From contig NZ_CP032419.1 in NCBI RefSeq assembly GCF_003595175.1, positions 2,356,001 to 2,420,000 on the forward strand: a DNA stretch of 64,000 bases, in the 5' to 3' direction. Below are positions 1 through 64,000 of the stretch, one piece after another. The notes under the pieces were generated by a model. The model was not told where the DNA came from. It saw only the letters and a list, made by a program, of their open reading frames with translations, and did no database searches. A program made the translations under genes and the position numbers. The stretch comes from Pseudomonas cavernae (GTDB taxonomy: Bacteria; Pseudomonadota; Gammaproteobacteria; Pseudomonadales; Pseudomonadaceae). The stretch's first letter is position 1, and each line of letters starts with the position of its first letter.

Positions 1-2335
1 GGTCATCCCGCTCTTTGTTGGGCGAGAGAAGTCTATAGAGGCGCTGGAAGCCGCTATGACGGGCGACAAGCAGATACTACTGGTAGCGCAGAAAAACCCG
101 GCCGATGACGATCCGGCAGAAGAAGCGCTCTATCGTGTGGGAACTGTGGCAACTGTACTGCAATTGCTCAAGCTGCCAGACGGAACTGTCAAGGTCTTGG
201 TCGAGGGTGAGCAGCGTGGCGCTATTGAGCGTTTTGTTGCCATGGATGACCACTGCCGTGTCGACGTGGTGCTGATTGATGAACAGGATGCGGCTGAACG
301 CGAGTCCGAGGTGTTTACCCGTAGCTTGCTCAGCCAGTTTGAACAATACGTGCAGTTGGGCAAGAAGGTCCCCGCCGAAGTTCTTTCCTCTCTGAACAGC
401 ATCGATGAGCCTGGTCGTTTGGTCGACACCATGGCTGCGCATATGGCACTGAAGATCGAACAGAAGCAGGAAATTCTGGAGATTACCGACCTTTCGGCAC
501 GTGTCGAGCACGTTTTGGCGTTACTGGATGCTGAGATCGATCTACTGCAGGTTGAAAAACGCATTCGTGGTCGCGTCAAAAAGCAGATGGAGCGCAGCCA
601 GCGTGAGTACTACCTGAATGAGCAGATGAAGGCGATTCAGAAGGAGCTTGGTGATGGCGATGAAGGGCATAACGAGCTCGAGGATCTGAAAAAGCGCATC
701 GAAAGTGCCGGCTTGACTAAAGAGGCGTATAGCAAGGCCCAGGCAGAGTTGAACAAACTCAAGCAGATGTCACCTATGTCGGCTGAAGCCACTGTGGTGC
801 GTTCCTATATCGATTGGCTAGTCAATGTTCCGTGGAAAACCGAGAGCAAGGTTCGACTCGATCTGGCCAAGGCCGAGGAAATTCTGGATGCCGATCACTA
901 CGGCCTCGAGGAGGTGAAGGAGCGCATTCTCGAGTATCTCGCCGTGCAGAAGCGGGTCAAGAAAGTCAAAGGCCCGGTACTCTGCCTGGTTGGCCCGCCA
1001 GGGGTGGGCAAAACCTCGTTGGCCGAGTCGATTGCCCATGCGACTAATCGAAAGTTTGTGCGCATGGCGTTGGGTGGGGTGCGTGATGAGGCGGAAATCC
1101 GCGGTCACCGGCGTACCTACATCGGTTCGATGCCTGGGCGTTTGATTCAGAAAATGACCAAAGTCGGTGTGCGCAATCCGCTGTTCTTGCTTGATGAGAT
1201 CGACAAGATGGGGCAGGACATGCGCGGTGATCCAGCTTCAGCGCTGCTCGAGGTGCTCGATCCGGAGCAGAACCACAACTTCAATGATCACTATCTGGAG
1301 GTTGATTACGATCTTTCAGACGTGATGTTCCTCTGTACTGCCAACTCCATGAACATTCCTGCGCCATTGCTGGACCGCATGGAGGTGATCCGCCTTCCAG
1401 GCTACACCGAGGATGAGAAGATCAACATTGCGGTGAAATACCTGGCCCCCAAACAAACCCAAGCCAACGGCTTGAAGAAAGGCGAGCTGGAATTTCAGCC
1501 AGAGACAATTCGCGACATCATTCGTTACTACACTCGCGAGGCTGGGGTCCGCGGTCTTGAGCGGCAGATTGCCAAAGTTTGCCGTAAGGTCGTGAAGGAA
1601 TATGTGCGTGAAAAGCGTTTGAAGGTATTAGTCACTCCTGAGTCGCTTGAGCACTTCCTGGGTGTCAGAAAGTATCGTTATGGTTTGGCCGAACAGCAGG
1701 ATCAGATTGGCCAAGTCACCGGGTTGGCCTGGACCCAGGTCGGGGGTGAGTTGCTGACAATCGAAGCAGCCGTGGTTCTAGGCAAGGGGCAGCTGATCAA
1801 GACCGGTTCGCTGGGGGATGTGATGGTCGAGTCCATTACTGCGGCCTTGACCGTGGTGCGCAGCCGCGCCAAGAGTCTGGGGGTTGCTTCGGACTTCTAT
1901 GAGAAACGCGACATTCATATCCACATGCCGGAAGGTGCTACCCCTAAAGACGGGCCGAGTGCAGGTGTTGGCATGTGTACCGCCTTGGTCTCAGCGCTCA
2001 CGCAAATCCCTGTGCGTGCCGATGTTGCCATGACCGGAGAGATCACATTACGTGGTCAGGTTCTAGCTATTGGCGGTCTGAAGGAGAAGTTGCTGGCTGC
2101 TCATCGTGGCGGAATCAAGACGGTGATCATCCCTGAAGAGAACGTGCGTGACCTGAAGGAAATTCCGGAAAATATTAAGCAAGACCTACAGATTAAACCG
2201 GTCAAATGGATTGACGAGGTCCTGCAAATTGCGCTGCAATACGCCCCGGAGCCCTTGCCCGATGCGGCTCCGGAGATGGTTGCAAAGGATGACAAGCGCG
2301 AGACTGATTCCAAGGAGCGAATCAGCACGCATTAG
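1..2335 (+). CDS. lon: Lon ATP-dependent protease, 5' end cut by window edge
   Basis: The reading frame is open from base 2, so the gene starts upstream; about 777 codons are visible and roughly 20 are missing compared with the usual ~798. Lon is a cytosolic hexameric AAA+ serine protease that degrades misfolded and regulatory proteins. Visible are the N-terminal substrate-binding domain, a central coiled coil, Walker A GPPGVGKT, Walker B FLLDEIDK, and the C-terminal protease domain with catalytic Ser in PKDGPSAG and the downstream Lys near [13 protein letters not shown]. The ATG at 56 is internal, not the true start. hupB follows after 134 bp, the usual Pseudomonas order. Identification is certain. 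Confidence 0.97.
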
Positions 2336-2348
2336 CCGGGGGGCTTCC

Positions 2349-2378
2349 TTGACACATTTTTAAAGCCCTTGTTATAAA
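2349..2378 (+). promoter_or_regulatory. Candidate sigma-70 promoter of hupB
   Basis: TTGACA at 2349-2354 and TATAAA at 2373-2378 are separated by 18 bp, close to the sigma-70 consensus. The pair lies between the lon stop and hupB, leaving a leader of about 85 nt. It suggests hupB can be transcribed independently of lon. The boxes are read from sequence; the start site is inferred. Confidence 0.65.
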
Positions 2379-2469
2379 CGGCTCTTCTTGTGTCGGCAGG
2401 CCACTCAGCACCCGCTTTGCTTACACCAAAAATTAAGAAACAAACTCAACAGGAATAAGGGGACTTAGA

Positions 2470-2742
2470 GTGAACAAGTCGGAACTGATCGATGCAATCG
2501 CCGCATCTGCTGATATCCCGAAAGCTGTCGCTGGCCGCGCGCTGGACGCAGTGATCGAATCCGTCACTGGCGCTCTTAAGGCTGGTGATTCTGTAGTATT
2601 GGTCGGCTTTGGTACTTTCGCTGTTAAAGAGCGCGCTGCCCGCACTGGCCGCAACCCACAAACTGGCAAGCCGATCAGCATCGCCGCTGCCAAGATTCCA
2701 GGTTTCAAAGCTGGTAAAGCGCTGAAAGACGCCGTTAACTAA
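2470..2742 (+). CDS. hupB: DNA-binding protein HU-beta
   Basis: A 90-residue nucleoid-associated protein of the HU/IHF family that bends DNA non-specifically as a dimer and compacts the chromosome. The sequence begins [12 protein letters not shown] and contains the family signature [20 protein letters not shown] with the DNA-intercalating arm. Full family length. The start is GTG at 2470, preceded by an AATAAGGGG ribosome site; no in-frame ATG fits the family N-terminus. It sits between lon and ppiD as in other pseudomonads and has its own likely promoter. Confidence 0.97.
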
Positions 2743-2795
2743 GCGTCCTTCGAGCCTTACCCAACCACATCGGGCGATTGGCTCGGTTTGGTCGC

Positions 2796-2872
2796 GGAGC
2801 GGTAGTTCAGTCGGTTAGAATACCGGCCTGTCACGCCGGGGGTCGCGGGTTCGAGTCCCGTCCGCTCCGCCA
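2796..2872 (+). tRNA. tRNA-Asp (GTC)
   Basis: A 77-nt cloverleaf: acceptor GGAGCGG pairs with CCGCTCC, discriminator G, and an encoded CCA at 2870-2872. The anticodon GTC is at 2830-2832 in a CCGGCCT/ACGCCGG arm; the T loop reads GGGTTCGAGTCCC. It is closely similar to the E. coli tRNA-Asp sequence. It lies alone between hupB and ppiD and is followed by a hairpin terminator. Confidence 0.97.
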
Positions 2873-2880
2873 GTTACGAG

Positions 2881-2908
2881 AAGGCGCATCCTCGGATGCG
2901 CCTTTCTT
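2881..2908 (+). terminator. Rho-independent terminator after tRNA-Asp
   Basis: AAGGCGCATCC and GGATGCGCCTT form a perfect stem with a 2-nt spacer, followed by a short T-rich tail. It begins 8 nt after the tRNA CCA and separates it from ppiD. Confidence 0.75.
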
Positions 2909-2970
2909 ATATCCGGATTCTACCCACGCTCCACGGCCGTTTACTTCAGTCGGTCGTTTTTGGGGGACGC

Positions 2971-4845
2971 ATGCTGCAGAACATCAGGGACAATTCACAA
3001 GGCTGGATTGCCAAGACCATCATCGGTGTTATCGTCGCGCTGATGGCGTTGACTGGCTTCGATGCCATTTTCAATGCCACTCGAAATAATCAGGAAGTTG
3101 CCAAGGTTAATGGTGAAGAGATCGGCCCGAACGAGCTGAGCCAAGCTGTGGATATGCAGCGTCGGCAACTGATGGAGCGTTTGGGTAAGGACTTCGACGC
3201 TTCGCGGCTGGATGAGAAGCTGTTGCGTGAGGCCGCTCTGAAAGGCCTGATCGAGCGCAAGCTACTGTTGCAGGGAGCCACGGATGCAGGCTTCGCTTTC
3301 TCGCAAGCGGCGTTGGATCAACTGATTCTGCAGACCCCAGAGTTCCAGGTGGATGGCAAGTTCAATTCCGATCGCTTCGATCAGGTCATCCGCCAGATGG
3401 GTTACACGCGTATGCAGTTCCGTCAGATGCTCGAGCAAGAGATGCTGATCGGACAGTTGCGTGCCGGGTTGTCGGGTAGTGGCTTTGTCACTGAAGAGGA
3501 AGTCCTGGCGTTTGCTCGCCTGGAAAAACAGACCCGTGATTTCGCCACATTGTCCCTTAAGGCGGATAGCAAGGCAGTGAAGCTCTCCGACGAGGAGATC
3601 AAGGCCTATTACGATGAGCACGCCAACCAGTTCATGAGCCCCGAGCAAGTGGTGCTGGAATATGTCGAGCTGAAGAAGGATGCCTTTTTCGACAAGGTCA
3701 GCGTCAAGGATGAGGACCTGCAAGCGCTCTACCAGAAGGAAATCTCCAATCTGGCCGAGCAGCGTGATGCGGCGCATATCCTGATCGAAGTGAATGACAA
3801 GGTGACCGAGGCGCAAGCCAAGGCCAAGATCGAAGAGGTGCAGAAGCGTCTGAGTCAGGGAGGCAACTTTGCCGCGCTGGCCAAAGAGTTCTCCGAGGAT
3901 CCGGGTTCGGCCACTAATAGCGGCGACCTCGGTTATGCCGGCCCGGGGGTTTATGATCCCGAGTTCGAAAAAGCCCTGTACGCCTTGAAGAAGGATGAAG
4001 TATCGGCCCCGGTCCGCTCTGCTTATGGTTGGCACCTGATCAAGTTGTTGGGTGTTCAGGCTCCCGAGGTGCCGAGCTTCGCCGCTCTGAAAGATAAGCT
4101 GAGCCGTGAGCTCAAGGCTCAGCAAGTGGAGCAGCGCTTTGTTGAGGTCAGCAAAGAGCTGGAGGATGCGGCCTTCGAAGCCTCTGATTTGGAGCAGCCG
4201 GCTCAGGATCAGGGTCTGCAGATCAAGCTGAGTGCACCATTCGGGCGTGAGGGCGGTGAGGGGCTGGCTGCCAACCGTCAGGTGATCCAGGCTGCTTTCA
4301 GTCCGGAGGTGCTTGAAGACGGCGCCAACAGCGGTGCCATCGAGCTGGACCCCGATACCGTGGTGGTTCTACGTGTTAAAGAGCACAAGAAGCCCGAGCA
4401 GTTGCCGCTCGAGCAGGTTACGACCAGCATTCGCGAGCGTTTGGTCGGAGAGCATGCCAGTGCGGCGGTGCAGGCCAAGGGGCAGGCGCTGCTAGCCAGC
4501 CTGCGTGAAGGCAAGACCCCGGTGGTTCAAGCGCAGGAAGGTCAGACCTGGAAGATGGTTGAAGCCGCGACGCGTAGCCAGGAGGGCGTGGATCCCGTGG
4601 TGCTGCAGACTCTGTTTCGCATGCCGAAACCAGCGGCGGCCGACAAGCCGAGCTTTGCCGGCGTGACGCTGGGCAATGGTGACTATGTGCTGCTGCAACT
4701 GAAGGGCGTGAGCGAGCCGGAAGGCGCGCTGGCTGCAGAGGAGACGGAAATGTACCGCCGTTTCCTAGCGTCTCGCGTGGGGCAGCAGGACTTTGCGGCG
4801 TTCCGTAATGAGCTGGAAGGCAAGGCGAAAATCGAGCGTTTCTAA
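2971..4845 (+). CDS. ppiD: Periplasmic peptidyl-prolyl isomerase/chaperone PpiD
   Basis: Inner-membrane-anchored folding factor that assists newly translocated periplasmic and outer-membrane proteins near the Sec translocon. The 624-residue product has a short cytoplasmic N-terminus ([10 protein letters not shown]), one membrane segment at about residues 16-34, a SurA_N-like chaperone region, and a parvulin rotamase domain near residues 270-360 ([12 protein letters not shown] ... [12 protein letters not shown]). The ATG at 2971 is chosen over an upstream in-frame ATG at 2896 because it has a TGGGGGAC ribosome site and gives the family N-terminus. A strong terminator follows. Confidence 0.96.
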
Positions 4846-4860
4846 ACCTCGGATAACCGC

Positions 4861-4898
4861 TCAATAAAAAGGCCGCTGAAAAGCGGCCTTTTTATTGA
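4861..4898. terminator. Bidirectional terminator between ppiD and fabI relic
   Basis: A perfect inverted repeat with 17-bp arms around a 4-nt GAAA loop (GGCCGCT/AGCGGCC core) flanked by A and T runs, so it can terminate in both directions. It ends ppiD transcripts and, on the minus strand, lies just past the fabI relic. Confidence 0.88.
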
Positions 4899-4906
4899 GG
4901 CATCCA

Positions 4907-5124
4907 TCAGTCGGCGATGGAGCCCATGGCAGGGGAGGCACAGGTCTGCACTCGAACCCCAGCCTGCGGCGAACTCCTCGACGCGCCCCTTGAACTTGTC
5001 GTTCTGATAGGTGAAGGCAAGTTCGGCGCCCTCGCGGTGCATGGCAGCAGCAATGCCAGATGCGATGGACAGTTTGCTGGCGACACCTATGATCAGGACG
5101 GCGCTTGCCGGCGAGAAAACCCAT
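4907..5124 (-). pseudogene. fabI: fabI relic (enoyl-ACP reductase I), internal deletion plus frameshift
   Basis: On the minus strand an ATG at 5124 begins MGFLAGKR, the conserved FabI N-terminus. One extra C after codon 8 shifts the frame; the next frame continues [20 protein letters not shown], then [20 protein letters not shown] and [12 protein letters not shown], which matches FabI to about residue 66. It then jumps directly to AMGSIAD followed by TGA, the FabI C-terminal end. About 580 bp of the ~798-bp gene, including the catalytic Tyr/Lys, are missing. The position (just after the yej-type operon, convergent with ppiD) is where fabI sits in related pseudomonads. It cannot encode an active reductase. 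Confidence 0.9.
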
Positions 5125-5141
5125 GTCCGCTCCTCTTCTGG

Positions 5142-6749
5142 TCAATCGGCAGCTATGGGTGCCATGAAGGCAGCCTCCAGCAGTTGCTGGGTGTAAGGGT
5201 GTTGCGGCGCGGCGAAGATGTCCTCCGCCGAGCCCTGTTCGACGACCTGGCCCTGCTTGACCACCATCAGTTGGTGGCTGAGCGCCCTGATCACTGCCAG
5301 GTCGTGGCTGATGAACAGGTAGGTCAAGTTGTACTTGGCCTGCAACGAGCGCAGCAATTCCACGACTTGGCGCTGTACCGTGCGGTCGAGCGCGGAAGTC
5401 GGCTCGTCCAGCAGGATCAGCTCCGGTTTCAGCACCAAGGCCCGGGCGATGGCGATACGCTGCCGTTGCCCACCGGAAAACTCATGGGGGTAGCGGTGCC
5501 GGGTTTCCGGGTCCAGCCCCACCTCCAGGAGCGCGTCGATGATCGCCTGTTCCTGCTCCACTTCGTTCCCGATCTTGTGGATATTCAGGCCTTCGCCAAC
5601 GATCTGCCCGACCGACATGCGTGGGCTGAGGCTGCCGAACGGATCCTGAAACACCACCTGCATCTGCCGGCGCAGAGGGCGCACTTCGCGCTGCGCCAGG
5701 CCATTCAGCGCCTGGCCGTGAAAGCGGATGGTTCCCTGGCTGTCGAGCAGCCGCAGGATGGCCAGACCCAGTGTGGACTTGCCGGAACCACTTTCGCCGA
5801 CGATGCCCAAGGTCTGCCCCCGGGGCAGGCTGAAATTGATGCCATCCACGGCTTTCACATAATCGACGGTGCGGCGCAGCAAGCCTTTCTTGATCGGGAA
5901 CCACACGCGCAGGTCGTCGACCTCTAGCAACGGTGCGCCGGCAGGGTTGCTCGCCGGTTCGCCGCTGGGCTCGGCGCCGAGCAGTTCCTGGGTGTAGGGA
6001 TGCTGCGGCGCATGGAACAGCTGTTCACACGAGGCCTGCTCGACGACCCGCCCGCGCCACATGACGCAGACACGATGGGCAATTCTTCGCACCAGGTTGA
6101 GGTCGTGGCTGATGAGCAGCAGCGACATGCCCAGGCGCTGCTGCAAGTCCCTGAGCAGGTCGAGGATTTTCAGCTGTACGGTGACGTCGAGGGCGGTGGT
6201 TGGCTCGTCGGCGATCAGCAATTCCGGCTCGTTGGCCAGGGCCATGGCAATCATCACCCGCTGCCGTTGGCCGCCGGACAGCTCGTGGGGGAAGGCCTTG
6301 AGGCGCTTGTGCGGTTCGGGGATGCCGACCAGTTCGAGCAATTCCAGCGTGCGCCGGGTTGCCGCCTTGCCGCTCAGGCCCTTGTGCAAGGCGAGCACCT
6401 CGGTGATCTGCCTTTCGATGCTGTGCAGCGGGTTCAGCGAGGTCATCGGCTCCTGGAAGACCATGGCGATGCGGTTGCCGCGGATGCTGCGCAATTTGGC
6501 CACGGATGTGGTCAGCAAGTCCTGGCCGGCATAGTGGATGCTGCCGGACGGGTGGCGCGCATGGGGGTAGGGCAGTAGGCGCAGGATCGAGTTGGCGGTC
6601 ACCGACTTACCCGAGCCGCTCTCGCCGACCAAAGCGAGGGTCTCGCCGCGGCGGATATCGAAGCTGGCGCCCTCGACGACCCGCTGCACCCGGTCGCCCA
6701 TGACGAATTCGACGGCGAGATCGCGCACTTCAATCAGATTCTCTGACAT
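5142..6749 (-). CDS. yejF: Peptide ABC transporter, duplicated ATPase (YejF-type)
   Basis: Cytoplasmic ATPase of an oligopeptide/microcin-C-type importer, 535 residues. Two complete nucleotide-binding domains are fused: each has Walker A GESGSGKS (near residues 40 and 315), a signature ([12 protein letters not shown] and [12 protein letters not shown]) and a Walker B ([24 protein letters not shown]). The start is ATG at 6749 with a GAGGAAA ribosome site; a longer reading from 6773 would overlap the upstream permease. It is the last gene of a tightly spaced five-gene minus-strand operon, and the fabI relic follows 18 bp later. Confidence 0.93.
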
Positions 6750-6750
6750 G

Positions 6751-7782
6751 TCATTTCCTCGGGTCGAAGGCATCGCGCGCGGCCTCGCCGATGAATACCA
6801 GCAGGCTCAGCATCAGACCGAGGACCACGAAGGCACTGATCCCCAGCCAGGGCGCCTGGCGGTTGGACTTGGCCTGGGCCACCAGTTCGCCGAGCGACGG
6901 TGCACCGGGCGGCAGGCCGAAGCCGAGGAAGTCGAGGGCGGTCAGGGTGCCGATCGCACCGGTGAGGATGAACGGCATGAAGGTCATGGTCGAGATCATG
7001 GCGTTGGGCAGGATATGGCGGAACATGATGGCGCCGTTCTGCATGCCCAGCGCGCGGGCGGCGCGCACATACTCGAGGTTGCGGCCGCGCAGGAACTCGG
7101 CACGCACGACATCGACCAGGCTCATCCAGGAGAACAGCAGCATGATGCCCAGCAGCCACCAGAAGTTTGGCTGCACGAAGCTGGCCAGGATGATCAACAG
7201 ATAGAGCACCGGCAAGCCGGACCAGACCTCGAGAAAGCGCTGGCCGAACAGATCGACCCAGCCGCCATAAAAGCCCTGCAAGGCGCCAGCGACCACGCCG
7301 ATCAGCGAGCTCAGCAGGGTCAGGATCAGGGCGAACAGCACCGAGATACGGAAGCCGTAGATCACCCGCGCCAGCACGTCGCGGCCCTGGTCGTCGGTGC
7401 CCAGCCAGTTCTCCGTCGACGGTGGCGACGGCGCTGGTACCTTGAGGTCGTAGTTGATGGTCGAGTAGCTGTAGGGGATTGGCGGCCAGACTATCCAGCC
7501 GTCCTTCGCCGCGATCAGTTCGCGGATATAGGCGCTCTTGTAGTTGGCTTCGAGGGGGAATTCGCCGCCGAACGCGGTTTCCGGGTAGCGCTTGAGCACC
7601 GGGAAGTACCACTGCTCGTCGTAGTGCACCACCAGCGGCTTGTCGTTGGCGATCAGCTCGGCGCCCAGGCTGAGGATGAACAGCGCGAGGAACAGCCACA
7701 GCGACCACCAGCCGCGCTTGTGCGCCTTGAGCCGCTCGAAGCGGCGGCGGTTGAGGGGCGACAGCTTGAGTGCGAAGGCCAT
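6751..7782 (-). CDS. yejE: Peptide ABC transporter permease (YejE-type)
   Basis: Inner-membrane permease, 343 residues, of the YejABEF/DppC class. After an N-terminal membrane segment (WWSLWLFLALFILSLGAE) there is a periplasmic loop containing GGEFPLEANYKSAYIRELI, typical of YejE, then a BPD_transp_1 domain with the EAA-type loop ARALGMQNGAIMFRHILPNA. It abuts yejF by one base and yejB by one base, implying translational coupling. Substrate specificity is inferred from the family. Confidence 0.92.
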   Translation of the reverse strand: MAFALKLSPLNRRRFERLKAHKRGWWSLWLFLALFILSLGAELIANDKPLVVHYDEQWYFPVLKRYPETAFGGEFPLEANYKSAYIRELIAAKDGWIVWPPIPYSYSTINYDLKVPAPSPPSTENWLGTDDQGRDVLARVIYGFRISVLFALILTLLSSLIGVVAGALQGFYGGWVDLFGQRFLEVWSGLPVLYLLIILASFVQPNFWWLLGIMLLFSWMSLVDVVRAEFLRGRNLEYVRAARALGMQNGAIMFRHILPNAMISTMTFMPFILTGAIGTLTALDFLGFGLPPGAPSLGELVAQAKSNRQAPWLGISAFVVLGLMLSLLVFIGEAARDAFDPRK

Positions 7783-7783
7783 C

Positions 7784-8869
7784 TCAACCCTCCCGGTTTT
7801 CGAAGTCGATGCGCGGATCGACCAGGGTGTAGGTGATGTCGCCGATCAGTTTCACCAGCAGGCCCACCAGGGTGAAGATGAACAGGGTGCCGAACACCAC
7901 CGGATAGTCGCGGTTGATCGCCGCCTCGAAGCTCATCAGGCCGAGGCCGTCGAGGGAGAAGATCACTTCGATCAGCAGCGAGCCGGTGAAGAAGATGCCG
8001 ATGAAGGCGGCCGGAAAGCCGGCGATGATCAGCAGCATGGCGTTGCGGAACACATGGCCGTACAGCACGCGACGCTCCGTCAGGCCCTTGGCGCGGGCGG
8101 TGATGACGTACTGCTTGTTGATCTCGTCGAGAAAGCTGTTCTTGGTCAGCAGGGTCAGGGTGGCGAAGTTGCCGATCACCAGGGCGGTGACCGGCAGGAC
8201 CAGGTGCCAGAAGTAGTCGAGGATCTTGCCGCCGAGGCTGAGCTCGTCGAAGTTGTTGGAAGTCAGGCCCTTGAGCGGGAACCAGTCCAGGTAGCTGCCG
8301 CCGGCGAACAGCACGATCAGCAGGATGGCGAACAGGAAGGCGGGGATGGCATAGCCGACGATGATTGCCGAACTGGTCCAGACGTCGAACGTGCTGCCGT
8401 GGCGGGTGGCCTTGGCGATGCCCAGCGGAATGGACACCAGATACATGATCAGGGTGCTCCACAGCCCGAGCGAGATGGACACCGGCATCTTTTCGACGAT
8501 CAGGTCGGTGACCTTGGCGTCGCGGAAGAAACTCACGCCGAAGTCCAGATGCAGGTAGTTCTTCAGCATGATCCAGAAGCGTTCTGGCGCCGGCTTGTCG
8601 AAACCGTACATGCGCTCGATCTCTTCGATCAGCTCGGGGTCCAGCCCCTGCGCGCCGCGGTAGTTGGAACCGGCCACCGAGACTTCGCCGCCGCCACCGG
8701 AAATCCGTCCGGTGGCGCCGCCTGAGGCGGCGTCGAAGCCCTCCAGCTTGGCGATCATCTGCTCCACCGGGCCGCCGGGGGCGGCCTGGATGATGATGAA
8801 GTTGATCAGCAGGATGCCGAGCATGGTGGGAATGATCAGCAGCAGGCGCCGCAGGATATAGGCGAGCAT
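7784..8869 (-). CDS. yejB: Peptide ABC transporter permease (YejB-type)
   Basis: Inner-membrane permease, 361 residues, beginning [20 protein letters not shown], the usual DppB/YejB N-terminus. It carries the long periplasmic insertion of YejB ([13 protein letters not shown] ... [15 protein letters not shown]) and a C-terminal permease domain with [20 protein letters not shown] as the ATPase-coupling loop. It pairs with the YejE-type permease directly downstream to form the heterodimeric channel. The start ATG at 8869 abuts the stop of the upstream binding protein. Confidence 0.92.
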
Positions 8870-10708
8870 TTACGGCGCTTCCTTGGCGGCCGCCTGCGTC
8901 GCGCCGGCTTCGGCCTTGTCGCTCTTCTGCCACCAGGTCATCAGGCCGTAGTCATACAGCGGTGTCTTTTCCGGGCGGCCGAACTTGTTCCAGTAGGCGA
9001 TGCGCCAGGTGTCGACGTAGTAGTTGGGTACCACGTAATAGCCCCACTGCAGGGCGCGGTCGAGGGCACGGGCGTGTTCGATCAGGCTCTGCCGCGAATC
9101 GGCGCGGATCAGGCCGTCGACCAGCTGATCGATGGCCGGGTCGCGCAGACCGATGAAGTTGCGGCTACCGGGGTTGTCGGCGCTACTGGAGTGCCAGTAC
9201 TCGCGCTGCTCGTTGCCTGGCGAGTTGGATTGGCCCCAGGTGGCGCTGGTCATGTCGAAGTCCCGCGAGCGCAGGCGATTGATGAACTGCGAGGCATCGA
9301 CCCGGCGGATCTGCATGTCGATGCCGAGTTCGCTGAGGTTGCGCTTGTAGGGCAGGAGGATGCGTTCCATGTTGGTCTGGAACAGCATGAACTCGAAACT
9401 CAGCGGCTTGCCATCGGGGCCGACCATGCGGTCGTTGTCGATGTGGTAGCCGGCTTCTTGCAGCAGCTGATAGGCCCTGCGCTTCTGCTCGCGGATGATG
9501 CCGTCGCCCTTGCTGACGGGGGGCAGGTAGACCTGGGTAAAGACCTCCGGCGGCAACTTGTCGCGCAGCGGTTCGAGAATTTTCAGCTCGGCGGCATCCG
9601 GCAGGACGCTGGCGGCCATTTCCGAGTTCTCGAAGTAGCTGGTGGTGCGTTTGTAGGAGCCGAAGAACAGCTGCTTGTTCGACCACTCGAAGTCGAACAG
9701 CAGGCCAATGGCTTCGCGCACACGGCGGTCCTGGAACACCGGGCGGCGGATGTTGTAGGCGAAGGCCTGCATGCCCACCGGATTATGGTTGGTGATCGCC
9801 TCCTTGAGCATCCGCCCGTCGCTGAGGGCGGCGGACTGGTAACCGGTGGCCCAGTCCTTGGCGGAGTACTCGAGGTTGAGGTCGAACTGACCACCCTTGA
9901 AGGCTTCCAGGGCGACCGCCATGTCGCGGTAGTAGTCGACCACTATGGCGTCGAAGTTGTATTGGCCGCGATTGACCGGCAGGTCCTCACCCCACCAGTC
10001 CTTGACCCGCTCGTAGCGGATGCTGCGGCCGGACTCCAGGCTGGCGACGCGATAGGCGCCGCTGCCCAGGGGCGGCTCCAGGCTGGTCTTGGCGAAATCA
10101 CGGGTCGCCCACCAGTGCTTGGGGAGGATTTGCAGCTGACCGAGAATCAGCGGCAGCTCGCGGTTGCCCATGTGTTTGAAGTCGAAACGGACTTTCAGCG
10201 GGCTTTCCACCACCACCTTGTCGACGTCGGCGTAATAGCTGCGGTACATCGGGTCGCCGTTCTTCATCAACGTCTCGAAGGTGAATTGCACATCCTCGGC
10301 GGTGACCGGCGCGCCGTCGTGAAAGCGGGCTTTGGGATGGAGGTAGAAGCGTACGTAACTGTTGTCCGCGGCCTTTTCGATCTTCTCGGCGAGTAGCCCG
10401 TATTCGGTGAAGGGCTCTTCCGGCGAATGGTAGGTCAGGCTCTCATAGACCATGCCGATGCGGCTTTCGGCGTTGCCCTTGGGGATGAACGGGTTGAGGC
10501 TGTCGAAGCCGCCGTTGCCGGACAGGCGCAGAGTGCCGCCCTTGGGCGCATCTGGGTTCACATAGTCGAAGTGTTGATAGTTGGCCGGGTATTTGGGCGC
10601 TTCGTCGTAGAGCGTGATGGCATGCTGCGGCGCGGCCTGGGCAAGACCCGCTAGGCCGAGCAACAACAGGCTGCTGCCGTGGAGCAGGGCACGCAGGGCA
10701 GGGGTCAT
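8870..10708 (-). CDS. Extracellular solute-binding protein, peptide type (YejA-like, copy 1)
   Basis: Periplasmic binding protein of the SBP_bac_5 family, 612 residues, with signal peptide TPALRALLHGSSLLLLGLAG ending ...AQA before APQHAITLYDEA. Family motifs include KGGTLRLSGNGGFDSLNPF near the N-terminus and RFHDGAPVTAEDVQFTFETL. The start ATG at 10708 overlaps the TGA of the upstream paralogue (ATGA), so the two are translationally coupled. It delivers peptides or peptide-like compounds to the permeases encoded just downstream. Confidence 0.92.
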   Translation of the reverse strand: MTPALRALLHGSSLLLLGLAGLAQAAPQHAITLYDEAPKYPANYQHFDYVNPDAPKGGTLRLSGNGGFDSLNPFIPKGNAESRIGMVYESLTYHSPEEPFTEYGLLAEKIEKAADNSYVRFYLHPKARFHDGAPVTAEDVQFTFETLMKNGDPMYRSYYADVDKVVVESPLKVRFDFKHMGNRELPLILGQLQILPKHWWATRDFAKTSLEPPLGSGAYRVASLESGRSIRYERVKDWWGEDLPVNRGQYNFDAIVVDYYRDMAVALEAFKGGQFDLNLEYSAKDWATGYQSAALSDGRMLKEAITNHNPVGMQAFAYNIRRPVFQDRRVREAIGLLFDFEWSNKQLFFGSYKRTTSYFENSEMAASVLPDAAELKILEPLRDKLPPEVFTQVYLPPVSKGDGIIREQKRRAYQLLQEAGYHIDNDRMVGPDGKPLSFEFMLFQTNMERILLPYKRNLSELGIDMQIRRVDASQFINRLRSRDFDMTSATWGQSNSPGNEQREYWHSSSADNPGSRNFIGLRDPAIDQLVDGLIRADSRQSLIEHARALDRALQWGYYVVPNYYVDTWRIAYWNKFGRPEKTPLYDYGLMTWWQKSDKAEAGATQAAAKEAP

Positions 10709-12534
10709 AGGGCATTCTCCGTGGGCTTCAGCCACCAGGCGCGCAGGCCGAGGGTATAGGGCGGCGTGGTGTCGAAGGCGAACCGGTTGCGGTACGCCAC
10801 TCGGTGATAGTTGATATACCAGTTCGGGATGCTGTAGTGCTGCCAAAGCAAGACGCGGTCCAGGGCACGGGCGGCCGCGACCTGGTCGTCACGGGTTTGG
10901 GCGGACAGTAGCTTTTCCAACAGATTGTCGACTATCGGACTGGCCACGCCGGCGTAGTTTTTGCTGCCCTTGACCTTGGCCTGGCTGGAATGGAAGTACT
11001 GCCATTGCTCCAGGCCCGGGCTGAGGGTTTGCGGCAGGGTCATGAGGATCATGTCGTAATCGAACTGGTCCAGGCGTTGTTTGTACTGGGCGCGGTCCAC
11101 CGTGCGCAGGTTGGCCTGAATGCCGATGCTGGCAAGGTTGGTGCTGTACGGGCGGAGGATGCGCTCGAGGCTCGGGTTGACCAGCAGAATCTCGAACTGC
11201 AGCGGCTCGCCATTGCTGTTGACCAGGCGTTGGCCGGACAACTTCCAGCCAGCCTCGCCCAATAGACCCAGGGCGCGGCGCAGGGTTTCCCGCGGGATGC
11301 CGTGGCCGTCGGTGCGCGGCAAGCTGAATGCCTGGGTGAACAGCGGCGCCGGTAGTTGCCTGCGAAAGGGCGACAGCAGTAACCACTCATGACCTTCGGG
11401 CTTGCCGGTGGCGGCAAATTCGCTGTTCGGGTAGTAACTCTGGCTACGCACATAGGCATTGTTGAACAGCGCGCTATTGGTCCACTCGAAGTCGAACATC
11501 AGCCCCAGCGCTTCGCGCACCTGGCGCTGGGCAAAGGTCGCGCGGCGACTGTTGATGAACAGCGCCTGGGTCTGGGTGGGGATCTGATGGGGGATCTCGG
11601 CGCGGATCACGTCGCCGCGGGCGACCGCGGGAAAGCGGTAGCCACTGGCCCAGTTCTTCGCCTGGTGTTCGATGTAGAAATCAAACTCACCGGCCTTGAA
11701 GGCTTCGAAGGCGACGTCTCTGTCGCGGTAGAACTCCACGGCGACGCGATCGAAGTTGTACTTGCCGCGATTGACCGGCAGTTTTTCGCCCCACCAATCC
11801 TTGACCCGCGCGAACACCAGTTCGCGGCCGGGCACCACCTTGGCGATCCGGTAGGGGCCGCTGCCCAGCGGTGGCTCGAAGGTGGTGGCTTTGAAGTCGC
11901 GGTCTTTCCAGTAGTGCTGCGGCAGCACTGGCAGTTCGCCGAGACGCAGGATCAGCAGAGGATTGCCGGCACGCTTGAAGACGAAGCGGATGCGGTGACG
12001 GTTGAGGATATCGACGCGTTTCACTTCCTGCAGGTTGGTGCGGTACTGCGGGTGGCCCTGCTTGACCAGCAAACGGTAGGAAAACGCCACGTCGTAAGCG
12101 GTGATCGGCTTGCCATCATGGAAGCGCGCCTCGGGGCGCAGATTGAATACTACCCAGCTGCGATCATCGCTGTATTCCAGCGATTGCGCGATCAAGCCGT
12201 AGCTGGATGCCGGTTCGTCGCCGGAGGGGTCGTACTGGCCGCTGCCGGCCATCAGGGTTTCGTTCAGTTCGTTGACGCCGTATTGCTGGAAGTCAGCCGT
12301 CGCCACCGGGCTGCTGCCCTTGAAAGTATAGGGGTTGAGGGTGTCGAAGGTGCCGGACGCCATCAGCCGCACGCCGCCGCCCTTGGGGGCCTCGGGGTTG
12401 ACCCAGCCGAAATGGGTGAAGGTGGCGGGGTATTTGAGGGTGCCGAACTGGGCGTAACCGTGGCTTTCGCTGATAGTTGCAAAAGCGGCAAAGCTTGGGG
12501 CCAGGCTGAGGAACAGCAGGAGCAGGGGACGCAT
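10705..12534 (-). CDS. Extracellular solute-binding protein, peptide type (YejA-like, copy 2)
   Basis: A second SBP_bac_5 periplasmic protein, 609 residues, first gene of the operon. Signal peptide MRPLLLLFLSLAPSFAAFA; motifs GGGVRLMASGTFDTLNPYTF and RFHDGKPITAYDVAFSYRLL. It parallels copy 1 along its whole length but is clearly diverged, so the duplication is old. The ATG at 12534 is chosen because it gives a clean signal peptide; the frame stays open upstream to 12648. It may widen the ligand range of the single permease/ATPase set. Confidence 0.9.
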   Translation of the reverse strand: MRPLLLLFLSLAPSFAAFATISESHGYAQFGTLKYPATFTHFGWVNPEAPKGGGVRLMASGTFDTLNPYTFKGSSPVATADFQQYGVNELNETLMAGSGQYDPSGDEPASSYGLIAQSLEYSDDRSWVVFNLRPEARFHDGKPITAYDVAFSYRLLVKQGHPQYRTNLQEVKRVDILNRHRIRFVFKRAGNPLLILRLGELPVLPQHYWKDRDFKATTFEPPLGSGPYRIAKVVPGRELVFARVKDWWGEKLPVNRGKYNFDRVAVEFYRDRDVAFEAFKAGEFDFYIEHQAKNWASGYRFPAVARGDVIRAEIPHQIPTQTQALFINSRRATFAQRQVREALGLMFDFEWTNSALFNNAYVRSQSYYPNSEFAATGKPEGHEWLLLSPFRRQLPAPLFTQAFSLPRTDGHGIPRETLRRALGLLGEAGWKLSGQRLVNSNGEPLQFEILLVNPSLERILRPYSTNLASIGIQANLRTVDRAQYKQRLDQFDYDMILMTLPQTLSPGLEQWQYFHSSQAKVKGSKNYAGVASPIVDNLLEKLLSAQTRDDQVAAARALDRVLLWQHYSIPNWYINYHRVAYRNRFAFDTTPPYTLGLRAWWLKPTENAL

Positions 12535-12679
12535 CAGGCGAGAGATCCGATCCGTGGCGGCTTTGGGCTTCTTGCTCGGTACAGTAACAGCTTGTATCAG
12601 CAGGAAAAAGAGTGACCTGTCCGCGGCTTGTGCCATCATCCTGAGCACTATTTAGCGAATATTGGAGTGGGGTTTTCAC

Positions 12680-14125
12680 TTGGCCGAACGCAGTCATGGT
12701 TTGCAGGCGTGGATCGAGCGGTTGAGTCAGGCCGAACTGCCGGCATTGGCCGCGGTGGTGCAGGATCTGCAACGCCTGGCCCAGCCAGATAACACCTCGG
12801 TGCAGCAGCTGGCCGAAGTCCTGCTGCGCGATGCGGCCCTCACCTCCAAGGTGCTGCGTGTCGCCAACAGCGTCTATTACAACCCATCCCAAGAGCCCAT
12901 CCGTACCATCAGCCGGGCCATCGTGCTGATCGGCTTCGAGCAGGTGCGTTTGATCGGTCTGTCGGTGAGCCTGATCGACCATCTTCTGGCCCGCCAGCCG
13001 CGCGAGCAATTGCAGGAGTTGCTGGCGCGCGCCTTCCACGCCGCGGTACAGGCGCGCAGCATCGCCGGCTATGTGCTCTCCAAACACCAGGAGGAGGTGT
13101 TCATCGCCGCCTTGCTCAATCAGTTGGGCGAGTTGGCGTTCTGGGGCTCTGCGGGTGAGCAGGCCGACGAATTGGCCAGTGTCCTGGCGCAACCGGGCAT
13201 CGAGGTGGAAAAGACGGTGCGCGAGGTGCTGGGCATCAGTTTCCGCCAGCTGACCCTGGGGCTGGTGAAAAGCTGGAACCTGGGTGAGCTCGCCAGCTTG
13301 GCGCACACTCGCGCCAGCCAGCACGATCCTGCGGTCCAGGCGGTCCGGCTCGGCGTGCAGATCAGCGAGGCGGCGCTGGACGGCTGGGACTCGCCGGCTA
13401 TCGACAGCCTGGTCGGGCAACTGGCGGCCTTCATCGGCGTGACGCCCGAGGAGGCCCTGCAACAGGTGCTGGCCAGCGCCGACGAGGCGGTCAAGGTGGC
13501 AGCCACCTTCGGCGCCAGCCGGTTGTGCCACCTGATTCCGCATACCGACCCGGAGCAGATTCGCCTGCAACAGGAGCAGCGGCGCGCGCGCCTACTGCAA
13601 CCCAACCTGCAGATCCTGCAACAGGCGCTGCAGGATATCGGCGCGATGGTGGCGCAGCGGGCCGATCTGAATCGGGTGCTGGATGCGCTGTGTCTGGGCT
13701 TACATCAAGGGGCCGGTCTGGAGCGCGTGATGCTGGCGGTGCTGGCCGACGGGCAGACGTGCTTTCGCGTCAAGCGAGCCGTGGGTGAGGGGACCGAGGC
13801 CTGGCCGAGTGACTTTGTGCTGCCGGTCGAACGCCCCGAGCAGCCACACCTGTTCAGTTACGTCCTGCGCCATCGCGAGACCTTGTGGATGGGGGTGCCG
13901 GCCAGTTGCAGTCTCAATGAGCTGGTCACTCAGCCGCTGCGGCAAATGCTGGGGCAGGGCATGTTCTTCATCGCCCCGCTGCTGGTGGGCAGCCGCGAGA
14001 TCGGGGTGCTCTATGCCGACCGGCGACTGTCCGGGCGAGCGCTCAAGCATGAGCAGTTCGTGGCCTTCCAGCGCTTCAGTCAGCTGACCGCGCGCTGTTT
14101 GGAGGCGATGGGTCGGCGGGGCTGA
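12680..14125 (+). CDS. HDOD-domain protein with C-terminal GAF-like domain
   Basis: Cytoplasmic signalling protein of about 481 residues. The N-terminal ~230 residues are an HDOD domain (LRDAALTSKVLRVANSVYYN, IVLIGFEQVRLIGLSVSLID), a non-catalytic HD relative found in regulatory proteins. The C-terminal part from about residue 315 (ALCLGLHQGAGLERVMLAVL ... GVLYADRR) resembles a GAF domain. The start is uncertain: TTG at 12680 has GGAGTGG upstream, while TTG at 12662 is also in frame. It diverges from the peptide transporter operon and ends one base before the convergent mltD stop. The precise role is unknown. Confidence 0.8.
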   Translation: MAERSHGLQAWIERLSQAELPALAAVVQDLQRLAQPDNTSVQQLAEVLLRDAALTSKVLRVANSVYYNPSQEPIRTISRAIVLIGFEQVRLIGLSVSLIDHLLARQPREQLQELLARAFHAAVQARSIAGYVLSKHQEEVFIAALLNQLGELAFWGSAGEQADELASVLAQPGIEVEKTVREVLGISFRQLTLGLVKSWNLGELASLAHTRASQHDPAVQAVRLGVQISEAALDGWDSPAIDSLVGQLAAFIGVTPEEALQQVLASADEAVKVAATFGASRLCHLIPHTDPEQIRLQQEQRRARLLQPNLQILQQALQDIGAMVAQRADLNRVLDALCLGLHQGAGLERVMLAVLADGQTCFRVKRAVGEGTEAWPSDFVLPVERPEQPHLFSYVLRHRETLWMGVPASCSLNELVTQPLRQMLGQGMFFIAPLLVGSREIGVLYADRRLSGRALKHEQFVAFQRFSQLTARCLEAMGRRG

Positions 14126-15688
14126 TCAGTTGGTCAGGTAGAGGGTGAGGGTTTGCCCCGGGCGCAGCGCCCGCCCGGTATTGGGGTTCCAGTTTTCGAG
14201 ATGCCGGGTCTCGACATTGAAGCGCTTGGCGATCAGGTACATGGAATCGCCCTTCTTCACCTTGTAGTAGGTGACGGCCTCCCGCGACTTGCCTTTGCTG
14301 GCGGCAACCGCCTTGCCGCCTTGCAGTTTGAGCACCTGGCCGGCTGTCAGACCCTGCTTGGAGAGCTTGTTCCAGCGCTTGAGGTCGTTGACCGTGACCT
14401 TGTTGGCCTTGGCGATCTGCCACAGGTTGTCGCCTGGCTTGACCCGGTAGCTGCGTGACGGCTGAGTTTCCCGCACGGCCGCATTCTGGAACAGCGGCTG
14501 CTGCGGTTGTGTTCCAGGGCGGGCAGGAATGCTCAGCACCTGGCCGACACGCAGATGGTTGCCGGAAAGGCGATTGATGTCTTTCAGGGTGCTGACCGTC
14601 AGGTGAAAGCGGTTGGCGATGCCGTGCAGGCTATCGCCATTGCGCACCTTGTATTCCTGCCAGTCCACCAGTTCCTGCGGTTTCATCATCGACAGGTTGG
14701 CGGCCAACAGCTCGGCCTTTTCCGCCGGCACCAGCAACTGCTTGGGACCGCCGTAGGTGATGCGTTTCTTGAATGCCGGGTTGAGCAGGTAAAGCTCTTC
14801 CTCGTCGATATTGGCGAGGGTGGCGACGCGCGACAGGTCCATGCGCTGGTTGATGGCGATCGCCTCGAAATAGGGCTCGTTGGCGATCGGCTCCAGGTTG
14901 ATGCCGTAGGCCTCGGGCGCCACTACCAGTTGCGACAGGGCCAGGAGTTTCGGTACGTATTCCTGGGTTTCCTGCGGCAGTGGCAGGTTCCAGTAATCGG
15001 TCGGCAGGCCGAGTTTCTGGTTGCGCTCGATGGCGCGGCTGACCGTGCCTTCGCCGGCGTTGTAGGCGGCCAGGGCAAGCAGCCAGTCGCCGTTGAACAT
15101 CTCGTGCAGGCGCGACAGGTAGTTCATCGCCGCATTGGTCGAGGCGGTGATATCGCGGCGGCCGTCGTACCAACTGGTCTGCTGCAGGTTGTAGTGGCGT
15201 CCGGTGGCCGGGATGAACTGCCAGAGGCCAGCGGCATTGCTGCGCGAATAGGCGAGGGGATTGTAGGAGCTTTCGATGACCGGCAGCAGCGCCAGCTCCA
15301 GGGGCATGTTGCGCTCTTCCAGACGCTCGACGACGTAATGGATATACAGGCTGCCGCGGCCGCTGACGCTTTCCAGGTAGGAGGGCTTGCTGGCGAACCA
15401 CAGGCGCTGGCGCTCGATGCGCGGATTGGTGCCGATCTCGCCCTGGAGCTTGAAGCCGGTGCGTATGCGCGCCCAGATATCCTGCGGCGGCTCGGGCTCA
15501 GTCGTCTGCTCCAACCATTCTGTTTGCCGTGCAAAGTCGACGGCGCGATCGGTGTCCTGGCCACTGTTGTCGGGCGGGGCGGTCATGCTCTGACAGCCGG
15601 CCAAACCGAGGGCGAGCGCGGTCAGCAGCGCTCGGGAGACCCTTGCCAACACATCTAGATCAAGTTTTTTAGAAGAAGATGACGACAT
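14126..15688 (-). CDS. mltD: Membrane-bound lytic murein transglycosylase D
   Basis: Outer-membrane lipoprotein, 520 residues, that cleaves peptidoglycan glycan strands to 1,6-anhydro-muropeptides. The signal peptide ends in lipobox LAGC (Cys about residue 32). The SLT domain contains the catalytic Glu in VIESSYNP followed by AGLWQFIPATGRHYNL. Three LysM repeats occupy the C-terminal third (YKVRNGDSLHGIANRFHL, YRVKPGDNLWQIAKANKV, YKVKKGDSMYLIAKRFNV). It is the usual neighbour of gloB, transcribed in the same direction with a ~100-bp gap. Confidence 0.95.
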   Translation of the reverse strand: MSSSSSKKLDLDVLARVSRALLTALALGLAGCQSMTAPPDNSGQDTDRAVDFARQTEWLEQTTEPEPPQDIWARIRTGFKLQGEIGTNPRIERQRLWFASKPSYLESVSGRGSLYIHYVVERLEERNMPLELALLPVIESSYNPLAYSRSNAAGLWQFIPATGRHYNLQQTSWYDGRRDITASTNAAMNYLSRLHEMFNGDWLLALAAYNAGEGTVSRAIERNQKLGLPTDYWNLPLPQETQEYVPKLLALSQLVVAPEAYGINLEPIANEPYFEAIAINQRMDLSRVATLANIDEEELYLLNPAFKKRITYGGPKQLLVPAEKAELLAANLSMMKPQELVDWQEYKVRNGDSLHGIANRFHLTVSTLKDINRLSGNHLRVGQVLSIPARPGTQPQQPLFQNAAVRETQPSRSYRVKPGDNLWQIAKANKVTVNDLKRWNKLSKQGLTAGQVLKLQGGKAVAASKGKSREAVTYYKVKKGDSMYLIAKRFNVETRHLENWNPNTGRALRPGQTLTLYLTN

Positions 15689-15786
15689 TGGCTGGGGTCT
15701 TATTCCAGTCGTAAATGTCGGGCGATTCTAGAAATCGTCCATGGCTTGGTCAAGTTTTAACCGCTTCGACTGAGTGGGGCGGACCG

Positions 15787-16566
15787 TCAAAACCGGTCCT
15801 TCCAGGCCCTCAGGCTGGCGAACACCGCGCTGGGCGTGCGTTGACCAAGCCCATCCCGCTCGTCGGTTTTCCGAATGACGGAGGGTTCGCGGCTGCGCAG
15901 GAAGGGATTGGTCGCCCGTTCCAGGGCCAGAGTGGACGGCAGGCTGATCTGGCCTTGCGCCCGCCAGCTCGTGACTTCGGCCAAGCGGGCGGCAATGGCT
16001 GGATTCTCCGGCTCGACTGCCTGGGCGAAGCGCAGATTGCTCAGGGTGTATTCGTGGGTGCAGTAAACCTGGGTGGCGTCCGGCAGGGACGCCAGGCGGC
16101 TGAGCGAGTCGTACATCTGCTCGGGGGTGCCCTCGAACAGGCGGCCGCAGCCGGCAGCGAACAGGGTGTCGCCACAGAACAGCCAGGGCCGTTCGGCATC
16201 GGCGTGGTAATAGGCGATATGGCCGAGGGTATGCCCCGGTACTTCCATGATCTGGAAGCGTTGGCCGAGCACCTCGACCATGTCGCCTTCGGCCAGGGCC
16301 ACGTCGCGCGCCGGGATCTTTTCGTTGGCCGGGCCGAGCACGCGGGCGCCGGTGGTCTGTTTGAGCCGTTCGACGCCGCCGACATGATCGAAATGATGAT
16401 GGGTGACCAGGATGTCGCTGAGCTGCCAGCCCGGATGCGCGGCCAGCCAATCGAGTACCGGGGCGGCATCGCCCGGATCGACCACGGCGCACTGCCTTTT
16501 GGCAGTGTCTTGTAACAACCACAGGTAGTTGTCGTTGAAGGCGGGCAGGGCGTCGATCTGTATCAT
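15787..16566 (-). CDS. gloB: Hydroxyacylglutathione hydrolase (glyoxalase II)
   Basis: Cytosolic metallo-beta-lactamase-fold enzyme, 259 residues, hydrolysing S-D-lactoylglutathione to D-lactate and glutathione in methylglyoxal detoxification. The binuclear metal motif [10 protein letters not shown] is present, followed by [23 protein letters not shown] and the glutathione-binding [12 protein letters not shown]. The ATG at 16566 gives the family N-terminus [16 protein letters not shown]; the much longer upstream frame is noise antisense to the methyltransferase gene. It diverges from that gene, a conserved arrangement. Confidence 0.95.
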
Positions 16567-16632
16567 CGTGAGAGTCGCTAAGCTGTAAGCAATGGCCCAT
16601 CTTAGGCGTAAAGGATGCGAGCAGGTACTCCT

Positions 16633-17385
16633 ATGACCGATCAAGCTTTCGCCCAGGCCGATGCCGAATGGCTGGCCCTGACCCGCGCGGCGCGTGCCTG
16701 GCTCGAAGGGCCGCTCGGCCAGTTGTTGCTGGTGCAGGAGCGGCGGCTGCTGGAAGAGGAGCTGGCGCGCCTGTTCGGCGGTTATCTGGTGCATTACGGC
16801 CCTGCGGTCGAGCTGGCGGGCTGTGGGCAGATCCAGCGCAGTGTGCGTCTGGGGGCTCCCTTGCCGGGGGTGGAGATCGTCTGCGAGGAGCAGGCCTGGC
16901 CACTGAGCGAGCACGCCGCCGATGTGGTGGTGCTGCAGCATGGTCTGGATTTCAGCCTGTCTCCGCACGGTTTATTGCGTGAAGCGGCGCACAGCGTCAG
17001 GCCAGGCGGGCACTTGCTGATCATCGGCATCAACCCGTGGAGCACCTGGGGGCTGCGTCACTGGTTCGCCGCCGATGCCTTCCGTGAGGCCCGCTGCATC
17101 GCCCCGACGCGGGTCGGCGACTGGCTCAACCTGCTCGGATTCGCGCTGGAGAAACGCCGCTTCGGGTGCTATCGTCCGCCGCTTTCTTCCGCCGTCTGGC
17201 AATCGCGTCTGGAGCGTCTGGAACGCTGGGGTGACCGCTGGCAGCCGTCAGGCGCGGGCTTCTATCTGCTGGTTGCGCGCAAGATTGTGATGGGTTTGCG
17301 GCCCCTGCGGCAGGCGCAACGTGTGCCCTTGGGCAAGTTGGTGCCTATGCCCGTAGCCAAGATCAGCCGGCGGGATTCCGAATAG
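16633..17385 (+). CDS. Class I SAM-dependent methyltransferase, substrate unknown
   Basis: A 250-residue cytosolic protein of the methyltransferase type 11 group. The region [20 protein letters not shown] followed by [20 protein letters not shown] is the typical post-II/post-III segment of SAM methyltransferases. The N-terminal glycine-rich motif is weak. Start ATG at 16633 has GCAGG upstream; an ATG at 16615 is also in frame but has no spacing from its AAGG. It diverges from gloB and precedes rnhA, as in other pseudomonads. The methyl acceptor is not known. Confidence 0.8.
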
Positions 17386-17404
17386 CAAGACCTGAGCCTT
17401 GAGA

Positions 17405-17857
17405 ATGTCTGAACTGATTGAGATCTTCACCGACGGTGCCTGCAAGGGAAATCCAGGCCCCGGCGGCTGGGGCGCGCTGCTTATTTATAAGGGCGTGGAA
17501 AAGGAGTTGTGGGGCGGCGAGGTGGAAACCACCAATAACCGCATGGAACTGACCGCGGCGATTCGCGGCCTGGCCGAGCTCAAGCGCACCTGTGAGGTGC
17601 GCCTGGTCACCGATTCCGAATACGTCATGCGCGGTATTCAGGAATGGCTACCGAACTGGAAGAAACGCGGCTGGAAAACTGCCGCTCGCCAGCCAGTGAA
17701 GAATGCCGATCTGTGGCAGCAGCTGGACGAACAGGTCAATCGCCACCAGGTCACCTGGCAATGGGTGCGCGGGCATACCGGTCATCCCGGCAACGAGCGT
17801 GCCGATCAGCTGGCCAACCGCGGTGTGGAAGAAGTAAGAGGCAGAAAACATGCGTAG
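17405..17857 (+). CDS. rnhA: Ribonuclease HI
   Basis: Cytosolic endonuclease, 150 residues, degrading the RNA strand of RNA–DNA hybrids (R-loops, primers). All four acidic active-site residues are visible: Asp in [16 protein letters not shown], Glu in [10 protein letters not shown], Asp in TDSEYV and Asp in NERADQLAN; the basic handle KKRGWKTA is also present. The ATG at 17405 is preferred to an in-frame TTG six bases upstream. It overlaps dnaQ by 8 bp, implying coupling of the two replication genes. Confidence 0.97.
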
Positions 17858-18593
17858 TGTGGTCCTGGATACCGAAACGACCGGCATGCCGGTTACCGAT
17901 GGCCATCGCATCATCGAGATCGGCTGCGTCGAGCTGATGGGCCGGCGCCTGACCGGCCGCCACTTCCATGTCTATCTGCAGCCCGATCGTGAAATCGACG
18001 AAGGCGCCATCGCGGTGCACGGCATCACCAATGAATTCCTCAACGGCAAGCCGCGCTTTCGCGAAGTCGCCGATGAATTCTTCGAGTTCATCAAGGGTGC
18101 CCAGCTGATCATCCACAACGCGGCGTTCGACGTGGGCTTCATCAACAACGAGTTCGCCTTGCTCGGCCAGAGCGAGCGCGCCGATGTCAGCGATCATTGC
18201 TCGATACTCGATACCCTGTTGATGGCCCGCGAGCGCCATCCGGGGCAGCGCAACAACCTCGATGCGCTGTGCAAACGCTACTTCGTCGACAATTCCGGGC
18301 GCGAACTGCACGGCGCCTTGCTTGACGCCGAGATTCTCGCCGACGTCTACCTGGCGATGACCGGCGGCCAGACCAGCCTGTCGCTGGCCGGCAATGCCTC
18401 CGATGGCAATGGTCATGGCGGCGGGCAGGCCAGCGAGATTCGCCGTTTGCCGGCGGAACGCCCACGCACGCGGGTGATTGCCGCCAGCGCCGAGGATTTG
18501 TCTGCGCATGCCGCGCGTCTGGCGATCATCGAGAAGTCGGCCGGAGCGCCGGCCTTGTGGGTGCAGATGGAGACCTCGTCCACCGAGATCTGA
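17850..18593 (+). CDS. dnaQ: DNA polymerase III epsilon subunit (3'-5' proofreading exonuclease)
   Basis: Proofreading subunit of the replicative polymerase core, 247 residues. DEDD-family motifs are intact: Exo [17 protein letters not shown], Exo [16 protein letters not shown] and Exo III with [15 protein letters not shown]. The C-terminal ~60 residues form the flexible linker and polymerase-binding segment. The ATG lies inside rnhA (8-bp overlap). Confidence 0.96.
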
Positions 18594-18728
18594 TATATGC
18601 CTCAGCGTGCCGACTTATCGGCGCGCGACCTTTTCGTACAGGCTGAAGCAGCAGGGGTTCCGTCCGTGCGGGCGTGCCTCTACCCTGAGGTGATTGGCGG
18701 CACCAGCCGCCCACCCCAGGGGCGCAGA

Positions 18729-20984
18729 ATGTACAAAGACCTTAAATTCCCCATCCTCATCGTGCACCGCGACATCAAGGCCGATACCGTGGCCGGTGAT
18801 CGCGTACGGGAGATCGCCCGCGAACTGGAACAGGACGGTTTCACCATCCTTTCGACCGCCAGTGCGGCGGAAGGCCGCATTGTCGCCTCCACCCACCATG
18901 GCCTGGCTTGTATCCTGATGGCGGCCGAGGGCGCGGGCGAGAATCAGCGCTTGTTGCAAGACGTGGTCGAGCTGATCCGTGTGGCGCGGGTACGGGCGCC
19001 ACAATTGCCGATCTTCGCTCTCGGCGAGCAGGTGACCATCGAAAACGCGCCGGCCGAGGCGATGAATGACCTCAACCAGCTGCGTGGCCTGCTGTACCTG
19101 TTCGAGGATACTGTGTCCTTCCTCGCCCGCCAGGTGGCGCGCGCGGCGCGTAGTTATCTGGAAGGTCTGCTGCCGCCGTTCTTCCGCGCGCTGGTGGAGC
19201 ACACCGCGCAGTCCAACTACTCCTGGCATACGCCAGGCCACGGCGGTGGCGTGGCCTATCGCAAGAGCCCGGTGGGACAGGCCTTTCACCAGTTCTTCGG
19301 CGAGAACACCCTGCGTTCCGACTTATCGGTATCGGTACCCGAGCTGGGCTCGCTGCTCGATCACACCGGCCCGCTGGCCGAGGCCGAAATGCGTGCCGCG
19401 CGCAATTTCGGCGCCGATCACACCTACTTCGTCATCAATGGCACCTCGACGGCCAACAAGATCGTCTGGCATTCGATGGTCGGGCGTGACGACTTGGTGC
19501 TGGTGGATCGCAACTGCCACAAATCGATCCTCCACTCGATCATCATGACTGGGGCGATCCCGCTCTACCTGTGTCCGGAGCGTAATGAACTGGGCATCAT
19601 CGGCCCCATCCCGCTCAGCGAGTTCTCCCCCGAGTCGATCCAGGCCAAGATCGCCGCCAGTCCCTTGGCCAAGGGGCGCCCAGCCAAGGTCAAGCTGGCG
19701 GTGGTGACCAACTCCACCTACGACGGCCTCTGTTACAACGCCGAGATGGTCAAGCAGGCTCTCGGTGATAGCGTTGAGGTGCTGCATTTCGACGAGGCCT
19801 GGTACGCCTATGCGGCCTTCCACGAGTTCTACCGTGGTCGTTATGGCATGGGCACCAGCCGTGATCCGCACGCGCCGCTGGTGTTCACCACCCATTCGAC
19901 CCACAAGTTGCTGGCGGCCTTCAGCCAGGCTTCGATGATCCATGTGCAGGATGGCGGCGTGCGTCAGCTCGATCGTGATCGCTTCAATGAAGCCTTCATG
20001 ATGCACATCTCCACCTCGCCGCAGTACAGCATCATCGCCTCGCTGGACGTGGCCTCGGCGATGATGGAGGGGCCGGCCGGCCGCTCGCTGATCCAGGAAA
20101 CCTTCGACGAGGCGCTGAGCTTTCGTCGGGCTCTGGCCAACCTGCGGCAGAACCTGCCGGCGGATGACTGGTGGTTCAGCATCTGGCAGCCGCCGCAGGC
20201 CGAAGGCGGGGAGGGTGTCACCACCGGCGACTGGCTGTTGGCGCCGAACGCCGATTGGCATGGGTTCGGCGAGGTGGTGGATGACTATGTGCTGCTTGAT
20301 CCGATTAAGGTCACCCTGGTCACTCCGGGCCTAACCGCCGGCGGCAAGCTGGACGAGCACGGTATCCCCGCCGCGGTGGTCAGCAAGTTCCTTTGGGAGC
20401 GTGGTGTGGTGGTCGAGAAGACCGGCCTGTATTCCTTCCTGGTGCTGTTCTCCATGGGGATTACCAAAGGCAAGTGGAGCACGCTGCTCACTGAACTACT
20501 GGAGTTCAAGCGCCTGTACGACGCCAACGTGCCTTTGCCCAGCGCCCTGCCAAGCATTGCCAAGGCCGGCGGCGCGCGCTACAGCGGCATGGGTTTGCGC
20601 GACCTGTGCGAAGAGCTGCACGGCTGCTACCGCGAGAACGCCACGGCGAAGGCCTTGAAACGCATGTACACGGTGCTGCCGGAAGTGGCGATGAAACCGG
20701 CCGATGCCTACGACCTGTTGGTACGCGGTGAGGTCGAGGCGGTGCCGATCGATCAGCTCGAAGGGCGCATCGCCGCGGTGATGCTGGTGCCTTATCCACC
20801 GGGCATCCCGCTGATCATGCCGGGCGAGCGCTTCACCCAGGCGACGCGCTCGATCATCGACTATCTGGAGTTCGCCCGTGCCTTCGACAGCCGCTTCCCC
20901 GGCTTCGATGCGGATGTGCATGGCCTGCAGGATGAGGATATTAATGGCGTGCGCTGCTATACAGTTGATTGCATAAAGCAGTAG
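18729..20984 (+). CDS. ldcA: Lysine decarboxylase LdcA (Orn/Lys/Arg decarboxylase, PLP-dependent)
   Basis: A 751-residue fold-type I PLP decarboxylase with an N-terminal response-regulator-like wing domain (MYKDLKFPILIVHRDIKADT), the PLP Lys in HSTHKLLAAFSQAS, and DEAWYAYAAFHEF. Length and N-terminus match what I recall of P. aeruginosa LdcA, which makes cadaverine from lysine and feeds polyamine metabolism. The ATG at 18729 is chosen over an in-frame ATG at 18597 because upstream residues are not family-like, leaving a 135-bp leader. A permease gene follows 17 bp later, forming a decarboxylase/antiporter pair. Confidence 0.9.
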   Translation: MYKDLKFPILIVHRDIKADTVAGDRVREIARELEQDGFTILSTASAAEGRIVASTHHGLACILMAAEGAGENQRLLQDVVELIRVARVRAPQLPIFALGEQVTIENAPAEAMNDLNQLRGLLYLFEDTVSFLARQVARAARSYLEGLLPPFFRALVEHTAQSNYSWHTPGHGGGVAYRKSPVGQAFHQFFGENTLRSDLSVSVPELGSLLDHTGPLAEAEMRAARNFGADHTYFVINGTSTANKIVWHSMVGRDDLVLVDRNCHKSILHSIIMTGAIPLYLCPERNELGIIGPIPLSEFSPESIQAKIAASPLAKGRPAKVKLAVVTNSTYDGLCYNAEMVKQALGDSVEVLHFDEAWYAYAAFHEFYRGRYGMGTSRDPHAPLVFTTHSTHKLLAAFSQASMIHVQDGGVRQLDRDRFNEAFMMHISTSPQYSIIASLDVASAMMEGPAGRSLIQETFDEALSFRRALANLRQNLPADDWWFSIWQPPQAEGGEGVTTGDWLLAPNADWHGFGEVVDDYVLLDPIKVTLVTPGLTAGGKLDEHGIPAAVVSKFLWERGVVVEKTGLYSFLVLFSMGITKGKWSTLLTELLEFKRLYDANVPLPSALPSIAKAGGARYSGMGLRDLCEELHGCYRENATAKALKRMYTVLPEVAMKPADAYDLLVRGEVEAVPIDQLEGRIAAVMLVPYPPGIPLIMPGERFTQATRSIIDYLEFARAFDSRFPGFDADVHGLQDEDINGVRCYTVDCIKQ

Positions 20985-21001
20985 TTCAGCCGGGGGAGCA
21001 C

Positions 21002-22357
21002 ATGAGTCAAGGAGCGGCAGACAAGGCGGGCACCATGGGTTTCTGGACCTGTACCGCCTTGGTGGTCGGCAACATGGTCGGTTCGGGGGTGTTCCTGCTG
21101 CCCGCCAGTCTGGCCGCTTTCGGTGGCCTGAGCCTGTTCGGCTGGCTGATCTCCTCGATTGGCGCCGTGATTCTGGCGCTGACCTTCGCGCGTCTGAGCC
21201 GCCTCAAGCCCGCTGCCGGCGGGCCTTATGCCTATACCCGCGACGGCTTCGGCAACTTCGCCGGCTATCTCTGCGCCTGGACCTACTGGAAGGCGGCCTG
21301 GATCGGTAACGCGGCGATTGCGGTGACTCTGGTCGGCTACCTGCAAGTATTCATTCCGGCCTTGAAAGATCCGGTGCTGGCGGTCAGTACCGCCATCGGC
21401 GCCATTTGGCTGTGCACCTTCATCAACCTGCGCGGCATAGGTGCCTTTGGCCTGGCGCAGAACATCCTCACTGCACTCAAACTGGTGCCCCTGTTGCTGA
21501 TTGGCATCCTCGGCTGGTTTTCCTTTCACCCGGAATACCTGCGGATTCCCGAGGTGCAGGACATTCCCGGTGGTGGCGGTTATGCCCAGGCCATCGCCAC
21601 CACGGCGGCGCTGACCTTGTGGTCGTTCATTGGCTTGGAGTCGGCAACCGTGCCGGCCGAGCATGTGCGAGACCCGAAACGCACCATTCCGCGCGCCACG
21701 GTCTTCGGCACCTTGGTCGCGGCGGGGGTCTACATCCTGTCAATCACCGCGGTGCAGGGCGTGCTGCCGCCGGAGGTGTTGATGCGTTCCAGCGCCCCAT
21801 TCGCCGATGCCGCGCAGGTGCTGCTTGGCACCTGGGGCTACTATCTGGTCGCCGGTGGGGCGGTGGTGGCCTGCTTGGGCGCGCTCAATGGCTGGGTGCT
21901 GCTGCAAGGGCAGATCCCCATGGCTACCGCGCGCGATGGCCTGTTGCCGAGTTCTCTGGCGAAGACCAACAAATATGATGTGCCGGCCAATGGTCTGCTG
22001 GTTTCCGCGCTGCTGGTCACCGCACTGGTGCTCATCGACGGCCAGGGCGACCTGGTCGAGGTGTTCAACGTCATCATCCTGCTCGGCACTATGACCGGCG
22101 TGGTGCCTTATGCCTTCTGCACGGCGGCACTGTTGCAGTTTCTCGCCGTGACGCCGCAAGACTTCAAGCCGCGCGAGCGCGGCCCGCTGTTTGCCCTTGG
22201 CACGCTCGGTTTCTGCTATTCGCTCTGGGCGCTGTATGGCACCGGCGAGCAGGCAATCTTCTGGGGCTTCCTGGTGCTGATGGCCGGCATCCCGCTCTAC
22301 ACCTGGCGCCAATGGCGCAATCGGCTGGATGCCGAGACGCTCGGTAAGGCGATTTAA
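21002..22357 (+). CDS. APC-family amino acid permease/antiporter
   Basis: A 451-residue inner-membrane protein with about 12 predicted membrane segments, of the APC superfamily near AdiC/CadB/PotE. The N-terminus has GFWTCTALVVGNMVGSGVFL, the substrate-binding TM1 signature, and TM6 has LTLWSFIGLESATVP. The start ATG at 21002 has a strong GGGGGAG site. Position directly behind ldcA supports a lysine/cadaverine or related amino acid/polyamine exchange role; this is inference from context. Confidence 0.85.
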   Translation: MSQGAADKAGTMGFWTCTALVVGNMVGSGVFLLPASLAAFGGLSLFGWLISSIGAVILALTFARLSRLKPAAGGPYAYTRDGFGNFAGYLCAWTYWKAAWIGNAAIAVTLVGYLQVFIPALKDPVLAVSTAIGAIWLCTFINLRGIGAFGLAQNILTALKLVPLLLIGILGWFSFHPEYLRIPEVQDIPGGGGYAQAIATTAALTLWSFIGLESATVPAEHVRDPKRTIPRATVFGTLVAAGVYILSITAVQGVLPPEVLMRSSAPFADAAQVLLGTWGYYLVAGGAVVACLGALNGWVLLQGQIPMATARDGLLPSSLAKTNKYDVPANGLLVSALLVTALVLIDGQGDLVEVFNVIILLGTMTGVVPYAFCTAALLQFLAVTPQDFKPRERGPLFALGTLGFCYSLWALYGTGEQAIFWGFLVLMAGIPLYTWRQWRNRLDAETLGKAI

Positions 22358-22440
22358 TCCTCAAGAGATCAAGCAGTTAACGCCATATCACAAAGCTCCT
22401 TGCAAGCTTTGCGGCGTGTCCCGCATCACAGTCGCCGGCA

Positions 22441-22468
22441 TCGACATTTGAGCCTCGCTTGTTATAGT
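22441..22468 (+). promoter_or_regulatory. Candidate sigma-70 promoter upstream of the crotonase-family gene
   Basis: TCGACA at 22441-22446 and TATAGT at 22463-22468 with 16-bp spacing lie about 60 bp upstream of the next start codon. The -10 box is good and the -35 box fair. It fits an independent transcription unit starting here. Confidence 0.4.
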
Positions 22469-22528
22469 TGGGCGGTTTTAACCATAACAATATCTATTAT
22501 GCGCGCCCGCGCTGTTTGAGGATGCGTC

Positions 22529-23338
22529 ATGTCCGACTACAAAGCCTTTCGTGTCGAGCTGAAGGACAAGATCGCTCATGTGGTGATCAATCGTCCGGAA
22601 AAACTCAATGCCATGAATGCCGACTTCTGGACGGAGATCGTCGATATCTTCCGCTGGGTCGATGACACCGACGAGGTGCGGGTGGTGGTGCTCTCCGGTG
22701 CCGGCAAGCATTTCTCTTCAGGCATTGATCTCACCATGCTCGCCAATGCAGGCCAGTACGGCACGGATGTAGGTCGCAATGCGGAAATGCAACGGCGTCA
22801 GATTCTCAAGCTGCAAGGCTCTTTCAATGCCGTCGACAATTGCCGCAAACCCGTGTTGGCGGCGATTCAAGGATACTGCCTGGGCGGCGGTATCGATCTG
22901 ATCACCGCCTGCGACATGCGTTACGCCACAGTCGACGCAAAGCTGTCCATTCGTGAAATCGACATGGGCTTGGCCGCAGATGTCGGTACCCTACAGCGCT
23001 TGCCACGCATCATCGGCGATGGGCTGGCGCGCGAACTGGCCTATACCGGGCGTGACATCAGTGGTGAAGAAGCGCGCAGCATCGGTCTGGTCAATCGCAC
23101 CTTTGCCGATCAGGCTGCACTGCTCGCGGGGGTATTCGCAATCGCTGGCGAGATTGCCAGCAAGTCGCCGATTGCCGTGCGCGGTACCAAGCGGATGCTT
23201 GATTACATGCGCGATCATCGCATCGACGATGGCCTGGAATATGTCGCGACCTGGAACGCAGCGATGCTGCAGTCCGCCGATTTGCGCGTGGCGATGGCCG
23301 CGTTCATGAGCAAACAGAAGCCGGAATTTGCCGACTAA
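22529..23338 (+). CDS. Crotonase-family protein, delta(3,5)-delta(2,4)-dienoyl-CoA isomerase-like
   Basis: A 269-residue enoyl-CoA hydratase/isomerase superfamily member. The oxyanion-hole regions are visible (KHFSSGIDLTML and GYCLGGGIDLITACDMRYA). The stretch REIDMGLAADVGTLQRLPRI closely matches eukaryotic ECH1, including the acidic catalytic Glu/Asp positions, so dienoyl-CoA isomerisation in oxidation of odd-position unsaturated fatty acids is more likely than plain hydration. The exact substrate is inferred. Confidence 0.85.
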   Translation: MSDYKAFRVELKDKIAHVVINRPEKLNAMNADFWTEIVDIFRWVDDTDEVRVVVLSGAGKHFSSGIDLTMLANAGQYGTDVGRNAEMQRRQILKLQGSFNAVDNCRKPVLAAIQGYCLGGGIDLITACDMRYATVDAKLSIREIDMGLAADVGTLQRLPRIIGDGLARELAYTGRDISGEEARSIGLVNRTFADQAALLAGVFAIAGEIASKSPIAVRGTKRMLDYMRDHRIDDGLEYVATWNAAMLQSADLRVAMAAFMSKQKPEFAD

Positions 23339-23395
23339 GGCTGACGCAAAGCATCCGATGCAGTCCATTTACCCGGCGCGGGAGGCGCACTAGGC

Positions 23396-25069
23396 ATGGT
23401 TTCAGGAGCTACGTCCCTGAGTTTGGTGCGCGACGAGCTGTTCGCCACCATGGAAGAGGCCGAACAGAGCCTCGAGCATTTCATTGCCGAGCGGCATAAC
23501 GGCAGCCCGTTGCAGCAGGCCGTCGAAAGCCTGCAGCAAGTGCGCGGCACCTTGAATTTGATCGAACTGGCGGGTGCCGAGTTGCTGGCCCAGGAAATCC
23601 TTCAGCAGGCCACGGACATTCCCGCCGGCGCCGGCGAGGAGCGCGACGGCCAGTTGACGGCGCTGAGCAATGCCTTGCATGTGCTGCGTCGCTATCTGGA
23701 GAACGTCGACAGTCATCGTCAGGAGTTGCCGGAGCTGCTGCTGCCGGCGATCAACGAGCTGCGCCAAGCCGGCGGCCAGACGCCGCTGCCGGAAAGTTTC
23801 TTTTTCAGCGCGCGTCTCGATCAACTGCGCTCCCCAAGCAGCGCAAGCGTGCTGGATGCTGCGACCCTGGCCAGCCAGGTGCGCCACCTGCGGCACATGT
23901 ATCAGGTCGGGCTGCTGGGTTTTATCCGCGAGCAGAACTCCCAGGCCGGGATCAAGCTCATGGCGCGTGCCTTCAGCCGGCTCGACAACTTGTTCGCCAA
24001 CGAGCCACGCGGACGCTTGTGCTGGATCGCCGCTGCCGCGCTGGAGGCCCAGCTCGACGGCCAGTTGCTGGCGCGTAAATCGCGCAAGCAGCTGTTTGCC
24101 CGACTCGATCGCGAGCTCAAGCAATTGCTTGGCAATCCGCAGCATGAAGCTCCGCGCAATCTACTCAAGGAATTGCTCTATCTGGTGGCGCTTGCCGACA
24201 GCCGGGGTCCCTTGGCCAGTCAGGTGCGCGAGACTTTCGGCCTGGCCGCGCTGCCGTTTACCGATCAGTTGCTGGAAGAGGAATATCAGCGCCTGGCAGG
24301 GCCGGGGCAGGCGGTCATGCGCTCGCTGTCTTCGGCGATCCGCGAGGAACTGGCCGGCGTCAAGGATCTGCTCGATCTGATCGAGCGCGGCACTGCCGAG
24401 AGTGAGGGCTTCAACGCCCTGCAGGCCTTGCTGGCGAAGCTGACCAAGACCCTGAACATGGTCGGCTTGAGTTCGGCGAGTACTATTCTCAGCGCCCAGT
24501 TGCCGACGGTGGCGGGTTGGAGCGAAGTGCAGGCAGCCGACACCGCGGCGCTGAACAAGCTGGCCGATGCGGTATTGCATGTGGAAAGCATGGTCGCCGG
24601 TCTCGATCGCGGCGAGCGCCGCGATCAGCGCCTGGCCACGGTCGTGGATGAGGCCGAGTCCTTCGCCCTGCATCAGCTGGCCGAGGCGCGGATCGTGGTG
24701 GTCGACGAAGCTCAGGCGGGTCTGGCCTTGGCCAAGCGGGCGATCACATCATATCTGGAGTCCAGCGGCGACAAGCTGCACCTGGCCAACGTGCCATTCA
24801 GTCTGCAGGCGGTGCGTGGCGGCTTGTGGTTCCTCGGGCAGGAGCGGGCGGCCTGGCTGGTCGGTGCCTGCAGCGACTATATCCAGAAGCAGATGCTCGA
24901 AACCGCGCAGATACCGTCGGAGCAGATGCTTGAGACCCTGGCCGATGCGCTGACCAGTCTTGAGTACTATCTGGAAGGCGGCGCCGTGTTGCGTCCTGAG
25001 ACCACGCCCAGCGTGCTCGACCTCGCCGCTGACAGCGTGCGTGCCCTCGGCTTGCCGGTGGCGGCCTGA
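23396..25069 (+). CDS. fimL: FimL, Chp-system scaffold (HPt-like, ChpA N-terminal homologue)
   Basis: A 557-residue cytoplasmic protein resembling the N-terminal part of the ChpA histidine kinase ([40 protein letters not shown]). In P. aeruginosa FimL links the Pil-Chp surface-sensing pathway to adenylate cyclase CyaB and Vfr, affecting twitching and virulence genes. HPt-like helical repeats are visible, but the phosphotransfer His context typical of true HPt domains is not. Its TGA overlaps the ATG of nudC (TGATG), indicating coupling. Type IV pilus function here is inferred from orthology and position. Confidence 0.88.
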
Positions 25070-25902
25070 TGGAACAGGGCTGGCAGACCACTCCGGCGCT
25101 GGACAACAGCCTGCCCGGTGGCTGGGCCTTGGCTCGCTGTCAGCAGGGCTTTCTCGCTGACAGCAATGGCGTGCTGTTTCCCCGTGAGTGGCTCAAGCGC
25201 CAGGAATTGTCGCTCTCGGCCGAGCATGGTTTGGGTTACTTCAACGGCGAGCCGGTCTGGCTATTGGAGCTGCAGCAACCGGCCGAGGTGATGGGCTGTC
25301 ACTGGCAGGGGCTGCGCCAGTTCATGCTGCAGGCCGATTACCCGACGTTCCGCATGCTGTCCTTCGCCGAGCAGATCGGCAGTTGGAGCAGCCAGCACCG
25401 CTTCTGCGGGCGCTGCGGCAGTCCGACCCGGCAGGTGCCAGGTGAGCGCTGCATGCGCTGCCCGGGCTGCGGGCTCGACAGTTATGCGCGGATTTCACCG
25501 AGCATGATCGTGCTGGTCACCCGGGGCGATGAAATCCTCCTGGCCCGTTCGCCGCGTTTCGTGCCCGGCATGTACAGCACCCTGGCCGGTTTCGTCGAAC
25601 CCGGCGAATCGGTGGAGGAGTGCGTGGCCCGCGAGGTGCGCGAGGAAGTCGGCCTGGAGGTAGGCAACCTGCAGTACCTGGGTAGTCAGGGCTGGCCTTT
25701 CCCGCATTCGCTGATGCTCGGCTTCCATGCCGAGTACGCCGCAGGCGACATCACCCCGCAGGCGGATGAGATCGAAGATGCCCGCTGGTTCCCTATCGAA
25801 CAACTGCCGCCGCTGCCAATGCAACGCTCCATTGCCCGCTATCTGATCGACCTCTACCTGGCGCGCCGCCTAGGCCATCCCGAACCAGTGCTGCCACGCT
25901 AA
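25069..25902 (+). CDS. nudC: NADH pyrophosphatase / NAD-cap hydrolase
   Basis: A 277-residue Nudix hydrolase that cleaves NADH and removes NAD caps from RNA 5' ends. A zinc ribbon [10 protein letters not shown] ... CMRCPGCG precedes the Nudix box [20 protein letters not shown] with its catalytic glutamates, followed by the NudC-type [14 protein letters not shown] motif. It is coupled to fimL by a TGATG overlap, and its 3' end overlaps the convergent TSUP gene by 33 bp. Confidence 0.95.
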
Positions 25903-26649
25903 ACGCGCGGTCAACGCCAGCACCACCAGAATGAACACCGGGCGAATGAACTTGGCGCCGCCATGAATGGCCGTGTGGGCGCCAAGAAAGGCCCCGGCCA
26001 TCAGGGCCAGGCCCATGCTGATGCCGAGCGCCCAGGCCACCTGACCCGAGACGATGAACACTGCCAGCGCCGCGGCGTTGCTGATGAAGTTCATGCTGCG
26101 CGCCACGCCACTGGCGCGTAGCAGGTCGAGCGGGTAGAGCAGCAGGCTGCTGACCGTCCAGAACGCGCCGGTGCCAGGCCCGGCGACCCCATCGTAAAAG
26201 CCCAGGCCGAGACCTTGCGGCCACTGCCGGCCACGGGCGATCGGTGCCTCGACATTCACCGGCGCCGTCGGGGTGCGGCTGAACAGCAGATACAGGCCGC
26301 AAGCGAACACCACCACCGGCAGGAATTGATTCAGCCAGGCGGCTGGCAGCCAGTGCGCGAGCGTGGCACCGAGCAACGCACCGATGCCGGTGGCGACCAA
26401 GGCATTCCGCCATTGGCCAGGATCGAACAACTTGCGCCGATAGAAAGTGAAGCTGGCGGTGGCCGAGCCGAAGGTCGCGCACAGTTTGTTGGTGCCCAGT
26501 ACCAGATGTGGCGGCAGGCCGGCGGTGAGCAGGGCCGGGATGGTCAGCAAGCCACCCCCGCCGGCAATGGCGTCGATGAAACCGGCGAGAAAAGCCACCA
26601 GGGCCAGGATCAGCAAGGTCAGCGGATCGACGATCAGGTCAAGGGGCAT
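25870..26649 (-). CDS. TSUP family sulfite exporter TauE/SafE-like permease
   Basis: A 259-residue inner-membrane protein with about eight membrane segments. The duplicated TSUP signature is visible: [19 protein letters not shown] with [11 protein letters not shown] in the first half and [14 protein letters not shown] with [12 protein letters not shown] in the second. The family exports sulfite, sulfoacetate and other organic anions; the substrate here is unknown. It converges on nudC, sharing 33 bp at the 3' ends, and starts at ATG 26649. Confidence 0.88.
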
Positions 26650-26748
26650 AAAAATCCAAAGTGTGTCCGACTGCGCGGAGTGTTGACTGGCCGGTTGGCG
26701 GCTTGCTGAGCATAATGCCGGCTATTTTCCACACAAGGAATTGGGCTT

Positions 26749-27399
26749 ATGCAGTATGACGGTTTGGCTTGGTGCATCGCGCTGCTGGCTCTGCTTGCCG
26801 CGCTGATCGCCGCACGCATTCTGTTCAGTCGTCAGTGGTTGCTCGGCTGGCTGCGCGGCACCTGCGGTGTGGCCTTTCTTGCCCTGGCCGGGCTGGTGGG
26901 GCTCGCCGGCTATGACCTGATGAGCTATACCGCGCTGCCGCAAGGCAAGCCCGTGGTGACGCTGAGCTTCCAGGCCGATGGCCCGCAACGCTACCGGGTC
27001 AGCCTGCTGGAAGGAGCCGAAGAGCGCACTGTCACGCTGGAAGGCGATCTGTGGCAGCTGGATATGCGTATGCTGCAGTGGAAGGGCCTGGCGGCGTTGA
27101 TCGGTCTACAGCCGGGTTATCGGCTGGAAAAGCTCTCCGGGCGTTTCCTCGCCATCGAGCAACAGGAGCTGGCTCAGCATGCGCAGGTAGCGCTGGCGCA
27201 GAGCTTCTACGGCATAGATTTGTGGCGCTGGCTGCGACTCGGGCAGCACGATCTGTTTCTCTTCGATCCGCAGGCGCTGCGGGTGACCTATCTGCCGGTG
27301 GCCGATGGCGCCGTCTATGCGGTGGGGCTGACGCCGACCGGACTGCTGGCGCAGCCGGTGAACCAGGCCGCCAACCAGGCGCTGAAGGACTGGCGCTAA
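26749..27399 (+). CDS. Conserved membrane-anchored hypothetical protein
   Basis: A 216-residue protein with two N-terminal membrane segments (about residues 7-23 and 37-57), after which the chain continues as a soluble domain of about 150 residues with alternating hydrophobic pattern (VVTLSFQADGPQRYRVSLLE). A segment AQVALAQSFYGIDLWRWLRL recurs in proteins often labelled as multidrug-transporter related in pseudomonads, but nothing here looks like a transporter. It diverges from the TSUP gene and is closed by a strong terminator. Function unknown. Confidence 0.75.
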   Translation: MQYDGLAWCIALLALLAALIAARILFSRQWLLGWLRGTCGVAFLALAGLVGLAGYDLMSYTALPQGKPVVTLSFQADGPQRYRVSLLEGAEERTVTLEGDLWQLDMRMLQWKGLAALIGLQPGYRLEKLSGRFLAIEQQELAQHAQVALAQSFYGIDLWRWLRLGQHDLFLFDPQALRVTYLPVADGAVYAVGLTPTGLLAQPVNQAANQALKDWR

Positions 27400-27408
27400 A
27401 GTTAGCCG

Positions 27409-27444
27409 CATGAAAAAAGGGACCCGTGGGTCCCTTTTTTCATG
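27409..27444. terminator. Strong bidirectional terminator
   Basis: A perfect palindrome with 17-bp arms (CATGAAAAAAGGGACCC and its complement) and a 2-nt centre. A and T runs are built into the stem so it works in both directions, ending the plus-strand hypothetical gene and the minus-strand SDR gene. Confidence 0.92.
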
Positions 27445-27456
27445 CCGGGCGAATCC

Positions 27457-28224
27457 TCAGGAGAGGTAACCGCCATCGACATTCAGCGCCACGCCAGTGG
27501 TGTAGCTGGAGGCATCGCTGGCCAGGTAGAGCACGGCGCCGGCCATCTCGCTTGGGTTGGCTACGCGCTTGAGCGGGATGCGCTGCAGGGCGGTATTGAG
27601 GATGGCGTCGTTCTTCACCAGCGCGGAGGCGAACTTGGTGTCGGTCAGGCCCGGCAGCAGGGCGTTGCAGCGAATGCCGAACTGCGCGCACTCCTTGGCA
27701 AAGACCTTGGTCATGCTGATCACTGCGGCCTTGGTCACCGAGTAGATGCCCTGGAACTCGCCTGGCGATACGCCATTGATGGAGGCGACGTTGATGATGC
27801 TGCCGCCGCCGTTGGCTTTCATCAGCTTGCCGCCTTCGATGGACATGAAATAGTAGCCACGGATGTTGACGTCGACTGTCTTCTGGAAGGCGCTGAGGTC
27901 GGTGTCCAGCACGCTGCAGAACTGCGGGTTGGTGGCGGCGTTGTTGACCAGAATATCGAGGCGGCCGAACTGCTCGCGGATCTGGGCGAACACGCTCTGG
28001 ATTTGCTCCATCTCGCCAATGTGGCAGGCGATGGCGGTGGCTTTGCCGCCGTCGGCGATGATGGCGTCGGCGACGGCCTGGCAACCGTCGATCTTGCGGC
28101 TGGAGACGATCACATGGGCGCCTTGCTGGGCCAGCAGCTTGGCGATGGCTTCACCGATGCCGCGGCTGGCGCCAGAGACGAAGGCGATCTTGCCGTCGAG
28201 GTCGAACAGATGAGTCTTGGACAT
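27457..28224 (-). CDS. Short-chain dehydrogenase/reductase
   Basis: A 255-residue classical SDR oxidoreductase. Rossmann motif SGASRGIGEAIAK, NNAATN for core stabilisation, and the active site Ser...YSVTKAA (Tyr and Lys spaced as YxxxK) are visible. GGSIINVASINGVSPGEFQG supplies the catalytic Ser. A TSRK-like VSSRKIDGCQ after beta-2 favours NADP(H). It is the second gene of a two-gene unit 40 bp behind an APH-family gene, a pairing also seen in P. aeruginosa, where it has been linked to acyl-CoA metabolism; the substrate is not known. Confidence 0.85.
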   Translation of the reverse strand: MSKTHLFDLDGKIAFVSGASRGIGEAIAKLLAQQGAHVIVSSRKIDGCQAVADAIIADGGKATAIACHIGEMEQIQSVFAQIREQFGRLDILVNNAATNPQFCSVLDTDLSAFQKTVDVNIRGYYFMSIEGGKLMKANGGGSIINVASINGVSPGEFQGIYSVTKAAVISMTKVFAKECAQFGIRCNALLPGLTDTKFASALVKNDAILNTALQRIPLKRVANPSEMAGAVLYLASDASSYTTGVALNVDGGYLS

Positions 28225-28264
28225 GGGGTTCCCCTAGTTATGGGCAATTACGGCTTAAAGCCGG

Positions 28265-29332
28265 TTACAGCCGAGATTTGCCGATGACCTGCAGGCTCAT
28301 CTGCTCCAGCAGCTTGTTCATGTGAATGAACTGGGCGAAGCGTTTGTCCTGGGTCTGGCCGTGATAGAAGCGGTAGTAGATCTGCTGCACGATGCCGGCC
28401 AGGCGGAACAGGCCGTAGGTGTAATAGAAGTCGAAATTGTCGATCTGGATGCCCGATCGTTCGGCGTAGTAGTCGACGAACTCCTGGCGGGTCAGCATGC
28501 CCGGCAGATGGCTCGGCTGGCGGCGCATCATCTGCACCGGGGCCGGGTCGTTGGCCTCGATCCAGTAGGCGAGGGTGTTGCCCAGGTCCATCAGTGGATC
28601 GCCGATGGTGGTCAGCTCCCAGTCGAGCACGCCGATGATTTTCATCGGGTTGGCCGGGTCGAGGATGACGTTGTCGAAGCGGTAGTCGTTATGCACGATG
28701 CCCGGTTTGGGGTGATCGGCCGGCATCTTGTCGCGTAGCCAGGCCTTGACCGCTTCCCAGGACGGGGCGTCGGGGGTCAGGGCCTTCTCGTAACGATCGC
28801 TCCAGCCGCTGATCTGACGCTGAACGTAGCCTTCCGGCTTGCCCAGATCGCCAAGCCCGCAGGCGTTGTAGTCGACGTTGTGCAGGTCGACCAGCTTGTC
28901 GACGAAGCTCTTGCACAGCTGGCGAGTCTGGCCTTCGTCGATGCTCAGTTCCGGCGGCAGGTCGGCGCGCAGGATGATGCCCTTGACCCGTTCCATGACA
29001 TAGAACTCGGCGCCGATCACCGATTCGTCGGTGCAGTGCACGAAGGCTTTGGGGCAGTAGGGGAAGCCGGCATTGAGCTGATTGAGAATGCGGTACTCGC
29101 GGCCCATGTCGTGGGCGGACTTGGCCTTGTGGCCGAAGGGCGGGCGACGCAGCACCAGTTCCTGTTCCGGGTATTCCAGCAGGTAGGTCAGGTTCGACGC
29201 ACCTCCGGGGAACTGGCTGATACGGGGCGAGCCACTGAGGCCGGGAATGTGGGCCTTGAGGTACGGATCGATCACCGCGGCGTCGAGTTCTTCGCCATCG
29301 CGGATGCGAGTGGATTGGTCGGTAAGCGCCAT
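28265..29332 (-). CDS. APH-family phosphotransferase (ACAD10/11 kinase-domain-like)
   Basis: A 355-residue aminoglycoside-phosphotransferase-fold protein resembling the kinase domain of ACAD10/ACAD11, which phosphorylates 4-hydroxyacyl-CoAs. Motifs: QFPGGASNLTYLLEY (nucleotide loop), LVLRRPPFGHKAKSAHDMGR, catalytic loop IVHNDYRFDNVILD and metal-binding VLDWELTTIGDPLMDLG. Such proteins are not antibiotic-resistance enzymes. Together with the downstream SDR it plausibly processes hydroxylated acyl-CoA; this is inference. The ATG at 29332 has an AGAAGGG site. Confidence 0.85.
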   Translation of the reverse strand: MALTDQSTRIRDGEELDAAVIDPYLKAHIPGLSGSPRISQFPGGASNLTYLLEYPEQELVLRRPPFGHKAKSAHDMGREYRILNQLNAGFPYCPKAFVHCTDESVIGAEFYVMERVKGIILRADLPPELSIDEGQTRQLCKSFVDKLVDLHNVDYNACGLGDLGKPEGYVQRQISGWSDRYEKALTPDAPSWEAVKAWLRDKMPADHPKPGIVHNDYRFDNVILDPANPMKIIGVLDWELTTIGDPLMDLGNTLAYWIEANDPAPVQMMRRQPSHLPGMLTRQEFVDYYAERSGIQIDNFDFYYTYGLFRLAGIVQQIYYRFYHGQTQDKRFAQFIHMNKLLEQMSLQVIGKSRL

Positions 29333-29472
29333 GCGTATCCCTTCTATTTATGATGGGGGCCTTAGACTATTGGTTAATCTAATGCTGCTGCCGAAGCCTC
29401 ACAAGCTGCACGCGGCTTTATAGGCGAGCGTGTTGCAGCTCAATCAGCCTGCCTGATTGCTGTTTGCAAGCG

Positions 29473-29505
29473 AAAAAAAACCGGAGTCAGACGACTCCGG
29501 TTTTT
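29473..29505. terminator. Bidirectional terminator downstream of SCP2 gene
   Basis: CCGGAGTC and GACTCCGG (8-bp perfect arms, 4-nt loop) flanked by eight A on the left and five T on the right. On the minus strand the eight A become a T tail, suited to ending the SCP2-gene transcript. Confidence 0.88.
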
Positions 29506-29530
29506 GCGGTTGCCGTGGCAGCCTTGAAGC

Positions 29531-29845
29531 TTAGACCGGGAACAGTTCGCCCAGCTTCATCGCCAGCATCATATCGCCTTCGGCGCGCAGCTTGCCGGCC
29601 ATGAATGCCTGCATGCCGTCGGTCTCGCCGCTGGTGATGCCTTTCAGGGTTTCGGTGTTCATGATCAGGGTGACGTTCGGGGTAGCGGCATCGCCTTGCT
29701 GCAGATCGCAGGTGCCGTCTTTCACCACCAGGTAGTGGTTCTCGCCATCTTCGATGTTGAACTGGAATACCAGGTCCAGGCCAGCAGCGGCGCTGGCGTT
29801 GAACTTGGACTGCATGGTTTTGACGATGTCAGCAACTGTGGTCAT
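29531..29845 (-). CDS. SCP2 sterol-binding domain protein
   Basis: A stand-alone 104-residue SCP2 domain, a small cytosolic lipid- or acyl-CoA-binding fold. The typical segment VTLIMNTETLKGITSGETDG followed by MQAFMAGKLRAEGDMMLAMK is present. ATG at 29845 is chosen because it has a GAAAGGA site and matches the family start; the frame extends upstream to 29911. Position beside SDR and APH genes suggests a shared role in acyl-chain metabolism, but this is inferred. Confidence 0.88.
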   Translation of the reverse strand: MTTVADIVKTMQSKFNASAAAGLDLVFQFNIEDGENHYLVVKDGTCDLQQGDAATPNVTLIMNTETLKGITSGETDGMQAFMAGKLRAEGDMMLAMKLGELFPV

Positions 29846-29907
29846 GGTGTGATCCTTTCTAGTTTTGGGGTTTTCCAGTGGCCTTGACGGCCAGGGTATC
29901 CGAGAGC

Positions 29908-30615
29908 TCAACGGTAGGTGATGAGTTCCGGGGCCTTCAACAGCTCCAAATGCACGTGACTGTTGAAGGAAGCCAAAGCCACCTCGCGGCCGCGAAACTT
30001 CAGGCGGTTGAGCGAGGTGTTGACGATTTGCCAGTTCAATTCGAACGCCTTGTTGGCCGGTACACCGGTGATCAGGTGCAGCAGGGCGGTGATGGTGCCG
30101 CCGGAGGTGAACACGGCGATGTTCTGCTTACTGTCTGCTTGCGCGAGGATGCGCTCGAGTCCGGCCTGGACCTTGTCGACGAAGCTCTGCCAGCTTTCCA
30201 ATTCAGCGGCGTGTTCGCCGCTGAGCCAGCGGCCGATCAGGATTGCGAACAAGCGCTGGAATTCCGCTCGGTTCTGCGCGCCATTGCGCAGGATGTACAA
30301 GGCCTCCGGCTCCTCGGTCAGCAGGCCGGGGAGCAGGGTGCGGATCACCGCGTCGGCGTCGAACTCATTGAACGCGGGGTCGATCTCGACTTCCGGAGCC
30401 GGCAGGCCCACGGCCTGGAGCTGGGCGAGGGCGGCTTGGGCGGTGTGTTGTTGGCGGCGCAGGTCGCCGCTCAAGCAGCGGTCGAAGCTCACGCCGAGGT
30501 GGGCCAGATGTTTGCCCAATAATTCGGCCTGACGAATTCCAGTTTCAGACAGTACATCGTAATTGTCGGCGCCGAACGAGGCCTGGCCATGTCGAATCAG
30601 GTAGATACTGCCCAC
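29908..30615 (-). CDS. Histidine phosphatase family protein
   Basis: A 235-residue member of the phosphoglycerate-mutase-like histidine phosphatase superfamily. The phospho-accepting His is in LIRHGQASFG near the N-terminus, and the second catalytic His region is represented by AVFTSGGTITALLHLITG, where the usual GH is replaced by SG, so catalytic competence is uncertain. The start is GTG at 30615. It lies upstream of the SCP2 gene on the same strand and diverges from sohB. Substrate unknown. Confidence 0.8.
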   Translation of the reverse strand: MGSIYLIRHGQASFGADNYDVLSETGIRQAELLGKHLAHLGVSFDRCLSGDLRRQQHTAQAALAQLQAVGLPAPEVEIDPAFNEFDADAVIRTLLPGLLTEEPEALYILRNGAQNRAEFQRLFAILIGRWLSGEHAAELESWQSFVDKVQAGLERILAQADSKQNIAVFTSGGTITALLHLITGVPANKAFELNWQIVNTSLNRLKFRGREVALASFNSHVHLELLKAPELITYR

Positions 30616-30846
30616 GCTCGGCTCATCCTAAAAGGTGAAGATTTCGCGAGGTTATGAGGATAGGTAGGGCCTGTCAACGGAAAAACATACGCTTGTTTGA
30701 ATGAGCAAGGCAGGCCCATCTTTCAATGGGGGACGTCGATTCGGTCGACTTTCGTTGCTGGCCGCCGGCAGGCCGCCTGAGTATGCTTGATCGTTATCAA
30801 TCGCGCTCAACACCGGGTCGCGGAGCAGCAAGCGAGGGGAAAACGC

Positions 30847-31866
30847 GTGGAGTTTCTAGCCGACTATGCAGGCTTTCTGGCCAAGACGGTAACGCTGGTG
30901 GTGGCCATTTTGCTGATCCTGGCGGCGATTGCCGTGTTGCGCAGCAAGGGTCGCGGCAAAGGCACCGGGCATCTGGAAGTGCACAAGCTCAACGACTTCT
31001 ACAAGAGTCTGCATCAGGGCTTGGAACAGGCCGTTCTCGGCAAGAGCCGGCTGAAGGCGGTGCGCAAGGAGGAGGCCAAGGCTGAGAAGGTGGCGAAGAA
31101 GGCCAGGGTGCAGAAGCCCCGGGTGTTCGTATTGGACTTCCACGGTGACATCAGGGCGTCAGCGACCGACCACTTGCGCCATGAGGTGACCGCACTGTTG
31201 AGCATGGCCTCGGCGAAGGATGAGGTGGTGCTGCGACTCGAGAGCGGCGGTGGCATGGTCCATAGTTATGGCTTGGCTTCCTCGCAACTGGCGCGGATTC
31301 GTCAGGCCGGTGTGCCCTTGACCGTCTGCATCGACAAGATCGCCGCCAGTGGCGGCTACATGATGGCCTGCGTCGGCGACAAGATCTTTTCCGCACCTTT
31401 TGCCATTCTCGGTTCGATTGGCGTGGTGGCGCAGCTACCCAACGTGCATCGGCTGCTGAAGAAGCACGAGATCGATTTCGAGGTGCTGACCGCCGGCGAG
31501 TACAAACGCACTCTGACGGTTTTCGGCGAAAACACCGAGAAAGGTCGGGAGAAATTCCAGGAAGACCTGGAAACCACCCATGAGCTGTTCAAGGGCTTTG
31601 TGGCTCGTTACCGCCCGCAACTGGCGATCGATGAGATCGCCACCGGCGAAATCTGGCTGGGCCAGGCGGCGCTGGGTAAGCAACTGGTCGACGAGCTCAA
31701 AACCAGTGACGAGTACCTCGCCGAGCGTGCCAAACAGGCCGATGTGTTCCAACTGCACTATGCGCAGAAGAAGAGCTTGCAGGAACGTATTGGTTTGGCT
31801 GCCAGCCTGGCAGTGGACCGGCTGGTGCTGACCTGGGTGAGCCGACTCAATCAGCGGTTCTGGTAA
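30847..31866 (+). CDS. sohB: Inner-membrane S49 peptidase SohB
   Basis: A 339-residue S49-family (signal peptide peptidase A-like) serine protease. An N-terminal membrane segment (about residues 10-30) is followed by a Lys/Ala-rich linker and the protease domain: Ser nucleophile in KIAASGGYMMACVGDKI and the general-base Lys in LTAGEYKRTLTVFGENT. The GTG at 30847 has a GAGGGG site and gives the family N-terminus; an in-frame ATG at 30787 is less likely. A 16-bp tandem repeat duplicates the sequence around the stop. Confidence 0.92.
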   Translation: MEFLADYAGFLAKTVTLVVAILLILAAIAVLRSKGRGKGTGHLEVHKLNDFYKSLHQGLEQAVLGKSRLKAVRKEEAKAEKVAKKARVQKPRVFVLDFHGDIRASATDHLRHEVTALLSMASAKDEVVLRLESGGGMVHSYGLASSQLARIRQAGVPLTVCIDKIAASGGYMMACVGDKIFSAPFAILGSIGVVAQLPNVHRLLKKHEIDFEVLTAGEYKRTLTVFGENTEKGREKFQEDLETTHELFKGFVARYRPQLAIDEIATGEIWLGQAALGKQLVDELKTSDEYLAERAKQADVFQLHYAQKKSLQERIGLAASLAVDRLVLTWVSRLNQRFW

Positions 31867-31890
31867 TCGAGAGCTCTGGTAATCAAGAGC
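31859..31890 (+). repeat. 16-bp tandem repeat at the end of sohB
   Basis: TCTGGTAATCGAGAGC (31859-31874) is followed directly by TCTGGTAATCAAGAGC (31875-31890), differing at one base. The unit contains the last Trp codon and stop of sohB, so the duplication leaves a second in-register TGG-TAA just past the gene. Likely a small slippage duplication. Confidence 0.85.
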
Positions 31891-31913
31891 TCCGACATTT
31901 AAGGAGGTTGGTG

Positions 31914-32906
31914 ATGAGCAAGTTCAAGGCGCTGCTGGTCAGCGAAGGGGCGGCCGGCGAGTTCACCCGCCAGGTGGTTGAACGCGATGTCAGCGAGCTG
32001 CCGGCCGGCGAGTTGTTGATCCGGGTGCAGTATTCCTCGTTGAACTACAAGGATGCCCTGTCTGCCAGCGGCAACCGCGGTGTGACGAAGAATTTTCCCC
32101 ATACTCCGGGTATCGACGCCGCCGGTGTGGTGGCCGAATCCAGCGTGGCGGAGTTCAGCCCCGGCGACGAGGTGATCGTCACCGGTTACGACCTGGGTAT
32201 GAATACCGCCGGCGGTTTCGGCCAGTACATCCGCATTCCGGCGGCCTGGGCGATCAAGCGGCCGCAAGGCTTGTCGCTACGCGAGGCCATGGTGCTCGGT
32301 ACTGCCGGCCTGACCGCTGCACTGTGCATCGACAACCTGGAGCGGGCGGGGCTGGATGCCGCCGCCGGGCCGGTCCTGGTCACCGGCGCAACGGGTGGGG
32401 TCGGCAGTATCGCCGTCACTTTGCTGGCCAGTCTCGGCTATCAAGTGGCAGCGTCCACCGGTAAGGCCGATCAGGCCGACTTCCTCAAGCAGCTGGGCGC
32501 CAGCCAGATCGTCGAACGCAGTGCCCTGCAAGAGGGTGTGGAGCGGCCGTTGCTCAAGGAACAATGGGCGGGCGCAGTCGATACCGTCGGCGGCGATATC
32601 CTCTTCAATGTGGTCAAATCCTTGCAATACGGGGCCAGCGTGGCCTGCTGCGGATTGACTGCCGGTACGAGTTTCAAGGCCAGCGTAATGCCCTTCATCC
32701 TGCGCGGGGTGAATCTGCTCGGCGTCGACTCGGTCGAGCTGCCGCTGGTGGACAAGGCTTCGATGTGGGATCGATTGTCCGTGCAGTGGAAGCTCAACAA
32801 CCTCGAGCGGCTGGTGCACGAGGTGACGCTGGAGCAGCTGCCGGCCGCGATCGAGCAGATCCTCGCCGGCAAGCTGGTTGGCCGGGTGCTGGTACGCCTG
32901 GACTGA
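31914..32906 (+). CDS. acuI: MDR/zinc-free quinone oxidoreductase, AcuI/YhdH family
   Basis: A 330-residue NADPH-dependent reductase of the YhdH/AcuI family, whose characterised members reduce acryloyl-CoA to propionyl-CoA. The substrate-domain signature SSLNYKDALSASGNRGVTKN followed by FPHTPGIDAAGVV is diagnostic, and the Rossmann motif GATGGVGSIAVTLLA is intact. No structural-zinc cysteine cluster is present. ATG at 31914 is preceded by an ideal AAGGAGG. It stands alone between sohB and a terminator. Confidence 0.88.
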   Translation: MSKFKALLVSEGAAGEFTRQVVERDVSELPAGELLIRVQYSSLNYKDALSASGNRGVTKNFPHTPGIDAAGVVAESSVAEFSPGDEVIVTGYDLGMNTAGGFGQYIRIPAAWAIKRPQGLSLREAMVLGTAGLTAALCIDNLERAGLDAAAGPVLVTGATGGVGSIAVTLLASLGYQVAASTGKADQADFLKQLGASQIVERSALQEGVERPLLKEQWAGAVDTVGGDILFNVVKSLQYGASVACCGLTAGTSFKASVMPFILRGVNLLGVDSVELPLVDKASMWDRLSVQWKLNNLERLVHEVTLEQLPAAIEQILAGKLVGRVLVRLD

Positions 32907-32922
32907 GTACAACGCGACACTG

Positions 32923-32950
32923 AAAGGCCCGGCAAGCTGCCGGGCCTTTT
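32923..32950. terminator. Terminator after acuI
   Basis: AAAGGCCCGGCA and TGCCGGGCCTTTT form a perfect GC-rich stem with a 3-nt loop and T tail. It separates the acuI-type gene from the 3' end of the convergent arsenic operon. Confidence 0.9.
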
Positions 32951-32971
32951 CGTTAGTGGCCGGCGACGCTG

Positions 32972-34189
32972 CTATTCCGCTGCATGCCTGGGCAGGCCAA
33001 GGGATATCAGCGCGGCCAACAGCACGAAGGCCGAGGAAATCCACAGGCAGGCCTCCAGCCCATAGCGCTGAAAAATCCAGCCGGACAGCAGAGTGCCAAG
33101 CAGGCGGCCCAAGGCGTTGGACATGTAGTAGAAACCCACATCCAGCGACACCCCGTCCTCCTGGGCATAGGCGACGATCAGGTAGCTGTGCAGCGAGGAG
33201 TTCACCGCGAACAGCGCGCCGAACAGCATCAAACCGCCCAGCAGCACAACTTGAGGCGACCAACCCACCGAGAGCCCGAGGGCGATGGCCGCAGGCAGAC
33301 CAGCTAGTAACGCCGCCCAAGCGAAAGCGGCGCGACCATCGGGAACATGCCCGCGCTGCTTGCCGGTGATAGCCGGGGCGAAGGACTGGACGATGCCGTA
33401 GCCGATGATCCAGGTCGCGAGGAAGCCGCCGACCTTCCAGAAGTCCCAGTCGAACACTGTGCTCAGGTACACCGGCAGCGCCACCACGAACCACACATCG
33501 CGGGCGCCGAAGAGGAACAGTCGCGCAACCGAGAGGATGTTGATTGCCCGGCTCTTGGAGAGGATCTCGCGGAACTTCGGCTTGGCTTTGGCCTTGCCCA
33601 GATCCTTTTTCAGCAGCAACAGGCTACCGATCCAGATCAGCGCCAATGACGTCGCCATCAGCAGCAGAGCGCCCTTGAAGCCGAGCAGGGCGAGCAGGGC
33701 GCCGCCGAGGAAGAAACCCACGCCCTTGAGCGCGTTCTTCGAGCCGGTGAGGATCGCCACCCACTGGTACAGCCTGCCTTGCTGGCCGGCCGGCACCAGC
33801 AGCTTGATCGAGCTCTTGGCACTCATCTTGTTGAGGTCTTTGGCGATGCCCGACAGCGCCTGGGCGCCCATCACCCAGGGGATGGTTAGCCAGACGGCCG
33901 GCACCGTCAGCATCAGCAGGGCGGCGACCTGCATGCCCAGACCGATGTTCATGGTGCGATTGAGGCCCAGGCGGGCGCCGAGGTAGCCGCCCACCAGGTT
34001 GGTAACGACGCCGAAGATTTCGTAGAACAGGAACAGCAACGCAATCTGCAGTGGGCTGTAGCCCAGCGTATGAAAATGCAACACCACCAGCATGCGCAAG
34101 GCGCCGTCGGTGAGGGTGAAGGCCCAGTAGTTGCCGGTTACCAGCAGGTACTGGCGCACTTCCAGGGAAAGGGCTGACAACGCCTGCAT
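32972..34189 (-). CDS. arsJ: ArsJ organoarsenical efflux MFS transporter
   Basis: A 405-residue major facilitator with about 12 membrane segments, last gene of the arsenic operon. The N-terminus (LEVRQYLLVTGNYWAFTLTD) and the internal ALSGIAKDLNKMSAKSSIKL match ArsJ, which exports 1-arseno-3-phosphoglycerate made by the neighbouring GAPDH; the product hydrolyses outside, giving arsenate extrusion. ATG at 34189 is chosen over the longer frame to 34258, which would run into gapdh. It lies 11 bp behind that gene. Confidence 0.94.
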   Translation of the reverse strand: MQALSALSLEVRQYLLVTGNYWAFTLTDGALRMLVVLHFHTLGYSPLQIALLFLFYEIFGVVTNLVGGYLGARLGLNRTMNIGLGMQVAALLMLTVPAVWLTIPWVMGAQALSGIAKDLNKMSAKSSIKLLVPAGQQGRLYQWVAILTGSKNALKGVGFFLGGALLALLGFKGALLLMATSLALIWIGSLLLLKKDLGKAKAKPKFREILSKSRAINILSVARLFLFGARDVWFVVALPVYLSTVFDWDFWKVGGFLATWIIGYGIVQSFAPAITGKQRGHVPDGRAAFAWAALLAGLPAAIALGLSVGWSPQVVLLGGLMLFGALFAVNSSLHSYLIVAYAQEDGVSLDVGFYYMSNALGRLLGTLLSGWIFQRYGLEACLWISSAFVLLAALISLGLPRHAAE

Positions 34190-34200
34190 AATCGCCCCGG

Positions 34201-35205
34201 TTAGCCGGCCAAGCCGACCAGTCGAGCTAGCTCGACAGTGCGGTTGGCGTAGCCCCACTCGTTGTCGTACCAGGCGTAGAGCTTCACCTGGGTGCCGTTG
34301 ATCACCATGGTCGACAGCGCATCGATGATCGAGGAGCGCGGGTCGGTGCGGTAGTCGATGGACACCAGCGGCCGCTCCTCATAGCCGAGGATGCCCTTGA
34401 GCGGGCCTGCGGCGGCGGTCTTAAGCAAGGCATTCACCTCGTCTACCGTGGTTGCACGCTCCACTTCAAACACGCAGTCAGTCAGCGAAGCATTGGCCAG
34501 CGGCACGCGCACGGCATGGCCGTTCAGGCGCCCGCGCAGCTCGGGGAAGATTTCCGCAATGGCGGTGGCCGAGCCGGTGCTGGTGGGGATCAGGCTCATA
34601 CCCGAGGCGCGGGCGCGGCGCAGATCCTTGTGCGGCTGGTCGAGGATGCTCTGGGTGTTGGTCAGATCGTGAATGGTGGTGATCGAGCCGTGGCGGATGC
34701 CCAGGTTTTCGTGAATCACCTTGACCACTGGCGCCAGGCAATTGGTGGTGCAGGATGCCGCGGTAACGATGCGGTGCTGCGCCGGATCGAATAGCTGCTG
34801 GTTGACGCCCATGACGACGTTCAACGCCCCCTTCTCCTTGACCGGAGCACAGACCACAACGCGCTTCACGCCCTGATCCAGATAGTCTTGGAGCGCGGCG
34901 ACGGTCTTCATCTTGCCGCTGGCCTCGATCACCAGATCGCAGCCGGACCAGTCGGTGTCGGCAATCGTCTTGTTGGCGGTGACCTGGATGCGCTTGCCGT
35001 CGATCACCACGCGATCGCCTTCGGCGCTGGCTTCGTACTGCCAGCGGCCATGCACCGAGTCGAAGTTGAGCAGGTGCGCATGGGTCGCAGCGTCGCCGGC
35101 TGGGTCGTTGAGCTGCACGAATTCGAATTCCGGCCAGCCCCAGGCTGCGCGCAGGGCGAGGCGACCGATGCGGCCGAATCCGTTGATGCCGACTTTGATG
35201 CTCAT
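34201..35205 (-). CDS. gapdh: ArsJ-associated glyceraldehyde-3-phosphate dehydrogenase
   Basis: A 334-residue type I GAPDH: NAD-binding [16 protein letters not shown], active-site Cys in [14 protein letters not shown], and catalytic His in the [12 protein letters not shown] region. In ars operons this paralogue uses arsenate in place of phosphate, producing 1-arseno-3-phosphoglycerate for export by ArsJ. Location between the phosphatase gene and arsJ supports this role rather than central glycolysis. ATG at 35205 gives the family start [11 protein letters not shown]. Confidence 0.94.
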
Positions 35206-35230
35206 GTTGTTGTTCTCGCGCTGCGGGAAA

Positions 35231-35737
35231 TTACGACTTGGTGATGTCGAACTGGCTGATGTAGTCGATATGCACTGGGTGCTGGATAGCACGGGGGCGT
35301 AGCGCTTGGACTGCGCTGACCGCCTCGCGGAACAGCACGCCATTCTCAATCAGGAGTTGCGCGGCAATCAGGCCGGTGCGACCCGAACCGCCCTTGCAGT
35401 GGATGGCGATGTTCTTCCCGTCGCTGAGCAGTTGCTTGATCCGCTCGCGATTGGCTTCCCAGGCCGCCTGGAAGGCCTCACCGGGAGCCTGCTCGTCTGC
35501 CACCGGTAGATGGAACCACTCGATGCCGCGCTGTTGGCACTGCTCCGGCAGGTTCTCGACTTCGTTCTGGCTCAACTCTTCAGTGGGCATCAGTGTCAGC
35601 AGGGCCGAAGCGCCGGCCTCTTTGAGGGTGTCCAGCGCCTTGGCGACCGAAGTCTCCTTGGTGCCCGGACACGGAGTGAAGATCAGTTGGCCTTTGACCT
35701 GCTCGGCTTGAAGCACGGAGTAAGGATGTATCGACAC
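35231..35737 (-). CDS. Dual-specificity-type phosphatase of the ars operon
   Basis: A 168-residue cysteine phosphatase of the dual-specificity fold. The P-loop [12 protein letters not shown] contains the CX5R signature with its nucleophilic Cys and Arg; a general-acid Asp is likely in HLPVADEQ. Related genes recur in Pseudomonas arsenic clusters next to gapdh, but the substrate is not established to my knowledge; a phosphorylated or arsenylated sugar/peptide is possible. It sits between arsH and gapdh in the same operon. Confidence 0.85.
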
Positions 35738-35748
35738 GTTAGAATCCT

Positions 35749-36465
35749 TCAGATGGAACGTTGATTGACGCGTTTGGAGAGTTCTTCCGCCGATTCCTTG
35801 CGTTCGGAATAGCGGTCAACCAGATAGTCCGAGCGCTCGCGCAACAGCAGGGTGAACTTCACCAGCTCTTCCATCACGTCCACTACGCGGTCGTAGAAGG
35901 ACGACGGCTTCATCCGACCAGCCTCGTCGAACTCCAGATAAGCCTTCGGCACCGAGGACTGGTTGGGGATGGTGAACATGCGCATCCAGCGGCCCAGCAC
36001 ACGCAGCTGATTGACCACGTTGAACGACTGCGAACCGCCACAGACCTGCATCACTGCCAGGGTCTTGCCCTGGGTCGGACGCACCGCGCCCATGGCCAGC
36101 GGTATCCAGTCGATCTGCGCCTTGAACACTGCAGTCATAGAACCGTGGCGCTCCGGCGAACACCAGACCTGGCCTTCCGACCACTGCATCAGCTCGCGCA
36201 GTTCCTGCACCTTGGGATGGCTATCCGGAGCATCGTCCGGCAGCGGTAGGCCAGATGGATCGAAGATCCGCGTCTCGCCGCCGAAGTGCTCCAGCAGGCG
36301 CGCGGCTTCCTCCGTCAGCAAGCGGCTGAAGGAACGTTCACGGGTCGAGCCATAGAGCAGCAGGATGCGTGGTTTGTGAGTGGCAGTAAGCGTGGTGCCA
36401 AGCTTGTCCGGGGTCGGCAGGTCAACCAATTCAGCATCAAGGTTGGGAATAAGATATTTAGTCAT
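35749..36465 (-). CDS. arsH: ArsH, NADPH:FMN reductase / organoarsenical oxidase
   Basis: A 238-residue flavodoxin-like protein. The FMN phosphate loop [20 protein letters not shown] and the ArsH-specific [20 protein letters not shown] are intact. Characterised ArsH proteins use NADPH and FMN to oxidise trivalent organoarsenicals to less toxic pentavalent forms. The gene lies 4 bp after acr3, consistent with co-translation. Confidence 0.96.
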
Positions 36466-36469
36466 ACAT

Positions 36470-37531
36470 TTACTCCTGAGCGAGGGCGCCCTTGGGCTGA
36501 TCGAACCAGCGGCGCTTGAGCCAGAAGGCCACGCCGACCAGCGAGATCAGCACCGGCACCTCTACCAGTGGGCCAATTACCGTGGCGAAAGCCACGGGGG
36601 ACGCGAGGCCGAAGGTGGCAATCGCAACGGCAATCGCGAGTTCGAAGTTGTTGCTGGCGGCGGTGAAGGCCAGTGCCGTGGTGCGCGGGTAATCAGCTTC
36701 CAGCAGCTTGCCCATCCAGAAACTGATGAAGAACATCACCACGAAGTAGATGGTCAGCGGGATGGCGATACGCAGCACGTCCAGCGGCAGTTGCAGCACC
36801 ATGTCGCCCTTGAGGCTGAACATCGCCACGATAGCCAGCAGTAGCGCGACCAGCGTCAGGGGGCTGATGCGCGGGATGAATCGTTGGCTGAACCAGGCCT
36901 CACCTTTGAGGCTGATGAGAGTCTTGCGAGTGAGAAGTCCGGCCAAGAACGGGATGCCCAGGTAGATCAGTACGGACTCGGCGATGCTGACAAGACTGAC
37001 ATCGATCACGCTGCCCTGTAGGCCGAACAGCGGCGGCAGCAGGCCGAGGAAGATCCAGGCGTACAGGCTGAAGAACAGGATCTGGAAGAGGCTGTTGAAC
37101 GCTACCAGCCCGGCCACGTACTGGTTGTTGCCGCCCGCGATCTGGTTCCATACCAGCACCATGGCGATGCAGCGCGCTAAGCCGATGAGGATCAACCCGG
37201 TCATGTATTCAGGCTTGTCGGCCAGGAACACGATGGCCAGGACGAACATCAGCGCCGGGCCGATCACCCAGTTCTGGACAAGCGACAGCGCCAGGATGCG
37301 CTTGTCCTTGAATACCTCAGGCAACTCCTCGTAACGCACCTTCGCCAGCGGCGGATACATCATCACGATCAGACCGATGGCGATGGGGATGTTGGTCGAG
37401 CCGACGGACAAGCTGTTCAGCCAGCCCGGCAGCCCCTCGAACAAGCTGCCCAGGGCGACACCCACAGCCATGGCCAGGAAGATCCAGACGGTCAGGTAGC
37501 GATCCAGGAAAGAAAGACGGCTTTTGCTCAT
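36470..37531 (-). CDS. acr3: Arsenite efflux permease, ACR3 family
   Basis: A 353-residue inner-membrane arsenite transporter of the ACR3/BASS superfamily with about ten membrane segments. The essential conserved Cys lies in [20 protein letters not shown], and [20 protein letters not shown] is the second family motif. It is not the E. coli ArsB fold, although Pseudomonas genes of this type are sometimes named arsB. It exports arsenite produced by the ArsC encoded 14 bp upstream. Confidence 0.96.
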
Positions 37532-37545
37532 TTTCTATCTCCTGC

Positions 37546-38016
37546 TCAGAGCTTGCCGATCAGGGCCAGCTCGGCCTTGAGCTGCTCTGGGCCCATTTGC
37601 TTGAACGGCAGTGCGAGAAAGCCCTGGATACGAGTACGGATGGTTTCCAGCGTGCTTTCGAAGGCGGCCTCCACCTCCTCGGGACTGCCCTGGTACTCCG
37701 AGGGATCGGCTAGCCCCCAGTGCGCCTTGGTCGCCGGACCGAAGAACACCGGGCAGGCTTCGCTGGCAGCCTTGTCGCAGACGGTGATGACGAAATTGGG
37801 CACCAACGCCTCATGGACATCGCTCAACTTGCTGTACAGCCCCTCGGTCGAAATGCCGGCCTTATCCAGGGTTTTCAGGCTGAGCGGATGCACTGTGCCT
37901 TTCGGCTGGCTACCCGCGCTGTAGGCCTTCATACCGGCTGGCGCCAGGTGGTTGAACATGGCTTCGGATAGGATGCTGCGGCAACTATTGGCGGTGCAGA
38001 GGAACAGAACTTTCAT
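37546..38016 (-). CDS. arsC: Arsenate reductase, thioredoxin-coupled (LMW-PTP type)
   Basis: A 156-residue cytosolic reductase converting arsenate to arsenite. The P-loop CTANSCRS holds the nucleophilic Cys, and the redox pair for the disulfide cascade lies in CDKAASEACPVF, typical of the thioredoxin-linked class. ATG at 38016 gives the family start MKVLFLCTANS; the frame extends upstream but overlaps no family sequence. It lies 43 bp after arsR. Confidence 0.95.
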   Translation of the reverse strand: MKVLFLCTANSCRSILSEAMFNHLAPAGMKAYSAGSQPKGTVHPLSLKTLDKAGISTEGLYSKLSDVHEALVPNFVITVCDKAASEACPVFFGPATKAHWGLADPSEYQGSPEEVEAAFESTLETIRTRIQGFLALPFKQMGPEQLKAELALIGKL

Positions 38017-38059
38017 TTGCGGGCATCCCTTTAAACTCGGGCAAGCGTGGAGGCTCGGA

Positions 38060-38416
38060 TCAGCGGCAGGCGGCGACACGCTCAGGACGGTCGCCCATCT
38101 GATCGAGGCGCTTGGCATCGGGGCTTAACCAGTGACGGTTGGCTTCGAGCGTGGTCTCCAGCACTTTGACGACCCAATCCGGCAGATTCGGATGCAGCCG
38201 GTAATACACCCACTGCCCCTGGCGGCGATCCTCCAGCAGGCCGCAAGTACGCAGTTGGGCCAAATGCCGGGAGATCTTCGGCTGGCTTTCATCTAGCGCG
38301 CAGGTCAACTCGCAGACGCACAGTTCGCCCTCGCGAGCGACCAGCAGCATGACGCGGACACGGGTCTCGTCAGCTAGGCACTTGAATACGGTGGTGGGTG
38401 TCAGATGGTCAGCCAT
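38060..38416 (-). CDS. arsR: ArsR arsenical-responsive repressor
   Basis: A 118-residue winged-helix repressor of the ArsR/SmtB family that leaves DNA when trivalent arsenic binds. The metalloid site ELCVCELTCALDESQPKIS contains the CxC plus nearby Cys of the classic arrangement, and the recognition helix follows (QPKISRHLAQLRTCGLLEDR). It is the second gene of the operon, 7 bp after an LMW-phosphatase-like gene, so the operator is expected upstream of that gene. Confidence 0.95.
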   Translation of the reverse strand: MADHLTPTTVFKCLADETRVRVMLLVAREGELCVCELTCALDESQPKISRHLAQLRTCGLLEDRRQGQWVYYRLHPNLPDWVVKVLETTLEANRHWLSPDAKRLDQMGDRPERVAACR

Positions 38417-38423
38417 TGCAGTC

Positions 38424-38837
38424 TCAAGGTTTGGTTTTCACCAGAACGAACATCTTGATGCGTTCATGGATCTCGTGGAGGGTGTGGCGGAATGCCTCGG
38501 GCTTGGTATTGGTCGTCGGGTCTTCAAAGTTCCAGGCCAACGCCTCACCGGCTCCGGGAAGGGCATGGCATTCCAACGCCGATTTATCGCACAGCGTGAT
38601 GACGTAATCGAAACGCTCGCCCACAAACTCATCAAGGGACTTGCTGCGCAACCCTTCGGTGCTGACGCCCAGATGCTGGAGTGCCTCAAAAGTGCGCGGG
38701 TCGATCTCGCTGGGCGCGGTGCCGGCACTGAATGCCTCGAAACGCTCGGAGTCGGTGTGCCGCAGCAGCGCCTCAGCCAGTTGCGAGCGGGCAGCGTTGG
38801 CCACACAAATGAACAACACGCGGGTCTTGTAGGTCAT
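38424..38837 (-). CDS. LMW protein-tyrosine-phosphatase/ArsC-like protein, first gene of ars operon
   Basis: A 137-residue LMW-PTP-fold protein with P-loop FICVANAARSQLAEALL (CX5R). Two further Cys occur in TLCDKSALECHALPG, resembling the thioredoxin-coupled ArsC redox pair. Unlike the arsC in this operon it lacks the CPVF context, so it may be a diverged arsenate reductase or a phosphatase. It precedes arsR by 7 bp and is the promoter-proximal gene, an uncommon position. Confidence 0.82.
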   Translation of the reverse strand: MTYKTRVLFICVANAARSQLAEALLRHTDSERFEAFSAGTAPSEIDPRTFEALQHLGVSTEGLRSKSLDEFVGERFDYVITLCDKSALECHALPGAGEALAWNFEDPTTNTKPEAFRHTLHEIHERIKMFVLVKTKP

Positions 38838-38855
38838 TGCCAGATCTCGAGAGTG

Positions 38856-38886
38856 ATATGGTTTTTAAAATATATGGTTTATCAAA
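38856..38886 (-). promoter_or_regulatory. Candidate ars promoter/operator with direct repeats
   Basis: The plus strand shows two exact 9-bp repeats, ATATGGTTT at 38856-38864 and 38872-38880, in an AT-rich island unlike the GC-rich surroundings. On the minus strand they overlap a possible -35 (TTGATA) and -10 (ACCATA) 17 bp apart, 20-50 bp before the first ars gene. Placement fits an ArsR operator, but no ArsR site was verified. Confidence 0.45.
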
Positions 38887-39102
38887 TATTAAGTAAAGGT
38901 CCCGAACAACGAACGGGCGAAATGCCTTGCTTTCTGGCCGTAAGACCTATTTCTGTCCAGTTGTTTGGTGGTCTTTTAGTAGGCCGCTCAACTCTTTGAT
39001 CAAGAAATATCTGGATATACGCATGTTTTTGCGTGCGTAATCAATCTGTCATCAAGGCGGCTTTAGGTTCCTTCGCATCCCAACCCCAACAGGAACCTTG
39101 TG

Positions 39103-39375
39103 ATGAAAAAGCTGACCTTGACTGCAATGCTGCTGAGTAGCCTGTTCGTCGGCGCAACCTTCGCCAGCCAGTACGAGAAACCCGGATTCGTGACCGAGGT
39201 TGAAGATGGCCGTCTGTGGGTATTCCGTCAGAGCTTCCAGGAGCTGAAGGACTTCAAAGCGCATGGCGAGCTGGCCAAGCAGTTCACTGACATCGGTACG
39301 GGCCCGGAAGGTATGACCGTCAAATCGGGCGATGAGAAGACGCTGAAGGACTACCTGAGCACACTGAAGAAGTAG
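39103..39375 (+). CDS. Small exported protein, unknown function
   Basis: A 90-residue protein with a clear signal peptide (MKKLTLTAMLLSSLFVGATF, cleavage after AFA-S or similar). The mature part of about 68 residues is rich in charged residues (QYEKPGFVTEVEDGRLWVFR, SGDEKTLKDYLSTLKK) and has no Cys. The start is ATG at 39103, with GTG directly before it also possible; AGGA lies 9 bp upstream. It stands alone beside the ars operon, divergent from it, and is followed by a terminator. Family not recognised. Confidence 0.8.
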   Translation: MKKLTLTAMLLSSLFVGATFASQYEKPGFVTEVEDGRLWVFRQSFQELKDFKAHGELAKQFTDIGTGPEGMTVKSGDEKTLKDYLSTLKK

Positions 39376-39430
39376 GCAGTATCGTCACGGAAAGACGCGT
39401 AATTCATGGTGCCGCCATGATCCCTTTCTA

Positions 39431-39457
39431 ACCGCCTTCGGGCGGCTTTTCATTTTT
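39431..39457 (+). terminator. Terminator after small exported protein
   Basis: ACCGCC TTCG GGCGG hairpin with the stable TTCG loop and a T-rich tail, about 55 bp past the stop codon. Confidence 0.8.
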
Positions 39458-39549
39458 CCCGGATGCCTGCGAGCCGGTTATCAGCTGCTGCTAAGGCGCT
39501 CTGCGGCAAGTGCCATGCTTGCTGGTGAAGATGCAGCCGGAGGCATGCC

Positions 39550-39885
39550 ATGAAGGGCTATCAGGTGACGTTTTATACCCAGCAGAATCGGCGGCATGCC
39601 GGGAAGATGCTGGCCGATTGGGTGGTCGGTCTGGCCAAGGAGCTGGGACTTGGCGGCGCGACCTTGGTTTCAGGCATCGAAGGATTCGGACATGACGGGC
39701 GTTTTCATTCACATCATTTCTTCGAGATGGCGGATCAGCCGATGTTGATCGTGCTGGCTCTCACCGAGGGCGAATGCGCTCGGCTGTTTCAACGCCTGGA
39801 GGCTGAGGGGCTCTCGTTGTTCTATGTGAAGGTGGCGGCGGAGTTTGGCCTGCTCGAAGGTTCTCAGCCGGCGGCAGCGTCATAG
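39550..39885 (+). CDS. DUF190 domain protein
   Basis: A 111-residue PII-like-fold DUF190 protein (GYQVTFYTQQNRRHAGKMLA; GGATLVSGIEGFGHDGRFHS). Such proteins often neighbour crcB fluoride channels and may be small-molecule sensors, but no crcB gene is seen here. ATG at 39550 has CCGGAGG upstream. It stands alone between two terminators. Function not established. Confidence 0.85.
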   Translation: MKGYQVTFYTQQNRRHAGKMLADWVVGLAKELGLGGATLVSGIEGFGHDGRFHSHHFFEMADQPMLIVLALTEGECARLFQRLEAEGLSLFYVKVAAEFGLLEGSQPAAAS

Positions 39886-39936
39886 GCGCGGCGGGCGATG
39901 GTGCCTATTCCATTCCCGTTGCACTTATTCGTGCAT

Positions 39937-39965
39937 GAAAAAGCCCCGCAATTGCGGGGCTTTTC
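39937..39965. terminator. Bidirectional terminator between DUF190 and DUF934 genes
   Basis: GAAAAAGCCCCGCAATTGCGGGGCTTTTC is a near-perfect palindrome split by AATT (core GCCCCGCA/TGCGGGGC) with flanking A and T runs, serving both convergent genes. Confidence 0.88.
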
Positions 39966-39978
39966 AAGGCTTGAAGCT

Positions 39979-40479
39979 TCAGGCCGAGCGGCGGCGGAAC
40001 AGCGGTAGCGGCTGGTCAATGGCGGCCTGATAGACCTCGGAGAACTCCTCGAAGGCTTTCAGGGCGTCGTAGGGATCGCGGTCTTCGCGCACGGCGAAGG
40101 CGTCGAAACCACAGCGCTTCATGGCGAACAGCTGGTCACGCAGCACGTCACCAATGGCGCGGACTTCACCCTGGTAGCCATAGCGCTGGCGCAGCAGGCT
40201 GGCGGTGGAGTAGTGGCGGCCGTCGGTGAAGCTCGGGAAGTTCAGGGCAATGACCTGAAAGTTGTCCAGTGCATCGGCGATTTCCTCGATTTCCTCGCCG
40301 GCATCCAGCCACACGCCGAGGCCACCGTCGCGGGCCAGCAGGGCATGGCTGTGTTCGCGCCACAGGGCCAGAGGCACGAGGTAGTCGTCGCAGTTGGTCA
40401 GACCATCCAGCGTCGTGTCCTTGGGCAGCAGATGCCAGGTTTCGTCGACGACCTGGTCGTTCTTAATGATTCGCTGCAT
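39979..40479 (-). CDS. DUF934 protein, sulfite reductase partner
   Basis: A 166-residue protein of the DUF934 family, often annotated as an oxidoreductase, that almost always follows cysI in pseudomonads. Typical segments are LPKDTTLDGL and GEVRAIGDVLRDQLFAMKRC followed by GFDAFAVREDRD. Its start overlaps the cysI 3' end by 17 bp, so the two are co-translated. No cofactor site is obvious; a role in electron delivery or sulfite reductase assembly is inferred from linkage. Confidence 0.85.
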   Translation of the reverse strand: MQRIIKNDQVVDETWHLLPKDTTLDGLTNCDDYLVPLALWREHSHALLARDGGLGVWLDAGEEIEEIADALDNFQVIALNFPSFTDGRHYSTASLLRQRYGYQGEVRAIGDVLRDQLFAMKRCGFDAFAVREDRDPYDALKAFEEFSEVYQAAIDQPLPLFRRRSA

Positions 40480-42121
40480 ATACGCGCTCCTTGAACGGGT
40501 CGATGCCGATACGGCGGAAGGTGTCGAGGAACGCTTCTTCTTCGCTACGGCTTTCGACGTAGACGTTGATGATCTTCTCGATCACATCCGGCACGGCGTC
40601 CTGCGCGAAGGATGGGCCGAGGATCTGCGCCAGGCTCGCGTCACGGCTGGCGCTGCCGCCGAGGGAGATCTGGTAGAACTCCTGGCCCTTCTTGTCCACG
40701 CCGAGGATGCCGATATGGCCGACGTGGTGGTGGCCGCAGGCATTCATGCAACCGGAGATGTTCAGGTCGATCTCGCCGATATCGAACAGATAGTCGAGAT
40801 CGTCGAAGCGCCGCTGAATGGCTTCGGCGACCGGAATCGACTTGGCGTTGGCCAGCGAGCAGAAGTCGCCGCCCGGGCAGCAGATGATGTCGGTCAACAG
40901 GCCGATATTCGGCGTGGCGAAACCCAGCTCGCGCAGCGTGCCCCAGAGGGTGAACAGCTGAGCCTGCTCGACGTCGGCGAGGATGATGTTCTGCTCGTGG
41001 GAGTTGCGCACTTCGCCGAAGCTGTAGCGGTCGGCGAGATCGGCGATGGCGTCCAACTGTTTGTCGGTGACGTCACCCGGCGCGGTACCGGTGGGTTTCA
41101 GCGACAGAGTCACGGCGGCGTAGCCGGGCTTCTTGTGGGCGACGACGTTGCGGGCGCGCCAGCGGGCGAAACCGGGGTGTTCGGCGTCGAGTTGGGCGAG
41201 GGCGGCATCCTGGTCTTCCAGGCTCTTGTAGGCTGGGTCGACGAAGTGCTGGGCAACACGCTGGACTTCAGCCTCGGTCAAAGTGGTCGGGCCGTCTTTC
41301 AGGTGCGCCCACTCGGCATCGACGCGCTCGGCGAAGATTTCCGGAGTCAGCGCCTTGACCAGAATCTTGATGCGCGCCTTGTACTTGTTGTCGCGACGAC
41401 CGTAGCGGTTGTACACCCGCAGAATGGCATCGAGATAGCTGAGCAGGTGCTGCCAGGGCAGGAATTCGTTGATGAAGCTGCCAACGATCGGGGTGCGGCC
41501 GAGGCCGCCACCGACGGAGACACGGAAACCCAGTTCACCGGCCGCGTTCTTCACCGCTTCCACGCCGATGTCGTGCACCTCGATGGCGGCACGGTCGCTC
41601 ACGGCACCGTTGACGGCGATCTTGAACTTGCGCGGCAGGTGGGTGAATTCCGGGTGGAAGGTCGACCATTGGCGAATGATCTCGCACCAGGGGCGCGGGT
41701 CGACCAGTTCATCGCGAGCCACACCGGCGAACTGGTCGGTGGTGGTATTGCGGATGCAGTTGCCGCTGGTCTGGATGGCGTGCATCTGCACGGTGGCCAG
41801 CTCGGCGAGAATTTCCGGCACGTCTTCCAGTTCAGGCCAGTTGAACTGGACGTTCTGGCGCGTGCTGATATGGGCGTAGCCCTTGTCGTAATCGCGGGCG
41901 ATTTGCGCCAGCTTGCGCACTTGGGTGGAAGACAGCAGGCCATAAGGCACGGCTACCCGCAGCATGGGTGCATAGCGCTGGATGTAGAGACCGTTTTGCA
42001 GGCGCAGCGGGCGGAATTCTTCGCCGCTCAGTTCGCCTGTCAGATAGCGGCGGGTCTGATCGCGATACTGTTTGACGCGATCTTCGACGATCCGTTGATC
42101 GTACTCATCATATACGTACAT
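40463..42121 (-). CDS. cysI: Sulfite reductase, siroheme/4Fe-4S hemoprotein subunit
   Basis: A 552-residue nitrite/sulfite reductase reducing sulfite to sulfide for cysteine synthesis. The siroheme–[4Fe-4S] cysteines are visible in IICCPGGDFCSLANAKS and NISGCMNACGHHHVGHIGIL, and the two ferredoxin-like half-domains (PLRLQNGLYIQRYAPMLRVA, HISTRQNVQFNW; SHEQNIILADVE) are complete. No flavoprotein subunit gene is adjacent, so electrons probably come from ferredoxin or another donor. It forms an operon with the DUF934 gene. Confidence 0.94.
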   Translation of the reverse strand: MYVYDEYDQRIVEDRVKQYRDQTRRYLTGELSGEEFRPLRLQNGLYIQRYAPMLRVAVPYGLLSSTQVRKLAQIARDYDKGYAHISTRQNVQFNWPELEDVPEILAELATVQMHAIQTSGNCIRNTTTDQFAGVARDELVDPRPWCEIIRQWSTFHPEFTHLPRKFKIAVNGAVSDRAAIEVHDIGVEAVKNAAGELGFRVSVGGGLGRTPIVGSFINEFLPWQHLLSYLDAILRVYNRYGRRDNKYKARIKILVKALTPEIFAERVDAEWAHLKDGPTTLTEAEVQRVAQHFVDPAYKSLEDQDAALAQLDAEHPGFARWRARNVVAHKKPGYAAVTLSLKPTGTAPGDVTDKQLDAIADLADRYSFGEVRNSHEQNIILADVEQAQLFTLWGTLRELGFATPNIGLLTDIICCPGGDFCSLANAKSIPVAEAIQRRFDDLDYLFDIGEIDLNISGCMNACGHHHVGHIGILGVDKKGQEFYQISLGGSASRDASLAQILGPSFAQDAVPDVIEKIINVYVESRSEEEAFLDTFRRIGIDPFKERVYAANH

Positions 42122-42352
42122 AAATGTTCAGTTCTCAGGCTGCTACAGCTATTCGCGCGCACGGCCGCGCACTCCTGGCGGAGTCGGGCACGATACCAGC
42201 TCAGGGGTTATGCGCAAAAGTGATGTTTTAGTATATGAATCAAACTCATGGTGCTAAGGCGGTCGGCGTGACGGATGCTCGGCTTGAGCGACTTGTCAGG
42301 CTGGGCTTAACTGCAAGGGCGAACCACCAATAACCACAAGAAGGGGGAAGCC

Positions 42353-42466
42353 ATGTCCGACCATTCCGAACCTGATAACCGTGACAGCGTCGTCGATGCG
42401 CGGGCGATTTTCGTCTTGATCCTGCTGGTCGTTGTCACGGCGGTGTACTGGGTTAGTCACCAGTAA
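42353..42466 (+). CDS. 37-residue single-pass membrane miniprotein
   Basis: ATG at 42353 preceded by AAGGGGGAAGCC opens a 37-codon frame: a charged N-terminus (SDHSEPDNRDSVVDARA), one membrane helix at about residues 19-35 (IFVLILLVVVTAVYW) and a short SHQ tail. A strong terminator begins 15 bp later, so the frame has its own ribosome site and terminator. I do not recognise a family. Orientation is probably N-in. A real small gene seems likely. Confidence 0.7.
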   Translation: MSDHSEPDNRDSVVDARAIFVLILLVVVTAVYWVSHQ

Positions 42467-42480
42467 GTTACATGTTTGCC

Positions 42481-42517
42481 AAACAAGCCGCCGCGGACAT
42501 CCGCGGCGGCTTTGTTT
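42481..42517. terminator. Terminator after membrane miniprotein
   Basis: AAACAAGCCGCCGCGGA and TCCGCGGCGGCTTTGTTT form a long GC stem with a 2-nt centre and T-rich tail, 15 bp past the miniprotein stop. Confidence 0.88.
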
Positions 42518-42596
42518 CTATGGCTTGCAGACGAGTGGTTTCATAGTGCCATTACGCGTGCAGTTATACTTGAGTGACTGTTTATAACGCAGGCTA

Positions 42597-43688
42597 GTGA
42601 AATTGAAGGGGTTGCTGCGCGCTGTTCTGATGATTGGGTGCCTGCTCGGTGTGGGCGGGGTCCATGCTGCCAGCGTGGTTTTCCTCAATCCTGGCCGCTC
42701 CAATGAAGTCTTCTGGACCAGCTATTCGCGATTCATGCAGGCCGCTGCCGACAGTTTGGGCATGGAGTTGCGGATCCTCTATGCCGAGCGCGATCCGCAT
42801 CTGATGGTGCGCCAGGCCCACCAGGTGTTGCGCGGCGAGCAGCGCCCGGACTATCTGCTGCTCGTCAATGAGGAATATGTCGGCCCCGAGATTCTGCGCC
42901 TCGCGGCGCATAGCGGGGTAAAGCTGTTCATGGTCAACAGCCGCTTGAGCGCCGATCAGCAGAAGTCGCTCGGCGCCTCTCGGGAAAAATACCCTAACTG
43001 GATCGGCAGCCTGGTTCCCAACGATGAGGAGGCCGGCTACCTGATGGCCAAGGAGCTGATCCGCGTCGAGCAGGCCAGGTCGGGGAAAACCCCCGTCGAG
43101 CTGCTGGCTTTTTCCGGAGTGAAGAGCACGCCGGCGGCTCAGCGGCGTGAGCTGGGCTTGCGCAAGGCCTTGGCGGAGCATCCTGAGGTTCGCCTGCGCC
43201 AGATGGTGCAGGGCGAATGGAAGCGGCAACGCGCCTATGAGCAGGCGAAGGTGTTGCTTTCTCGGTATCCGGGTGTGCGCCTGATCTGGGCAGCGAATGA
43301 TGAGATGGCCTTCGGTGCCATGCAGGCCCTGCAGGAGAGAGGGGGCCGGCCTGGCCATGAAGTGTTGTTTGCGACGCTGAATAATTCGCCGGAAGTTCTG
43401 CAGGCGCGCATCGACGGCCGTGTTTCGGTGTTGGTCAGCGGCCACTTCACCCTGGGCGGCTGGGCCATGGTGCTATTGCATGACTACGATGCCGGTCTCG
43501 ACTTCGCCCTGCGCGGGGGCAAGGACCGTCAGGACCCGCTGTTCATGCTGCTCGACCCTGGTCAGTCGAAAAAATTGCTGCAGCATGTGCAGCAGAAGGG
43601 ATTTAACCTGGATTTTCGCCGCTTCAGCGCCGTCGGCCATCCCGACATGCGCGACTACCAGTTTTCGCTGCGTCCGCTGTTGGACTAG
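42597..43688 (+). CDS. Orphan periplasmic substrate-binding protein (sugar-type)
   Basis: A 363-residue periplasmic binding protein of the peripla_BP_1/4 type, with signal peptide KLKGLLRAVLMIGCLLGVGG ending VHA-ASVVFLNPG. The two-lobe pattern of ribose/LacI-like binding proteins is visible (VFWTSYSRFMQAAADSLGME; LIWAANDEMAFGAMQALQER). No permease or ATPase gene is adjacent, so it may feed a sensor kinase or chemoreceptor, or a distant transporter. Start is GTG at 42597. The ligand is unknown. Confidence 0.82.
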   Translation: MKLKGLLRAVLMIGCLLGVGGVHAASVVFLNPGRSNEVFWTSYSRFMQAAADSLGMELRILYAERDPHLMVRQAHQVLRGEQRPDYLLLVNEEYVGPEILRLAAHSGVKLFMVNSRLSADQQKSLGASREKYPNWIGSLVPNDEEAGYLMAKELIRVEQARSGKTPVELLAFSGVKSTPAAQRRELGLRKALAEHPEVRLRQMVQGEWKRQRAYEQAKVLLSRYPGVRLIWAANDEMAFGAMQALQERGGRPGHEVLFATLNNSPEVLQARIDGRVSVLVSGHFTLGGWAMVLLHDYDAGLDFALRGGKDRQDPLFMLLDPGQSKKLLQHVQQKGFNLDFRRFSAVGHPDMRDYQFSLRPLLD

Positions 43689-43903
43689 ATCCCGGCCAGG
43701 TGCAGAACCAGTTTCACCAGGCCAAACAGCAGTAGCGCGAAGACGGCGGTGAACACTATGCCCAAAAAAATGAAGTGGCTGGGTTTGCCGTGGGTGAAGT
43801 CCCGTGCCCGGTTCTTCCCGCTTTGCACACCAAACGCGGCGGCCAGCACGCTTTGTAGCGTTTGGCCGAGACCGAGGGGTTTGTCGTCTTGTTCGTCGCT
43901 CAT
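43685..43903 (-). CDS. DUF2970 small membrane protein
   Basis: A 72-residue protein: charged N-terminus (MSDEQDDKPLGLGQTLQSVL), the conserved SVLAAAFGVQSGKNRARDF, and one C-terminal membrane helix (IFLGIVFTAVFALLLFGLVK). ATG at 43903 has an AGGAGG site at good spacing. The 3' end overlaps the stop of the convergent binding protein by 4 bp. Function unknown. Confidence 0.85.
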   Translation of the reverse strand: MSDEQDDKPLGLGQTLQSVLAAAFGVQSGKNRARDFTHGKPSHFIFLGIVFTAVFALLLFGLVKLVLHLAGI

Positions 43904-44008
43904 GGGCACCTCCTGCCTTCAGCATAGCCGCCAACTGGCTCGAGGCGGGAAGGCCCAGGGCCAGGCCGCGCGTGAGAGCACTGAACCTGCCCCCGAGTGT
44001 TCACCGAC

Positions 44009-45037
44009 TTACAGCTCCGCGTCCAGCGCTCGCACGCGCTTGCGTTCCAGTTCGTCGAAGCGACTGGCCTGCAGCTCGCCGATCGCCCGTTGCAGATCGC
44101 TCGGAGCGAGGCCGGACGTGTGCAAACGGTTACGTTCGACGGCGTAGTCGCTCAGACGCTGCTTCCAGGCGGCGTGCTGCTGGTCCAGTTCGGCCAGGCG
44201 ATCAGCGGCGGCACTGCCCAGAGCCTGCTCTCGGAGCTGGTGGATCGCCTCGGCGCTGGCGCCGCTTTCCTGCAGGGCGCGTGCGCTGCTGTATAGCTCG
44301 GCCTGGCGGGTGACGCGAGCGCGGGTTTCGCGCAACTCGACCGGCAGTTGCGCCTCCAGCTCGGCCTGCGCCTGGCGTTGCTGGTCGAGGCTTAGCTCTG
44401 GCTGCTGGGCGATTGCCAGGCGTTGCAGCATGTAGTCGTCTTCGACGTTTTCGCGCGCGAAGAGGGCCTCGTATTCAGCGGGGACGAAGTACTGGTCGCG
44501 CAAAGCGTTGAGGGCATCCAGGCGCTGGCGCAGGGCGCCGGCTGCCAGCGTGCCGGCGCTTTTCGGCAAGTCCTGCAGGGCGATGCGGTAGTCCACATAG
44601 CGCCGCAGCAGGTCGCGGGCCTGCGTCAGGGCCACGCCGTGCAACTGGGCAGCCAGGTCGCGATGGAGGCGTACTAGGACCTTGTCGATGCCTTCCTCTT
44701 CCAGCCCGCTCAGATAGAAGTCGAACAAGTGCAGGATGGCCTCCTCGACCAGCAGGTTGCCGCGCTCATCCACCTGTAGATGCACATCGTGTCGTGCGCC
44801 CCGTAAAGAGGCCGGCAGCGGGCCGGAGTCGGGCAGCTCGGCGACTGGTGTCTGGCGCAGGCGACTGTTGAGCACGATGGCGTGGCGGGTGCGCGGATCT
44901 GGAGTCGGGGTGGTGCGGGCCGCCGGCGTCGCGCTGGGCCGGGCCGGGGTATCCGGATACAGCGCCAGGGTGGCCCAGATGCTCAGCCCGCCCAGCCCGG
45001 CAATGGCCAGGGCGCGAAGCAAGAGCTGGTCAGGCAT
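44009..45037 (-). CDS. lifO: Lipase-specific foldase (steric chaperone)
   Basis: A 342-residue inner-membrane-anchored chaperone with one N-terminal membrane helix (about residues 6-26), a Pro/Ala/Thr-rich linker, and the helical foldase domain. The Lif signature appears as LHLFDFYLSGLEEEG. Such foldases bind the secreted lipase in the periplasm and impose its active fold before type II secretion. It lies 61 bp behind the lipase gene, the usual order, and depends on the lipase promoter. Confidence 0.93.
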   Translation of the reverse strand: MPDQLLLRALAIAGLGGLSIWATLALYPDTPARPSATPAARTTPTPDPRTRHAIVLNSRLRQTPVAELPDSGPLPASLRGARHDVHLQVDERGNLLVEEAILHLFDFYLSGLEEEGIDKVLVRLHRDLAAQLHGVALTQARDLLRRYVDYRIALQDLPKSAGTLAAGALRQRLDALNALRDQYFVPAEYEALFARENVEDDYMLQRLAIAQQPELSLDQQRQAQAELEAQLPVELRETRARVTRQAELYSSARALQESGASAEAIHQLREQALGSAAADRLAELDQQHAAWKQRLSDYAVERNRLHTSGLAPSDLQRAIGELQASRFDELERKRVRALDAEL

Positions 45038-45098
45038 GCAGTTCTCCTGTGCGGCCGGTCTGGGATGCCGGGTCGGCGGCCCAGACCGGTTCGCGCTG

Positions 45099-46052
45099 TT
45101 ACAGGCCGAGGTTCTTCAGGCGGTTGGCCTGGTTCTGCATCAGGGTTTTCGGATTGGTCTCGAACAGCGACACCAGCCCGAGAACCTGATTGTTCGCATC
45201 CAGGTGGTTCATCGTGTAGTTGTCCTTGAGCACCTTGCCGAAGTGGCTGGAGCAGCGGCCGGTAACGCCGTCATTGGGCTCGTTGAAGGCCAGGGCGGTG
45301 ATGGCGAACAGCGGGTCCGAGATGTCCACCGCAGTGGTCAGCGGGGCGGTGCCGCTCCAGGAGTACAGGCGGATGCTGTTGCCGGCGATGTTCACGGTTT
45401 CCGGGCCTTCGCCGCAGGCCGTGGTCGGCACGCCGGTTGGGAAGGCCTGGTTGTTCGCTGCGGCGCCGTTCTTGTTGAACTCGGCGAGCATGGCGCGGAC
45501 GTCGGAGTCGCTCTTGCGATTGTTCGACAGCAGATTGACCAGGTCGCCTACGGTGTTGGCGAACACGTCGAAGGCCACGCCCTGCAGGGTGCTGGGCGGG
45601 ACGACGCCGGTGACCAGGTCGGCCAGCGGCGAGCCCTTGTGCGGAGAATGCAGGGTGGTGACCGAGGCGACCAGGTCCGGGCGCACGTTCATCACGTAGC
45701 GCGCGGTCACGCCGCCCTGGCTGTGGCCGATCAGGTTGAACTTCTTGATGCCGCCGCCCGAGGCCGCGCGGATTTCTTCCAGTTGTTCGATCAGGGCTTC
45801 GCCGCGTTTGGCCGAGCTGTCGAAGGCATTGATCTTGGGCACATAGACCTTGGCGCCCTGGCTCTCCAGGGCGCTGGGAATCTTGTACCAGTAGTCGATG
45901 CCGGCGATGGTGTCGAAGGCGAAGATGCCGGGCACCAGGACAATGGGGTTCTTGGTTTGCGACTGGGTGTTGTTGCTGAACAGCCCGGCCTGGCTCTGCA
46001 GGGCGGCGCAAAGGCCGAGGGCGGCCAGGGTCGAGGCGAGGAGCTTTTTCAT
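45099..46052 (-). CDS. lipA: Secreted triacylglycerol lipase, family I
   Basis: A 317-residue alpha/beta-hydrolase with signal peptide MKKLLASTLAALGLCAALQS ending QSQA-G. The nucleophile elbow is GHSQGG (Ser about residue 111), the oxyanion strand is PIVLVPGIFAFD, and Asp (DISDPLFAI) and His (SSHFGKV) complete the triad. Two Cys (TTACGEG, GRCSS) can form the conserved disulfide. It is a foldase-dependent, type II-secreted lipase of the P. aeruginosa/P. alcaligenes class. ATG at 46052 is chosen for the signal peptide. Confidence 0.95.
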   Translation of the reverse strand: MKKLLASTLAALGLCAALQSQAGLFSNNTQSQTKNPIVLVPGIFAFDTIAGIDYWYKIPSALESQGAKVYVPKINAFDSSAKRGEALIEQLEEIRAASGGGIKKFNLIGHSQGGVTARYVMNVRPDLVASVTTLHSPHKGSPLADLVTGVVPPSTLQGVAFDVFANTVGDLVNLLSNNRKSDSDVRAMLAEFNKNGAAANNQAFPTGVPTTACGEGPETVNIAGNSIRLYSWSGTAPLTTAVDISDPLFAITALAFNEPNDGVTGRCSSHFGKVLKDNYTMNHLDANNQVLGLVSLFETNPKTLMQNQANRLKNLGL

Positions 46053-46096
46053 GGTGGGGGACCTGTGTTGAGTTCTTGTTTTGGAACTCCGCACAC

Positions 46097-46113
46097 AGCA
46101 GCGGAGGTGCCGC
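46097..46113 (-). promoter_or_regulatory. Candidate sigma-54 (-24/-12) promoter of lipA
   Basis: On the minus strand CGGCACCTCCGCTGCT keeps GGCAC and TGC with exactly 10 bp between the invariant GG and GC, as needed for sigma-54. It predicts a start about 35 nt upstream of lipA. Sigma-54 control of lipase is established in P. aeruginosa and P. alcaligenes. The match is partial in the -12 element (CTGC rather than TTGC). Confidence 0.55.
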
Positions 46114-46185
46114 TATCTAAACAGCGGCGTGGCGGTCTCGGCTTGTAAGAACTGATGAGCGACGGGCGAATGACAGGGGATAATC

Positions 46186-46201
46186 TGTGACATAAGTCAC
46201 A
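46186..46201. promoter_or_regulatory. Candidate Vfr/CRP binding site
   Basis: TGTGACATAAGTCACA is an exact TGTGA-N6-TCACA palindrome, the consensus of CRP and its Pseudomonas homologue Vfr. It lies 134 bp upstream of lipA and 104 bp upstream of the divergent AraC gene, so it could serve either. Confidence 0.65.
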
Positions 46202-46305
46202 AAAAGTGTCGGGCAGATTAGGCCGCGATTCCGGGCTTGTGTTAACCCTCGCCGCCAACAACAACCAGAGCGGCCGTATGCGCAGGCCGCCAGGGGGAAA
46301 TGCCC

Positions 46306-47085
46306 ATGCTCCCGAACGATGCCCCGATCTTGCTGTATCTGTGGGACAAACGGACCTTCTACCTCGGCCCCCTGGAGGAGCCGCTGCAACTGTCCCAGGC
46401 CGCGTCCATGCTGGTGCTGAGCCTGGATGGGCCGCTGCGTATCCGCCGCCAGGGGGATGAAGTGACGTGCCGCAGCGCGCTGCTGCCGGCCGGCTTGGCG
46501 CTGTCCGTGGATACCGGGCTGTCGCGGGTCGCGGTCTGCTACCTGGATGTCTTCGGCGAGGACTTCGCCCTGCTGGCGCCGCGTATGAGCGGGGAGGCGA
46601 TCGGGATGCGGTTCGGGCTGGACGAGGAGGCGGCCTGCGCCCAGCAGTTCGACACCTTGCATCGCGGCAGCGCCGCGCCGGAGCAGGTCTATGCCTGGCT
46701 GGAACGGCTGATCAACCCACGCCAGCAAGTGCCCGCCGGCTTCGCCCCCGACCCGCGCATCGTCCGGGTGGTGAGCCTGATCAAGGGCGATGTGGCCTGC
46801 AACCACTCCATCGACTACCTGGCGGAACAAATCGCGCTCTCGGTGCCGCGTCTGACCCAGCTGTTCCGCCAGAAGATCGGCATCCCTATCCGCCGCTACC
46901 GTCAGTGGCACCGCTTGTTTGTCAGCACCACTAGTGTGGCCCGCGGCCTGAGCCTGACCGAAGCGGCCGTGGCGGCTGGCTTCAGCGACTCGGCGCATTT
47001 CTGCCACACCTTCCGCAGCATCATCGGCATGAAGCCCTCGACCGTGCTGACGCAGCCGCAGCGCATCCGCCTGTTCGCCGGCTAG
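46306..47085 (+). CDS. AraC-family regulator divergent from lipA
   Basis: A 259-residue regulator with an N-terminal cupin-like domain (GPLRIRRQGDEVTCRSALLP) and a C-terminal double helix-turn-helix: SIDYLAEQIALSVPRLTQLF and SLTEAAVAAGFSDSAHFCHT followed by FRSIIGMKPSTV. ATG at 46306 is favoured because GGGGGAA then has proper spacing; ATG at 46300 is also possible. Divergent placement suggests it regulates the lipase operon, itself, or both; the effector is unknown. Confidence 0.88.
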   Translation: MLPNDAPILLYLWDKRTFYLGPLEEPLQLSQAASMLVLSLDGPLRIRRQGDEVTCRSALLPAGLALSVDTGLSRVAVCYLDVFGEDFALLAPRMSGEAIGMRFGLDEEAACAQQFDTLHRGSAAPEQVYAWLERLINPRQQVPAGFAPDPRIVRVVSLIKGDVACNHSIDYLAEQIALSVPRLTQLFRQKIGIPIRRYRQWHRLFVSTTSVARGLSLTEAAVAAGFSDSAHFCHTFRSIIGMKPSTVLTQPQRIRLFAG

Positions 47086-47134
47086 GCCGCATGGGGCGGT
47101 GGCCTGACTCCGTTCAGTACCGGCGAGGCTCTCA

Positions 47135-47330
47135 GAACCTGTTTACGATCTCGCGAGCTAGAGTCAAACAAGGCGCAACGACCAACGGGAGTAACAGCCG
47201 AAGGCTGGCCCGCAGGGCGAGCGTAGCGAGTCAAACGGCTGAGGAAGCGGAGTTTACGCGTTGTAAATGAGCATTCCGAAGCCGTTTTCAACGCAGTTTG
47301 ACCGACGCGCAGCAGATCGTAGACAGGTTC
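47135..47330. mobile_element. MITE-like non-autonomous element
   Basis: The 196-bp segment begins GAACCTGTTTACGATCT and ends, read inward from the other strand, GAACCTGTCTACGATCT (16 of 17 identical). Both ends are flanked by TCA (47132-47134 and 47331-47333), a 3-bp duplication of the TNA type used by some IS5-family elements. It has no coding capacity, and further inverted similarity (GTCAAAC near both ends) continues inward. The right TCA is the complement of the stop codon of the radical-SAM gene. No related transposase is in the window. Confidence 0.75.
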
Positions 47331-48371
47331 TCAGCGTGCGGGCTTGTGCAGCTGCCGGGTGTTCACCACATCCACCGCTCGCGCCCGCAGCTGGCCGCAG
47401 CCGCCGTCGATATCCTGGCCCGCGGAGTTGCGTACCTTGGTCAGCACGCCACGGCTGTGCAGGTAGCGCACCATCTGCACGATCCGCTCGCCGGCAGGGC
47501 GCTGGAATTCATCGGCTTCCAGGCTGTTGTAGGGAATCAGGTTGAGCACCGCGAACTTGCCCTTGAGCAGGCGCAGGATGCCGTCCATTTCTTCCTGGCT
47601 GTCGTTGATCCCGGCGAGTAGCGTCCACTGGTATTGGATCGGGTAGGCGAAGCGGCGGGCATAGTCTTCGCCCAGCGCGACCAGCTCCTCGGGGTCGATG
47701 CGCGGTGCGCGCGGCAGCAGTTGCTGGCGCAGTTCGGCATCGGTGGTGTGCAGCGACAGGGCCAGGGCTGGCTTGATCCGTTGCTGCGGCAGGCGCTCGA
47801 ACACGCGCATGTCGCCGACCGTGGAGAACACCAGGTTCTTGTGGCCGATGCCGCCCTCGGTGCCAAGCAGATCGATGGTCTCCAGCACGTTGTCGAGGTT
47901 GTGCGCCGGCTCGCCCATGCCCATGAACACCACCTTCTTCACCGGGCGGAAGCGCCGGGCGAGGGCGACCTGGGCGACGATTTCGGCGCTGCCGAGCTGG
48001 CGCAGCAGGCCGCTCTTGCCGGTCATGCAGAACACGCAGCCCACTGCGCAACCGACTTGGGTCGATACGCACAGCCCGTCGCGCGGCAACAGCACGCTTT
48101 CCACCATTTGCCCGTCGGCCAGTTCGACCAACAGGCGCGCGGAGCCGTCGGCGCCCGGGTGCTCCGAACGCAGGCGCGCCAGGCCATCCAGTGTCTGCGC
48201 CAGCTCTGGCAAACCCTCGCGCACGCTCAGCGGCAGAAAGTTCTCGGTCTGCTGATGGCGGGTGCCGGTATCCAGCGGCAGGCCTTTCAGCCAGGCACGG
48301 CTGATCCGGCCGATATGCATGGGCTTGGCGCCGAGGTCGGCGAGGCGTTGGTGGATATCGTGGATTTTCAT
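47331..48371 (-). CDS. RlmN/Cfr-family radical SAM methyltransferase
   Basis: A 346-residue radical SAM enzyme of the RlmN/Cfr group. The [4Fe-4S]-binding CxxxCxxC is CAVGCVFC; MGMGEPAHNLDNV and the C-terminal Cys in DIDGGCGQLRA (methyl-transfer Cys) are present. Members methylate A2503 of 23S rRNA or tRNA adenosine. The canonical Pseudomonas rlmN lies elsewhere in the genome next to ndk/pilF, so this is probably a paralogue with an uncertain target. The stop codon coincides with the boundary of a MITE-like element. Confidence 0.88.
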   Translation of the reverse strand: MKIHDIHQRLADLGAKPMHIGRISRAWLKGLPLDTGTRHQQTENFLPLSVREGLPELAQTLDGLARLRSEHPGADGSARLLVELADGQMVESVLLPRDGLCVSTQVGCAVGCVFCMTGKSGLLRQLGSAEIVAQVALARRFRPVKKVVFMGMGEPAHNLDNVLETIDLLGTEGGIGHKNLVFSTVGDMRVFERLPQQRIKPALALSLHTTDAELRQQLLPRAPRIDPEELVALGEDYARRFAYPIQYQWTLLAGINDSQEEMDGILRLLKGKFAVLNLIPYNSLEADEFQRPAGERIVQMVRYLHSRGVLTKVRNSAGQDIDGGCGQLRARAVDVVNTRQLHKPAR

Positions 48372-48439
48372 GGGGCGCGCATGCTACCACCGCGCGCCGC
48401 TGGCGCGTAGAGCGCCTTGTCGCGGGGCGGTTGGCGTTG

Positions 48440-48500
48440 AGCGGAGCGAAAGCCAGTGGCGAATCGATGGGTATCGCTTCGCGCAATCCATCCTACGGCC
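48440..48500. repeat. Short interspersed repeat-like sequence
   Basis: The segment with GATGGGTATCGCTTCGCGCA followed by ATCCATCCTACGG resembles a short dispersed sequence I recall from many Pseudomonas intergenic regions. GATGG (48466-48470) and CCATC (48488-48492) can pair. Only one copy is seen here, so the repeat nature rests on recollection. Confidence 0.4.
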
Positions 48501-48543
48501 CATACTGTCGGCCTGATTTGGCAAAAGCGGCGTGGAGCTGTCG

Positions 48544-48846
48544 ATGAAATTCATACACCAGCGCGAACATCTGAATGAGGACGATATCGTCGTCATCCAG
48601 TGCTCGCAGCCCTGCAACATCCGCCTGATGAACGATGCGAATTTCCGCAGCTTCAAGAATGGCGGGCGCCATACCTATCACGGCGGCGCATTCGATAAAT
48701 TTCCAGCGAAAATCACCGTGCCAAGCTCGGGGTTCTGGAACATCACCATCGACACCGTCACCCGCCGGGCGATCAGCGTGACGCGCAAACCGGCTCTGAC
48801 CCACTCGATCAAGATCGTCCGCAAGTCGCCGTCGAAATTGCATTGA
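48544..48846 (+). CDS. DUF1883 domain protein
   Basis: A 100-residue protein of the DUF1883 family: MKFIHQREHLNEDDIVVIQC, then SQPCNIRLMNDANFRSFKNG and PAKITVPSSGFWNITID. A beta-rich fold is likely; in some bacteria the domain is fused to TIR domains, but here it stands alone. ATG at 48544 has GTGGAG upstream. A terminator follows. Function unknown. Confidence 0.85.
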   Translation: MKFIHQREHLNEDDIVVIQCSQPCNIRLMNDANFRSFKNGGRHTYHGGAFDKFPAKITVPSSGFWNITIDTVTRRAISVTRKPALTHSIKIVRKSPSKLH

Positions 48847-48883
48847 GCGCGGCACCAAAGGCGCCGCTGAGGCACGCATCAGA

Positions 48884-48914
48884 ACAAAGCCCGCATTTTG
48901 CGGGCTTTGTTTTT
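48884..48914. terminator. Bidirectional terminator between DUF1883 gene and metH
   Basis: ACAAAGCCCGCA and TGCGGGCTTTGT form a perfect 12-bp stem around a short T-rich loop, followed by TTTTT. It lies between convergent gene ends. Confidence 0.88.
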
Positions 48915-48926
48915 GCGGCGATTGAC

Positions 48927-52625
<3,699 letters not shown>

Positions 52626-52803
52626 GGACAGAACTACCTGAGAGAAGCTATGACAAAGGGGCGAGATGATAACAAAACCTTAGTCGTTCCGAGCTTTATG
52701 GCGTTTTACATGAGCCGTATTCATGTTCACGACTAAAGCCGGGCTCGTCCGCATGAGTGGTGCGCCAGTAGAATCCACCTCATTGGATGATCTGGAGCTG
52801 CCC

Positions 52804-55089
52804 ATGCTGTCGCGAGTGTTTGTTGTCTTGTCGTTGCCTTTCATGCTGCTGATGACGCCCGTGCAAGCGGTCGAAGTCTCCTACAGCCGCGACATCCAGC
52901 CGATTCTCACGCAGAAGTGCGTGGCCTGCCACGCGTGCTACGACGCGCCGTGTCAGCTCAACCTCGGCAGCGGTGAAGGGGCATCGCGCGGCGCCAGCAA
53001 GCTGCCGGTGTACGACGGCGGGCGCACCCAGGCGCAGGCCACCACCCGCCTGTATTTCGATGCCCAGGGCGAGGCAGCCTGGCGGCGCAAGGGCTTCAAT
53101 TCGGTGTTGGATGCCCAGGGCGGCCAGGCCGCGCTGATGGCGCGCATGCTGGAGCTGGGGCGCGCCAATCCGCCGGTGCCCAATGCCAAGCTGCCGGCCG
53201 ATCTGGATATCTCTATCAACCGGCAGAACCAGTGCCCGCTGCCCGGCGAGTTCGATGCCTACGCGAAGAAGTTCGCTCATGCCGGTATGCCGTTCGCCGT
53301 CGCCGGGCTCAGTGACCAGGAGTACCAGACCTTGCAGCGCTGGCTTGCCCAGGGCGCGCCGGTCGACGAGCAGGTGTTGACGCCCTCGCTGGCGGAAGCC
53401 GAGCAAATTGCTGACTGGGAGGCCCTGCTGAATGCCCCGGGCGCGCGCGAGACGTTGGTGGGGCGTTGGCTGTTTGAGCATCTGTTCCTCGCCCATCTGT
53501 ACTTCGAGGGTGGCGAGGCCGGACATTTCTTCCAGTTGGTGCGTTCGCGCACGCCGAGCGGGCAGCCGATCGACCCGATCGCCACCCGCCGGCCGAATGA
53601 GGACCCGGGCAGCCAGTTCTACTACCGCCTGTGGCCGATCCAGGGCGTGATCGTGCACAAGACCCATATCACCTATCCCTTGAGTGCTGGGAAGCTGGCG
53701 CGGGTCAAGCAGCTGTTCTTCGCCGGCGACTGGCATGCGGATAAGGTGCCGGGCTATGGCGCCCAGCGCCGCGCCAACCCCTTTGAGACCTTTGCCGCCA
53801 TTCCCGCCCAGGCGCGCTACCAGTTCATGCTGGATAACGCCGAGTACTTCGTCCGCACCTTTATCCGCGGGCCGGTTTGCCGTGGGCAGATCGCCACCGA
53901 CGTGATCCGTGACAACTTCTGGACGCTGTTCCAGGACCCGCAGCACGACCTGTACATCACCGATGCGGCCTATCGCGAGCAGGCCACACCGTTGCTGGCG
54001 ATGCCCGGGCAGTTCGATGAGATCGGCGACCTGTTCGGCCTCTGGCACGCGTATCGCGACAAGCGCAATGACTACGAGGCCTTGCGCATGGATGCCTATG
54101 CCGAGGCCCCGGCGCCCAGTTGGTCGCACATCTGGAGCGACAACGACAATGCCTTGCTGTCGATCTTCCGCCAGTTCGACAGCGCCTCGGTGCGCAAGGG
54201 CCTGGTCGGCGAGATTCCGCAGACCATCTGGTGGCTGGACTTCCCGCTGCTCGAGCGCACCTATTATCAGCTGGTGGTCAACTTCGACGTGTTCGGCAAT
54301 GTTTCCCATCAGGCGCAGACGCGGCTGTACTTCGACCTGATCCGCAACGGCGCCGAGGTCAATTTCCTCCGCCTGATGCCGGCGGATTCGCGCGTGGCGC
54401 TGCTCGGCGACTGGTACCAGAACAGCGGCAAACTGAAGATGTGGCTGGATTACCAGAGCATCGACGACGATTCCCCGACTGCCCTGCAACTGCCGGTTGA
54501 GCAACCCAAGCAGGCTTTTGCCGAAGCCCTGCTGCAGCGCTATGGCGATCTCAACGCGCGGCCCGACCCGATCAACCGCTGCCGCGCCGGTCAGTGTTAT
54601 CGGCCGAACCTGGTGCCGGCCCAGCAGGATGCCGAGCAGGCCCTCAGCCGCCTGGCCAGCCGCCCGGCCGCCGGGCTCAAGGTGATTGAGCAACTGCCGG
54701 AGGCGACACTGCTGCGGGTCGAATTGCCGGAGGGCAAGCGTGAGGTCTACAGCCTGCTGCGCAACCGCGCGCACAGCAATGTCGCGTTCATGATCGGTGA
54801 GGAGAGGCGCTATCAGCCCGGGCTGGACACCCTGACCGTTTACCCGGGCGTGCTGAGCAGCTACCCGAACTTCATGTTCAACCTCAAAGCTGCTGAGGTA
54901 CCGGGTTTTGTCGCGGCTTTGGAGCAGGCACGCGATGCTGCGGCGTTCGACAAGGTCGTCGAGCGTTGGGGCATCCGCCGTTCCAACCCGCAGTTCTGGC
55001 ATTACTTCCATGATCTCGCGGCCTATATCCATGACACCGAGCCGGTCGAAGCCGGGGTGCTGGACATGAACCGCTACCAAAACCTGTGA
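52804..55089 (+). CDS. cti: Fatty acid cis/trans isomerase
   Basis: A 761-residue periplasmic heme protein that converts cis to trans double bonds in membrane phospholipid acyl chains, rigidifying membranes under solvent or heat stress. Signal peptide LSRVFVVLSLPFMLLMTPVQ ending QA; heme c motif CVACH (residues 39-43) followed by ACYDAPCQLNLGS, diagnostic of Cti. ATG at 52804 is chosen for the signal peptide, with GGAG upstream; an ATG at 52723 is in frame but unlikely. Adjacent to metH, divergently transcribed. Confidence 0.95.
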   Translation: MLSRVFVVLSLPFMLLMTPVQAVEVSYSRDIQPILTQKCVACHACYDAPCQLNLGSGEGASRGASKLPVYDGGRTQAQATTRLYFDAQGEAAWRRKGFNSVLDAQGGQAALMARMLELGRANPPVPNAKLPADLDISINRQNQCPLPGEFDAYAKKFAHAGMPFAVAGLSDQEYQTLQRWLAQGAPVDEQVLTPSLAEAEQIADWEALLNAPGARETLVGRWLFEHLFLAHLYFEGGEAGHFFQLVRSRTPSGQPIDPIATRRPNEDPGSQFYYRLWPIQGVIVHKTHITYPLSAGKLARVKQLFFAGDWHADKVPGYGAQRRANPFETFAAIPAQARYQFMLDNAEYFVRTFIRGPVCRGQIATDVIRDNFWTLFQDPQHDLYITDAAYREQATPLLAMPGQFDEIGDLFGLWHAYRDKRNDYEALRMDAYAEAPAPSWSHIWSDNDNALLSIFRQFDSASVRKGLVGEIPQTIWWLDFPLLERTYYQLVVNFDVFGNVSHQAQTRLYFDLIRNGAEVNFLRLMPADSRVALLGDWYQNSGKLKMWLDYQSIDDDSPTALQLPVEQPKQAFAEALLQRYGDLNARPDPINRCRAGQCYRPNLVPAQQDAEQALSRLASRPAAGLKVIEQLPEATLLRVELPEGKREVYSLLRNRAHSNVAFMIGEERRYQPGLDTLTVYPGVLSSYPNFMFNLKAAEVPGFVAALEQARDAAAFDKVVERWGIRRSNPQFWHYFHDLAAYIHDTEPVEAGVLDMNRYQNL

Positions 55090-55219
55090 GGACTAATTCC
55101 TTGACGATGAGCGGTGGTCGCGACTGTTTGTTCCTTCGGGCTTATTCCGACCAAAACACTAGGACTTCAAGCATGGGGTCGATTGGCGTAAACTGCCGGC
55201 ACGTTTGCGAGGAGTTGCC

Positions 55220-55804
55220 ATGAGCGCCATCACTATTACCGAAGCTGCCCACGACTATCTGGCTGATCTGCTGAGCAAGCAGAACACCACGGGGATCGGC
55301 ATTCGCATTTTTATCACCCAGCCCGGCACCCAATACGCCGAGACCTGCATCGCCTACTGCAAGCCCGGTGAAGAAAAGGTCGAAGACAGCGCCCTGGCGC
55401 TGAAAAGCTTCACCGCCTGGATCGACGCGGTCAGCGAGCCCTTCCTGGCCGACGCTGTGGTCGACTACTCCACCGACCGCATGGGCGGCCAGCTGACCAT
55501 CAAGGCACCGAATGCCAAAGTACCGATGGTCAACGAAGACAGCCCGCTCAACGAGCGCATCAACTACTTCCTGCAGACCGAGATCAACCCCGGCCTGGCC
55601 AGCCACGGCGGCCAAGTCTCGCTGATCGAAGTCGTCGAGGACGGCATTGCCGTGTTGCGTTTCGGCGGCGGTTGCCAGGGTTGCGGTCAGGTCGACCTGA
55701 CCCTCAAGGATGGCGTCGAGCGGACTTTGCTGGAGCGCATTCCGGAGCTGAAGGGCGTGCGTGACGTCACCGACCACAGCAACCGCGAGAATGCCTACTA
55801 CTGA
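55220..55804 (+). CDS. nfuA: Fe-S biogenesis protein NfuA
   Basis: A 194-residue iron–sulfur carrier. The N-terminal A-type-like domain ([20 protein letters not shown]) lacks the carrier's Cys triad in the usual form, and the C-terminal Nfu domain has the cluster-binding CxxC in [19 protein letters not shown]. It delivers [4Fe-4S] clusters to target enzymes under stress. ATG at 55220 has GCGAGGAG upstream. A terminator follows. Confidence 0.96.
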
Positions 55805-55817
55805 GGCGCACTCCGGT

Positions 55818-55849
55818 AAAAAGGCGGCCCGATAGCCGCCTTTTTTATT
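55818..55849. terminator. Terminator after nfuA
   Basis: AAAAAGGCGGC and GCCGCCTTTTTT form a perfect stem with a 6-nt loop and long T tail, 14 bp past the nfuA stop; the A run lets it also act for the convergent DUF1272 gene. Confidence 0.9.
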
Positions 55850-55904
55850 TCACCACGCCAGCACTAGCCGGGCAGAGCAAGGCCGCATGCCGAGGATCGC
55901 CGGA

Positions 55905-56177
55905 CTACGCAGGGCGGTCCTCGTTGCCTGAGGTGATCTGCCCGGCACAGCCAGCGGGTTTGTAGACGCGTTCGCTGGAGGCAGGGAAACGTGCCAGCTT
56001 GGCTGGCGACCTCGGCGGACGGGCGAGCAGTAGGCCGCCACAGTTCGGGCAGCGATGCTGCAGGTGGCTGGCGCAGCCGCGACAGAAGGTGCACTCGAAC
56101 GAGCAGATGAAGGCGTCGCCGGAGTCGCCGGGCAAGTCACAGTCACAGCATTCGCAATTCGGGCGTAGTTGCAGCAT
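55905..56177 (-). CDS. DUF1272 zinc-ribbon protein
   Basis: A 90-residue cysteine-rich protein beginning MLQLRPNCECCDCDLPGDSG and continuing CSFECTFCRGCASHLQHRCP and NCGG, the DUF1272 signature with several CxxC pairs likely to bind two zinc ions. The C-terminal 35 residues are family-variable. It lies 21 bp behind the GlxA-type regulator on the same strand and is probably co-transcribed. Function unknown. Confidence 0.87.
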   Translation of the reverse strand: MLQLRPNCECCDCDLPGDSGDAFICSFECTFCRGCASHLQHRCPNCGGLLLARPPRSPAKLARFPASSERVYKPAGCAGQITSGNEDRPA

Positions 56178-56198
56178 GGGGCTCTCCTTGGGATGGTT

Positions 56199-57194
56199 TC
56201 AGCCGAAGCGCTGGGCGTATTCCTGGGGGCTGATGGCCAGATGCTTGTGAAAGGTACGGCGCAGGTTCTCCGGGTGGCCGAAGCCGGCCAGTCGCGCCAC
56301 TGTGCTGATCGACACCTGGGTGTCCTGCAGCAGTGCGCGCGCAGCTTCGAGACGGATGCGTTCGACATAGCGCCCGGGGCCCATGCCCAGTTCCTGGACG
56401 AACAGGCGAGACAAGGTGCGCGGTGCTAGACATGCCTGTTCGGCCAGCGCAGCCAGCGACAGGTCATCGCCGAGGTGGGCGGGGATCCAGTCGAGCAGGG
56501 CCGCCAGCCGCGGTACACGGCAGGGCTCAGGGGTGAGCAGAGCGCTGAACTGGGCCTGGCCGCCGGGGCGGCGCAGGAACATCACCAGCCGCCGGGCTAC
56601 CGCCAGAGCCAGCGCCCGGCCGAGATCGGCCTCGACCAGCGCCAAGGCCAGGTCGATGCCGGCGGTGACACCGGCGGACGTGAAGACATGGGCATCGCCA
56701 ACACGGTTGTGCGGGTCGTAGGTATGCAGACGGTCGGCCTGGACCTGCACGGCGGGATAGCGCGCGCGCAACTCGTCGGTGTCGGCCCAATGGGTGGTGG
56801 CGAGGCGGCCGTCCAGCACCCCGGCGGCGGCCAGGATCAGGGCGCCGGAGCAGACCGAGCCGAGCCGCCGCACTTGGGGTTCGGCGCCGTGCAGCCAGGC
56901 GAGCAGTGACGCATCGGCGCGCTGCGCATCCACGCCCTGGCCGCCCGGCACCAGCAGGGTATCCAGCTGCGCCGGATCGATCTCCCGCCAGGGACGGTCG
57001 GTGTACAGGCGCAGCCCGGCGGAGGTGGCCACCGGCCCAGACTGCTTGCCGAGCAGGCTCAATTCATAGGCGGGCGGTAGCCCCTGGCGCTGGCGTTCGA
57101 CATTGGCCGAGGCGAACACCTGCATGGGCCCGGTGACATCCAGGCTCATGACCTCCGGAAAAATCAGGCAGGCGACCCGCCGCAATGCCTCCAT
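56199..57194 (-). CDS. GlxA-family transcriptional regulator (DJ-1/PfpI + AraC)
   Basis: A 331-residue regulator with an N-terminal DJ-1/PfpI-like amidotransferase fold (VACLIFPEVMSLDVTGPMQV; nucleophile-elbow Cys in GSVCSGALILAAAGVLDGR) and a C-terminal AraC domain (SLAALAEQACLAPRTLSRLF; SISTVARLAGFGHPENLRRT). Relatives sense small metabolites such as choline derivatives or arginine. A perfect 15-bp palindrome lies 73 bp upstream. It heads a two-gene unit with the DUF1272 gene. Confidence 0.9.
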   Translation of the reverse strand: MEALRRVACLIFPEVMSLDVTGPMQVFASANVERQRQGLPPAYELSLLGKQSGPVATSAGLRLYTDRPWREIDPAQLDTLLVPGGQGVDAQRADASLLAWLHGAEPQVRRLGSVCSGALILAAAGVLDGRLATTHWADTDELRARYPAVQVQADRLHTYDPHNRVGDAHVFTSAGVTAGIDLALALVEADLGRALALAVARRLVMFLRRPGGQAQFSALLTPEPCRVPRLAALLDWIPAHLGDDLSLAALAEQACLAPRTLSRLFVQELGMGPGRYVERIRLEAARALLQDTQVSISTVARLAGFGHPENLRRTFHKHLAISPQEYAQRFG

Positions 57195-57266
57195 CGCACA
57201 CCTCGCTGTTCAATTGCGCTCAGTGTGGGCCGCCCTCGCGGTGGCGACAATGTCATTGTTCGCACA

Positions 57267-57281
57267 GATATTGCCAATATC
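57267..57281. promoter_or_regulatory. Candidate operator palindrome upstream of the GlxA-type regulator
   Basis: GATATTGCCAATATC is a perfect palindrome with 7-bp arms and one central base, in the 259-bp gap between the regulator start and the next gene. Position suits autoregulation. The binding protein is inferred. Confidence 0.4.
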
Positions 57282-57453
57282 GGCCCGGCTGCTCATGCGC
57301 AGGCAACTGTGTCAGGGCTGCTTAGGCAAGAGGGGCGAGAGGCTGGTTGGTGCGCGCGGAAAGGCGTCAAGCGCCGTGGCGGGGAATCAAGAGAGAGCGG
57401 GTTGGCCGAGGTGCTAGCACCTCGGCCGCAGTTCAGCGGGAAGTGGGCGGCGC

Positions 57454-57723
57454 TTATTCCGGCATCTGCCAGGGCTCGAGGGCGTAGCCCTGCTGGCTCA
57501 GTTCATCGCGCGATTTTTTCAGTTCGCGAGCCAGTCGCTCGGGGTCGCTATAGATGCTGCTGGAGAGTTGAGTGCGGCCCAGCAGGCGCGTGCTGGTGCG
57601 GTCGATGACGGTCAGGCTGAGTTCGCCGGTGCCATCCAGTGCGGACCAGGCCACGCACTGGAAAGGTTGGAACGCGCGGCCTGCGATCAGAAGTGCTTCG
57701 TTGAAACGGAGCGTGGCGTTCAT
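57454..57723 (-). CDS. Small conserved hypothetical protein
   Basis: An 89-residue cytosolic-looking protein (MNATLRFNEALLIAGRAFQP; GELSLTVIDRTSTRLLGRTQ; RELKKSRDELSQQGYALEPW). The N-terminal half looks beta-rich and the C-terminal half helical and charged. No signal peptide, membrane helix or metal motif. I do not recognise the family. A plausible AGAACAACC ribosome region precedes ATG 57723. It stands alone between the GlxA-type regulator and the catalase-fold gene. Confidence 0.65.
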   Translation of the reverse strand: MNATLRFNEALLIAGRAFQPFQCVAWSALDGTGELSLTVIDRTSTRLLGRTQLSSSIYSDPERLARELKKSRDELSQQGYALEPWQMPE

Positions 57724-57885
57724 GAGGTTGTTCTCCGAATGGTACCCATTGCAATAGTCGGCCTTTAACGCTAAGCGCCGTCATGGCCTGTTATGCAAGT
57801 GGATGAGCGGAGTTGACTCGCGAGTCACATCGGGACGCAAAAAGAACTGAAATTGTCGCTTTGTCGAAAATTCCTTCGACTACCC

Positions 57886-57928
57886 GGGCTATACGCCATC
57901 CTGCACTTGCCAGGATGGCGCATAGCCC
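57886..57928. repeat. Long inverted repeat downstream of catalase-fold gene
   Basis: GGGCTATACGCCATCCTG (57886-57903) and CAGGATGGCGCATAGCCC (57911-57928) form an 18-bp stem with one mismatch and a 7-nt loop. No T tail follows, so it may be a REP-like element, an mRNA 3' stabiliser or an atypical terminator for the gene ending at 57949. Confidence 0.75.
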
Positions 57929-57948
57929 TTGGCCTGACTTGGCCGCGC

Positions 57949-59085
57949 TCAAGGATGGGCATTGCGCTCATGGCGATAGACGCTGACAGCTTCATAAACG
58001 GCCTTGCGCAGGCGGTTGATGCCGCCAATCGGCTGGTGCTCAGGCAATGAATGCCAGGGGTTGAACGACAGGTTGTCGCAGAACCGATTCTGCTCCGGCG
58101 TATCGAAGTCCTGCGCCGGGAGCTTAACGGTGGCGACGGTTTCGAAGGGCGCAATCGACTCATCCCATTCCACGCTGGGATCTTCGATCGGCATGTAATA
58201 CGCGGGATTCTGCCGTTGCACCTGCAGCGCGAAGCAGGCCGGCACGCGATCCAGTGACAGTTGCTGGTACAGCGCATTGCGCAGGAAGTTCGGTAGATCA
58301 CGGTTCTGCGCCGGCAGGTCATAGCCGGGGCAGCTGCCGCGGGCTGGAATCACTCGGTACTTGATGTTGTGCGAGCCGAGCTTGAACGGGGCGATCGAGT
58401 TGTAGGTAGTCGCCACCGGGCTTTCTGGCGCGGCGCTGAGGGTTTGCAGGGCAATGAACAGGTGGCGAACCTCCCAGCTGCGTGGGTCCCAGCTGGGGAA
58501 GAAGGCCAGGACTTTCTTGCCGCTGGCCTGGGCGGCGAAGTTGCTTTGGTATTCCGCCACGTCGCGGACGAAGAACGCCGTGTTGTTGAACATCACGAAG
58601 TCTTGCTCGCCGCTGCCGGTGGGACTGCTCATCAGCGTGGCGCCGGGCACGTCGAGCAGCTTGATGGCCATGCCGCGGGCGTCGCGCGCGCGATCGAATT
58701 GCGGGTAGGCATTGCCGTTGGACAGGCGCATCCAGGCTTGCCAGGTCTTCCCCGGCTCGCGGAACACGCCCTGACGCAACTCGGTGGGCAAGTCGGGCAG
58801 CACCTGGACTTCCGCCCGCACGCAGCCATGGGCCTTGGCATGGGCGTCACGCAGAACGCGGGTGTTGTCGCGATGCTGTTCGACGATGCGGATGGCGTCC
58901 TCGATGATGCCTTGGGTCAGGGCCGCTTCACCGGCTGGGATCTGCTCTTCGCTGGCGACCGGGCCGGAAAATTTCCAGCCATAGTACAGCGTGCCGGTTG
59001 CCCAGCCGGTCAAGCCGAGGACCAGCAGCAGAGCGATGAACTTGCCGAGCAGGCGGCCCAGCCAGAGCCAGAATTTTTTCAGCAT
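57949..59085 (-). CDS. Membrane-anchored catalase-fold heme protein
   Basis: A 378-residue catalase-superfamily protein with an N-terminal membrane helix (about residues 16-36) placing the domain in the periplasm. The distal heme His is probable in AHAKAHGCVRAEVQV (residues 81-95), the distal Asn and following motif in VMFNNTAFFVRDVAEYQ. The C-terminal FNPWHSLPEHQPIGGINRLR is shared with the small catalase-like proteins related to coral allene oxide synthase, not with classical catalases. A hydroperoxide-converting role on lipid peroxides is inferred, supported by the di-heme oxygenase-like gene 63 bp upstream. Confidence 0.85.
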   Translation of the reverse strand: MLKKFWLWLGRLLGKFIALLLVLGLTGWATGTLYYGWKFSGPVASEEQIPAGEAALTQGIIEDAIRIVEQHRDNTRVLRDAHAKAHGCVRAEVQVLPDLPTELRQGVFREPGKTWQAWMRLSNGNAYPQFDRARDARGMAIKLLDVPGATLMSSPTGSGEQDFVMFNNTAFFVRDVAEYQSNFAAQASGKKVLAFFPSWDPRSWEVRHLFIALQTLSAAPESPVATTYNSIAPFKLGSHNIKYRVIPARGSCPGYDLPAQNRDLPNFLRNALYQQLSLDRVPACFALQVQRQNPAYYMPIEDPSVEWDESIAPFETVATVKLPAQDFDTPEQNRFCDNLSFNPWHSLPEHQPIGGINRLRKAVYEAVSVYRHERNAHP

Positions 59086-59148
59086 GTAAGCATCCTTGTT
59101 GATCTTGTTGTTCCTGTTGGTCGGCGCCTGGAGTTGAGCGCCGATTGT

Positions 59149-61023
59149 TCAGCCTTGGCAATTGGGGCCTGGCGTCCAGGGTTTGGCTTGCACGGGTTTG
59201 AGCTGTGCTTCCAGCTGAGCGTTGCCCAGGGTTTTCAGGTACTCGACCAGCGCCCAGCGCTCCTCCGGCTGCAGGCCGCGGCCGATGATGCCCTGGCTGC
59301 GACAACCGTTGCGGAATTCATGGCCGCGGTTGCTATTGCCGGTAACCGCGGTCTGGAACAGAAAGCCACCGGCGAATTTTTCGGTGTGATAGCCAATATG
59401 TTTCGGGTTGTACTCATGGTTACCGACCCAGAACTGGTTGGAACGCTCGGACTGCGGCGAGAGCAACTGGAATAGGTTGGGCACCGAGCCGTTGTGCAGG
59501 AACGGTGGAGTCGCCCAGATGCCATCCAGCGGGCGGGCCTTGTAGCCGCGCTTCTCCTGCACGCCGATGGGCAGGCCGTAACCGTTCATGCGGGCGCGCT
59601 CGCTATCCGGGATGCCGGCATCCTGATAGGCCCGGTTCTCCACATACGCGGTGATGTAGGCCAGCCCTTTGGCGCTGGAGATGCTGGCGAAGTCCACGTC
59701 CGCGAGCTGGCTGCCGAACAGCCGCACGTCCAACTTGCCGAGCTGCTCCTTGCTCCAGGCCAGTTTGCGGATATCGAAGCGGTGATCGGCGATGTTGTTC
59801 GCCGCCGTCGGATCGGTGCCGACGATGCTGGTCGGCACCACACGCATGCGCCATTCGGGATCGCGTGTGGGGGCGTAGCGCTGATCTTCGGGTTTGGGCA
59901 CCGGGGCATGGCAATAGGCGCAGTTTTCCGCGAACAGCGCGCGGCCCTGGCTGGCCAGTTCCAGGTCGACTTTGCCGAACACTTGTTCCGGCCAGGTTGG
60001 TGGTTGCAGTTGCTTGAGGGTTTCTTCCAGGGTGTAGAGGTCGCGCAGGCGCACGCTGGAGGCATAGCGTTCGGCCTCCGGTATGGCCTGGCCGTGGCTG
60101 TCGAAGATCTGCAAGGTGGCGCCGACCCCCAGTGCTTCGCCGATATTGCGCGCCATCGGTTGCATGGCCGAGCCGTTCCACTGCACCCAGTCGAACTTCC
60201 AGATATCCCAGACCTGCGGATAGCTGACCGGCGCGTTGGCCACCCGGTAGTTGCGGGTATCGATGGCATCGCCGAACACGCTGTTGGCGATGCGGCCGAA
60301 GGCATCGGTGCGGCCGAAGCCTTCCTCGGTCGGGTAGAGGCCGCGGTGCCAGTCGTTGTAGGCCGTGGCGAGCAGGCGGTCGAGCACGACTTTGAAGTCG
60401 TGCCGCAGTTGCGTGCGCTCTTGCGCATAGCGTTCGCCCAGCACGCGCTTGGCGAAGCGGTTGAACTTCAGCGGGTTGTAGTAGGTGAAGGCCATGCTCA
60501 TGCCCAGCGCCTGGCCGAAGCCGCCACCACGCAGGGTGGGTACCGTCGAGGCTAGCGAATGCAGGGCGCCGCCGCCATCGATGCGGATGGCTTGTCCCTG
60601 GTAGCGCAACTCGCCGGTGTGGCAGGCCGCACAGGTGATATCCAGGTATTGCGCAGCGGTTTCGCTATCGGCATGGCGGGCAAAGCCGACCGGCAGGTTG
60701 CCGGGGTTGAGCGCCGTCGGTTGTTGCTGCGGATCGATCAGAAAGCCGAAGCGGGCGAGGTAGTCAGGGCTGGCCAGCTTGTCGCGGGAAAACGGCAGTT
60801 CGAGGGCGACGAACCAGTCGTAGTGCAGGCCTTTCACCTGCGTGCCCTGCGGGGTGTAGTAGTAGGTTTGCCGCGCCTGCGGGCTCCACTGATCGAGGTA
60901 GTGCAGCGTACTGGGCTGCTCGTAGGCCGGCAGGTTGGGGCGGGCGATGTAGTAGAGCGGTACGGCCAGCCCAACCAGAACAATGCAAAGGCACAGCAGC
61001 AGGGCGCGACGAAGGGCACGCAT
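59149..61023 (-). CDS. Di-heme c-type oxygenase-like protein (RoxA / PA2077-type fatty acid dioxygenase family)
   Basis: A 624-residue exported or membrane-anchored protein with an N-terminal hydrophobic segment (ALLLCLCIVLVGLAVPLYYI) and two heme c sites, CAACH (131-135) and CAYCH (368-372). The wide spacing, size and the segment WDIWKFDWVQWNGSAMQPMA recall rubber oxygenase RoxA and the P. aeruginosa oleate 10S-dioxygenase/diol synthase pair, rather than ordinary cytochrome c peroxidases. Likely reaction: dioxygenation of an unsaturated lipid. The substrate is unproven. ATG 61023 has AAGGAAG upstream. First gene of a two-gene unit with the catalase-fold protein. Confidence 0.82.
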   Translation of the reverse strand: MRALRRALLLCLCIVLVGLAVPLYYIARPNLPAYEQPSTLHYLDQWSPQARQTYYYTPQGTQVKGLHYDWFVALELPFSRDKLASPDYLARFGFLIDPQQQPTALNPGNLPVGFARHADSETAAQYLDITCAACHTGELRYQGQAIRIDGGGALHSLASTVPTLRGGGFGQALGMSMAFTYYNPLKFNRFAKRVLGERYAQERTQLRHDFKVVLDRLLATAYNDWHRGLYPTEEGFGRTDAFGRIANSVFGDAIDTRNYRVANAPVSYPQVWDIWKFDWVQWNGSAMQPMARNIGEALGVGATLQIFDSHGQAIPEAERYASSVRLRDLYTLEETLKQLQPPTWPEQVFGKVDLELASQGRALFAENCAYCHAPVPKPEDQRYAPTRDPEWRMRVVPTSIVGTDPTAANNIADHRFDIRKLAWSKEQLGKLDVRLFGSQLADVDFASISSAKGLAYITAYVENRAYQDAGIPDSERARMNGYGLPIGVQEKRGYKARPLDGIWATPPFLHNGSVPNLFQLLSPQSERSNQFWVGNHEYNPKHIGYHTEKFAGGFLFQTAVTGNSNRGHEFRNGCRSQGIIGRGLQPEERWALVEYLKTLGNAQLEAQLKPVQAKPWTPGPNCQG

Positions 61024-61063
61024 CGAACACTTCCTTGTGGAGTTTTAATTTTGTCGGACGTTA

Positions 61064-61086
61064 TGCCAAGCCTTCGCGGCTTGGCA
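61064..61086. promoter_or_regulatory. Perfect inverted repeat upstream of the di-heme protein gene
   Basis: TGCCAAGCC TTCGC GGCTTGGCA has perfect 9-bp arms and a 5-nt centre, 41 bp upstream of the di-heme gene in the 287-bp divergent gap. It could be an operator or an mRNA 5' hairpin. No convincing sigma-54 promoter was found in this gap. Confidence 0.45.
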
Positions 61087-61316
61087 AGCAAGGCGAAAAC
61101 AACGCTTTTGGACGCGTGCCGGGCAGTACGGCGATGAAGGCTGGGCTAGCGCGGCTCAGCGTAAAGAAGTGGCGCATAGGTTAAGCCAGGCTTTTTTCCA
61201 GCTTAGGTTATGAATAAACGATCCTATCAAGTGTCAAAATTCCGCTAAATTTTACTTTGTCCTGGCCAACATATTGTTTTTATTGACTGTCGTAAATTTG
61301 ACGCCAAGGGATGGAT

Positions 61317-62645
61317 ATGTTGAACACTACTGTCGGTACTCGTCGATTACTGATGGTCGATCCTTGCGACCACTGCCACCAACTTTTGCCCAACTTGAGC
61401 AATATCGGCTGGGATGTAGAGAGCTGTACGCTGGACGCCGCAGTCTCACGCGTTTGCGATGTGGGCCTGCTGCGTCTGCACTCCACGCATCTTGACCGAC
61501 CGGAGCACATCAAGAATTTGATTCAGCGCAGTGGCACCGAATGGATCGCCATACTCAGTCCTGATCTGCTGTCGCGCAAGGGAACCAGCGATCTGATCGG
61601 CGAATGGTTCTTCGATTTCCATACCTTGCCGTTCGATGTCGAACGTGTGCAGGTCATGCTGGGCCGAGCAGTGGGGATGGCGCGTCTGCGGGGCAGGAAG
61701 AGTCTCCTGGCGGATGCACATGGGAACGAAATTCTGGGTGAAAGCCGTCCGGCCCGTGAACTGCGAAAACTGCTGGCCAAGTTGGCGCCCACCGATGCGC
61801 CAGTGCTGATCCGCGGCGAAAGCGGTACCGGTAAAGAGATGGTTGCGCGAGCGTTGCACGTCCAGTCGCGGCGTGCCGAAAAGCCATTCGTTGCCATCAA
61901 TTGCGGCACCATTGCGGAAAATCTGATCCAGTCCGAACTGTTTGGCCACGAGAAAGGGGCCTTCACCGGCGCCCACCAGCGCAAGGTCGGGCGCATCGAG
62001 GCGGCGGACGGCGGGACTTTGTTCCTCGACGAAATTGGCGATTTGCCGCAGGAGTTGCAGGTGAACCTGCTGCGCTTTCTGCAGGAGCAACTGATCGAGC
62101 GTGTTGGCAGTTCCCTGCCGATCAAGGTGGATGTGCGCATCCTGGCGGCCACCCATGTGGATCTTGAAGAGGCCGTGCGTCACGGGAGTTTCCGTGAGGA
62201 TCTGTATTACCGACTCAATGTGCTGCAGGTCATGACCGCGCCTTTGCGCGAGCGGTCGAGTGATCTGGTGCTGCTGGCCAACCATTTCGCCCGCCTCTAC
62301 AGCCACGAGATGGGCAAGCGGCCCCGGCGTTTCAGCGAGGGGGCCCAGGTAGCGATGACTCAGCATAGTTGGCCGGGCAATGTCCGCGAGTTGGCCAACC
62401 GGGTGCGGCGTGGTCTGGTATTGGCGGAAGGTAGGCAGATCGAGGCCGCCGATCTGGGGTTGGATAATCTCGACGAAGCCTATCTGCCTCTGGGTACCCT
62501 GGAGCACTACAAGACCGAGGCCGAGTGCCAGGCGCTCCGTGATGCCTTGGCGCGGCATAGCAGCAACATGAGCGTGGCCGCCCGCATGCTGGGTATCTCC
62601 AGGCCGACTTTCTATCGCCTGTTGCACAAGCATCAATTGCGCTGA
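61317..62645 (+). CDS. Sigma-54-dependent activator with VpsR-like N-terminal domain
   Basis: A 442-residue enhancer-binding protein. The N-terminal ~120 residues ([20 protein letters not shown]) resemble the degenerate receiver-like domain of VpsR, lacking an obvious phospho-acceptor Asp pocket. The AAA+ domain has Walker A GESGTGKE, the sigma-54 contact loop GAFTGA, and Walker [11 protein letters not shown]. The C-terminal Fis-type helix-turn-helix ends [23 protein letters not shown] 61317 suits the AAGGG site; ATG 61311 is also in frame. It diverges from the di-heme/catalase-fold operon, a likely target. The signal, possibly c-di-GMP, is unproven. Confidence 0.9.
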
Positions 62646-63064
62646 TGGACAGGGCTTGGTTGTTCTGCTAATGACACGTACCTGCTGAAGCAACCGCCGG
62701 AAGTCCTGTAAATCCGGGGTTGTTGGGCTCTTGGCCAAACCTGTTCCATTCTTGAAACGACATCCCAGAACACAGGGCAACGCCGCCATTTCTCGGGCTT
62801 TGCTTGAGGCGAGGTGTTTTGACAGCGGAACAGGTGCGCACTATTTCGACAGCTGTTGACGCTCAAGAATGGGCGGTTTCAAGGTGCAAGTGGCCGAGGT
62901 GGCCGACAGGGGCAGGGCACAGTCCGTATAGCGGGATCAAGCGCCACAGCAAACGCAAGCGAGCGCATGCGTTCAACAATCAGCTGTCGCTGGTAAAGCT
63001 CGAAAAACGTTATTTCACGAGCCCGGAGCGTGTCTGGGAAGGCCGGAGCGATTCAAGTTGGGGT
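62646..63064. other. 419-bp intergenic region, no convincing gene
   Basis: Between the sigma-54 activator and the convergent hypothetical gene. A plus-strand frame runs from about 62804 but its product is low-complexity basic sequence that then runs antisense to the next gene, so I do not call it. No terminator-like hairpin with T tail, tRNA or repeat was seen. Confidence 0.5.
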
Positions 63065-63670
63065 TCAGCAGACCAGGCTATCCGCCTCCCGATAGAGCAT
63101 CAGCAACTTGCGGGTAATGGTCTGCTGGATATCGTCGCGATCGAAGGCGGAGAGGTGAGTGAGTTTGTTCACCTGCAAGCGATGCAGATGGATGTAGGGC
63201 ATTTGCTGGTCGAATTCGCGCAGGTCGCCTTTCTGCAGGATCGGCAGAAACAGGCCGCCGGCTTGCTTTTGCTTGCTGATGATCTGCGCCAGCGCGGCCC
63301 TGAACGGCATGGTCTTGGGTGTTTGGCCGCCTTCGTCAAGGTGATTGGCGAGCAGCAACCCGGGCTTGCCCAGTAACGCGCCGGGCAGCACGCACAGACC
63401 GGTCTTGCGGATGGCCTCGGCGTCGATGCCATGCAGGGTGTCGTGAAAGGCGTAGGTGTTGGGCAGCACCACCATCTTGCGGCCGAGATCGGAGGGGAAG
63501 TGCAGGGTGTAGTTGGTATACAGTTGGCGCACCGACTCGGAGTAAACGCACAGACGATTCTCGAACAGGCGCATGAAGCGCTCGGCCAGCTCGCGGCGGG
63601 CCAGGCTCCCCATATCCCAGATCAGATCCTGATTTTGCGGTTGGTGCAGGTCGATTTCCTGATGTTCCAT
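63065..63670 (-). CDS. Conserved hypothetical protein upstream of uppP
   Basis: A 201-residue soluble protein (MEHQEIDLHQPQNQDLIWDM; ELAERFMRLFENRLCVYSES; HFPSDLGRKMVVLPNTYAFH). It contains no signal peptide or membrane helix and no catalytic motif I recognise. A similar gene lies beside uppP in other pseudomonads as I recall. Start is ATG 63670, with ATG 63679 also possible. It is transcribed divergently from uppP. Confidence 0.75.
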   Translation of the reverse strand: MEHQEIDLHQPQNQDLIWDMGSLARRELAERFMRLFENRLCVYSESVRQLYTNYTLHFPSDLGRKMVVLPNTYAFHDTLHGIDAEAIRKTGLCVLPGALLGKPGLLLANHLDEGGQTPKTMPFRAALAQIISKQKQAGGLFLPILQKGDLREFDQQMPYIHLHRLQVNKLTHLSAFDRDDIQQTITRKLLMLYREADSLVC

Positions 63671-63886
63671 GCGCTTCATCCATTCGTCATGCGACGTTTG
63701 TACCACACCTCTGATAGCATCTCCGCGCCCACGCGGCAAACCCGAGCGCCTGCCGGGTTGTCGTTCCGTTTGGGCATCCGCTTGTTGGAATTGACTTTTC
63801 GCCGGTGAGTCACAAGCTCGCCCGGCAGCATCTGGCTGTTGAATTCATTATGCGGCAATGCGCGGCATTGCCACACAGGGGACTGC

Positions 63887-64000
63887 ATGGATCTTTGGGT
63901 TGCCGTTCAGGCGCTGATTTTGGGCATCGTGGAAGGGCTGACGGAGTTTTTGCCGATTTCCAGCACCGGCCACCAGATTATTGTCGCCGACCTGCTTGGC
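63887..64000 (+). CDS. uppP: Undecaprenyl-diphosphatase UppP (BacA), 3' end outside window
   Basis: Only the first 38 codons are present: [20 protein letters not shown] followed by [18 protein letters not shown]. The [14 protein letters not shown] segment is the conserved first motif of UppP, the integral membrane phosphatase that recycles undecaprenyl pyrophosphate for cell-wall synthesis. ATG at 63887 has ACAGGGG upstream. The frame runs off the right edge. Confidence 0.95.

Follow-up and report, generated by a model that had tools for sequence, protein, structure and literature searches.

A conserved pair of di-heme and catalase-fold genes in Pseudomonas as a candidate periplasmic lipid-oxygenation module

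Analysis of a 64,000-nucleotide stretch of Pseudomonas cavernae DNA (the window) identified a di-heme c protein (DH) and a catalase-fold heme protein (CAT) encoded by two adjacent genes (Table 1), which we propose, at a probability of about one half, to form a periplasmic lipid-oxygenation module in which DH would generate a hydroperoxide for CAT to convert or remove. What was observed, and what this proposal builds on, is that the two genes stay adjacent, that DH belongs to a known subfamily, that the heme ligands are present and that certain other genes keep the pair company. The conserved pair suggests a bacterial lipid-oxidising pathway not described before, and a search of the open-access literature by titles and abstract beginnings, with subscription papers outside its coverage, found no description of it.

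Table 1. Coordinates of the gene pair and its neighbours in the window
Feature	Position	Strand	Description
DH, di-heme c protein gene	59149..61023	-	Membrane-anchored, NF040606 subfamily; proposed lipid/fatty-acid dioxygenase
CAT, catalase-fold heme protein gene	57949..59085	-	Membrane-anchored; proposed hydroperoxide-converting or -reducing partner
DH-CAT intergenic gap	59086..59148	-	63 bp
cti, fatty acid cis/trans isomerase	52723..55089	+	PF06934, 2e-292; lipid-modifying neighbour
Sigma-54-dependent regulator gene	61311..62645	+	Divergent; VpsR and Sigma54_activat domains

Both open reading frames were found where the original prediction had placed them, and their GC content by codon position (0.65/0.46/0.82 for DH and 0.63/0.45/0.81 for CAT) showed the pattern that genuine coding sequences have in DNA rich in GC. 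Among 101 congeneric genomes the gap between match ends ranged from -7 to 91 bp (median 32), spacing that would fit one operon. Between positions 57600 and 61400 no sigma-70-like site was found, and the three terminator-like sites did not exceed the number in shuffled sequences. The sigma-54 regulator gene is a neighbour in some members of the genus, and as sigma-54-like sites in the whole window were not above expectation (34 vs 42 expected) no link between this regulator and the pair was drawn. The cti gene accompanies the pair in only some Pseudomonas and was therefore counted as its surroundings, outside the core unit. One Pseudomonas clade has a conserved-looking open reading frame directly 5' of DH (cluster c2, seven loci), which was rejected as a gene because the four sequences inspected mostly lack a usual start and by eye look antisense to another gene; the three that were scanned had no Pfam match.

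DH is a 624-residue protein with one N-terminal hydrophobic segment (best 19-residue Kyte-Doolittle mean 2.65; maximum past residue 60 ≤0.94), heme motifs C131xxCH135 and C368xxCH372, a MauG-type HNGSVP motif with H510 and a terminal GNxNxGH568. It matched NCBIfam NF040606 at 591.8 bits (cut-off 150) over model positions 1-524 of 524, as well as the Pfam domains PF21419 RoxA-like (3.6e-17) and Cytochrom_C (2.9e-8). Residues C131/H135, C368/H372, H510, H568 and E296 were invariant in 43/43 paired DH rows (74 DH sequences thinned at 88% identity to 42, plus the window's own), while position 282 was Trp in 38 and Tyr in five of them. W282 aligned with W272 of the PA7 orthologue of PA2077, which is W251 of PMC4496055 plus 21 by our own interpretation of the numbering in the available part of that paper, and the RoxA W302 equivalent is thus present. 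Under the same numbering assumption, the alignment left the segment equivalent to RoxA F317 (NRKFDVG in the PA2077 orthologue, QVFDLG in the PA2078 orthologue) without a match in DH. Assignment of DH to a RoxA/PA2077-like type held for its domain (PF21419) and for its subfamily, shared with PA2077 and PA2078 orthologues, but not for the F317 segment or for its clade, which is separate. E296 is a possible acid-base catalyst, and RoxA is said, in the portion of the literature accessible to us, to lack a corresponding Glu; like the missing F317 segment, this counts against the lipid-oxygenation reading.

The expected structural resemblance to RoxA was not recovered: with an AlphaFold2 model of DH built without hemes (mean pLDDT 82.3, pTM 0.84), Foldseek listed nothing in the PDB at E ≤ 0.001, and its 24 matches at E ≤ 10 (best 0.2) were mostly respiratory complex III chains and did not include RoxA. 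RoxA was the sole PDB sequence match of DH at E ≤ 1, and together with the RoxA-like Pfam domain this would favour oxidation of another alkene, such as a polyisoprenoid, carotenoid or quinone side chain; by analogy with cleavage of the RoxA type, CAT would then deal with the resulting peroxide or carbonyl compound. We regard such a substrate as improbable, since DH missed the RoxA, RoxB and RoxC NCBIfam cut-offs by a wide margin (52.7, 60.6 and 60.5 bits vs 1000, 900 and 900), PA2077 and PA2078 are far closer to DH in the tree than RoxC, and the patatin gene that some relatives have next to the pair suggests an acyl lipid.

CAT, a protein of 378 aa, has the membrane anchor and catalase fold originally attributed to it, with one N-terminal hydrophobic segment (best 19-residue Kyte-Doolittle mean 1.95; maximum past residue 60 ≤0.94) and a match to PF00199 catalase at 34.1 bits (gathering cut-off 25). 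Motif and profile alignment placed its heme-site residues at R79xxH82, N167 and R360xxxY364. In 48 CAT rows (80 sequences thinned at 88% identity to 47, plus the window's own), H82, R360 and Y364 were each present in 48/48 and N167 in 43/48, with Ser in four and Asp in one. A specific likeness to coral allene oxide synthase (AOS) was not borne out, as true catalase (2.5e-14) and mini-catalase 3e4w (1.1e-9) gave better profile matches than coral AOS (1.1e-6), and the position of coral AOS Thr66 was Ala in 43/48 rows, Val in 5/48 and Thr in 0/48. The residue before the distal His was rejected as a marker of DH pairing because Val in four paired and one unpaired rows leaves no clean split.

Among CAT relatives, one forms a fusion with a heme peroxidase of the animal type (PF03098), and others are fused to LodA or adjoin a weakly DyP-like gene. 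LodA belongs to an amino-acid oxidase family said, in the accessible part of the literature, to release H2O2, and these fusions therefore hint at plain peroxide handling. The pair would then serve peroxide defence, with DH as a cytochrome c peroxidase (CCP) acting on H2O2 or lipid hydroperoxides with respiratory electrons, CAT as a periplasmic catalase or organic peroxidase and patatin excising damaged lipids; the weakly DyP-like neighbour, the rank of true catalases as the best CAT profile matches and the NCBI name of NF040606, di-heme-cytochrome C peroxidase, all agree with this. Trp/Tyr282 and the invariant E296 add to it, being presumably at the positions of the bridging Trp and catalytic Glu of bacterial CCPs and MauG. 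We nonetheless consider peroxide defence rather unlikely: in length and anatomy DH is of the 70-kDa RoxA/FadCcp type, unlike CCPs of 35-40 kDa, the two NF040606 members with reactions known to us make or convert fatty-acid hydroperoxides, and the P450 companions described below misfit a simple detoxification pair.

The proposed co-occurrence survey bore out the pairing. Orthologues of both genes were present in 101 of 149 congeneric genomes, neither in 48 and just one in none, and all 101 carriers had them adjacent with DH first, far beyond chance when genome kinship is ignored. The pair also occurs in other gammaproteobacterial families. A CAT alignment search gave at least 584 relatives, of which the 80 ranked highest were kept as named loci; DH lay directly upstream of CAT in 74 of these, a proportion biased to paired loci because the ranking was presumably made against the first query row (L133), itself DH-paired, as were 7/12 rows of the query alignment; of the six loci without upstream DH, two stop at a contig edge. 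Outside the genus, 28 of the places over the cut-off were taken in, with G453:C1:7711916 and G500:C11 left out and G086 already represented by L107, and neighbour counts were made without the over-cut-off places of the own genus (including the second copy G356:C43) and without G193:C149, a 3.7-kb contig.

NF040606 is broad. It holds the PA7 orthologues of PA2077 (525.5 bits) and PA2078 (484.9 bits), recognised by the motifs and heme positions that the accessible part of PMC4496055 reports, and distant proteins such as L224, L230 and L231 also scored above its cut-off (207, 195 and 182 bits). These three served as outgroup outside the 32 NF040606 loci without CAT, and no CAT, P450, patatin or SGL (gluconolactonase-like) gene of the types studied was found near them. 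Paired DH sequences formed their own clade (20/20 rows, support 100/99), not one clade with PA2077 and PA2078. The CAT label required three changes on a tree that excluded L276, L278, L301, RoxC and the repeat extractions of L143, L145, L133, L134 and L146 and retained L286 and L136 despite lengths of only 175 and 372 aa; NF040606 genes have catalase-fold neighbours at three points of the tree, and the CAT-paired row L284 sits in a fork with PA2077 and PA2078. CAT and DH distances correlate strongly (r = 0.98, 40 paired loci), as expected for any co-inherited genes, and adjacency could in principle mean just that two old neighbours have been passed on together while taking part in no common reaction. 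We consider this very improbable given the recurrence of catalase-fold neighbours in three tree parts, the reversed gene order at L292 and the lack of any congeneric genome with one gene alone.

P450 genes were near at least 7/32 NF040606 loci without CAT (six adjacent, one at 1.4 kb), 13 non-CAT loci having come from class and genus searches, and the phylum count of P450s is a lower bound because only homologues of the four P450s from those searches were counted. Among the 14 pairs outside Pseudomonadaceae, an SGL gene was nearby in 10 and a patatin-like phospholipase gene in six; no homologues of these kinds were found in the window, the other 73 named loci or the 15 genus loci.

From these observations we infer a lipid substrate, a step order with DH before CAT and a CAT reaction on the hydroperoxide. 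The two genes would encode one unit working on the periplasmic side of the inner membrane, where O2 bound at the N-terminal heme of DH would oxygenate an unsaturated acyl chain, either a free fatty acid or one freed from phospholipid, to a hydroperoxide, a step modelled on subfamily member PA2077 with oleate. The CAT heme would then bind this hydroperoxide for rearrangement, cleavage or reduction, and in some relatives the fatty acid may come from a patatin-like phospholipase, with an SGL-family hydrolase acting on a product. The two-gene oxylipin pathway of the original prediction is supported in part, by the subfamily that DH shares with the PA2077 and PA2078 orthologues, the conserved and recurrent pairing, the patatin, SGL and P450 genes near some members and the PF03098 fusion; a specific likeness of CAT to coral AOS found no support. 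More tentatively, and with some doubt, such loci might be bacterial analogues of eukaryotic cyclooxygenase/lipoxygenase cascades built on periplasmic-membrane c-type heme, running from patatin through an NF040606 dioxygenase to CAT or P450 interchangeably and on to an SGL-type hydrolase, and yielding new lipid signals.

The products of PA2077 and PA2078 are the bacterial oxylipins best known to us. In the accessible parts of the sources, PMC5155153 describes effects of these products on motility and biofilm, and PMC6377657 on cell-to-cell communication. Here a separate clade of the same subfamily has a catalase-fold partner and, in some cases, a phospholipase-like gene as well; if our reading is true, lipid oxygenation would be common in environmental Gammaproteobacteria and the name 'di-heme-cytochrome C peroxidase' would probably mislead many annotations.

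Among known systems, the P. aeruginosa oleate diol synthase operon ('FadCcp'), comprising PA2077, an oleate 10S-dioxygenase (10S-DOX), and PA2078 (7,10-DS), as described in the accessible part of PMC4496055, shares with DH the NF040606 subfamily, the MauG-type motif, an axial His 58 residues after it and similar CxxCH spacing (237 residues in DH, 245 in PA2077 and 235 in PA2078). Like DH-CAT it is a two-gene periplasmic unit (for DH, a predicted location), and Trp occupies the presumed RoxA W302 position in DH and PA2077 in contrast to Ser in PA2078. Identity of DH is however low, at 32% to the PA2077 orthologue and 30% to that of PA2078, and the second enzyme is a catalase-fold protein in one system and a second di-heme protein in the other; PA7 has both systems. 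PA2078 stays active with its heme His mutated, and membership of NF040606 therefore does not fix chemistry. The rubber dioxygenases RoxA, RoxB and RoxC resemble DH as di-heme c proteins of about 70 kDa with the HNGSVP motif and terminal GNxNxGH, but heme spacing is 199 residues in RoxA, and F301 and F317 are needed for RoxA activity according to the literature excerpts available. Proteins of the RoxA type reportedly fail in E. coli and in recombinant P. putida as well (PMC6311187). Given the numerical comparisons above, DH stands well apart from all three.

Mini-catalase 3e4w, which we take to be mycobacterial MAP-2744c, has a short catalase fold like that of CAT, and we know of no membrane anchor or di-heme partner for it. 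The coral AOS-LOX and HPL-LOX systems (PDB 1u5u; PMC5617202, in its accessible part, which gives Thr66 as the distal AOS residue) follow the same logic of a dioxygenase plus a short catalase-fold heme protein, and a distal His, an Asn and a proximal RxxxY are common to coral AOS and CAT. Coral AOS is fused to lipoxygenase, whereas CAT is a separate protein with no lipoxygenase adjoining; a PF00305 (lipoxygenase) search of the P. cavernae genome gave no match, and control genomes were equally silent. Fungal DOX-CYP fusions and cyclooxygenase-P450 routes (PMC13049297, as far as accessible) likewise combine a heme dioxygenase with a heme enzyme converting its hydroperoxide, although their dioxygenase fold is unrelated to the c-type di-heme, periplasmic fold of DH. 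The counterpart here would be an NF040606 protein with CAT or a P450, one CAT relative carrying its PF03098 domain in the same polypeptide.

The genes for the 624-aa di-heme c protein (DH) and the 378-aa catalase-fold protein (CAT) follow one another on the minus strand of the window with 63 bp between them, and searching the P. cavernae genome with each protein returned one match per protein. Our survey of 149 congeneric genomes showed CAT matches in 111 and DH matches in 102 (E ≤ 0.001), including 10 genomes with only catalase-fold paralogues (32–36% identity) and, on the DH side, one with only a distant relative. When orthologues were defined by E below 1e-100, DH and CAT were each present in 101/149 genomes, the identical set, and 48 had neither. 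In every one of these 101, DH directly precedes CAT on the same strand, their match ends −7 to 91 bp apart, and co-occurrence gave a hypergeometric p of 3e-40, a statistic that ignores genome kinship. This neighbourhood survey bore out the co-occurrence of the two genes that the original prediction called for. Three of the 101 genomes carried a broken gene beside an intact partner (DH in G307 and G337; CAT in G353), through assembly error or decay.

Among 274 genomes drawn from across the class, 12 had CAT relatives, 18 had DH relatives and five had both, compared with 0.8 expected by arithmetic; three of these had adjacent genes, P. cavernae included. When a 12-row catalase-fold alignment was used to scan named genomes, DH lay directly upstream of CAT in 74 of the best 80 of 584 relatives, a sample that leans towards pairs because its first query row is itself DH-paired. 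Of these, 72 were recognised by the gap between tblastn matches (allowed range −100 to 500 bp), and L146 and L148 by their ORF ends (gaps of 3 and −41). Within the same best 80, a contig edge cuts off loci L142 and L155, and DH was not found at L156 and L168 (Elusimicrobia), L165 (Methyloglobulus) or L204 (Lujinxingiaceae). CAT and DH distances correlated at r = 0.98 over 40 loci and at 0.91 in the 34 taken as Pseudomonadaceae.

Features of the window and of related loci (L numbers, fetched DNA loci)
Feature	Position	Strand	Remark
DH	59149-61023	-	624 aa; NCBIfam and Pfam matches
CAT	57949-59085	-	378 aa; passes Pfam catalase cut-off
Small ORF	57454-57723	-	89 aa; between CAT and AraC/DJ-1 regulator
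PA7 tandem (L175 genome)	3319107-3322826		two NF040606 genes
CAT-fold domain preceding LodA	L103:2-2923		no distal His, by reading
CAT-fold domain preceding LodA	L137:7496-10513		no distal His, by reading
CAT-fold domain preceding LodA	L138:9485-11584		no distal His, by reading
CAT-fold and animal-type haem peroxidase	L101:8857-12123		one 1088-aa frame

Genes neighbouring the pair in the window comprise cti, nfuA, an AraC/DJ-1 regulator, a divergent sigma-54 regulator and one that we take from its sequence to be metH. The fetched stretch included cti in the window, in 4/15 genus loci (L116, L121, L123, L125) and in four of the 80 named loci (best 80 of 584). Gene company was counted in 14 non-Pseudomonadaceae paired loci (L133, L134, L141, L143–L146, L148, L149, L284, L285, L287, L292, L296), leaving out L300, which repeats L145. 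An SGL gene (PF08450) lay upstream of the pair in 10 (detected by tblastn only in L141, L144, L149 and L287), a TPR gene upstream in five and a patatin gene nearby in six, either upstream on the same strand (L143, L144 by tblastn only, L145, L287) or downstream on the other strand (L146, L148). Five patatin proteins passed the Pfam patatin cut-off and carry GGGIRSATF, an S-G-G elbow and DGG, the oxyanion and dyad motifs of patatins. Downstream and convergent with CAT, a GGDEF (diguanylate cyclase) gene was present in Pseudoalteromonas, Thalassotalea and Colwellia (L143, L145, L149), a possible link to biofilm signalling. Using these proteins, tblastn detected no patatin, SGL, TPR or P450 homologue in the window, the other 73 named loci or the 15 genus loci.

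DH scored 591.8 bits against the NCBIfam subfamily NF040606 (cut-off 150) and matched the RoxA-like Pfam family PF21419; RoxA was its sole PDB sequence match at E ≤ 1 (5.1e-9) and by far the best match of its profile (2.9e-25). The heme ligands, H510 and E296 were invariant in 43/43 paired DH. According to PMC4496055, PA2077 converts oleate to 10-HpOME and requires both tested heme His, and PA2078 converts 10-HpOME to 7,10-DiHOME and stays active with its heme His mutated. Three NF040606 genes occur in the L175 genome (P. aeruginosa PA7), namely a paired DH and a tandem in which one protein carries PA2077 marks from that paper (634 aa, heme His 130 and 375, GSHFNLPHD stretch) and the other PA2078 marks (235-residue heme spacing, EYD, ESQR). 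Therefore, DH and orthologues of both characterised enzymes belong to one subfamily, a broad one in which the tree outgroup (L224, L230, L231) also exceeds the cut-off at 182–207 bits. The PA7 PA2077 orthologue (L240; the PA2078 orthologue is L243) has heme motifs CSMCH and CSSCH, compared with CAGCH and CAACH in the same source.

Over alignable columns, the identity of DH is 32% to the PA7 orthologue of PA2077, 30% to that of PA2078 and 24% to RoxC. DH shares the bridging Trp position (W282) and Glu E296 with PA2077, whereas PA2078 has lost both, and DH lacks the insert bearing the RoxA F317 equivalent. The proposed RoxA/PA2077 type thus held for family membership and heme ligands but not for F317, and in the suggested structural comparison Foldseek with a heme-free DH model (pLDDT 82.3) did not recover RoxA.

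For CAT, the 12-row profile matched catalases 6rjr (2.5e-14) and 1a4e (5.7e-12) and mini-catalase 3e4w (1.1e-9) better than coral allene oxide synthase 1u5u (1.1e-6). The distal His and proximal RxxxY were invariant in 48 rows and the distal Asn was kept in 43/48. The residue preceding the distal His was Ala in 43 rows and Val in five, and Thr in none, in contrast to Thr66 of the coral enzyme as given in PMC5617202. Thus CAT looks like a haem-competent catalase-superfamily member without an allene oxide synthase-specific mark, and the specific likeness to the coral enzyme originally predicted is not upheld. Elsewhere, CAT-fold domains precede LodA, an amino-acid oxidase family (the L103 fusion adjoins a cti homologue), or share a frame with an animal-type haem peroxidase domain (L101; PF03098, 3.4e-93), possibly a further oxylipin-type design; at L105 a wider CAT relative adjoins a weakly DyP-like gene.

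Phylogenetic analysis placed 20 CAT-paired DH in one clade (support 100/99, 40-row tree). In a quick tree enlarged to 64 rows by phylum-wide sequences, with SH-aLRT support only, the 27 CAT-paired rows required three changes, all three forced by starred branches: the main clade, L284 and L296 among unpaired relatives. L284 shared a fork of six rows with PA2077 and PA2078, supported at 93, or at 97 when a further row is included. Three changes are compatible with one gain and two losses, although L284 and L296, as single rows among unpaired ones, are read as separate gains or transfers. In the CAT tree, L284 grouped with other DH-paired CAT (90/89) on a long branch, and L296 and L292 fell outside, the latter with poorly supported placement. 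By these placements, catalase-fold genes probably became neighbours of NF040606 genes on more than one occasion, in one case next to a relative of the known fatty-acid dioxygenase.

Among 28 phylum places fetched, CAT was present in nine (three in the window's own family) and a P450 was adjacent in two and 1.4 kb away in one; P450 was also adjacent in 4/13 NF040606 loci without CAT from class and genus searches. Its label required six changes for six rows, four of them forced (64-row quick tree). Four P450s read carry ETT in the I-helix, an ordinary pattern, so these neighbours may also be oxygen-using monooxygenases. In several families, homologous P450 genes adjoin NF040606 genes at L111, L112, L113, L136, L274 and L288, and this combination is possibly a second module type.

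Since attachment of c-type hemes takes place in the periplasm, DH should be periplasmic; both proteins have a single hydrophobic N-terminal segment, and from this anchor we infer the same location for CAT. As the most likely working, to which we give about an even chance, DH would act as a periplasmic di-heme c dioxygenase whose product, a lipid hydroperoxide, would be taken over by a second haem enzyme, which in this group is the catalase-fold CAT. Confidence is held at this level by the missing F317 equivalent, by the Foldseek result and by E296, which would also suit a peroxidase.

Both enzyme families are already known. Full-text searches of a limited literature library listed no paper on the DH–CAT pair, and within that library the pairing, its patatin and SGL company and its recurrence appear undescribed. 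The proposed arrangement parallels the coral lipoxygenase with its catalase-type allene oxide synthase, and the fungal haem dioxygenase with its P450, in logic and not in descent.
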